From: a virus
Virus record (IMG/VR): IMGVR_UViG_3300043446_000559
Location: 1-28,697 of that record
Reading direction: 5' to 3' (one strand)
DNA: 28,697 nt
The notes under the pieces are model-generated. The model did not search any database. It worked only from the letters and a program-made list of their open reading frames with translations, and was not told the origin of the DNA. A program made the position numbers and the translations under genes. Position 1 is the first letter of the stretch. Each line of letters begins with the position of its first letter. Shown here one piece after another: positions 1-28,697 of this stretch.

Positions 1-849
1 CAGCAAGCCTTCTTGATAGGAGGCTTGATCCATTGCTCTGGCAACCTCTAAGTTGCTGGAGAAAAACTCCTTTGGACTCATGCGATGCATCATGATCTGG
101 TTCATGCTGATGGTCTTGCCATCAGGAGATGTCACAACCACATCAGGCACTTTCATCTTTGATCCTGGATAGATTGGAGTCTCAACCTTTTGCCATGTAG
201 TTCCAGCTGGAAGCTGAACGCCAGCCTGAGCCAGCATTTGAGTTGCCTCAGCTTGGTTACCGCTGGTCATAAATTGCTGCATGGCTGACAGCTTTTCGTC
301 TGTCTGCGCATCGCGGAAGTTCTTCATCATGGTCAAAGAGTTCTGCATCGCACCTTGAAGTTCTTGAGGCGATGAAGCGTTCTTGAGCGCAATCAAGTTG
401 AGCCTTGTAAAAAGCTCTTGGCGTTTTTCCCATGAGTTCGCTGGCGTTGCTGGCGCTGGTGTTGCAGGGGCGGCTGGTGTCGCAGCAACGGGCGCTGCAC
501 CAGGAGCTGCAATTCCGCCTTTTGGCTCAACCGCTGGAGCTGGCGAAGCTGCAACAGGCGCAGGTCCACCGGGAGGTGTAACACCAGCAGCCGCAGGAGC
601 TGGAGGTGTTGCAGCCGTAGGGTTTTGCGCTGTCTCTGGTGCTGCTTTGCCAGTGAGATGCGGCTCATACTCTTTGATGATGGTGTCCATCTCATCGCGA
701 GCAGTAGCCTTGCGCTTGGCTTCATCAATTTGAAGTTTGCCAAGCTCGCGGCGTTGAGCTGCGTCTTCTAAATCGGAGCGGAGTTTTTCTCCCTCCGTAT
801 AGCCCTTAGTAAATCCACCAACGGCTGCGCCTAATGCTGCAATTCCCAT
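1..849 (-). CDS. Putative internal virion / structural protein, Pro-Ala-rich linker (3' end outside window)
   Basis: At least 283 residues are present and the gene continues past the left edge. The N-terminus is a short Gly/Ala-rich hydrophobic stretch (MGIAALGAAVGGF) followed by a charged, probably helical segment. A long Pro/Ala-rich low-complexity linker covers about residues 75-145. A globular C-terminal part with many Met and Gln follows, containing WQKVETPIYPGSKMKVPDV. Two ATG codons abut (852 and 849). The first overlaps the upstream TGA as ATGA; the second lies 6 nt after GGAG and is preferred on spacing. As the last gene after the 387-aa internal-protein candidate in a podovirus-like operon, an internal or ejected virion protein is inferred. 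No enzymatic motif was seen. Confidence 0.75.
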   Translation of the reverse strand, partial: MGIAALGAAVGGFTKGYTEGEKLRSDLEDAAQRRELGKLQIDEAKRKATARDEMDTIIKEYEPHLTGKAAPETAQNPTAATPPAPAAAGVTPPGGPAPVAASPAPAVEPKGGIAAPGAAPVAATPAAPATPAPATPANSWEKRQELFTRLNLIALKNASSPQELQGAMQNSLTMMKNFRDAQTDEKLSAMQQFMTSGNQAEATQMLAQAGVQLPAGTTWQKVETPIYPGSKMKVPDVVVTSPDGKTISMNQIMMHRMSPKEFFSSNLEVARAMDQASYQEGLL

Positions 850-2012
850 CATGCTCTCCGAATAAGGCCACGAGCAGCTTGGTTGTTCAAGCCAACTTCG
901 TTCATTTTGTTCAACTTAGCCAAGCCGAAATGCTTGACTGCACCTTCGTTCAAGACGAACTCTCCGCGTGAGAGCATTGCTGGCACAACATCGTCTCGAG
1001 GTCCGCCTGGACCATGAATGAGTCCTGGCGCATGCTCCATAGAGCCGCCGTTCGCAGCCTCAATAACTCCTGAACCGCTTGGCTTATTCCACCAATCGCT
1101 CAGGTTTTTACCGAAGTTGCCCAAGGCATCTTGACCCAGCTTCGACGATGCAAATGTACCGATGCCGTTGAACAGGCCGCTGATGCCTTGCATCTGCGAG
1201 TTGAACATCGACATGTTGTTGCGGAAGGCGTCGTTGTTGATGTTGCCGCCTGAGTTGAATGCGCTGCTTGCGATGCCAGCGCCGGTGAGCATTGGGCTGA
1301 CAGCTTGACCTGCGGTAGAAATACCTTGAGCAGATGTGTTGCCAGTTGTTTGCGCCGATGCGTTGCTGCCTGAGTAGTAGGTTGCCGCAGTGTTTGGCAT
1401 GTTGCGGCCAAAGTTTGCAGCGCCAGCTCGCAGAGCAATCGCTTTGTCTTGCGTGTCAAATGCAGCGCCTGTTTGTGCACCAGCAGAGCCAAGGGCTTGA
1501 GCGTTTGTCAGAGCGGCGTTGGTTGTGGCAAATGCGCTTGAGTTTGGATTGATGCCATATCGAGCAAGACTACGAGCCGACTGCTGTTGAGCGTTGCTGA
1601 ACTGCTGATTTTGTGCAGCCGCCGCAATACCCATGCGACGATTGACATTTTCATTTGAGTCGTAGTTCTGAGCTTCCTCAGCCATCTGTTTTTCGATGGG
1701 CTGGAAGGTCTCTTTGTAGTACTTGTTCTGCTCGTCAGCAAATGCCTGCTGCTTTTGCATCGTATCGACTGTGGTGTTCGTGAGTTTTTCACGAAGCTCC
1801 AAGTCTTTCTGCTGCATCGGAGCAAGAGTATTCTTGTAATAGTCCTTCTGGAATTCCAGAGTCTCTTTCCCCAGGTCGTACTGGAGTTGAGACGCAGACA
1901 TCGCCGCATCCGTTTGCCTGTTTGCTGCTGATTCCGCCTTGCTAGAGGCGTTGTCGGCAGACATGTAACCAAGAACGGCGGAGCCGCCAATTGCTACTGC
2001 TACCCATGCCAT
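849..2012 (-). CDS. Putative internal virion / ejection protein (387 aa)
   Basis: The N-terminus is a hydrophobic glycine-rich segment (MAWVAVAIGGSAVLGYMSA), then a long Gln/Lys/Glu-rich helical region and a Ser/Asn/Ala-rich middle. The C-terminus carries GPGGPRDDVVPAMLSRGEFV followed by LNEGAVKHFG, a motif recurrent near the C-termini of phage tape-measure-like and internal virion proteins (family knowledge). The start at 2012 is chosen because GAGGG lies 8 nt upstream and the preceding gene ends 1 nt before it. An upstream in-frame start at 2075 would overlap that gene by about 60 nt. The ATG-rich stop (TGA at 849-851) overlaps the next start. Role as an ejected internal protein is inferred from composition and position; a scaffold-like role is the main alternative. 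Confidence 0.85.
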   Translation of the reverse strand: MAWVAVAIGGSAVLGYMSADNASSKAESAANRQTDAAMSASQLQYDLGKETLEFQKDYYKNTLAPMQQKDLELREKLTNTTVDTMQKQQAFADEQNKYYKETFQPIEKQMAEEAQNYDSNENVNRRMGIAAAAQNQQFSNAQQQSARSLARYGINPNSSAFATTNAALTNAQALGSAGAQTGAAFDTQDKAIALRAGAANFGRNMPNTAATYYSGSNASAQTTGNTSAQGISTAGQAVSPMLTGAGIASSAFNSGGNINNDAFRNNMSMFNSQMQGISGLFNGIGTFASSKLGQDALGNFGKNLSDWWNKPSGSGVIEAANGGSMEHAPGLIHGPGGPRDDVVPAMLSRGEFVLNEGAVKHFGLAKLNKMNEVGLNNQAARGLIRRA

Positions 2013-2013
2013 A

Positions 2014-2532
2014 TCAATTTCCCTCGAGTTCCTTGACCGATGCGTGTTGGAGGTACTGCTCGTGAGACTCCGCAATCAACTCGGCCTCGAGCTTTTCGAG
2101 GTCGGTTTCGGTCGTTGCATGAATGGTCGTCCAGACCGTGTCTTCGTGGGCGTATCCAACACGTTTAGTCCCGGGGAGGGAAACGATGGTGAAGGGCGCT
2201 TTTACGCGTTGTGGGCCAGCCTCAGTCAAGACTGAGATTTCGCCCTTAGAAACAATGTTTAAATGCTCTGTTTTGTGAATTTTTCCCGTGAGCAGCGTTC
2301 CTTTCGGAATGAAAATCTCACGGGCGTACAACCCATTCGCAAAGTAGTGACGAGCTTCAATGGGTTTACCACCCATATCAACCATCATTTTTTCAAGCCG
2401 GTCGATGTTTGTCCTTACGCTTGGATCATCAAAATGATTCGCAAAAGTCATTACGTCAACCTGAGCAACCGGCAAAGCATCATCCGTTGGTAGTTCAACG
2501 GTGGTTTGAGAGCGTTCTTGCAGGTCGATCAT
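2014..2532 (-). CDS. Cupin-like phage protein (172 aa)
   Basis: Starting at MIDLQERSQT, the protein has a short acidic N-terminus and a helical segment (residues about 30-55, with IDRLEKMMVDMGG). A cupin-like beta-barrel signature follows: REIFIPKGTLLTGKIHKTEH, NIVSKGEISVLTE, and a second half with G..H....WTTIHATTETD. The clustered histidines resemble the metal-binding positions of cupins. No substrate can be assigned. The ATG at 2532 lies 10 nt after the upstream stop without a strong ribosome site. A TTG at 2571 would add 13 residues and overlap the upstream gene. The gene ends the auxiliary block that begins with the 2OG-Fe(II) oxygenase. Cupin fold is fairly likely; enzyme versus structural role is open. 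Confidence 0.8.
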   Translation of the reverse strand: MIDLQERSQTTVELPTDDALPVAQVDVMTFANHFDDPSVRTNIDRLEKMMVDMGGKPIEARHYFANGLYAREIFIPKGTLLTGKIHKTEHLNIVSKGEISVLTEAGPQRVKAPFTIVSLPGTKRVGYAHEDTVWTTIHATTETDLEKLEAELIAESHEQYLQHASVKELEGN

Positions 2533-2542
2533 GCACAAAATT

Positions 2543-3160
2543 CTAGGCGGGAGAGTTGGATTCGAGCGCAACTTCTAGCGCCTTATCCCAATCCCAATGC
2601 CCAATGTCGTTGTCGTAGGTGTAAACCTTCACCCGCAGCACTTCTTTGGTTGAGTGATGGTAGGTGACGCCGTAGAAGGTGGCGAACTGGCCACGCTTTC
2701 TTTCTAGGCTGAAAAACTGCTCGGCTTCGTCTGGGTCAGCTGAGAAATAAACATCCCACGCATCCTCAACAGTAGGGTCCCCACCCATGCCTGCAATGCA
2801 ATGGTTCGACCCAATGGCAATTGCCTTTGCGCTTGAAGGTAGGGCTGGCAAATCCTCAGCGCCTGGGGCAAAGGTGTAAATTTTGTCATACATGAATCCA
2901 GTGTCCATGTGGAATTTGCGCTCTGCGCTGGTCCCGCCAAGGGAGTAGACATAGCCGGGTGCTACGCCGCATACCGCCGTGATGATGCTGGTCTTGAGGA
3001 CAGGGTTGTAAGCTGGGTTGCCAATCGAGATGTAGCTTGCCCAATTTTGTGGTCCAAATACAGCCTCAACTTGCGCCATGATCGCCTTGGCTTCGTCGGA
3101 TTTGATGGCGTACAGGACGCGGGTCTCAGACCCCGATGACATGGTTTCAAGAACGGACAC
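2543..3160 (-). CDS. Unknown phage protein (205 aa), GTG start
   Basis: I do not recognise this family. The protein looks globular and mixed alpha/beta. It opens with a helix rich in Ala/Glu (SDEAKAIMAQVEAVFG), has a central Gly/Tyr-rich part (GVAPGYVYSLGGTSAE), a SNHCIAGMGGDPTVEDAWDV segment, and a charged C-terminal half with HWDWDKALEVALE. The GTG at 3160 is supported by a strong GGAGGT ribosome site at 3169-3174, 8 nt upstream, inside the preceding gene. It overlaps the preceding reading frame by 14 nt and is followed by the cupin-like gene. No signal peptide or membrane segment is visible. A role linked to the neighbouring oxygenase and cupin is only inference from adjacency. Confidence 0.8.
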   Translation of the reverse strand: MSVLETMSSGSETRVLYAIKSDEAKAIMAQVEAVFGPQNWASYISIGNPAYNPVLKTSIITAVCGVAPGYVYSLGGTSAERKFHMDTGFMYDKIYTFAPGAEDLPALPSSAKAIAIGSNHCIAGMGGDPTVEDAWDVYFSADPDEAEQFFSLERKRGQFATFYGVTYHHSTKEVLRVKVYTYDNDIGHWDWDKALEVALESNSPA

Positions 3161-3362
3161 GGCGAGCTACCTCCAGCATGGCTTCTTCCTCTGTTTCCGC
3201 CACGACATGGTGGAACAGCTGTGTTGATTTGATGATCGGGGTTCTGAACTCAGTGGCAGGGTCAAGGCTAGGCTCGTAGCGGACGACCTCATCCACGGAG
3301 ATCGTGAGCGACCACTCGTTGCCATTTCTGGATTTCTCAATCACCGTAAACGGATAAATCAT
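3147..3362 (-). CDS. Small unknown phage protein (71 aa)
   Basis: A compact 71-residue protein with an N-terminal strand pattern (MIYPFTVIEKSRNGNEWSLT), a variable charged middle and a C-terminal amphipathic helix rich in Glu and Arg (AETEEEAMLEVARRVRS). The ATG at 3362 lies 5 nt after AAGGAG. It overlaps the end of the oxygenase gene by 26 nt and the start of the next gene by 14 nt, so it is translationally embedded between them. No family was recognised. Overlap on both sides suggests co-production with the oxygenase and the 205-aa protein. Confidence 0.72.
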   Translation of the reverse strand: MIYPFTVIEKSRNGNEWSLTISVDEVVRYEPSLDPATEFRTPIIKSTQLFHHVVAETEEEAMLEVARRVRS

Positions 3363-4365
3363 TTCTGCTCCTTGCGCCCCAATACTCTTTCAGCGGCCTG
3401 ATTTTATTTAGCTCTCCCTGCTCATCTAGGTTGGCGCACTCAATGTTGATCAACGCCTCGAGTTGCAGCCTGTTAACGCGAACAGTCCCGCCATCCGTAA
3501 GTCTCAAGTCAGCACCATCAGCGCCGATGTTTTCAGCAAGCGTATCTGGCCTGTCGATCTTGCCAAAGATTTCAACCAGTTCTGTGGCCGGGAGGCCAAT
3601 CACTTTCACCAGCTCATCTCGGCGTTCTGGACTGAGGCAGACTTTATTGAAGGCGTTTGTCCCAAAGATTGAGTGAGCGCCGCCAGCCAAGCAAACTCCG
3701 TCAGGCATGCCAGCAGCCTTGAGGATGTCGTAAGTCATCAGTAAGTGATGCTGCAAGCTGCCGGTGATGTGGTCGTGATTGTCAGCGCCAGCCGATTGCA
3801 GGAACTCTTGCAGCCTGTCTCGTGACGGGTCTGCGTTTACCTTGGCACACTTGAACATCAGTGTGCGGCGCTGCTCAGGGCAAATCCTTGTGACGCTTCT
3901 GGCGCAGTGCCAATCAGCCCCGTTGAACACCAGCGCTCGGTTGAACTCTGGCAGCTCTGCGTGAACAATTTTGTTGCCGTCATAGATCACGGTTTCACCG
4001 CCCCATTCGCGACGCCAGTTCTTGTTCATGTAGACCACTACTGTGGTGTCGTGATTTCTGCTGGAGTCGGTGTGAGGGTAGCCCTCAACTCCGTAGGTGT
4101 GAGCGTTGGCGTAGCAACGAATCAGAACATGGTCAGGCAACAAGTTTGCTTTGATGTGCTCCCATGCCTCGAGGTAGAGACCATCAATCTTGTCTGACAC
4201 ATCTAGTCCGTTGGAAGTTGGCGCTTTTGCTACATCGTAGTTCCAATGTGCGTAGCCCATCTTGTGGTTTGAGCGCCACCCGTATGACCATTTCACCCTG
4301 TCGATGAGTCTGTACAGACCATCGGCAAGGCTTTCTGGAAAGAAGTTTGGAATGCTTTGCGTCAT
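3337..4365 (-). CDS. 2OG-Fe(II) dioxygenase fused to a C-terminal DUF6817/HD-like domain (342 aa)
   Basis: Residues about 30-175 form a 2-oxoglutarate/Fe(II) dioxygenase domain. The iron ligands fit H98 and D100 in GYPHTDSS and H153 in GADWHCARSVTR; R166/R167 in EQRRTLMFK is the likely 2-oxoglutarate-binding arginine. WGGETVIYD between them matches the jelly-roll core of prolyl-hydroxylase-like enzymes. Residues about 184-342 form a second domain with HDHITGSLQHHLLMTYDIL and GVCLAGGAHSIFGTNAF, which I associate with DUF6817, an HD-like histidine-rich domain. The ATG at 4365 follows the stop of the Gly-rich protein by 2 nt, with only weak GGTG upstream. Single 2OG oxygenases are common in aquatic phages; this fusion inside a virion operon is less usual. 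Substrate (protein side chain or nucleobase) is unknown. Confidence 0.88.
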   Translation of the reverse strand: MTQSIPNFFPESLADGLYRLIDRVKWSYGWRSNHKMGYAHWNYDVAKAPTSNGLDVSDKIDGLYLEAWEHIKANLLPDHVLIRCYANAHTYGVEGYPHTDSSRNHDTTVVVYMNKNWRREWGGETVIYDGNKIVHAELPEFNRALVFNGADWHCARSVTRICPEQRRTLMFKCAKVNADPSRDRLQEFLQSAGADNHDHITGSLQHHLLMTYDILKAAGMPDGVCLAGGAHSIFGTNAFNKVCLSPERRDELVKVIGLPATELVEIFGKIDRPDTLAENIGADGADLRLTDGGTVRVNRLQLEALINIECANLDEQGELNKIRPLKEYWGARSRNDLSVYGD

Positions 4366-4367
4366 GC

Positions 4368-5873
4368 TTAGCCGTCACCACCACCGCCGTCACCACCGCC
4401 ACCACCACCGCCGCCATCTCCGCCAGAGCCGCCACCGGAGTCTCCGCCAGAGCCGCCAGAGCCAGAATCTCCGCCTGTTCCGCCGGAACCAGAGTCTCCA
4501 CCTGTTCCGCCAGAGCCGGAGTCGCCAGAGCTGCCGCCGGAATCTCCAGCGCTACCACCATCTCCGCCGCCACCATCTCCGCCGGTGTAATCCGGAGCGC
4601 CTGGAATTGGGGCTGGCGGGATGTAGACAGTGGATGTGGCGGTGATCGAGCCGCCCTCAGAGCCAACTGAGTTGACGGACACAACCATAACTTCGTAGTA
4701 GTAGAAGATGTCGTTGTTTGCTCCAGCCACAACGGTTTTGAATGGCACATCATTGATGCCCCAGACCGTTAAGTAGGTGTTACCTCCGCTGTTCCAAGTA
4801 GCTTGACCAACTGGACGCCAGTACACGTTGTATGACATTGCTTGCGGATAGTCCGTAGCATTCTTCCATGCAGCTTGTAAGTGGCTTACTCCATCTCCCG
4901 TGACATCGGTAACGGCAGTCAGCGCCGTTGGTGCATTTGCGGCCGGTGGCGTGTAAGAGTAGGTCGATGCGGGGTACAGCGCCTTGTCGAGCAAGATGAC
5001 CGTTGACGCAGTCAAGTTGATGGTCTGATTCACAAATGGACCAGAGCCGCTTGATGAGCCACCACCACCCAACGGGATGATTGGGATGAACACGGAGAAA
5101 GACGAGCCGCTTGCCGTCTGTGTGTAGTGTCCAGCGCTGTAAGTCAGCCAGCCGCAGCGCAGCTTGTCGCCAACAACACCGCAAGCAGAACGATAGAAAG
5201 CCCACCACAAATCAAACTGTACAGTCACATCGCTAAAGCCGATGCAAACGCCTCCGTAGCCAATACCTGTGCAATCCCTGCGAGTCTGCGTGACAGAGTA
5301 TTCGCGCTCAGACATAGCCAGCGAGTAGTAGCCAAACATTGGCTCAGTCATACCTGCTGGCAAGGTGTACTCGTTGTACTGCGTAGCCGTCAAATCAGTT
5401 CCGCCAGGATTTGGATTTGTTGGCGGGATGACAGACAGGCTACCTTTGACATTCAATGGCTGACCAACACCGCTGTTGAACGCTGTTGAGCCGTCTGCTC
5501 GCAGAACTTTCAGTCCATTGTTCATGTCGCCTTGGTTGAAGCGAGTTGACCAATCCTCAGCGTCAGCCGTGGTGAAAACAATTATTTCAGGAGCGGCAGA
5601 GTAACCTCCTTGAGTGGCAACCTCAATGTTCCATAAATTGTTTGCATCACGGAAGATGCGCGTGATTGCGCTTAGCTCCGTTCCGTGAGGTCGAATGAAC
5701 GGAATGACGGGCTTTGATGTGTGGCAGTTGTAGAGCCGAACAGACACACCGCCGTACTCGTAGTAGCCGGTAGCCTTGTAAAGCTCTGCTTGACCATAGT
5801 AGTAGAAAGTGGAGGTCGCATCAGAGATGATCACCTGTCCATTTTCATTTGTAATTTTTAGACCATGCGTCAT
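4368..5873 (-). CDS. Putative tail adhesin with Fn3 domain and Gly/Asp/Ser-rich C-terminal tail (501 aa)
   Basis: The N-terminus (MTHGLKITNENGQVIISD) resembles that of the 93-aa protein encoded just upstream. A Cys-containing beta-rich central part follows (RRDCTGIGYGGVCIGF, ACGVVGDKLRCGW), then a short GGGGSSSGSG hinge. A fibronectin type III-like domain covers about residues 316-425 (ALTAVTDVTGDG...YNVYWRPVGQATW...YYYEVMVVSVNSVG). The final 71 residues (431-501) contain only Gly, Asp and Ser plus a few Thr and one Ala. The gene overlaps the upstream stop as ATGA and follows the hub-like gene, so it is probably exposed at the tail tip. A receptor-binding role is inferred; a glycine-rich tip recalls the distal adhesins of T-even-like phages. 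Confidence 0.85.
   Translation of the reverse strand: MTHGLKITNENGQVIISDATSTFYYYGQAELYKATGYYEYGGVSVRLYNCHTSKPVIPFIRPHGTELSAITRIFRDANNLWNIEVATQGGYSAAPEIIVFTTADAEDWSTRFNQGDMNNGLKVLRADGSTAFNSGVGQPLNVKGSLSVIPPTNPNPGGTDLTATQYNEYTLPAGMTEPMFGYYSLAMSEREYSVTQTRRDCTGIGYGGVCIGFSDVTVQFDLWWAFYRSACGVVGDKLRCGWLTYSAGHYTQTASGSSFSVFIPIIPLGGGGSSSGSGPFVNQTINLTASTVILLDKALYPASTYSYTPPAANAPTALTAVTDVTGDGVSHLQAAWKNATDYPQAMSYNVYWRPVGQATWNSGGNTYLTVWGINDVPFKTVVAGANNDIFYYYEVMVVSVNSVGSEGGSITATSTVYIPPAPIPGAPDYTGGDGGGGDGGSAGDSGGSSGDSGSGGTGGDSGSGGTGGDSGSGGSGGDSGGGSGGDGGGGGGGGDGGGGDG
4371..4583 (-). repeat. Gly/Asp/Ser low-complexity repeat in adhesin gene
   Basis: This stretch encodes residues 431-501 of the adhesin candidate. 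Around the middle the unit GGTGGDSGS repeats with a 9-residue (27-nt) period and then decays into GGDGGGG runs. On the plus strand it appears as repeated CCGCC, TCTCCGCC and CCACCACCG triplet tracts. Such DNA is prone to slippage, so length may vary between close relatives. Confidence 0.9.
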
Positions 5874-6151
5874 CGTGCCATCACCACAATCAAAGCTATC
5901 TGATTACCGCCATACACGCGGACGCTGGATGTTCCAACCACAATTGTTTTTTCATAGGTGTAGTCATTTACCTTTGGCACTTCCAATGGGATTTGAATGA
6001 CAAGAAATTCCATGCCGGCGTAGTCGGCGTAGTCGTGGGTGACATCAGCGCCAGCAGCAACCTCAAAGGTCTCGACCATGTTCCAAGTGATGGTCGTGCT
6101 GTCCAGCCATAAGTCGCCGTTCTTGCTCCAGACCTTAACTCCAAAGGTCAT
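5870..6151 (-). CDS. Small tail-tip-associated protein (93 aa)
   Basis: The protein begins MTFGVKVWSKNGDLWLDSTT, a beta-rich opening seen in small proteins encoded just after tail-hub genes in many phages (family knowledge). The rest is strand-rich, ending in SVRVYGGNQIALIVVMAR. It is joined by ATGA overlaps to both neighbours (start 6151 with the hub-like gene, stop 5870 with the adhesin candidate), so the three are very probably co-translated. The opening resembles that of the 501-aa protein, suggesting a shared docking element. Function is otherwise unknown. Confidence 0.8.
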   Translation of the reverse strand: MTFGVKVWSKNGDLWLDSTTITWNMVETFEVAAGADVTHDYADYAGMEFLVIQIPLEVPKVNDYTYEKTIVVGTSSVRVYGGNQIALIVVMAR

Positions 6152-7185
6152 GCGCTAAGGTCCCCGAGCTGAACGCGCAATGTGCCGCTACTGTCCCTGA
6201 CCTTGATCACATTGTTCTTGATTTGCAGCGATGCTTGGCCAGTTCCGCCTGACACATCAATTGTTCCGCGAAAGACAGCGTTGTTTAGTTGAGCGTTACC
6301 ACTCTTTTGAATTCGCCATCCAGCGGAGCCATCCACGAAATCATCTGATTGAATGGTGTCTGCAATCTTTGCATTCGTGATCTGCGCATCTCCGATCTTG
6401 GCTGTGCTGATCGCAGCATCCTTGATAAGCGCGGTCGTGATCTGCGCGTCACCAATCTTGGCGGTTGTAATCGTTGCATTTGCAATCTTTGCATTTGTAA
6501 TGTTGCCGTCAGCAATCTTGGCGGTGACGATTGCGGCGTCAGCGATCTTGGCTGAGTCAACAGCAAGGTCACCAATCTTTGCGTTCGTGATTGCGGCGTT
6601 CTCAATGTTGGTCGTGCCAACAAGCGATGTTGTGCCAGATGTTCCAGCCGTAGCGTTGTACGGACCAGGCACATTTGCAATAGAAATGAATCGAATCCAG
6701 TAGTAGTAGGTCTTGCTGGTCTTGCCAACAGCGTCAGAGTACAGAAAAGAATTGGTTGTGCCCAGCAGCGTTGCCGAATTGAATGTAGATGTCTCGCCAC
6801 GCCACACTTCTGTGTAAGAGTGATTGCGGTACTTTGGCTCATCCCATGCAAGTTGTATCGTGGCAAGGCCAGTTGCCAAAGCAAAGTTTGTTGGGATGGG
6901 CGGCTGAGTTAAATCGGTTGAGCCATCGTAACCATCATCCTCAGCCCAAACGGGAAACACGGGGTTGTAGCTGCCTCGCGCAAACCCGTTGAAGGCTAGG
7001 TTGTCTTTTGCAATGCCAGCGTTGATGAGGTCGCGAAATGTGACATTGGCATCAACAGGGTTACCCAAACGACCCTCGCGCACATCCAGCAACGCCTTCA
7101 CGCTACGAATGATGTCGAGCGTGTTGGTTTGCGTTACCTCCTGAATTGCAGGAACGACTGTTTCGCTTGAGTCTGCGGCGCTCAT
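6148..7185 (-). CDS. Tail hub/fibre-like protein with Fn3 domain and decapeptide repeats (345 aa)
   Basis: Residues about 1-90 are an N-terminal region without a recognised fold. Residues about 96-188 are fibronectin type III-like (QLAWDEPKYRNHSYTEVWRG ... KTYYYWIRFISIANVPG). Residues 196-277 are about eight decapeptide repeats of the type DAxITxAKIG. The C-terminal part (GWRIQKSGNAQLNNAVFRGT, then QIKNNVIKVRDSSGTLRVQLG) matches the fibre-like end of lambda gpJ-type central tail proteins. At 345 residues it is much shorter than a full gpJ and lacks the N-terminal hub domains, which suits a podovirus fibre or tip component. It starts as ATGA over the nozzle-like gene. A tail-tip fibre bridging to the adhesin candidate is inferred. 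Confidence 0.87.
   Translation of the reverse strand: MSAADSSETVVPAIQEVTQTNTLDIIRSVKALLDVREGRLGNPVDANVTFRDLINAGIAKDNLAFNGFARGSYNPVFPVWAEDDGYDGSTDLTQPPIPTNFALATGLATIQLAWDEPKYRNHSYTEVWRGETSTFNSATLLGTTNSFLYSDAVGKTSKTYYYWIRFISIANVPGPYNATAGTSGTTSLVGTTNIENAAITNAKIGDLAVDSAKIADAAIVTAKIADGNITNAKIANATITTAKIGDAQITTALIKDAAISTAKIGDAQITNAKIADTIQSDDFVDGSAGWRIQKSGNAQLNNAVFRGTIDVSGGTGQASLQIKNNVIKVRDSSGTLRVQLGDLSA
6355..6600 (-). repeat. Eight 30-bp repeats encoding DAxITxAKIG decapeptides
   Basis: The DNA encodes residues 196-277 of the tail fibre-like protein. Consecutive units read NAAITNAKIG, DLAVDSAKIA, DAAIVTAKIA, DGNITNAKIA, NATITTAKIG, DAQITTALIK, DAAISTAKIG and DAQITNAKIA. The regular I/A/I spacing suggests a trimeric beta-structured or coiled fibre shaft. 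The plus strand shows the matching recurrent pattern ATCTTGGC/ATCTTTGC every 30 bases. Confidence 0.92.
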
Positions 7186-8804
7186 AGGCTCTTGATCTCA
7201 TCAACTGATGTGGCCATGTTGAGCTGCGTCACATCGGATGTGCCGATCAACTCCAACTCCCAATCCAAACCTCGGAAGCCGCTTGCAAGCGTAGTCACTT
7301 CTTGACTCGTAATGCTCTTACTTGTCTTTAACGCTCCATCAGCATAGACATTCAATGTGACGGGGTAAGTAGTAGCCACAACTTGCGCGTAACCAAAGTT
7401 CATTGGGTAGGCTGCACGGAATTTCTTGCTGCGCCACTTGTAAGTCAGGGCAGAGCCGCGATCAAAGCGGATGATGTTGCCACCCTGAGCCATGTACATC
7501 GTGCCTGTGCGTGGGTCCGCAAAGACTGCGCTGACCGCTGTTGATGTGTTGATGTCTGAGGTGGTCAATGACGCGCCCTGACCAGTGAAGTCAAACACCA
7601 GAGTGCCACGAGTGCCGTCAGCCTTCGTGTAGAAGCAGTGATAGCGGCTGTTGTACAGAACCGCATACATGCTCGATGGGTTGTAGTCACGCCATTGCTC
7701 GGCACGGAACAAAGACTTGGTCAGTAAGTCCATGCCGCTTGAGCTGATCATCACCAAGCCTTCGGAGGACGCGTAGATCACGCCGTCACCGGTGTCAACG
7801 ATAGAGCGCTTGGACAAACAAGCCCAAGGCGATGACAACTTCTGGGTTGACATGGCTTGCGGATCAGCGCCATAGATCAGGTAAGGGTAGCCATTGGTAA
7901 GTAGTACCGCTGTCTGGCCGAACACGCCAACGCCAACGATCTTGTAGTCGATGGGGTACTGGTGCGGCCAGGCGTGAGGCAGGTTTGGCTCAGACAGGTA
8001 AGCTGTGTTGTCCTTAAAGCCGATTACAGCGCCGTTACCCATGAGCTTGATGCCACGGATGTCGGCTGGAGGCGCAACCCACAGCGTAGACGGGCAAATC
8101 TCGCCCAAGGCCGTCTGGTCGTATGCGCCTGAGACTGATGTCGTAGCAACAGAAACCTCTTTCCAGAACTGGAACTGAGCCTGATTGCCAACTGTTGACG
8201 ACAGGTAAATGCGCTTGCTGGTGATGTTGTAGTTGCCGCTTGGCGCAGACGACATGCTAGACAAAGTAATGTTTTGGGTCGTGTCAGCAGAAACCACATC
8301 GGCTGCGGCGGATGGGGGGCCCTCCTCGCCGTATGCGCTGACATAGGTGTAGATGGCAGTCAGCGTGACAGACTTGGCTGCGGCTGTTGGAGTCGTGCCA
8401 GAGATAGTTGGCTTAGATGCTGGCGCAGGGATGCCCAAGATGTAGCTGCTACCCGGGTAGGTCGAGCCAGAAACGATGCCTGTGTTCACACCCATCATTG
8501 CCTGAGACCCGTCAGCCCAATAAAGTCGCTGCCAAGGGTCGGCGGCAATAGGAGAGGCTACAACATCGGTGTCAGTCAAGAACTCCAGCCAGTAGTTCGA
8601 TTCAGATGCGTCCGTGCCATAGCGGTAAATCGTGGCAGGAGTGGTCTTTGTCAAAGCCTTGAGGGTGGTTGTACCCAGCAAAGCTGAAATCGCCCCTGAC
8701 ACGAGCTTTAGGTTGTTGGCAGACTGCGCCTCAGCCTGACTCAACAGAGTTGGGTCAGAGATAGGGCGTAGTCCAGCGAACGCTTTGATCGAAACGGAAG
8801 GCAT
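7182..8804 (-). CDS. Putative tail nozzle / beta-propeller-like virion protein (540 aa)
   Basis: Starts at MPSVSIKAFAGLRPISDPTL, a typical opening in which the protein lists input data and then forms blades. Ig/Fn3-like strands with an Ala-rich insert occur around residues 140-200 (VTLTAIYTYVSAYGEEGPPS). Several propeller-like segments follow (GNGAVIGFKDNTAYLSEPN, YPYLIYGADPQAMS, IYASSEGLVMISSSG, MYAVLYNSRYHCFY). The architecture is that of podovirus nozzle or 'stabilisation' proteins, functional analogues of T7 gp12. The ATG at 8804 overlaps the upstream stop as TAATG. An in-frame TTG at 8828 would add 8 residues but overlap the previous gene. It precedes the tail fibre-like gene, as expected for tail assembly order. 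Not assigned to a specific family. Confidence 0.85.
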   Translation of the reverse strand: MPSVSIKAFAGLRPISDPTLLSQAEAQSANNLKLVSGAISALLGTTTLKALTKTTPATIYRYGTDASESNYWLEFLTDTDVVASPIAADPWQRLYWADGSQAMMGVNTGIVSGSTYPGSSYILGIPAPASKPTISGTTPTAAAKSVTLTAIYTYVSAYGEEGPPSAAADVVSADTTQNITLSSMSSAPSGNYNITSKRIYLSSTVGNQAQFQFWKEVSVATTSVSGAYDQTALGEICPSTLWVAPPADIRGIKLMGNGAVIGFKDNTAYLSEPNLPHAWPHQYPIDYKIVGVGVFGQTAVLLTNGYPYLIYGADPQAMSTQKLSSPWACLSKRSIVDTGDGVIYASSEGLVMISSSGMDLLTKSLFRAEQWRDYNPSSMYAVLYNSRYHCFYTKADGTRGTLVFDFTGQGASLTTSDINTSTAVSAVFADPRTGTMYMAQGGNIIRFDRGSALTYKWRSKKFRAAYPMNFGYAQVVATTYPVTLNVYADGALKTSKSITSQEVTTLASGFRGLDWELELIGTSDVTQLNMATSVDEIKSL

Positions 8805-9115
8805 TACCAGAGAACCTTTCTTGCCCAATAGTTGGCGCTGAACGGGTCATCCTTGGTCAGATTGCCATTCTTGTCCTTGATACCAGCAGAGCGGCTCAAG
8901 TAGTTTTCACGGCGTTTTGAGTCGTGGTGTTGCGTGAAATCTTGCATGCCACGCAGACCGAACTTAACCAGCTTGACCTCGTCACCCTTTTTGGCGAGAA
9001 CCATCTTTTTATGGCTGTCGCCAGACGGGGCGGACACAGGCTTGTTGAACCCTGGGAACTCGTGCCCACGATATTGAAGTTTGCCGCCCTCGCGTTTTAC
9101 ATTGGATGATTTCAT
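8804..9115 (-). CDS. Small basic phage protein (103 aa)
   Basis: A Lys/Arg-rich protein with MKSSNVKREGGKLQYRGHEF at its N-terminus and the segment KKMVLAKKGDEVKLVKFGLR, followed by a Lys/Arg-rich helix and a C-terminal FSANYWARKVLW. The pattern VLAKKGD-KLVKFG ... KRRENYLSR ... YWARKVLW recurs in many phage hypothetical proteins whose role is not established. The start at 9115 places the gene 19 nt after the endolysin stop, though without a clear ribosome site. A longer form from 9202 would overlap the endolysin out of frame and add a non-typical N-terminus. It sits between lysis and tail genes. A nucleic-acid-binding or virion role is possible from its charge. Confidence 0.77.
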   Translation of the reverse strand: MKSSNVKREGGKLQYRGHEFPGFNKPVSAPSGDSHKKMVLAKKGDEVKLVKFGLRGMQDFTQHHDSKRRENYLSRSAGIKDKNGNLTKDDPFSANYWARKVLW

Positions 9116-9134
9116 GATGGAATTTTGATTGGGA

Positions 9135-9764
9135 TTAAGCCAAAACAGACCCGCTGCCAAGGCTGGCAAGGGCCAAATCTGTGTGGTGAATGCGGTCATC
9201 AAGGCCGATGGTTCCGCCGTTGATGGCCTTGGTCAGCCCCACCCAATTGCGAGCCTCAGCAAGCTGATTGCACTTGTGGGTTGCCCAATACCAGCCAGCC
9301 GTCTGCATACCCCATTCAGGGGTTCGGACTAAGTCTGGGTTGTTGGCGAAGTCTTGGCCGAGGGCTTCACCTGCGTGGTAGAAATTCGCCGCACCGGTGA
9401 GCTGCAAGTAACCGGAGCCTCGGTACATCCACCCATCGCCAGACGCTTCATCTCGGTTGCCCATGCGGTTGCCGTAAATGCGGTTGGCGATACGCTTTGG
9501 CTGGCGCTCGTAGGCTTTGGCCTCCTCAGGCGTAAACCCCCATGCGCGTTTTGGGTTCTTTGGAAATAGCTTGAGCAGGGTCTCGGCTCGGTACATGAGG
9601 TTTTCCTCAATGACCTTGAAGCTGTTGCTTTCGTGACCGCACTGAGCCAAGAACGCCGCTTGTTGTGTAGGCGTAGAAATGTTCCAGCGTTGGAAGGTCG
9701 CGTTGAGCGGACCAACCAAGTTTGGATTGATGCCTAGTCGTTGAAGTTGTTCAGCGCTGACCAT
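9135..9764 (-). CDS. GH19-type endolysin (209 aa)
   Basis: A cytoplasmic muramidase/chitinase-like endolysin of glycoside hydrolase family 19 that would cleave peptidoglycan glycan strands at lysis. AFLAQCGHESNSF with E45, and ENLMYRAETLLKLFP with E54, fit the two catalytic glutamates nine residues apart known from the SPN1S-type phage endolysins. NRIYGNRMGN and GWMYRGSGYLQLTG are typical GH19 core motifs, and WYWATHKCNQLAE and ITKAINGG-type ends follow (here LTKAINGGTIGLDDR). There is no signal peptide, so a holin is required. The ATG at 9764 lies 8 nt after AAGGAG inside the end of the Rz gene, overlapping it by 14 nt. Length matches the family. Confidence 0.95.
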   Translation of the reverse strand: MVSAEQLQRLGINPNLVGPLNATFQRWNISTPTQQAAFLAQCGHESNSFKVIEENLMYRAETLLKLFPKNPKRAWGFTPEEAKAYERQPKRIANRIYGNRMGNRDEASGDGWMYRGSGYLQLTGAANFYHAGEALGQDFANNPDLVRTPEWGMQTAGWYWATHKCNQLAEARNWVGLTKAINGGTIGLDDRIHHTDLALASLGSGSVLA

Positions 9765-10218
9765 TGACCTGACTCCTTACTGCTTCGTAGGCTGTGATGC
9801 AGGCGTTGAGCTGCTCTGTGTTGCGGTCGCCTTGGGCGACGATTGCTGCAATAGCTGCAAGAGTCTGTCGCTCAGATTCGCTGGCTGCTTCGTCCCCACC
9901 TCCGGTGGTAGGGGCGGCACTTGCACCGGCTTGTACGCAACTTGGGGAGCTGATGCGCAACCGGCCAGCACGAATAGCGCGGTCAAGAGAAGACTGTTTT
10001 TCAGTGATGGCATCGTTGGCCTCCTTCAATTTGTAGGATGTTGAGTTAATTTGCTCATTGAGTTGTTGCTCGCGTTGACGAGCCTCCTCATTTTTCTTGG
10101 CAATCTCGGCTTGCATCTCAGCATCGCGATCAACCCAGCCAACATGGTGGCCATAGCGATACAAGGCAAAAAGCCCCACCACGATGGCAAGGGCTATGTA
10201 GACTTGGCGTGGAATCAT
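9751..10218 (-). CDS. Rz: Rz-like inner-membrane spanin (155 aa)
   Basis: The N-terminal anchor is residues about 5-21 (QVYIALAIVVGLFALYR). A long periplasmic Glu/Gln/Lys-rich coiled-coil segment follows (residues about 32-75, AEIAKKNEEARQREQQLNEQ onward), then a Gly/Ser-rich hinge and an acidic C-terminal helix with ACITAYEAVRSQV. This is the standard i-spanin architecture, which links to an outer-membrane partner to disrupt the outer membrane at lysis. The smaller partner Rz1 is encoded inside this gene in another frame. The start at 10218 overlaps the upstream stop as ATGA. Family identity is strong from topology and the nested lipoprotein. Confidence 0.92.
   Translation of the reverse strand: MIPRQVYIALAIVVGLFALYRYGHHVGWVDRDAEMQAEIAKKNEEARQREQQLNEQINSTSYKLKEANDAITEKQSSLDRAIRAGRLRISSPSCVQAGASAAPTTGGGDEAASESERQTLAAIAAIVAQGDRNTEQLNACITAYEAVRSQVNGQR
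9777..10013 (-). CDS. Rz1: Rz1-like outer-membrane lipoprotein spanin, nested in Rz (78 aa)
   Basis: The signal sequence MPSLKNSLLLTALFVLAGC ends in a lipobox (LAGC, lipidated Cys19). The mature part is Pro/Gln/Ser-rich, with VQVPPLPPEVGT and a QQSSPKATATQSSS tail, as expected of an o-spanin. It lies entirely within the Rz reading frame in another frame. AAGGAGG lies 6 nt before its ATG (10013), a better ribosome site than most neighbours have. Together with Rz it would span the periplasm during lysis. Fully embedded Rz1 is a known lambda-type arrangement. Confidence 0.93.
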   Translation of the reverse strand: MPSLKNSLLLTALFVLAGCASAPQVAYKPVQVPPLPPEVGTKQPANLSDRLLQLLQQSSPKATATQSSSTPASQPTKQ

Positions 10219-10730
10219 GCAGCCTCCCGTTTAGCGAGTTCGCGTTCAATTGCGATGTCCTCTTTCGACGGGTCTACGAAGTCAGCTGGAGTTGTTGGCG
10301 GAGGCGGTGCTCGCCATGTTTCATCCAGCTCTGGATTTTTGAACCCATTGAAGTCAAACCCGAACATGCCCGATGAAGCCGTAGGCGCTGGGCTAGTGCT
10401 AGGCGCTACGGCTTGGGGCTGTGGGGGTGGGGGCAGGGGTGTTGGCTGCGCCAATTTCTCTGAAAGGCTTTGCACACCCTTCTTAGACATCACGCCACCG
10501 ATGCCGCCGACGATCAGCAGAACAATGTCGTTGAGCATCTTGGCAAACGCCTGGTCCATCGGAGCCATCGTCTTGATTGGCTGCGTGACATACGCCAAGC
10601 TGTACAGCATGAACGCCACGATTCCGGCTAAGACCAGAGTGACGACGATGACCACGAAGCCCCAGATGCGGACTTCAAATTCCTCAGCGGTCAGCAGGGG
10701 TTGAGGCTGGTGGTTGCGGTTGTTGAACAT
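10215..10730 (-). CDS. Two-TM membrane protein, holin candidate (171 aa)
   Basis: Two hydrophobic segments are visible: residues about 23-47 (WGFVVIVVTLVLAGIVAFML) and about 66-81 (LNDIVLLIVGGIGGVM). Both lie in the N-terminal half, followed by a Pro/Gln-rich linker (residues about 94-112), a Gly/Phe segment (GMFGFDFNGFKN) and a charged C-terminal tail ending KREAA. Two membrane segments directly upstream of spanins and endolysin fit a holin, but the long soluble tail is unusual for small holins. The start at 10730 lies after GGAA and overlaps the upstream lipoprotein gene by 47 nt. It could instead be an uncharacterised virion membrane protein. Confidence 0.82.
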   Translation of the reverse strand: MFNNRNHQPQPLLTAEEFEVRIWGFVVIVVTLVLAGIVAFMLYSLAYVTQPIKTMAPMDQAFAKMLNDIVLLIVGGIGGVMSKKGVQSLSEKLAQPTPLPPPPQPQAVAPSTSPAPTASSGMFGFDFNGFKNPELDETWRAPPPPTTPADFVDPSKEDIAIERELAKREAA

Positions 10731-10905
10731 TTTGTTTTTCCAATACTGGTGCTACGAGGTAATCGGGGCAGTCCTGAGTGAACAGGCAGTCGGGGCGCTG
10801 GCAACGCTTTTCTGGCCAGTGAGACGGGTCTTGGCAGTAGTACCGATACCGCTCCTCACAACCCAGCAGCGTCAGCAGAGCTAACAGGGCTAGTGCTTTT
10901 TTCAT
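10684..10905 (-). CDS. Small phage lipoprotein (73 aa)
   Basis: A typical lipoprotein signal peptide, MKKALALLALLTLLGC, ends in a lipobox with Cys16. The mature part has a Cys-rich cluster (YYCQDPSHWPEKRCQRPDC, LFTQDCPDYLV) before a Pro/Gln-rich tail. I recall similar Cys-rich 'YRYYCQDP' small lipoproteins in other phages; their function is not established. It overlaps the upstream membrane-protein gene by about 50 nt and the holin candidate by 47 nt. Lipidation and export are supported; a role in lysis or superinfection exclusion is only inferred from position. Confidence 0.85.
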   Translation of the reverse strand: MKKALALLALLTLLGCEERYRYYCQDPSHWPEKRCQRPDCLFTQDCPDYLVAPVLEKQNVQQPQPPASTPADR

Positions 10906-11092
10906 TTTTCTCTTTCAACTCCTTCTTTACTTCTTGCTTCAACTTCTGCAATTGTCTGAACTCGTAGTTGATTTCTGAACGCAACTTAGCCGTCTCGACA
11001 TACACCAACATTGAAAGTGGGAGTGCCAAGAACAGGACAACACTTAGGACAACCACGCCAACAATGAACCACCTGGTGTCCTCACGAGCCAT
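10856..11092 (-). CDS. Single-TM coiled-coil protein (78 aa; longer 113-aa form possible)
   Basis: From MAREDTRWFIVGVVVLSVVL the protein has one membrane segment (residues about 8-32) followed by a charged Lys/Glu-rich coiled coil (RQLQKLKQEVKKELKEKNEK). An upstream in-frame ATG at 11197 would add 35 Ser/Gly/Asn-rich residues and overlap the 260-aa gene by 154 nt. I chose 11092 because the conserved-looking part begins there and the overlap is then 49 nt, but neither start has a clear ribosome site. The single-TM plus coiled-coil design occurs in phage lysis or membrane-associated proteins. No family is assigned. Confidence 0.72.
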   Translation of the reverse strand: MAREDTRWFIVGVVVLSVVLFLALPLSMLVYVETAKLRSEINYEFRQLQKLKQEVKKELKEKNEKSTSPVSSADAAGL

Positions 11093-11826
11093 TCGAGTGA
11101 CAGTAGAAAGCCCCACATCCACAGAATTAGAAGCATTACCGCCACCGCCGTTACCGAGCGGTCGATTCGATGGTGTCTGAGTAGCTCTCGTCGCCATGCG
11201 GCATCCCGTTCTTTCTTGACCCTAACTAAACGATCAAACTCTTGCTCCTCCAAAATCTGGTCGTACATCCGGAGGAAGCGTTTGTACAAATCGCCAAGGC
11301 CCAACTTCTCGGGTGTCTGGTAAATCATGGCGTGACTGACCTGCTTTTGCAGCTCAAGCAATTGCCACTCAATCTCGATGCGATCAATCGCACTTTCGGC
11401 AACTTTCTCTGTGTGCAGAGACGCTTCTTCCAGCTCCCGACAGTGTGCTTTGAGGGCGCGCATCGCCTCAAAGTAGACCTTCAAGTTTTCGCAGATGTCG
11501 TGTACAGCTCTAGCTTGATACTCCTCGTAACTCAGTTCTGGCTCAGGTTGGCGATTTGCCTTTTTCGCCACAGGCTTGGCTTCGGCTGCGACGACAGGAG
11601 CTGGCGTGACAGCTTTTGGCTCTGGCTTTTTGTCGGCGAACAGGCTGGTGATCCAACCCCATAGTCCTGTGACTTCTTTGTAAATTGCTTTGGCGTTTGC
11701 AACTCCGCCTTCGACATTTTTCTTGAACTTGTCGATTTCAGCCTTGCCCTCAGACAGCATCTGGCAGCCCTTGCTGATAGCAGCAGCGGCGCTTTGAGCC
11801 ATGAGGAGAAGGCTGATAGGGTCCAC
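11044..11826 (-). CDS. Phage protein with amphipathic core and C-terminal TM (260 aa)
   Basis: The N-terminus (MDPISLLLMAQSAAAAISKG) is moderately hydrophobic, then helical with GLWGWITSLFADKKPE, then an Ala/Pro/Lys-rich linker (residues about 67-95). The central helical domain is rich in Glu, Arg and Leu (VHDICENLKVYFEAMRALKA, IEWQLLELQKQVSHAMIYQT), and a C-terminal TM covers residues about 224-248 (SVTAVAVMLLILWMWGFLLS). I recall similar proteins in aquatic phages (N-terminal MDPLSLLLMA, C-terminal TM). The GTG start at 11826 follows the upstream TGA by 1 nt, so coupling is likely. The last ~50 codons overlap the alternative N-terminus of the next gene. Function unknown. Confidence 0.83.
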   Translation of the reverse strand: MDPISLLLMAQSAAAAISKGCQMLSEGKAEIDKFKKNVEGGVANAKAIYKEVTGLWGWITSLFADKKPEPKAVTPAPVVAAEAKPVAKKANRQPEPELSYEEYQARAVHDICENLKVYFEAMRALKAHCRELEEASLHTEKVAESAIDRIEIEWQLLELQKQVSHAMIYQTPEKLGLGDLYKRFLRMYDQILEEQEFDRLVRVKKERDAAWRRELLRHHRIDRSVTAVAVMLLILWMWGFLLSLEWLVRTPGGSLLAWLS

Positions 11827-11827
11827 A

Positions 11828-12190
11828 TCACTTGTAGTTGTCTAACTTGTTCAGTGTTTTCAAGAATGTTCGGATGGCTTCGTCAATCAAGTTTTGAATG
11901 GCTGAGTCATCACGATCCACCGCTGTGTAGCGGATGCTTTCAAACTGGCTCAGAATTTTGCGCAGCTTGGTAGCTGAGTCCCCTGTGAAATCCATAGACA
12001 GAATTGGGATGTCTTGGATGACCTCTTTCATTCGGCCTTGATAAGCCTCAGCGATTGAATCAGCGTTCTCAACGATCTCGTCATAGAACTCATTGAGCGC
12101 CATGTGGATAGAAATCGTTGGTGCGCTGAGGTGATCGCGATGCGCAACCTCACGCGCCAAGAACAGCAGGGCGATTAAGCGTTCAATCAT
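11828..12190 (-). CDS. DUF5856-like (ferritin/Dps-like fold) phage protein (120 aa)
   Basis: A mostly helical protein with REVAHRDHLSAPTISIHMAL, NEFYDEIVENADSIAEAYQG and a C-terminal helix (NLIDEAIRTFLKTLNKLDNY). The pattern of histidines (H17, H20, then HMALNEFY) before a long helix with Asp/Glu resembles the phage family DUF5856, whose helices recall ferritin/Dps-like bundles. Metal binding is not proven here. The ATG at 12190 overlaps the upstream TGA as ATGA and follows AAGGA. It sits in the membrane/lysis module. Family assignment is moderately confident; role is unknown. Confidence 0.87.
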   Translation of the reverse strand: MIERLIALLFLAREVAHRDHLSAPTISIHMALNEFYDEIVENADSIAEAYQGRMKEVIQDIPILSMDFTGDSATKLRKILSQFESIRYTAVDRDDSAIQNLIDEAIRTFLKTLNKLDNYK

Positions 12191-12450
12191 TTATCTTCCT
12201 TGCCTTCTAATTTTTTGAACAGCAGACCAAGAGTGCGATCTACTTTGTCAAAGCCTTCACGCATATCCGACTTAATGTCTGTAATCGCGTCTTTGAAATC
12301 GTCACGTCGGACGAAGTCTTCATGGATACGTTTATCCACGTCGCGCAGTTCGCTTTGCAGCTCTTTGATGGCATCCCAAATTACTTTAAGAATCCAGCCA
12401 CCAAGAGCGCCACATAGTGCTACTGTGATGTTAAACACTGTTTGGTCCAT
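12187..12450 (-). CDS. Small membrane protein, XhlA/holin-like topology (87 aa)
   Basis: The N-terminal hydrophobic segment is MDQTVFNITVALCGALGGWI (about 18 residues with Gly), followed by a charged coiled-coil-like domain (LQSELRDVDKRIHEDFVRRD) and a C-terminal Lys/Glu-rich tail. Many phages carry a small protein opening MDQ..FN...G..GGW of this kind; it recalls haemolysin XhlA-like or holin-associated proteins. An in-frame GTG at 12456 overlaps the upstream stop as GTGA and would add two residues; ATG 12450 fits the family opening better. It may be a holin or a holin accessory, but the function is not established. Confidence 0.8.
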   Translation of the reverse strand: MDQTVFNITVALCGALGGWILKVIWDAIKELQSELRDVDKRIHEDFVRRDDFKDAITDIKSDMREGFDKVDRTLGLLFKKLEGKEDK

Positions 12451-12452
12451 GA

Positions 12453-12740
12453 TCACTCTGGTTTTGACGGGAAGAAATTGTCATCAATAACAAAGCCTGT
12501 GGCAAAGTTGAGACTTGTGGCTGTGATGTCGCGGAGAGCTTGTCTGTATTGAGACCACTCTGCTTTTTTTTCATTGCTCAATGGCGAGTCATTTGCTTGA
12601 GTCCAATCAGAGTCGGTAAGCAATTTGTTTCTTTTTGACCTGAATGCAGACATCACAAAGTTTGTCGCAAACTCAAGAGCCTCTTGATACTTTTCATCTG
12701 ACTCGTACTGTTCGCGAAGTAAGGGTGATTGGTTAATCAT
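12453..12740 (-). CDS. Tail assembly chaperone-like protein (95 aa)
   Basis: The protein contains KRNKLLTDSDWTQANDSPLS followed by EWSQYRQALRDITATS. The pattern R..RN.LL..SDWTQ ... YRQALRDI is characteristic of the phage tail assembly chaperone (tail fibre assembly) family, which helps fold or load fibres. It directly follows the last fibre gene, as expected. It starts 9 nt downstream of that gene's stop, with only a weak GGTG upstream. It is short compared with larger tail fibre assembly proteins, retaining essentially the chaperone motif. Confidence 0.9.
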   Translation of the reverse strand: MINQSPLLREQYESDEKYQEALEFATNFVMSAFRSKRNKLLTDSDWTQANDSPLSNEKKAEWSQYRQALRDITATSLNFATGFVIDDNFFPSKPE

Positions 12741-12749
12741 GTTGCACCA

Positions 12750-13490
12750 TTAAGCTGTTGGGTTGGATGATGTGCGACCGTGGTAAAAACCAGAGTAGGC
12801 ATCAATCGGAGTTGTCGCATGGAGGCGCAGGAAAATTGAGTTGCTGCCTTGGTTTGCGTTCACGGCAATCCTTATATACATGTTGCTGCCAGCATTTGGG
12901 TTATAGTTTTTTGCGGAGCAGGTGTAATTGCCGCCACCAACGCTTTCTAGGTTTGTAACCGTGACCGATGAAGTAACAACTTGAATAATCCATCTAGCGT
13001 AGCTAGACGCTTGACCATAGCTCCATCCGCCTTGCATTACCTCAAGTTCGTAAGCCGCGACCCAGTTGTAGCTGATTGGAATATGGAAAAAAGTGTATGT
13101 GCTTGTGGTTCCGCCGGTTCCGATGTAATCATCAAAAACATACTGGTATGTCCATTTATCAACCTGTACGCGAGTGTTTGCGCTAGATGTTGTTCCGGCG
13201 TCACTGTATGTGTACGCCATGTTGTAGGCAAAATTGCCTGAGTTAATCTTTAAGATCGACGATGAATTCAAATTCAGATCGCCGGTCATTGTGTCGCCAG
13301 CTTTATTCAGCGGCGTGTAACCCAAGTTAGCAACAGCAGCACCAGTAGCCAATCGACCATTCGGCAAAGTCCCGGTCAACAAATCAGACGCAGAGCCACT
13401 AGAGGCAACAGCCGCTAGTCCAGCAACGTCAGCGACGTTCAGTGCGCCATCGGAGCCAATGGCTCCTGCTAGTGTTCTTGCGCGTGACAT
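12750..13490 (-). CDS. Tail fibre protein, third copy of shared fibre module (246 aa)
   Basis: A short fibre with an N-terminal Ala/Gly-rich region, the shared LGYTPLNKAGDTMTGDL module (residues about 57-72), and a beta-rich receptor-binding-like C-terminus (WTYQYVFDDYIGTGGTTSTY, YELEVMQGGWSYGQASSYAR, FYHGRTSSNPTA). The ATG at 13490 lies 6 nt after AGGAG. Two other genes in the cluster share the GYTPxNKAGDTxTG module but have different C-termini. The chaperone gene follows at once. Receptor specificity is inferred, not demonstrated. Confidence 0.87.
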   Translation of the reverse strand: MSRARTLAGAIGSDGALNVADVAGLAAVASSGSASDLLTGTLPNGRLATGAAVANLGYTPLNKAGDTMTGDLNLNSSSILKINSGNFAYNMAYTYSDAGTTSSANTRVQVDKWTYQYVFDDYIGTGGTTSTYTFFHIPISYNWVAAYELEVMQGGWSYGQASSYARWIIQVVTSSVTVTNLESVGGGNYTCSAKNYNPNAGSNMYIRIAVNANQGSNSIFLRLHATTPIDAYSGFYHGRTSSNPTA

Positions 13491-13493
13491 GGC

Positions 13494-13799
13494 TTACTCC
13501 TGTGGGTTAGCGATGTGAACTTGTTCGCTCGTTGCGTTTCGCTCAGCCGCAGCCGCAGCGATTGCCGCTTGCTCGGCTTGATATGCTGCAATAACTTCCG
13601 GCGTGTGAATGGCGGCACAAATTGCCAACACCTTTGCGTCCATGTCTTGCGTAGCTTCACCGGGGTGAACTACGAATCTGTGGAAGTTTTGAGCAATAAC
13701 TTCACCATCACGAATGACTCGCAAAGCCTCTCGCACTTGAACAGAGTTGTTTTCCACAACTTCAATTTTGTCAATGAGTTTTACTTCTGATAGAGACAT
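13494..13799 (-). CDS. Small protein in the fibre cluster (101 aa)
   Basis: MSLSEVKLIDKIEVVENNSV opens a protein with strands (VREALRVIRDGEVIAQNFHR, FVVHPGEATQDMD) and an Ala-rich helical C-terminus (AAYQAEQAAIAAAAAERNAT). Similar proteins with ..DKIEV.ENG..QVRE...I.DG. are common next to phage fibre genes; their role is not established. AAAGGAA lies before the ATG at 13799. It sits between two fibre genes, so a fibre accessory role is plausible. Confidence 0.82.
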   Translation of the reverse strand: MSLSEVKLIDKIEVVENNSVQVREALRVIRDGEVIAQNFHRFVVHPGEATQDMDAKVLAICAAIHTPEVIAAYQAEQAAIAAAAAERNATSEQVHIANPQE

Positions 13800-13810
13800 G
13801 ATTATTTCCT

Positions 13811-14983
13811 TTAGGATGCTGTGCGGTAAGTGCCTGAAATCAAAATTGCTGACGCTGACACATTGATGTACTGAGCCGTAATTGCTGTAATTCCATTTGC
13901 AATTGCATAAGTCATCAAAACTGTATTTGTTCCTGCCTCAACATAACCCATAGGGGTGTAACTAGCAGTCCAGCCTGTCCAGTTTGCAAAATACCCGCAA
14001 GCAATTGATGGGTAAGCTGAGTTTGAAGATACGCTCGTAAAAGGTAGTCCGCCAATATACAGAGGCGTCGCGTTTCCACCTCCGTTTAGCCAAGACCAGC
14101 TACCAGCGGCAGCGTTTCGGCTTTGAACATAGACAGAAAAGTGAACAATGTTTCCAACTTTTTGATACCAGCCTTGCTGCTGGTCGTAGTTTGACGTAAT
14201 GTTTTGGTTTAATGAGTTTGAGAAATATGGCGTGAATGTACCAATCTCATAATCATCAAGCACTTCATTGGTTGCGCCACCAGCGTTAGCGCTTGCAGAG
14301 AAGTCAATGCCTTTGCCGCTTGGAACAATCAAATTGCCAGTCGTCAACGCCATGTCGCCATTGCCCTTCAAGAGCAACAAGTCCGCTGGAGTTTGATTGA
14401 CGGGGTTGCCGCCGTAGCGGGTGAAATACATCGTGCCGTCACTGTAAGCGCCATAGATAGCCCATGACGCATTTCCGGCGTTGTAGTCTGTGTTGTCTTT
14501 GTAGAAGCGAAGGCTGTGAGAGTTGCCGCTGACAATGTTGATTGCAGTGCCGTCCATCTTCAATGGACCTGTCATCGTATCGCCAGCCTTATTAACGGGC
14601 GTATAACCCAAGTCAGCTTGAGCGCCAATGTTGGTGCGAGCGTTACCCTTCTGAGTGGATGTCAGACTTTGTGTGTTGACATCAACGCGAGGGTAGCGAG
14701 CATCAGCCTCAGCCTTGAGGTAGCCATCGCTCAGTCCACGAGGGAAGTGAGCTACGACCTCGACAACATCGTTTGCTGCTGCGCCAGATGCCAGCACAAC
14801 AGACACGCCGTCTGCTGCGGTGTAGTCGTCGCCAGCCACCAGCTTGACGCCGTTGAAGTACACATCGCAATAGCCAAGGGTGTAGCCACTTGTCGGTGTG
14901 AAAGTTGTTTGGTTGGATGTGGCAGTAAATGTCGTTACGACACGCTGTGATGCCACTCCGGGTGAATTGCCGATGTAGCTCAT
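13811..14983 (-). CDS. Tail fibre protein, second copy of shared fibre module (390 aa)
   Basis: The N-terminus (MSYIGNSPGVASQRVVTTFT ... GYCDVYFNGVKLVAGDDYTA) matches the virion-attaching part of fibres seen in cyanophage and other aquatic phages. A linker with LSDGYLKAEADARYPRVDVN and the module LGYTPVNKAGDTMTGPL (residues about 125-141) follow. The distal part has EVLDDYEIGTFTPYF and GWYQKVGNIVHFSVYVQSRN, a widely reused tip fold, ending in ILISGTYRTAS. It overlaps the upstream gene as ATGA. It is the most complete of the three modular fibres and the one most likely to carry the virion anchor. Confidence 0.92.
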   Translation of the reverse strand: MSYIGNSPGVASQRVVTTFTATSNQTTFTPTSGYTLGYCDVYFNGVKLVAGDDYTAADGVSVVLASGAAANDVVEVVAHFPRGLSDGYLKAEADARYPRVDVNTQSLTSTQKGNARTNIGAQADLGYTPVNKAGDTMTGPLKMDGTAINIVSGNSHSLRFYKDNTDYNAGNASWAIYGAYSDGTMYFTRYGGNPVNQTPADLLLLKGNGDMALTTGNLIVPSGKGIDFSASANAGGATNEVLDDYEIGTFTPYFSNSLNQNITSNYDQQQGWYQKVGNIVHFSVYVQSRNAAAGSWSWLNGGGNATPLYIGGLPFTSVSSNSAYPSIACGYFANWTGWTASYTPMGYVEAGTNTVLMTYAIANGITAITAQYINVSASAILISGTYRTAS

Positions 14984-15165
14984 TCGGTCACCTCTGGATT
15001 AACTTTTAACGCCGAAGACGCAGACACTGCCTGCCGAATTGCTTCCGGCAATTTTTCTTCGACAGACTGCGCAACACTCAAAAAATCTTCTTGAGTAAGT
15101 AGGTTAAATGAGTGCTCAACTTTTACAAACGAGCCATCAGCAACCGTTGTGACTGTTACTGTCAT
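14980..15165 (-). CDS. Small acidic protein in the fibre cluster (61 aa)
   Basis: A 61-residue protein: MTVTVTTVADGSFVKVEHSF, then LLTQEDFLSVAQSVEEKLPE and a C-terminal helix ending LKVNPEVTE. GGAAAGGG lies 7 nt before its ATG, which overlaps the upstream stop as TAATG. The downstream fibre starts inside its end as ATGA. Function is not recognised; tight coupling on both sides suggests a fibre accessory. Confidence 0.75.
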   Translation of the reverse strand: MTVTVTTVADGSFVKVEHSFNLLTQEDFLSVAQSVEEKLPEAIRQAVSASSALKVNPEVTE

Positions 15166-16346
15166 TACAAAACCCTTTCCAGCGTCAGGCTATAAATAAA
15201 AATTTCCTTGATGCCGCCATAACCGTTTGTGGAGTAAGTCATTTGGTAGTTCGCGCCAGAAGTTAAATAAGTTAAACCGCTTATGGCCGCAACCCTTGTT
15301 CCGTTGCCAATTGTGTCAACATCCCATTTACCACCAACACCAACACCATTTATGCCAAATGCAACATCAATTGTGTATTTGTAATTTCCTGTCGGTGTGT
15401 TGCCGTGAATGTATGTATTTGTTGATGTAACGCGAGCGCTCATCTTCAATCGGTAATAACCTGAAACATCAATTCTCACTGGGTAACCCCAGTTACCACC
15501 ATGACCCCCAGATGTGTTGTACAAGTCAATAACACGAGACCCAACAACTCTCCATGATGTTCCGCCACCATCTCCATTGTCAGAGGTGTAGTCCAAACCA
15601 GTTCCATCTGGCTTCACATTCAGAACATCAATAACATCAAGCACTGGAACGCTATTCGGAATAGTGGTGATAGACGAATATGCTGATGTTGAAGTGATTC
15701 TTGAGATAGTCCAGCCGTCAGCGTAAGACGAGTTTTGATTGGAAAAGCTCTGCATGAACTTATCAACCATGACTGTTGTGCCATAAACTCCGCCGACATC
15801 GCCCAAAATAAAACTCATCGTGTTGGATGCGGTTTTCTTTGCGGCTGTGATGTATGGGAACGGATGACTTTGAGAGACCGCCCTCATTGAATAGAAGTTG
15901 TTCTCGCCAAAATAGCCGCCAATCAAAATCTCCCAAGGAGACTGTGTGCTGTAGCTATACCCTGATATTTTGATTGAACACATATTTCCGTCGTTGTACG
16001 GAATTGTTGTATCAATCACCAAAGCACCGGTGGTTGATCCGCTTGCGTATGTGTCGTAGTAGGGCGTAATGTTGTGATAAACCCTGCCGGTACCCGATGT
16101 GTCTCGAATTTTTTTGCCGCCAAGATCAAGCGGTCCAGTTAAGGTGTCGCCAGCTTTATTGAAAGGCGTATAGCCAATATTTGCAACAGCAGCGCCAGAT
16201 GCCATCTTTGCGTTCGTTACGCTGCCATCAGCATGCTTCGCGGTGGTTACCGCGCCATCTTTCAGGTCCGGTGTGTCAACAGTCCCGTCCTGAATGTTTG
16301 CTCCGCTGATCAGGCCCTGAGCTAGTGTGTTACCGATCATTCCCAT
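15165..16346 (-). CDS. Tail fibre protein, first copy of shared fibre module (393 aa)
   Basis: The N-terminus has decapeptide-like repeats (DGTVDTPDLK, DGAVTTAKHA, DGSVTNAKMA) related to those in the hub-like gene. The shared module IGYTPFNKAGDTLTGPL covers residues about 57-73. The distal half is beta-rich with a Tyr/Asn-rich surface (YHNITPYYDTYASGSTTGAL, then a lectin-like ISGYSYSTQSPWEILIGGYF and a final SLTLERVL). The ATG at 16346 follows AAGGGG. No enzymatic motif; probably a second receptor-recognition fibre. Confidence 0.87.
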   Translation of the reverse strand: MGMIGNTLAQGLISGANIQDGTVDTPDLKDGAVTTAKHADGSVTNAKMASGAAVANIGYTPFNKAGDTLTGPLDLGGKKIRDTSGTGRVYHNITPYYDTYASGSTTGALVIDTTIPYNDGNMCSIKISGYSYSTQSPWEILIGGYFGENNFYSMRAVSQSHPFPYITAAKKTASNTMSFILGDVGGVYGTTVMVDKFMQSFSNQNSSYADGWTISRITSTSAYSSITTIPNSVPVLDVIDVLNVKPDGTGLDYTSDNGDGGGTSWRVVGSRVIDLYNTSGGHGGNWGYPVRIDVSGYYRLKMSARVTSTNTYIHGNTPTGNYKYTIDVAFGINGVGVGGKWDVDTIGNGTRVAAISGLTYLTSGANYQMTYSTNGYGGIKEIFIYSLTLERVL

Positions 16347-16356
16347 AATCGGCCCC

Positions 16357-16683
16357 TTACACTAGGTAGGACACAACAGCGTCAGCAGATGTGCCGGCGC
16401 TTGCGTATGCGGTGACTGTGTCACCAGCTTCAAGCACCAGCTTCTGATCACCGCCAACGATTGCCAGCGCTCCGCCAGGAAGCACTGTGGCATCCTTCAC
16501 CAGAAACGCCGATGAGCCGCCGGACTTGTTCAGCTTTGCCGAGACAGTGATGTTTGAAGCCGCTGTATTGGCCAGCGACAAGCCAATCAATGTTGCGGTC
16601 GTGCCAGAACTCACAGTCGCTGTGACTGTGGAGGGACTGCCCGATGTTCCGATGTTCGGGGTTACTTGTGATTTGAATGCCAT
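16357..16683 (-). CDS. Small beta-rich virion protein (108 aa)
   Basis: A Thr/Ser/Ala-rich protein (MAFKSQVTPNIGTSGSPSTV ... ATLIGLSLANTAASNITVSA, FLVKDATVLPGGALAIVGGD, then VLEAGDTVTAYASAGTSADA) with the look of a small Ig-like or jelly-roll virion component. Similar proteins occur beside fibres in aquatic phages. AAGGAAA precedes the ATG at 16683. It may decorate the virion or help fibre attachment; function not established. Confidence 0.83.
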   Translation of the reverse strand: MAFKSQVTPNIGTSGSPSTVTATVSSGTTATLIGLSLANTAASNITVSAKLNKSGGSSAFLVKDATVLPGGALAIVGGDQKLVLEAGDTVTAYASAGTSADAVVSYLV

Positions 16684-16692
16684 AGTGTTTCC

Positions 16693-16905
16693 TTAGCCTA
16701 GTGCGATAGCCATCGCAATTGCTTGGCTGTCAGTCTGGGCGGTTGAGTACACGCCCAGATTTGAACGAGCCGTCGGCGCATCAGCTAAGTCACTGAGGTT
16801 GTTCGACTTCTCCATCTTGTCTGTGTTCAAGTTGGAGAAGTTGTTGTCCACCTCAGTGTTGGTTAGCGGCGAGCCTTTTGATTGACGAAGCGTGATCGTG
16901 GACAT
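16693..16905 (-). CDS. Small fibre-tip-like protein (70 aa)
   Basis: Residues MSTITLRQSKGSPLTNTEVD, NNFSNLNTDKMEKSNNLSDL and a 'TARSNLGVYSTAQTD' segment match the N-terminal piece of phage tail fibres (LTNTEVDNNFSNLN, LsDL....TARsNLGv). It ends after 70 residues, so it is either a free fibre adaptor or a remnant of a longer fibre. A strong AGGAGG precedes the ATG at 16905, so it is expressed as its own protein. Confidence 0.85.
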   Translation of the reverse strand: MSTITLRQSKGSPLTNTEVDNNFSNLNTDKMEKSNNLSDLADAPTARSNLGVYSTAQTDSQAIAMAIALG

Positions 16906-16917
16906 GTCGTCCTCCTA

Positions 16918-17367
16918 TTAGGAGACGGTGATGGTCCAGGTAACAGTCATGCTGTCACCAGATTGCTTGTTCACAACAGGGAACACTGTGCGGCAGAGCA
17001 ATGTGCCAGCGCTCGAGGCGTTGAAAATGCCAGCTTCGGTCACAGCGCCAGTACCAGTACCAGCAGGGAACGAGGCCACATAGGTGATGGTGTTGCTTGA
17101 AGGGGTGGTGCTAGTCAATGCAACGCGGCTACCAGAGATGGCAGTACCCAAAGCAGTGTCAGCGCCAGCAGCAGCGGTAGTGCCAGTGCCGAGTTCCATG
17201 TGAGACATCGCGGTGGCTGATGTGTCTTTCATGCGGCTTACGATGTAAGCCAGACCAGTGTTGACCACCAAGTTTTTGATGTCGATGTTTTCAGTGGAGC
17301 CATCTTCGCGGTTCAGAACGATACTGACATCGCCTTTGGCTTTTAGGATTTCGTTAATAGAGTTCAT
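16918..17367 (-). CDS. Tail-associated beta-rich protein (149 aa)
   Basis: Begins with a helical MNSINEILKAKGDVSIVLNR, then a beta-rich domain with VSRMKDTSATAMSHMELGTG, YVASFPAGTGTGAVTEAGIF and a C-terminal LLCRTVFPVVNKQSGDSMTV. The end motif LCRTVFPVVNK.SGDSMTVTWTI is a familiar phage tail-cluster family without agreed function. GAGGC precedes the ATG at 17367. It sits between the repeat protein and the fibre adaptor, so attachment or assembly of fibres is likely. Confidence 0.85.
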   Translation of the reverse strand: MNSINEILKAKGDVSIVLNREDGSTENIDIKNLVVNTGLAYIVSRMKDTSATAMSHMELGTGTTAAAGADTALGTAISGSRVALTSTTPSSNTITYVASFPAGTGTGAVTEAGIFNASSAGTLLCRTVFPVVNKQSGDSMTVTWTITVS

Positions 17368-17376
17368 TTCTATGCC

Positions 17377-19020
17377 TCAAAAGGTTCGTGAGTTGCCAAC
17401 AAAGACGCCACTGGTGGTCACCGTGTAGTTGATGTCCCAATAGTCTGTCCAGACGAGCGTTCCAGAGTCGCTCTTACTGACCGAATCGGCCAGACCCTTA
17501 CCTGGTGTCAGAGACACCGAGTCGGATTTTGTGAATGAATCAGTGACCACCTTACCTAAGGACATCACTTCATCATCGTCCGCATTGGCTACGCCAAGGA
17601 AATCGTCTGTCGGATGAACAGAGTCTAAGAGGGACTTAGAAAATGCGAACGCTTGAATTTCTGTTGTTGACGCCGTATCTGACAAGCCTTTGCCAGCCGT
17701 GCGCACAACAATATCTGACTTGCCAAAAGTGTCTGCCAGCGATTTGCCGGAGTCCTTGTTTGCTGTGTCAGATTTGGTAACCGTGTCAGATCGAGACTTG
17801 CCAATGTCGCTCGTTCTGATGTCGGAGCTTGCTGCCGCATCAGCCAAAGCCTTGGCCACCGAGTAGCGTAGGTACTCGGTTGGTTGAGCGAGGTCGGTCA
17901 AGACCTTGCCGAAGGTCATCGTCTCATCGTCATCGGCGTTTGCCACGCCATAGAAGTCATCAGTAGAGCGGACCGTGTCTGTCAGTGACTTGCTGAACGA
18001 GACGGCTGGGAAGCCCTCGCGCACATAGTCGTCAAAGAAGTAAGACAGAGCGTAGGTGTCGTACTGGTTGGGACCTTCTGCTGGGTAGTAGACACGGTCT
18101 CTGACGCCAAGGCCAACCGAGACATTGTTGTAGTCCCATGTAAGCGCATTGTCAGAAAACGGCTTGGCAACATCAAAGGCTTGAAGCTCTGATGTGACAG
18201 GCGTATCCGTGATTCCCTTGCCAAGATCGAACGGCTGCAAGTAGTCGCCAGTTGTCGCCGAGTCATCGACTCCTTTTTCTGGCTGGACAGAAACCGAGTC
18301 AGACTGAGTGAAGCTGTCGAACTGGCTTTTGCCGAACACCATGACTTCACCATCATCGGTGATCGCCGAGGCGTTGAATTCGTCGCCAGCATCCACCGCA
18401 TCAGCGACAGATTTCTGGAACGAGGCGGTGCGCACATCGGCAGTGGCGTTGGCATCGGTAAGTCTTTTGCCAAACGCAGATGTCTGCACATCAGCCTTGG
18501 CAACGGAGTCTGTGCGAGCCTTGCTTAACGAGCTTGTACGAACATCAGTAGGGTGAACTGAATCAGAGCGAGACTTTCCAAAAGTCATCGTCTCATCATC
18601 GTCGGCATTTGCCAGCCCGTAGAAGTCGTCAGTCGGATGAACGACATCAGCCAAAGATTTGCTGATTGCAAATGTGCGGACTTCGCTGGTTGTCTTTAAC
18701 TCGTTCAGACCTTTCTTGAACAAGACATAGGTTGTCGAGTCTGCTGTGGCAACAGACTCGGTAGCCCTCTTGCCAAATCCAACACGGGCATAGTCTGTAG
18801 TGACGCTGAACTCTTTGACGAATCGGTTGTAGCCGATTGGGTCTGTATCAGCCAGGATTCCAATTTGAACTGACGAGACCAGCGCGGCAGGAACCACGAA
18901 TGTGGTCGTTGCTTTCAGCGTGTTGGCGGTAACAGCGCCAGCTGAGTTTCCGGTAGCCGTAATCGAGACACCTACGCTGATGTTGGCGTAGGTGACATTT
19001 GCGACTACGACCCTTGTCAT
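17377..19020 (-). CDS. Large 18-residue-repeat protein, probable fibrous virion component (547 aa)
   Basis: After an Ala/Thr/Val-rich N-terminus (residues 1-80) the protein consists of about 18-20 degenerate units of 18 residues, e.g. GKSRSDSVHPTDVRTSSL, SKARTDSVAKADVQTSAF and GKRLTDANATADVRTASF. Three longer versions insert about 10 residues with DDFYGLANADDDETM at residues 120-148, 343-371 and 461-489; a fourth, QKSVADAVDAGDEFN... near 202-229, is diverged. A repeat-poor Tyr-rich island (YYPAEGPNQYDTYALSYFFD) interrupts residues about 295-340. The C-terminus ends WTDYWDINYTVTTSGVFVGN. The start overlaps the upstream stop as TGATG. It is probably a beta-solenoid or fibre shaft in the tail; function not known. 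Confidence 0.88.
   Translation of the reverse strand: MTRVVVANVTYANISVGVSITATGNSAGAVTANTLKATTTFVVPAALVSSVQIGILADTDPIGYNRFVKEFSVTTDYARVGFGKRATESVATADSTTYVLFKKGLNELKTTSEVRTFAISKSLADVVHPTDDFYGLANADDDETMTFGKSRSDSVHPTDVRTSSLSKARTDSVAKADVQTSAFGKRLTDANATADVRTASFQKSVADAVDAGDEFNASAITDDGEVMVFGKSQFDSFTQSDSVSVQPEKGVDDSATTGDYLQPFDLGKGITDTPVTSELQAFDVAKPFSDNALTWDYNNVSVGLGVRDRVYYPAEGPNQYDTYALSYFFDDYVREGFPAVSFSKSLTDTVRSTDDFYGVANADDDETMTFGKVLTDLAQPTEYLRYSVAKALADAAASSDIRTSDIGKSRSDTVTKSDTANKDSGKSLADTFGKSDIVVRTAGKGLSDTASTTEIQAFAFSKSLLDSVHPTDDFLGVANADDDEVMSLGKVVTDSFTKSDSVSLTPGKGLADSVSKSDSGTLVWTDYWDINYTVTTSGVFVGNSRTF
17464..18777 (-). repeat. Coding tandem repeats, 54-bp units with 84-87-bp variants
   Basis: This stretch encodes residues about 82-519 of the 547-aa protein. 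The common unit is 18 codons with the skeleton [GSAE]K-x-x-x-D-x-x-x-x-x-D. The three best-conserved long units lie at about 18577-18663, 17908-17994 and 17554-17640; on the plus strand each contains a copy of CATCATCGTC or CATCGTCATCGG followed by GC-ATTTGCC or GC-TTTGCC. The long units are nearer to each other than to the short ones, implying later duplication. Confidence 0.9.
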
Positions 19021-19400
19021 CAGAACTGGCTCCGCAGCTTGAACTTGAGTGTTTCGTAGACGGTCTGAATCGTGCCGTCTTGGAAGGTGATTTCAATCTC
19101 ACCTTCATAGTCGCCGGCGTCTTGGCTCAGAGCGTTTGATGACCAGTTCACAACGGCGCGGCCACCAGCCCCAGAGTTGGCGTAAGCGCCAGCAAAGCTG
19201 ATCGTGCCGTCATCATTGACATAGCCAGGGATCGGCGAGGCTGTCATGGTTGCGATGATGGTGGTCGAACCGAGCGCACGGAACTTGAGAACCGTGGTGG
19301 CTTGGCTAATGTCGATTGGGTTGCCGGTCGTGCTGTCTTGCAAAGACAGAACCAGTTGAGGGCGTGTGTCACCCTGCACGAGTTTGATTTTGTCTGCCAT
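19020..19400 (-). CDS. BppU-like Ig-fold protein (126 aa)
   Basis: The opening MADKIKLVQGDTRPQLVLSL with DSTTGNPIDISQATTVLKFR, then GTISFAGAYANSGAGG, SQDAGDYEGEIEITFQDGTI and QTVYETLKFKLRSQF follow the Ig-like N-terminal domain of phage baseplate upper proteins (BppU). In podoviruses a stand-alone copy of this domain often sits between the connectors and the fibres, which is its place here. The ATG at 19400 overlaps the upstream stop as TAATG and follows AAGGAAA. Role as a fibre-docking or tail scaffold element is inferred. Confidence 0.88.
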   Translation of the reverse strand: MADKIKLVQGDTRPQLVLSLQDSTTGNPIDISQATTVLKFRALGSTTIIATMTASPIPGYVNDDGTISFAGAYANSGAGGRAVVNWSSNALSQDAGDYEGEIEITFQDGTIQTVYETLKFKLRSQF

Positions 19401-20053
19401 TACGGTTTCCTTAGCTGAACAGACAAGGTCGAGCGCACATTGCCGTGCGTTGCGCGTTGTCGTGCCAAATTGATTGCCTGACGGAACTGGCGCTCAGCGA
19501 CAGCTGCACCATCCCGGCTCGAGTAGGGTTTGCCTTGAGAGTTCAGCAAACGAGACAAAGCGCCGCTGGCAATTGCTTCGTAGTAGTCCTCATAGATCAA
19601 GTCGTCGATCACCTCGGCTGCACGAGTAGGCTTGATTGCCACCCGCATAGTCAGGCCGTTGGTGTACTTCTTGTCTGGCAAGCCCCACACAGAAACAGTG
19701 CGAGGGTCCTTCTGCAAGAAAGCAGATGGGGTAGTTGGCTGAGACTGATACGAGCTGAATAGTCGGTTGTAGACCTCAGGGCCTTTGACCAAGTCAGGAG
19801 CCAGCGGAGTCAGCTCATTGCCTTCAAGCCAAGCTCGCATGACCTTGACCACCAGCGTGTCTGTTGGTGGCTCGAGGTCGTAATCCACGATGCCGGCCAA
19901 AACGGTGACAGGGTCGTGATCAACTTGGAGGATGAGCGACTTCTCGCAGAACTCGATGGCTGCGTTTTGAATTGCGTTGAACGCCGTGATCTCTGGGCAA
20001 CCAGGGACCTCTGGCATCACATTGGAAAAGAATTGTTCGTATGAGACGGACAT
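19400..20053 (-). CDS. Head-tail adaptor / tail-tube-like protein (217 aa)
   Basis: Motifs include MSVSYEQFFSNVMPEVPGCP, AIEFCEKSLILQVDHDPVTV, YDLEPPTDTLVVKVMRAWLE and a C-terminal region with SSRDGAAVAERQFRQAINLA. This matches a connector protein common in podovirus head-tail interfaces and paired here with the 227-aa adaptor. It starts as TGATG over the upstream gene. It should form a ring below the portal, binding the tail nozzle, but exact family (connector versus tail tubular) was not resolved. Confidence 0.85.
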   Translation of the reverse strand: MSVSYEQFFSNVMPEVPGCPEITAFNAIQNAAIEFCEKSLILQVDHDPVTVLAGIVDYDLEPPTDTLVVKVMRAWLEGNELTPLAPDLVKGPEVYNRLFSSYQSQPTTPSAFLQKDPRTVSVWGLPDKKYTNGLTMRVAIKPTRAAEVIDDLIYEDYYEAIASGALSRLLNSQGKPYSSRDGAAVAERQFRQAINLARQRATHGNVRSTLSVQLRKP

Positions 20054-20736
20054 CAGACGCCTCCTGCCTGAACAGCCTTCATGTCAGGCTGACCGGCTCT
20101 CGTGTTGAACGCTGGGGACGCTCCAACATCCTTGACGGTCTTGAGTCCAAGGACTGACAAGACAAGCTGCAAGTAGTTGTTCGCCGCAGACGAGTTGGCT
20201 GCGAACTCGTTGTCTTTCGAGTAAGCGCGGTACATCACATAGTTCACGACGCACTCGAAGTAAACATCTGCCAGCGACAGGTTGTCTGTGGTGGCTGTGA
20301 TGTCGGTTGGGTTTTTCTGAGTGACGATTTCAATCTTGGTCGAAACCTTTGCCGGTGGCGTCACATAGAAAACGCTTGGTGTACGTGGGTCATAGACATA
20401 CTCGCGGACTTCCGACTTCTGCGGTTTTGTCTGCCAGTAGGGGTCTTGTGTTTGCAGTTGGTCACGATCGGTCAACTTGATAGCACGACCAACGGTTGTG
20501 CCGTCAGAGCCGATGTTGTGCATCACATCCAGTAAGCGTGATGATGTGGCGGGGATGGATTGCTTCGACCCAGCCACCAAAGAAACCACCTCACTTGCGG
20601 AGGTGGAGTCGGGGCGAACAAGGCTGATCAGACGCTGTGCGTCAGAAATCCAGTAGAACAGTTCACTGTTCGGCCAGCGTGTTCCGTCATCATTGAGCAG
20701 AACCCTGACGCGGTTGAGTACATCTGATGCCTTCAT
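20053..20736 (-). CDS. Head-tail adaptor, DUF6682/SU10-adaptor-like (227 aa)
   Basis: The N-terminus MKASDVLNRVRVLLNDDGTR, WPNSELFYWISDAQRLISLV and RPDSTSASEVVSLVAGSKQS is the typical helical adaptor signature (VRVLLND...RWP..EL..WI.DAQR). A beta insert with YVYDPRTPSVFYVTPP and a C-terminal helical part (YFECVVNYVMYRAYSKDNEF, NNYLQLVLSVLGLK) complete the fold. It should attach under the portal after packaging. It begins 3 nt after the preceding stop. Identity as a DUF6682/SU10-type adaptor is well supported by motifs. Confidence 0.9.
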   Translation of the reverse strand: MKASDVLNRVRVLLNDDGTRWPNSELFYWISDAQRLISLVRPDSTSASEVVSLVAGSKQSIPATSSRLLDVMHNIGSDGTTVGRAIKLTDRDQLQTQDPYWQTKPQKSEVREYVYDPRTPSVFYVTPPAKVSTKIEIVTQKNPTDITATTDNLSLADVYFECVVNYVMYRAYSKDNEFAANSSAANNYLQLVLSVLGLKTVKDVGASPAFNTRAGQPDMKAVQAGGV

Positions 20737-20739
20737 TTA

Positions 20740-21039
20740 TCACCCGTTTACTTGCTCGTCCTTTTTCTTGGACGCTTTGGATGCTTGTCTGCGGAATGAC
20801 TCAACTGCGTCATCCAAGGGTGGAAGGTCCTCCGCGCTAGCGCTTTCAGAATTTTCCGTGGGGATTTCTTCTGCTGGCGCATCTGGCTGGAGCTGAATAG
20901 CCTCCTCAGCAACCTCGACATGGCGCACTGGCTCAGGCATCTCAGGCTCTTTGCCAACCTCGACCATGTCGGCCCGCTCAGCAAGCTGAGCTGTCCAAGG
21001 GTAAATGTCACCGGTTGTAGTTTGTTTCAGGAGTCGCAT
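20740..21039 (-). CDS. Small acidic protein downstream of capsid gene (99 aa)
   Basis: A Glu/Pro/Ala-rich protein (MRLLKQTTTGDIYPWTAQLA, ERADMVEVGKEPEMPEPVRH, then PDAPAEEIPTENSESASAED) with a basic Lys-rich end (SFRRQASKASKKKDEQVNG). AAAGGA lies 6 nt before the ATG at 21039. It follows the terminator after the capsid gene and precedes the adaptors. Its opening recalls the small phage proteins carrying 'TGxIYxWTxxLAxRxDM'. It may be a capsid or connector accessory; function not established. Confidence 0.8.
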   Translation of the reverse strand: MRLLKQTTTGDIYPWTAQLAERADMVEVGKEPEMPEPVRHVEVAEEAIQLQPDAPAEEIPTENSESASAEDLPPLDDAVESFRRQASKASKKKDEQVNG

Positions 21040-21065
21040 CGTTCATCCTTTCTCGACTCAGTTTC

Positions 21066-21101
21066 AAAAAAATGGGGAGGACGGTCGCCCGCACTCCCCA
21101 T
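21066..21101 (-). terminator. Rho-independent terminator after major capsid gene
   Basis: Read on the minus strand, the arms ATGGGGAG and CTCCCCAT (8 bp, plus strand 21072-21079 and 21094-21101) enclose a loop with a small inner CGG/CCG stem and are followed by a run of T (plus-strand A-run 21066-21072). It lies 20 nt after the capsid stop. It would reduce transcription into the adaptor and tail genes relative to capsid protein. Confidence 0.9.
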
Positions 21102-21121
21102 GCTTTACCTGCTTAGGCAGA

Positions 21122-22099
21122 TCACTTGCGCACGTAACCGGACACCAAAGCCTCAGGCTTGGTCACCTTGTAACCGTACACATTCAAACCACGCATGATG
21201 TTGCCGAACGTGGTTTGAGCACGCAAGGTTTCCACATTGGTGATTTGCGAAGCGAAAGAGATCGCGTCGCGTGTGCCAGCCAAGATGCGCCAGGCTTTGT
21301 AGTCGGCGTTAGAGCCAGTACCGCCGGAAGCGCTGTCAGCACCCAAGTCGTTCGCTGTGGTCAGGTTGTTAGACACATACACAGTGAAACGGTCGATCAT
21401 GCCGATCTTGCCGTTACGCAAGGGAGTGACAGAGTCACCGGTCAAGTAGGCTTGCTTCAAGTCAGAGCGCTTGATCAAACCAGCCATCCAAGCGGGGATC
21501 ACAGCCCAACGGCCATCTTCGGGCACGTTTTGCTCATCCAACACTTGGCCCATGTCGAGCAACATGTCCAACACGTTGGAGCTGGTCACTTGACGAGGAG
21601 CGCCGGTAGCGCCCAAGTTGATGTCGCCAGAGATAGCGCCAGCGGTTGCGCCCTTGTTGGCGGAAGCTGCATCAGCGTACACGGAACCCAACACATCGCC
21701 GTCGATAGCGATCTTCATTTGCTGACTTGCGTCATTGGTGAAGATGTCCATCAACTTCACATCGGCCTGGACGCTGTCCACATCGTCGATGACGACTTGG
21801 AAATACTTGCCCTTGTCGATGTTCAACTCCAAAGGAGTGCTCTGTGGCACTTGGCTAGTCAAAGACATGCCCTTGGTGTAGTTGCTGATAGTGATTGTTG
21901 GGATGGTGCGGATGTGAATCTTGTCGCCTTGACCCTTGATCTCGCCTTCCCAATCGTTGTTGGTGATCTCGCCCAACACTGTGGACTTGTAAAACTTAAC
22001 TTGCAGCTTGCCCGACCATACTTCGGGGATGAAGTTGGCTGCGTAGTTATCGGTTGTTTGGCCACTTACATAGTAGCCGCTGGTGGTAGAAACTGACAT
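21122..22099 (-). CDS. Major capsid protein (325 aa)
   Basis: The protein follows the scaffold and portal genes, has the expected length, and shows capsid-like segments: NYAANFIPEVWSGKLQVKFY, VLGEITNNDWEGEIKGQGDK, YFQVVIDDVDSVQADVKLMD and, near the end, RDAISFASQITNVETLRAQT and RGLNVYGYKVTKPEALV. These fit the HK97-fold coat proteins of P22- or SU10-like podoviruses, although no exact subfamily was assigned. GAGGTG precedes the ATG at 22099. A strong terminator follows, typical for the most highly expressed virion gene. It would form the icosahedral shell, assisted by the 307-aa scaffold. Confidence 0.93.
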   Translation of the reverse strand: MSVSTTSGYYVSGQTTDNYAANFIPEVWSGKLQVKFYKSTVLGEITNNDWEGEIKGQGDKIHIRTIPTITISNYTKGMSLTSQVPQSTPLELNIDKGKYFQVVIDDVDSVQADVKLMDIFTNDASQQMKIAIDGDVLGSVYADAASANKGATAGAISGDINLGATGAPRQVTSSNVLDMLLDMGQVLDEQNVPEDGRWAVIPAWMAGLIKRSDLKQAYLTGDSVTPLRNGKIGMIDRFTVYVSNNLTTANDLGADSASGGTGSNADYKAWRILAGTRDAISFASQITNVETLRAQTTFGNIMRGLNVYGYKVTKPEALVSGYVRK

Positions 22100-22131
22100 T
22101 TGAGCACCTCAAGATGGTTGCCCAGGTAGCT

Positions 22132-23055
22132 TTAGCGAACTCGTCGTTCTGCAATGGCTTCCTGAATTTCACTATCAATGGCTGCTGACTGCTCGTCGGT
22201 GTACGCACCGCGCCGATCTCTTGCGTAGAAATCTGCGATCTCTGCGCGTGTCCAGATTTTCTTGCCCTGTGGGGGCGCGTCAACCTTAGACGTTGTCGGT
22301 GCGACTTGCTGCTCCAATGAGCTGGCAGCTGTTGCCACTGTTCCCTCTTGAACCTTCTTAAACGCTGTAAAGAAACGGGCTACTCGTTGCGCATCACGGT
22401 TTTGCTCAGCTTGTCCGAGAATTTGCTGGCGCTGGTATCCGGTCAATTCGTCGTGTTCGCGCAGCCAGTTGTGGAACTCGGGGTCATCATTGATCGTCAT
22501 CCAATCCGGAACAGCTTTGGCCAAATCCTCATAAAAAGTGGCTTCGGTGTTCGCGGTCGTCTTGACTTCAAAAGACTCCAATTTGCTCTTGAGCTGTTGA
22601 ATTTCCACATCCTTCGACCCGATTTCTTCACGCGCTGCGCGACGAATCAAATCGACGAGTGGTTCACCAAACTCTTGAACTTCCTCTGGCTTGACGAGCG
22701 GCTCCTTGGTGGATGCTGCTTCAAGCAATTCAATACGGTCTTTCAAGCTTTTGAGTTCAGAATCACGCTCCTTCAATTGCTGATGCAGTCGCGGCACTTC
22801 GGCGTTGTACTTGCCTGCAATTGTTTTGTACCGGGCTTCCCATTTGTCATCGTCTCCCTGAGCAGGGGCAGGTGTTGGGTCAATCGGTGGCGTGTGCTCA
22901 TTGTTCGCAACGGGAGCGGGGTCAGCCGGAGGCTGAGGCGCTGGGTCTACTGCTGGATCAGCAGGGGGTTGCGGATTACGAGCTGCCTGAATTCGTTCTA
23001 GCGCTTCGTTTGCCTTTCTTTCCGCCTCAATGACGGCGCGTGGTAGTCGGTCCAA
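22132..23055 (-). CDS. Scaffold-like protein, TTG start (307 aa)
   Basis: Low-complexity Pro/Asp/Ala N-terminal region (residues about 28-65), then a long coiled coil (RYKTIAGKYNAEVPRLHQQL and KERDSELKSLKDRIELLEAA), a helical charged middle (EEIGSKDVEIQQLKSKLESF) and a C-terminal helix-turn-helix-like basic tail (KKIWTRAEIADFYARDRRGA ... EIQEAIAERRVR), typical of P22-like scaffolds binding coat protein. It lies between portal-associated genes and the capsid gene. The TTG at 23055 is supported by AGGAG 7 nt upstream, and no ATG closer to the front gives as good a start. It would be expelled during capsid maturation. Confidence 0.9.
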   Translation of the reverse strand: MDRLPRAVIEAERKANEALERIQAARNPQPPADPAVDPAPQPPADPAPVANNEHTPPIDPTPAPAQGDDDKWEARYKTIAGKYNAEVPRLHQQLKERDSELKSLKDRIELLEAASTKEPLVKPEEVQEFGEPLVDLIRRAAREEIGSKDVEIQQLKSKLESFEVKTTANTEATFYEDLAKAVPDWMTINDDPEFHNWLREHDELTGYQRQQILGQAEQNRDAQRVARFFTAFKKVQEGTVATAASSLEQQVAPTTSKVDAPPQGKKIWTRAEIADFYARDRRGAYTDEQSAAIDSEIQEAIAERRVR

Positions 23056-23131
23056 AATTTTTCTCCTGAGCCTTGCCCTCCAGCAATCGGGTCCTTGCGG
23101 TGTCCGACACTTTCAGTCCGGTGTTCAAGTG

Positions 23132-23149
23132 CCAGTGATTCGCCACTGG
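23132..23149 (-). promoter_or_regulatory. Hairpin in leader of scaffold gene
   Basis: CCAGTG and CACTGG form a 6-bp stem around a 6-nt loop in the 108-nt gap before the scaffold gene. The same gap carries the small dyad GTGTCGGACAC nearer the scaffold start. A TTGACC just before the hairpin resembles a -35 box, but no convincing -10 follows. Candidate for an RNA leader or processing site; weak evidence. Confidence 0.35.
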
Positions 23150-23163
23150 TCAAGCGTTTGCTC

Positions 23164-23409
23164 TTATGAGCGGTTCTTCTGCAACTTGTAGGTCAGCTCT
23201 CGAGCTTTGGCTGCGCGATCAAGCAGCTCAGTCAAGACCTGTATCCCACCTTGTTGCCAACGCAGGATGACTTCATCCTTCGTTGTTGCTGACTCGCTGC
23301 GCAGTTCATCCAAAGATTCTTGGAGGTACATACGCAACGCTTCAAAATCGTTGTTACCTTCTAATGAAGCTAACGCTGAAATAACTCTAGCTGGGGTTTG
23401 CTTTAGCAC
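23164..23409 (-). CDS. Small phage protein, GTG start (81 aa)
   Basis: A helical protein: MLKQTPARVISALASLEGNN, DFEALRMYLQESLDELRSES, ATTKDEVILRWQQGGIQVLT and a C-terminal basic tail (RAAKARELTYKLQKNRS). The RWQQG.IQ.L.EL motif recurs in phage hypothetical proteins encoded between portal and scaffold or at similar places. It starts with GTG 6 nt after the preceding stop; no strong ribosome site is present. Function not assigned. Confidence 0.8.
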   Translation of the reverse strand: MLKQTPARVISALASLEGNNDFEALRMYLQESLDELRSESATTKDEVILRWQQGGIQVLTELLDRAAKARELTYKLQKNRS

Positions 23410-23415
23410 TGCAAC

Positions 23416-23628
23416 TTATTTCTTGTAGTTGCAAGTCTGGTCAGAGCGAACTCCAGGACCGCCAGCGCCGGTAGGTGCATTGGGCGCAACCATTCCGCCG
23501 TTGGCCATCTTCTTCACATAGCCGCCGTTTTTGTAGCCCATAGGCATGGTAGCTTCTTTGCGTTCTTCGGCAGGAGTCTCCTTGCCGCGATACATGCCTT
23601 TGGCTTTGATTGTTGGTTTTGTTTTCAT
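23416..23628 (-). CDS. Small basic Gly-rich protein (70 aa)
   Basis: MKTKPTIKAKGMYRGKETPA, EERKEATMPMGYKNGGYVKK and MANGGMVAPNAPTGAGGPGV make up a short, Lys/Gly-rich, probably disordered protein with a final cysteine (QTCNYKK). Comparable KKYANGG..-type proteins are frequent next to podovirus portal genes; their role is unknown. GAGGT lies 6 nt before the ATG at 23628. An in-frame ATG at 23640 would overlap the portal stop as ATGA but lacks a ribosome site. Confidence 0.78.
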   Translation of the reverse strand: MKTKPTIKAKGMYRGKETPAEERKEATMPMGYKNGGYVKKMANGGMVAPNAPTGAGGPGVRSDQTCNYKK

Positions 23629-23636
23629 GGTTAACC

Positions 23637-25643
23637 TCATTGTGGTTGTGGCTCAGCCATTTCAGGAGCTGGCGCTTGGGATGGTGCTGTTGGTGCAGCG
23701 GGTGTGCCTTGACCTGGCATCTGTTGTGCAGCGGCTTGGAAGGCGGCTTGCTTCTCGGCCTTGTACTCCAACATTTCTGGAGTGGGCACAAGTCGGTTGG
23801 TGTCCATCTGCAAGTTGTCCGCAATCTCGCGCAAGAGATAGGCGCGGCCTTCGATGCCGACGATCTGCATGTCCACGGGGTTTGCTGTCATTTGCATGAA
23901 CTGAGCGCGAGCTTGGTTGAGTTGCTCCTTCTGGACCAGACCCAATGCACCCTTGCATGTAATCGAGAAGTCGCCCTTGATCGAGGTGTCTGGGTCGTAC
24001 ATCATGTTGTGCATGTACAGACGGCTAACCATTGCCGAGACCACCACATCAATCGAAGCGATTGCGTTCTTGATGCCCTTGGCTGCGTTGTCCATCAGCA
24101 TCGACAGACCAGAAGCTGTGCGGCCAGCTCCACCACCAGTTGCGCCAGAGTAGAGGTAGGCTGGGATGCCAGTGACCTCATCAGCTTGCTTGCTGAAATA
24201 TTGGTACACAGCCATCAGCTCTTGCGCCTTCATCTCAGGCTGGAAGAAGCGAACGGCTGGCTGGCCACCACCGGTGCGGTCGGATGTCGTTTGCCAAATC
24301 TTCCAAGGGAACATCGCTGTGACATCTTCGCCGTCAGGCAAGCGGTCAACTTGGATTTCGGCTTGGGGACCAGAGGCGATGCCCATGTTGTTTGCCAAGC
24401 TGCGAGCCGAGGCGTTGCACAGAGTCTGCACATCGCGCATTTGCTCGGGCAGGGCAGTGCCCCAAAAAGAGTTCGGCACTTCGTTCCACTGAGCAATCTC
24501 GTATGGACGCATGCCAAGCGGATCGGGGTTGAGTGCAACCTTGATGATGAATGGGCCAATCTGCCAAGCAGTGACTTCGTACTCTTTGTTCCACTCAACG
24601 CGTTTGTCTTTGAAGCCCCAATCCATCAGGGTCTTGCCAGACACAGAACCCCAAAACTCCAGAGCCTCGATGACTTCTCTGGTGTACAGGCGAGCGTGTG
24701 GCTTGCCTTCTAAGCGGTCGCGCTCTTGGTCACCCATGAGCCACTGACGAAAACCCGTTTCGCCAAAACGCTCAAGCACTTGGTCGATGGCTGAATCGCT
24801 GTAACCGGGTACGCCGCGCAGGTCTTGCAAAGCCTTGCGTGACAAACGGTGACGCTGGATGAAGAAACCTTCTTGTGGGTCAGACGCGTTGGGAGATGGA
24901 TAAGCATCATGCGGACTGACACGCTCGAACTCGCGTGAGAAGTCGTTGATGATGATTGGCTGGAAGTTCGGACCCCACTTCATTTGTTTCTTGCGACGAA
25001 CCACAGGGCCTTTCAAGATGGCGGTAGGGTAAGTCACGAAGTCGTCGATGAAGTCACGGAAGGCGGCGTCGAATCCGCCCTGACTCATTTGGTCGTCAAT
25101 CTTGTCACCCATGCGGTCGGCAGCGTTGCGAGCTTCCTCACGCATCTTGTCCATGATCTCGTCATGCACTTGCTCCATGCGAACACGGAACGCTTCGGGA
25201 TGAACTTGAGCGCCGGTGGACAAGAAGTCATTCATCTCTTGGCGGACCAGCTCAACAATCCCTGACGAAATTTCAGGCGGCATGTCTGGTTCTTCGGATG
25301 GATCGAGTTCAAAGACTCGACGACCAGAACGCAAGATCACATCCATCAACCAGCTTGCGGCAGCGCGGCACTTGATGTCCGTGATGCGCATGTAAATGTC
25401 GGAGCCGCCGGTCTTGGCGATCTCCATTTCTTTTTCTGGGTCATACACACCACGACGCTGGCGCTCGCACTTGAGCAAACGCTCGGTCAACTCTGTGCGG
25501 TTGAACTTGGCTCGTTCCCAGCATTCGCTGATGTGACGGGATAAGTCGCTCTCATACTTGATGAGCGGATCATCCTTCTGTTTGATCTTGGCATCAATCT
25601 GCAAGACCGCTGGCATATTGGTTGGTAAAGCAATCGCGTTCAT
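23637..25643 (-). CDS. Portal protein (668 aa)
   Basis: The large dodecameric portal through which DNA is packaged and ejected. Visible landmarks include an N-terminal helical region (KYESDLSRHISECWERAKFN, LLKCERQRRGVYDPEKEMEI), a clip/stem region with WLMDVILRSGRRVFELDPSE, the core DDFVTYPTAILKGPVVRRKK and VSPHDAYPSPNASDPQEGFF, and a helical crown (NNMGIASGPQAEIQVDRLPD, AYLYSGATGGGAGRTASGLS). The C-terminus is a Gln/Ala/Pro-rich tail. Length and motifs fit P22/SU10-like podovirus portals. The ATG at 25643 overlaps TerL as ATGA with AAAGGG upstream; ATG 25649 is possible. It directly follows TerL. Confidence 0.96.
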   Translation of the reverse strand: MNAIALPTNMPAVLQIDAKIKQKDDPLIKYESDLSRHISECWERAKFNRTELTERLLKCERQRRGVYDPEKEMEIAKTGGSDIYMRITDIKCRAAASWLMDVILRSGRRVFELDPSEEPDMPPEISSGIVELVRQEMNDFLSTGAQVHPEAFRVRMEQVHDEIMDKMREEARNAADRMGDKIDDQMSQGGFDAAFRDFIDDFVTYPTAILKGPVVRRKKQMKWGPNFQPIIINDFSREFERVSPHDAYPSPNASDPQEGFFIQRHRLSRKALQDLRGVPGYSDSAIDQVLERFGETGFRQWLMGDQERDRLEGKPHARLYTREVIEALEFWGSVSGKTLMDWGFKDKRVEWNKEYEVTAWQIGPFIIKVALNPDPLGMRPYEIAQWNEVPNSFWGTALPEQMRDVQTLCNASARSLANNMGIASGPQAEIQVDRLPDGEDVTAMFPWKIWQTTSDRTGGGQPAVRFFQPEMKAQELMAVYQYFSKQADEVTGIPAYLYSGATGGGAGRTASGLSMLMDNAAKGIKNAIASIDVVVSAMVSRLYMHNMMYDPDTSIKGDFSITCKGALGLVQKEQLNQARAQFMQMTANPVDMQIVGIEGRAYLLREIADNLQMDTNRLVPTPEMLEYKAEKQAAFQAAAQQMPGQGTPAAPTAPSQAPAPEMAEPQPQ

Positions 25644-27109
25644 GTCCATCCCTTTGTGGATGCATTCACGACACTTCTAGCCCTGACAGGGGAGAGTCCA
25701 TTACGAACTCGCATGCACAGGTACTGGAGCGCATCGTGAGGATGTGAAAACTGGTCCTTCACGGGACGGTCCCTGTATCGTGCGGAGCCTGATGTTTTCA
25801 GGCGCTCATATCGGTAGCGACCATTAAACCCTTTACGCAGTTGCTGGCAGCTCGGGTCAATGATGAACCCGGGGCCGCCGTCAATCATGCGTGTCAGGAA
25901 GTACGCCACCGATTCTCGGCGGGGAATCCAATCGTTGGTAGGGGCTGGCTCAGTTGGGATGCCCAACTCATACAACTCCTGCAAGCAAGTACGCTCGTCA
26001 GTCTGTGCGCGGATTTGACCAGCAGGGTCGCCTTCGCTGAATCTGGCGTAGCCGTTGTACTTGTTTGTGAGGATGGGGCGCACCACATCGGATGCGAATT
26101 GGCGGATGCCCATGTCTTCGGAAATGATTTCTTCCAAGATCATGAGTCGGCCATTGGGCGTCATCTGCCCGATGATGCAAGCTGGCGTCAGCCCGAAGTC
26201 CCAACCAAGAATGATTGGCAGACCACGCAGCGGTTGGAGCGGCTTGTCCGAGACATGCACCCGATCGTTCCACTCGGGATAGACGGGTTTGCCATCTGAT
26301 GTCGTGCCATAGTTTCCAACCAAGAACACGTTAATCCAGGTGTCGAGCTTGCCGCCGACTTGCTGGAGGTAGTAGCCGTGACCTCTTGGGAGGTTGTCAA
26401 TGTTTTCCGCTTCTGGGTTGGGTTCATAGACACCTGTCTCTTGGTTCAGGTACAAGCCACCAGGCTGACGGAAAAACTCCCAACCCTTTGGTGTGTCTAC
26501 CTCTGCGAAGTTGTAGTACCAGTGGTCATCGTCTGGAGGGTTGGTGTCGAGGATGACGCCAGCCCATGACGGACCGCCTTTGAGTTTGGAAGGGAAGCGA
26601 CCCACACGCTGGGTACACATGTCGAACACACCCTTGGCAACTTCGGATGCTTCGTTGATCCACGCTCCGGTCAATTCGAGTGAGCGCAGTTTGCCGGTGT
26701 CGGCCTCGGAGTCCAGCGCCAAGAACACAACCTCGAGGTCGAGGCTCGTGCCGTCGCCGATGTCGTTGATGATCATTCTGCTGGTGATCGGCGTGTCCCA
26801 TTTGATGGGCGCGACATTGCTTGGAAACCAAGTCTCCCAAGTCTTGATGGTGGTGGACTTGAGTTCGGGGTAGGTGTTACGGATGATGGCCCAGCGGCTT
26901 CGGCGGACGCCGTCATACCAAGGCTTTTGCTGGAGCGACCGCATCACGATTTCGACGCAGCATGAACTGGACTTGCCAGAACCGACCGGACCCATCAGCC
27001 CACGGACGAAGCCCTCGCCGTGATGAAACTTGGCGGCAACAGGACCGGGCGGAAAGTACTGAACCAGACCTTCGTCTGGCACGACTTCAACTGCGGCTTC
27101 CTCGGACAT
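25640..27109 (-). CDS. terL: Terminase large subunit (489 aa)
   Basis: The packaging motor ATPase and nuclease. The Walker A motif is GPVGSGKS (residues 40-47, K46). The Walker B region has VFLALD (128-133) and WINEASE (150-156), where E153 is the likely catalytic glutamate. The nuclease domain has LGWDFGLTPA (D304), EGDPAGQ (D361) and the C-terminal HPHDALQYL (D459), consistent with the acidic triad of TerL nucleases. At 489 residues it has typical length. It starts as TGATG over the TerS-like gene and is followed directly by the portal. It works with the preceding small gene to cut and package concatemeric DNA. Confidence 0.97.
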   Translation of the reverse strand: MSEEAAVEVVPDEGLVQYFPPGPVAAKFHHGEGFVRGLMGPVGSGKSSSCCVEIVMRSLQQKPWYDGVRRSRWAIIRNTYPELKSTTIKTWETWFPSNVAPIKWDTPITSRMIINDIGDGTSLDLEVVFLALDSEADTGKLRSLELTGAWINEASEVAKGVFDMCTQRVGRFPSKLKGGPSWAGVILDTNPPDDDHWYYNFAEVDTPKGWEFFRQPGGLYLNQETGVYEPNPEAENIDNLPRGHGYYLQQVGGKLDTWINVFLVGNYGTTSDGKPVYPEWNDRVHVSDKPLQPLRGLPIILGWDFGLTPACIIGQMTPNGRLMILEEIISEDMGIRQFASDVVRPILTNKYNGYARFSEGDPAGQIRAQTDERTCLQELYELGIPTEPAPTNDWIPRRESVAYFLTRMIDGGPGFIIDPSCQQLRKGFNGRYRYERLKTSGSARYRDRPVKDQFSHPHDALQYLCMRVRNGLSPVRARSVVNASTKGWT

Positions 27110-27348
27110 CAGGTGTTAGGAAGGTTTGAGTTGAGATTGAATGTGATGCCACCCGAACCGGTGTCGAGCTTCACATCCGACAGACTTGGCAGTGATTTAT
27201 CCAACAGGATTTTTGCCGCTTTGATCTGCGAGTCGGACATGGCCTTCTTGCCGGTCACATGGTTGTGTAGGGCGTTGATGTAGTACGCGGCCTGAATCTT
27301 GGCGCGTGTACCTTCCGTCTGTGTAAGTTTTCGAGTTCGTGCTGCCAT
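27109..27348 (-). CDS. Putative terminase small subunit-like protein (79 aa)
   Basis: From MAARTRKLTQTEGTRAKIQA, followed by AYYINALHNHVTGKKAMSDS, QIKAAKILLDKSLPSLSDVK and a short disordered end, this is a small helical basic protein immediately before TerL. The pattern R.KIQ..Y.IN.L..H..GKK.MS.SQI.AA..LLDK.LPSL is shared by many phage proteins annotated as small terminase or DNA-packaging proteins. The ATG at 27348 has AGGAAG upstream; the GTG at 27354 would add two residues and overlap the previous stop. DNA recognition in packaging is inferred from the position. Confidence 0.87.
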   Translation of the reverse strand: MAARTRKLTQTEGTRAKIQAAYYINALHNHVTGKKAMSDSQIKAAKILLDKSLPSLSDVKLDTGSGGITFNLNSNLPNT

Positions 27349-27350
27349 AG

Positions 27351-27527
27351 TCACTTCTTCCTAAGTTTGCTCAGTGTTTGAGCAAGTCGCGCTTCCTTGC
27401 CGACTTTACCTGGGAGCTGTGCCGCAGCCGCTATCTTCTTAGCTGGGATTTTCTGGTCACTCGGCACACCAAGTGCTTTGTGAAGTCCACCTTTGTTCTT
27501 GGTTGCTTTCTGAATCCAGTTGGCCAT
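27351..27527 (-). CDS. Small basic protein before terminase genes (58 aa)
   Basis: MANWIQKATKNKGGLHKALG, VPSDQKIPAKKIAAAAQLPG and KVGKEARLAQTLSKLRKK make a short, Lys-rich helical protein. Similar 'MxxWIQKAxxKxGALHxxLG...IPAxKLxxA..' proteins are common in phages, near packaging or structural genes. AAGGAG lies 7 nt before the ATG at 27527, which is why this start is chosen over a much longer in-frame extension from 27722 into structured non-coding DNA. It may bind DNA or the virion; role unknown. Confidence 0.88.
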   Translation of the reverse strand: MANWIQKATKNKGGLHKALGVPSDQKIPAKKIAAAAQLPGKVGKEARLAQTLSKLRKK

Positions 27528-27611
27528 GACAAATCTCCTTGGCCAAAATTTTGGGTGGGATTGTTGGTGGCTCCCATGAAGCAGGGTGAGGGCCGCAATT
27601 GAACACACAAA

Positions 27612-27631
27612 ACAAAAACCCCACGGGGCTA
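27612..27631 (-). terminator. Candidate intrinsic terminator upstream of packaging genes
   Basis: The minus strand reads AGCCCCGTGGGGTTTTTG: a short 5-bp stem (with one G-T pair) and CGTG loop, followed by five T and a further T-rich run. The stem is weak on its own, but a second hairpin directly precedes it. It would end transcripts from the right-hand control region before the 58-aa gene. Confidence 0.4.
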
Positions 27632-27715
27632 ATCCGTTTCCACCAACACGGATGAGGACTACCGAATTTACGGCGGCAGGTTGCGACCACCGCAGAGGTT
27701 TCAAGCCCCTGACAA
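27612..27715 (-). ncRNA. Candidate small structured RNA, C4-antisense-RNA-like
   Basis: On the minus strand, consecutive elements are a GCGG...CCGC pairing, CCG-TAAATT-CGG, a 6-bp hairpin ATCCGT/ACGGAT with a 10-nt loop (plus 27632-27653 approx.), and AGCCC-CGTG-GGGTT followed by a T-rich end (plus 27612-27631). The order 'CTGCCGCCGTAAATTCGG ... terminator' recalls phage C4 antisense RNAs (P1/P4 immunity). Resemblance is from memory; a covariance search is needed. The final hairpin could act simply as a weak terminator before the packaging genes. Confidence 0.3.
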
Positions 27716-27729
27716 TCCCCATGCGTGTA

Positions 27730-27845
27730 GGTGGCCCGTTGACGGGGGCCAGGCGGCGGAATCACCGAGCAAAGAGCTTTGAGCGAAAGGAGACCTCGGC
27801 TTCCACTGCTGGAGTTACAACCCCACAACCAGCTGGGGTCTCCGT
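27730..27845. other. GC-rich structured non-coding stretch
   Basis: TGGCCC/GGGCCA (27732-27737 and 27746-27751) enclose a loop with an inner CCCGT/ACGGG match. Further right GGAGACC and GGTCTCC (27789-27795, 27837-27843) are perfect 7-bp arms enclosing a second CCCC/GGGG stem (27821-27824, 27835-27838). No reading frame here looks like a gene. An AAAGGAG at 27785-27791 on the plus strand has no start codon after it. The density of nested stems suggests a structured RNA or leader. Confidence 0.5.
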
Positions 27846-27920
27846 GGCAACTTGGCAACCCCGGTGCATCAAGGCTAAGTGGGAATCGACAACCCTAAAA
27901 ACTCAAGCTCATTTTTTATC

Positions 27921-27936
27921 TGGCACACTTATTGCA
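27921..27936 (+). promoter_or_regulatory. Sigma-54-type promoter match
   Basis: TGGCACACTTATTGCA fits the -24/-12 consensus TGGCACR-N4-TTGCW at every specified position, with correct GG-GC spacing. It is in non-coding DNA and points right, into the repeat cluster. TTGCAA at its end can also serve as a -35 box with TAAGAT 18 nt later. No activator-binding site is recognised, and phage use of sigma-54 is unusual, so this is a motif-based call only. Confidence 0.35.
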
Positions 27937-27946
27937 AAATAAGATA

Positions 27947-27971
27947 ACCAATAGATAAGATAACCATAGGT
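27947..27971 (+). repeat. Direct repeat copy 1 (ACCAATAG...AGATAACCATAGGT)
   Basis: ACCAATAG, a 3-nt spacer and AGATAACCATAGGT. A matching copy with a 4-nt spacer lies about 100 bp to the right. An additional AAGATAACCAAT begins at 27941, and an inverted copy (ATTGGTTATCTT) ends at 28005. Candidate repressor-binding or iteron element. Confidence 0.8.
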
Positions 27972-28005
27972 AGTAAGGTATACCTTACTAACCATTGGTT
28001 ATCTT
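27957..28005. promoter_or_regulatory. 49-nt near-perfect dyad with a 20-bp perfect palindromic core
   Basis: The core TAGTAAGGTATACCTTACTA (27971-27990) is its own reverse complement. The arms extend outward with AAGATAACC (27957-27965) opposite GGTTATCTT (27997-28005), interrupted by a small bulge. There is no T-run, so it is not a standard terminator. It resembles an operator, a cruciform site or a replication-control element. Confidence 0.75.
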
Positions 28006-28026
28006 CTTAACCGGTTTACTTGTACA

Positions 28027-28043
28027 AGGTTCTGAAAGAACCT
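28027..28043. promoter_or_regulatory. Small hairpin AGGTTCT-GAA-AGAACCT
   Basis: Perfect 7-bp arms around a 3-nt loop, between the two direct-repeat copies. TTGTAC (28022-28027) and TATACC (28043-28048) flank it with about 15 nt between, a weak possible promoter geometry. Function unknown. Confidence 0.45.
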
Positions 28044-28045
28044 AT

Positions 28046-28071
28046 ACCAATAGCTTTAGATAACCATAGGT
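28046..28071 (+). repeat. Direct repeat copy 2 (ACCAATAG...AGATAACCATAGGT)
   Basis: Matches copy 1 except for the spacer (CTTT). The 14-mer AGATAACCATAGGT starts exactly 100 bp after its first copy (27958 and 28058). A further AAACCAATG follows at 28080. Same-face spacing of about ten helical turns would suit co-operative protein binding or DNA looping. Confidence 0.8.
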
Positions 28072-28091
28072 GTAGAAGTAAACCAATGAAC

Positions 28092-28116
28092 ATCCTTCTT
28101 CGTACCTCAGAAGGAT
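28092..28116 (-). promoter_or_regulatory. Hairpin just after the 86-aa gene
   Basis: ATCCTTCT and AGAAGGAT form an 8-bp perfect stem with a 9-nt loop directly after the stop of the 86-aa gene. No T-tract follows on the minus strand, so it may stabilise or weakly terminate that transcript rather than act as a full intrinsic terminator. Confidence 0.5.
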
Positions 28117-28118
28117 AT

Positions 28119-28379
28119 TCACTGCCTTGGAATTGCTCTGCTTGCAGCGGCAAAGCTCTTGAGCAGTTGACCAGCTAGCTTCATCAAGTCTTGCTCACCA
28201 CCAAACTCCAGCAAATCCAAGTCAGTCTCGAACGCATGCGGTTCGCCATAGATCATGACCAGCCCATGCAAGCGCACCAAGTGCGGAGCCATCACCAATT
28301 CCGATCTCGGTTCAACCAAAATTTCTCGTAACGGCTCAAACCTGCGCAAGTAGGTCTGTACATCATCAGCTTTCAACAT
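28119..28379 (-). CDS. Unknown small protein, isolated gene (86 aa)
   Basis: MLKADDVQTYLRRFEPLREI, LVEPRSELVMAPHLVRLHGL, VMIYGEPHAFETDLDLLEFG and a basic C-terminal helix (LLKSFAAASRAIPRQ). I do not recognise the family. AAAGGAG lies 6 nt before the ATG at 28379, an excellent ribosome site. It stands alone between two repeat-rich control regions, separated by about 590 bp from the packaging genes, so it is probably under its own control and may belong to an earlier transcription unit. A regulatory role is possible but unproven. Confidence 0.85.
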   Translation of the reverse strand: MLKADDVQTYLRRFEPLREILVEPRSELVMAPHLVRLHGLVMIYGEPHAFETDLDLLEFGGEQDLMKLAGQLLKSFAAASRAIPRQ

Positions 28380-28418
28380 AGAACTCTCCTTTCAAAAAAA
28401 ATTTTCAATGGGAGTTGC

Positions 28419-28636
28419 TATACCCCCTACAACCTTTTGAATGGTCCGGGTAGGGGGTGTGTACCACCCAACCGTTTTCACCCCCGCCATGACCTTATTT
28501 TTGCGGTTACTAAGCGTCTATGGTTTGGGATTGGAAGTGAAATTAAAAAAAGGTTGAAGGTCGTGTGTGTTGGACCATACGTCTGGAGGCTCATACCCCC
28601 CGTCTTACCAGCTAATGGCCAGGTACACCCCCACTA
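28419..28636. repeat. Recurrent TA(C)ACCCCC motif, five copies
   Basis: Copies lie at 28419-28430 (TATACCCCCTAC), 28450-28463 (inverted, GTAGGGGGTGTGTA), 28477-28488 (TTCACCCCCGCC), 28591-28604 (TCATACCCCCCGTC) and 28623-28636 (GTACACCCCCACTA). The first two form a 9-bp inverted repeat (28422-28430 and 28450-28458) with a 19-nt loop upstream of the 86-aa gene. The rest of 28380-28697 holds no gene I can support. Candidate binding sites for a regulator. Confidence 0.55.
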
Positions 28637-28697
28637 GGCATACCAGCCTCACTCTGATTGCTAATCAGTCGGTAATCCAACTACATCAAGGCCTCTG

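Follow-up and report, generated by a model that had tools for sequence, protein, structure and literature searches.

Lambda-type OL/OR control regions consist of palindromic sites grouped around promoters, with divergent transcription and with specificities that are swapped between related phages, and operators of this kind usually recur elsewhere in the genome. In lambda, late-gene expression is also opposed by an antisense promoter of the paQ type, a sigma-70 promoter that is activated by CII. Sigma-54 promoters, on the other hand, need host RpoN together with an AAA+ activator bound upstream. A further relevant system is the put RNA of phage HK022, which is approximately 70 nt long, folds into two stem-loops and suppresses termination without a phage protein (PMC9378689). 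Here we describe an AT-rich, repeat- and palindrome-dense block of about 180 bases (27941-28118) in a phage genome, which from its sequence and that of its relatives we interpret, with moderate confidence, as a transcription-control region, i.e., a set of operators and promoters through which a phage-specific regulator would act on an RNA-led late operon and on an opposing promoter.

The DNA analysed (the window, 28,697 nucleotides) is a complete 28.7-kb IMG/VR record from an uncultured phage and, going by the size of its relatives, is probably part of a larger genome of 55-60 kb. The late genes of the window lie on the minus strand. They include TerL, the terminase large subunit (25640-27109), and a putative terminase small subunit (TerS) of 81 aa (27109-27354), which was assigned by position and had no PHROG match. 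The conserved 86-aa gene p86 (28119-28379, minus strand; stop codon at 28119-28121) has a predicted fold of AlphaFold pLDDT 90, but no match was obtained in Pfam or PHROG, nor did a fold search against the PDB return anything at E<=0.001. The repeat block fills the gap directly after p86, between this gene and the TerS/TerL packaging genes. Non-coding DNA upstream of p86 (28400-28697) is conserved in relatives, with ACGGGGGTATGAGGACTCCAGCACGTA-like and CCCCC..GTGGACC..GGGGG motifs, and is possibly a second structured leader RNA. No tRNA genes were found in the window.

One full-size relative, G007, carries an integrase, an Erf-type annealing protein, an exonuclease and a primase/helicase, so that, judged by this gene content, the lineage may be temperate. 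As the G007 integrase lies approximately 20 kb away, an attP reading was dropped. The same genome has adjacent glutamine-amidotransferase-like and amidoligase-like genes (L084:14325-16801). DNA searches of the region against named phages gave no real match, and a host search with TerL in genomes returned a single distant match, in Mariprofundus. The annotated TerL neighbourhoods of the isolates MEP301, BcepC6B, Hodr, VA-RY-3 and Y3, with which TerL is shared, contain different genes.

Inspection of the block recovered the elements listed in the original prediction. The unit AGATAACCATAGGT is present twice (27958-27971 and 28058-28071), exactly 100 bp apart, with an extended match of 27 nt at 78% between the two copies. 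The extra partial copies are also there: a third direct copy, AAGATAACCA, occupies 27941-27950, while the inverted copy at 27990-28005 reads AACCATTGGTTATCTT as given and AAGATAACCAATGGTT on the minus strand. The claimed perfect 20-bp palindrome, TAGTAAGGTATACCTTACTA (27971-27990), forms the core of a 49-nt dyad (27957-28005) that matches its own inverse at 88%. In addition, we found a central hairpin/dyad GGTTCTGAAAGAACC (28028-28042), which in many relatives is replaced by a different hairpin at the same place, a dyad AACCGGTT at 28009-28016, a further dyad GGTTTACTT/AAGTAAACC, and a hairpin at the 3' end of p86 (28084-28124, minus strand), whose stem in the relative L005 is altered in sequence with pairing kept. 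When compared with 300 dinucleotide shuffles, the block contained 20 directly repeated 8-mer positions (1.1 expected), 40 inverted 8-mer positions (2.9 expected) and a longest palindrome of 20 (7.9 expected). None of the 300 shuffles equalled it in direct repeats, inverted repeats or palindrome length, confirming that the repeats are real and far above chance.

A search with TerL yielded 80 related viral loci. The p86-TerS spacer measures 450-1600 bp in the nearest relatives, whereas p86 abuts TerS in more distant ones. Nearly every long spacer follows the same plan: going from p86 to TerS, the AT-rich palindromic block comes first, next a short conserved box and then a GC-rich structured RNA, in many cases with tRNA genes after it. 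Arrays of two to seven tRNA genes (Pro, Tyr, Asn, Trp, Thr, Ser) lie between the RNA and TerS in L005, L018, L020, L027, L030 and others. A repeat-dense AT-rich block was found at the same place in about 20 related uncultured phages, and as a rule both AT content and repeat density, taken over 200 bp, peak there within the genome. Of six full-size genomes with the RNA, five have their highest AT content over 200 bp here, and the sixth shows a tie for first place; the highest repeat density over 200 bp likewise falls on the block in five. Direct and inverted repeats exceeded those of shuffles in the blocks of all 14 relatives analysed, each with its own unit.

The units themselves vary from phage to phage: GATAACCAWWGGTT in the window, AACCWATGG in L005, GGTTACC types in L029 and L034, CTACGGATAACCGTAG in L027, GATACCGGTATC in L018 and L022, and GAGACTAGTCTC in L019. 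On the conservation of repeats that the original prediction asked to be checked, the result is split: L005, the closest distinct relative, retains the unit class AACC-WAT-GGTT, while phages further out no longer share the exact repeats. In many phages the units form two clusters, with 13-19 bp between units within a cluster and approximately 60-140 bp between clusters. Repeated 10-mer units were confined to the locus in three whole genomes and the window, being absent or present once only elsewhere. The original prediction had judged this density to be beyond a normal phage promoter and to fit an operator cluster. Both judgements fit what was observed: some 20 relatives keep the block in the same place and with the same layout but exchange the sequence of its units, as expected of operators whose regulators diverge.

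Two elements beside the block were absent from the original prediction, namely a sigma-54-like box and a structured RNA. The box, TGGCACACTTATTGCA (27921-27936, plus strand), lies on the TerL side of the block, just outside the block edge at 27940, and points into the repeats. It matches the sigma-54 (RpoN) consensus TGGCAYRNNNNTTGCW at all 12 positions in the window, and has the form TGGCAYR-N4-TTGCW with GG and GC ten bases apart. The predicted start from this box is near 27947, from which transcription would read into the repeats, antisense to p86. The box was present in 18 of 21 relatives and missing in L005, L019 and L114, L005 having a perfect TATAAT in its place and in the same orientation. 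Of the 18 loci with sequence there, 16 retained 11-12 of the 12 consensus positions, and the site was the best or joint-best sigma-54 match of the locus in 16 of 18; boxes were also seen in L121 and L112. The distance from box to RNA is 44-118 bases in 16 of the 18 loci, and the two are always on opposite strands.

Across 18 rows of box sequence, one of which (L003) was taken from the wrong site, the variable columns, namely Y, Y, R and the N4 spacer, coincide with those left free in the classical consensus YTGGCAYRN4TTGCW. By rough arithmetic, a conserved 16-mer would match at some offset on either strand with a chance of about 1 in 10^4 to 10^5. The box was recognized after the fact. No sigma-54-type phage activator was found among the proteins scanned, which were part of the protein set. 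A scan of 27000-28697 detected no sigma-70 promoters and hence none for the RNA. Among the open-access papers listed by a literature search, none offered a clear precedent for conservation of a sigma-54-type promoter within a lineage of phages.

The RNA (27730-27844, minus strand) comprises an H-type pseudoknot, a 6-bp covarying stem and a 3' hairpin. Folding of the region as a single sequence was no better than that of shuffles, and the structure therefore rests on covariation. In 14 related sequences, 15 of 26 pairs had changed on both sides, with 60 such cells as against 18.7 in shuffles, and the wobble pairs fit the minus strand. Among 19 diverse sequences, which were chosen by hand with loops trimmed by hand and so lean toward structure, pairing holds in 99.2% of cells and double changes number 65, as against 18.5 in shuffles, both pseudoknot helices included. 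A covariance model matched the window and a further 31 loci, among which are duplicate contigs as well as loci outside those used for model building. In the genomes searched whole the RNA occurs once per genome. Downstream of it in the window is a terminator-like hairpin followed by a T run (27617-27630, minus strand), which in a scan was at chance level; terminator-like hairpins also follow the RNA in L032, L010, L195, L187 and L192.

On the TerS side of the RNA, the segment 27561-27660 is 91% identical to L029/L030, with surroundings that are much less alike. On the minus strand of 27560-27725, ACACGCATGGGGATT ... AGTCCTCATCCGTGT can pair as a long stem around a variable insert, and the insert in the L029 counterpart looks tRNA-like.

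The pseudoknot pattern (GCNG...CNGC) also occurs in phages with no detectable TerL relationship, and many copies have a loop containing CUCC. Among named phages the RNA is carried by Burkholderia phage HN02, where it lies beside tRNA genes, Edwardsiella phage EPP-1, where it lies upstream of rdgC, and the Erwinia phages Ea9-2, Frozen, Rexella and Gutmeister; other carriers are L149, L154, L157, L160, L164, L170, L187, L188, L192, L195, L201 and L202. The L170 record also contains a match to the Rfam RT-15 RNA (L170:99-281, 162.7 bits). A model of the RNA (R2) found nothing in the TerL loci of MEP301, BcepC6B, Hodr, VA-RY-3 and Y3, strict filters left an uninformative zero in 299 genomes of the Mariprofundus phylum, and the Edwardsiella version had no match in E. 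coli genomes. Rfam 15 scans of the window and relatives gave no match for the RNA at gathering score, and a search of open-access papers did not turn it up. It appears to be a new family, although a description may exist beyond these two sources. The RNA lies directly between p86 and TerS in L047 and L039, with neither repeats nor box, so it may be older than the repeat block.

Taken together, these data point to the following arrangement. The palindromic units would be bound by a dimeric regulator, which the phage itself probably encodes and which has come to differ in specificity from one related phage to another, and the unit clusters would flank a central element and reach the promoter edges. 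The block would part two opposing starts, one directed toward the structured RNA, the tRNAs (in relatives), TerS/TerL and the late genes, and the other, the sigma-54-type promoter, directed the opposite way through the repeats, antisense to p86. Binding of the regulator would then select either the RNA-led late operon or the opposing transcript. The regulator, the activity of the promoters and the switching of the operon are thus predicted features, whereas the repeats and their conserved position, the box and the RNA structure were observed directly. The two clusters, the loopless palindromes and the swapping of units fit DNA-binding operators, as does the occurrence of the same palindromic site several times close to a promoter, and the position of the RNA directly downstream of the block on the other strand lends further support. 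In the three genomes and the window, however, the site does not recur at other regulated promoters. The main weakness of the control-region reading is that no regulator gene for the block was identified, nor was one shown to co-vary with the unit. Its most specific form, i.e., a host-dependent sigma-54 promoter that opposes an operon led by an undescribed, widespread phage RNA, with a rapidly swapped, phage-specific operator array between them, is put forward tentatively; host sigma-54 signals, nitrogen status for instance, would then bear on the late transcription of the phage.

The best-surviving alternative, which we nevertheless regard as unlikely, is that the repeats act as RNA, i.e., as hairpin arrays transcribed from either strand that would serve as a protein sponge or as processing or stability signals. 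The long stems fold on either strand, the central hairpin is often retained despite sequence change, the L010 block is made up mostly of short-loop hairpins, and a transcript from the sigma-54-like promoter would include the array right from its start. However, in 27 of 63 perfect dyads (43%) the spacer measures 0-2 nt, so that an RNA loop could form only if pairs were broken; such spacing suits a DNA-binding dimer better than an RNA hairpin. Direct repeats, for which RNA folding has no need, are moreover as prominent as inverted ones.

That the block is a replication origin, with the repeats as iterons for an initiator and the AT-rich part as the unwinding element, seems improbable to us. Direct and inverted repeats are present together with an AT-rich region, and the claim of an origin is supported insofar as the block is the AT peak of the genome, and also the repeat peak, each in five of the six RNA-bearing genomes noted above. 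A GC-skew extreme lies 0.3-1.1 kb from TerL in five of six genomes, the skew being weak and G001 not fitting; this extreme is, however, a maximum, by the usual rule a terminus. The origin reading is weakened because the cumulative GC-skew minimum falls 38-43 kb from TerL in five genomes, at an AT-rich site just upstream of the primase/helicase, and no initiator gene was found adjoining the block. The AT-rich site upstream of the primase/helicase, approximately 39-44 kb from TerL in G007, G002, G003, G005 and G008, carries a motif of the type GACAGATAAT...GTCTACGTTTTTT, conserved and close to the GC-skew minimum, and is itself a candidate replication origin. The originally suggested packaging site, in which the small terminase would recognize repeats next to terS, is very unlikely, since the units change completely while the TerS proteins change moderately (about 50-80% identical) and TerS is found with no repeat block in L047, L039 and the group in which p86 abuts TerS, although proximity stands, with the block within 1-2 kb of TerS/TerL in relatives that have it, and full-size contigs start at varied positions relative to TerL, as for circularly permuted genomes.

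If the control-region reading is correct, the locus would be a conserved switch in which the operator sequence is replaced from phage to phage with the architecture and the neighbouring RNA remaining fixed. It would also be an unusual case of a sigma-54-type promoter kept in a phage lineage. The RNA is a candidate family common to podophages, N4-like phages and other phages, and is testable because some of its carriers are culturable.

As a kind, the phage operator/promoter region is known; what is new here is the box, the swapping of units and the RNA, the RNA family being more novel than the repeat block. The block resembles lambda-type OL/OR in its grouped palindromic sites around promoters, its unit swapping and its predicted divergent transcription, but it differs in having no adjoining repressor gene, in its position at a late/packaging operon and in that no other operators were found in the genome. 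As with lambda paQ, the predicted box promoter reads against the late region; unlike the CII-activated sigma-70 promoter paQ, the box resembles sigma-54 sites, and its antisense activity is putative. Like GOLLD and ROOL, the RNA is structured, does not code for protein and is found in phage genomes, in this case often next to tRNA genes, whereas GOLLD and ROOL are far larger and the RNA described here is without an Rfam match (PMC12286853). Similarly to HK022 put RNA, it is a compact folded RNA near the start of an operon with terminator-like hairpins downstream, but in place of two stem-loops in approximately 70 nt it has a different structure, i.e., an H-type pseudoknot and a long stem in approximately 115 nt (PMC9378689).
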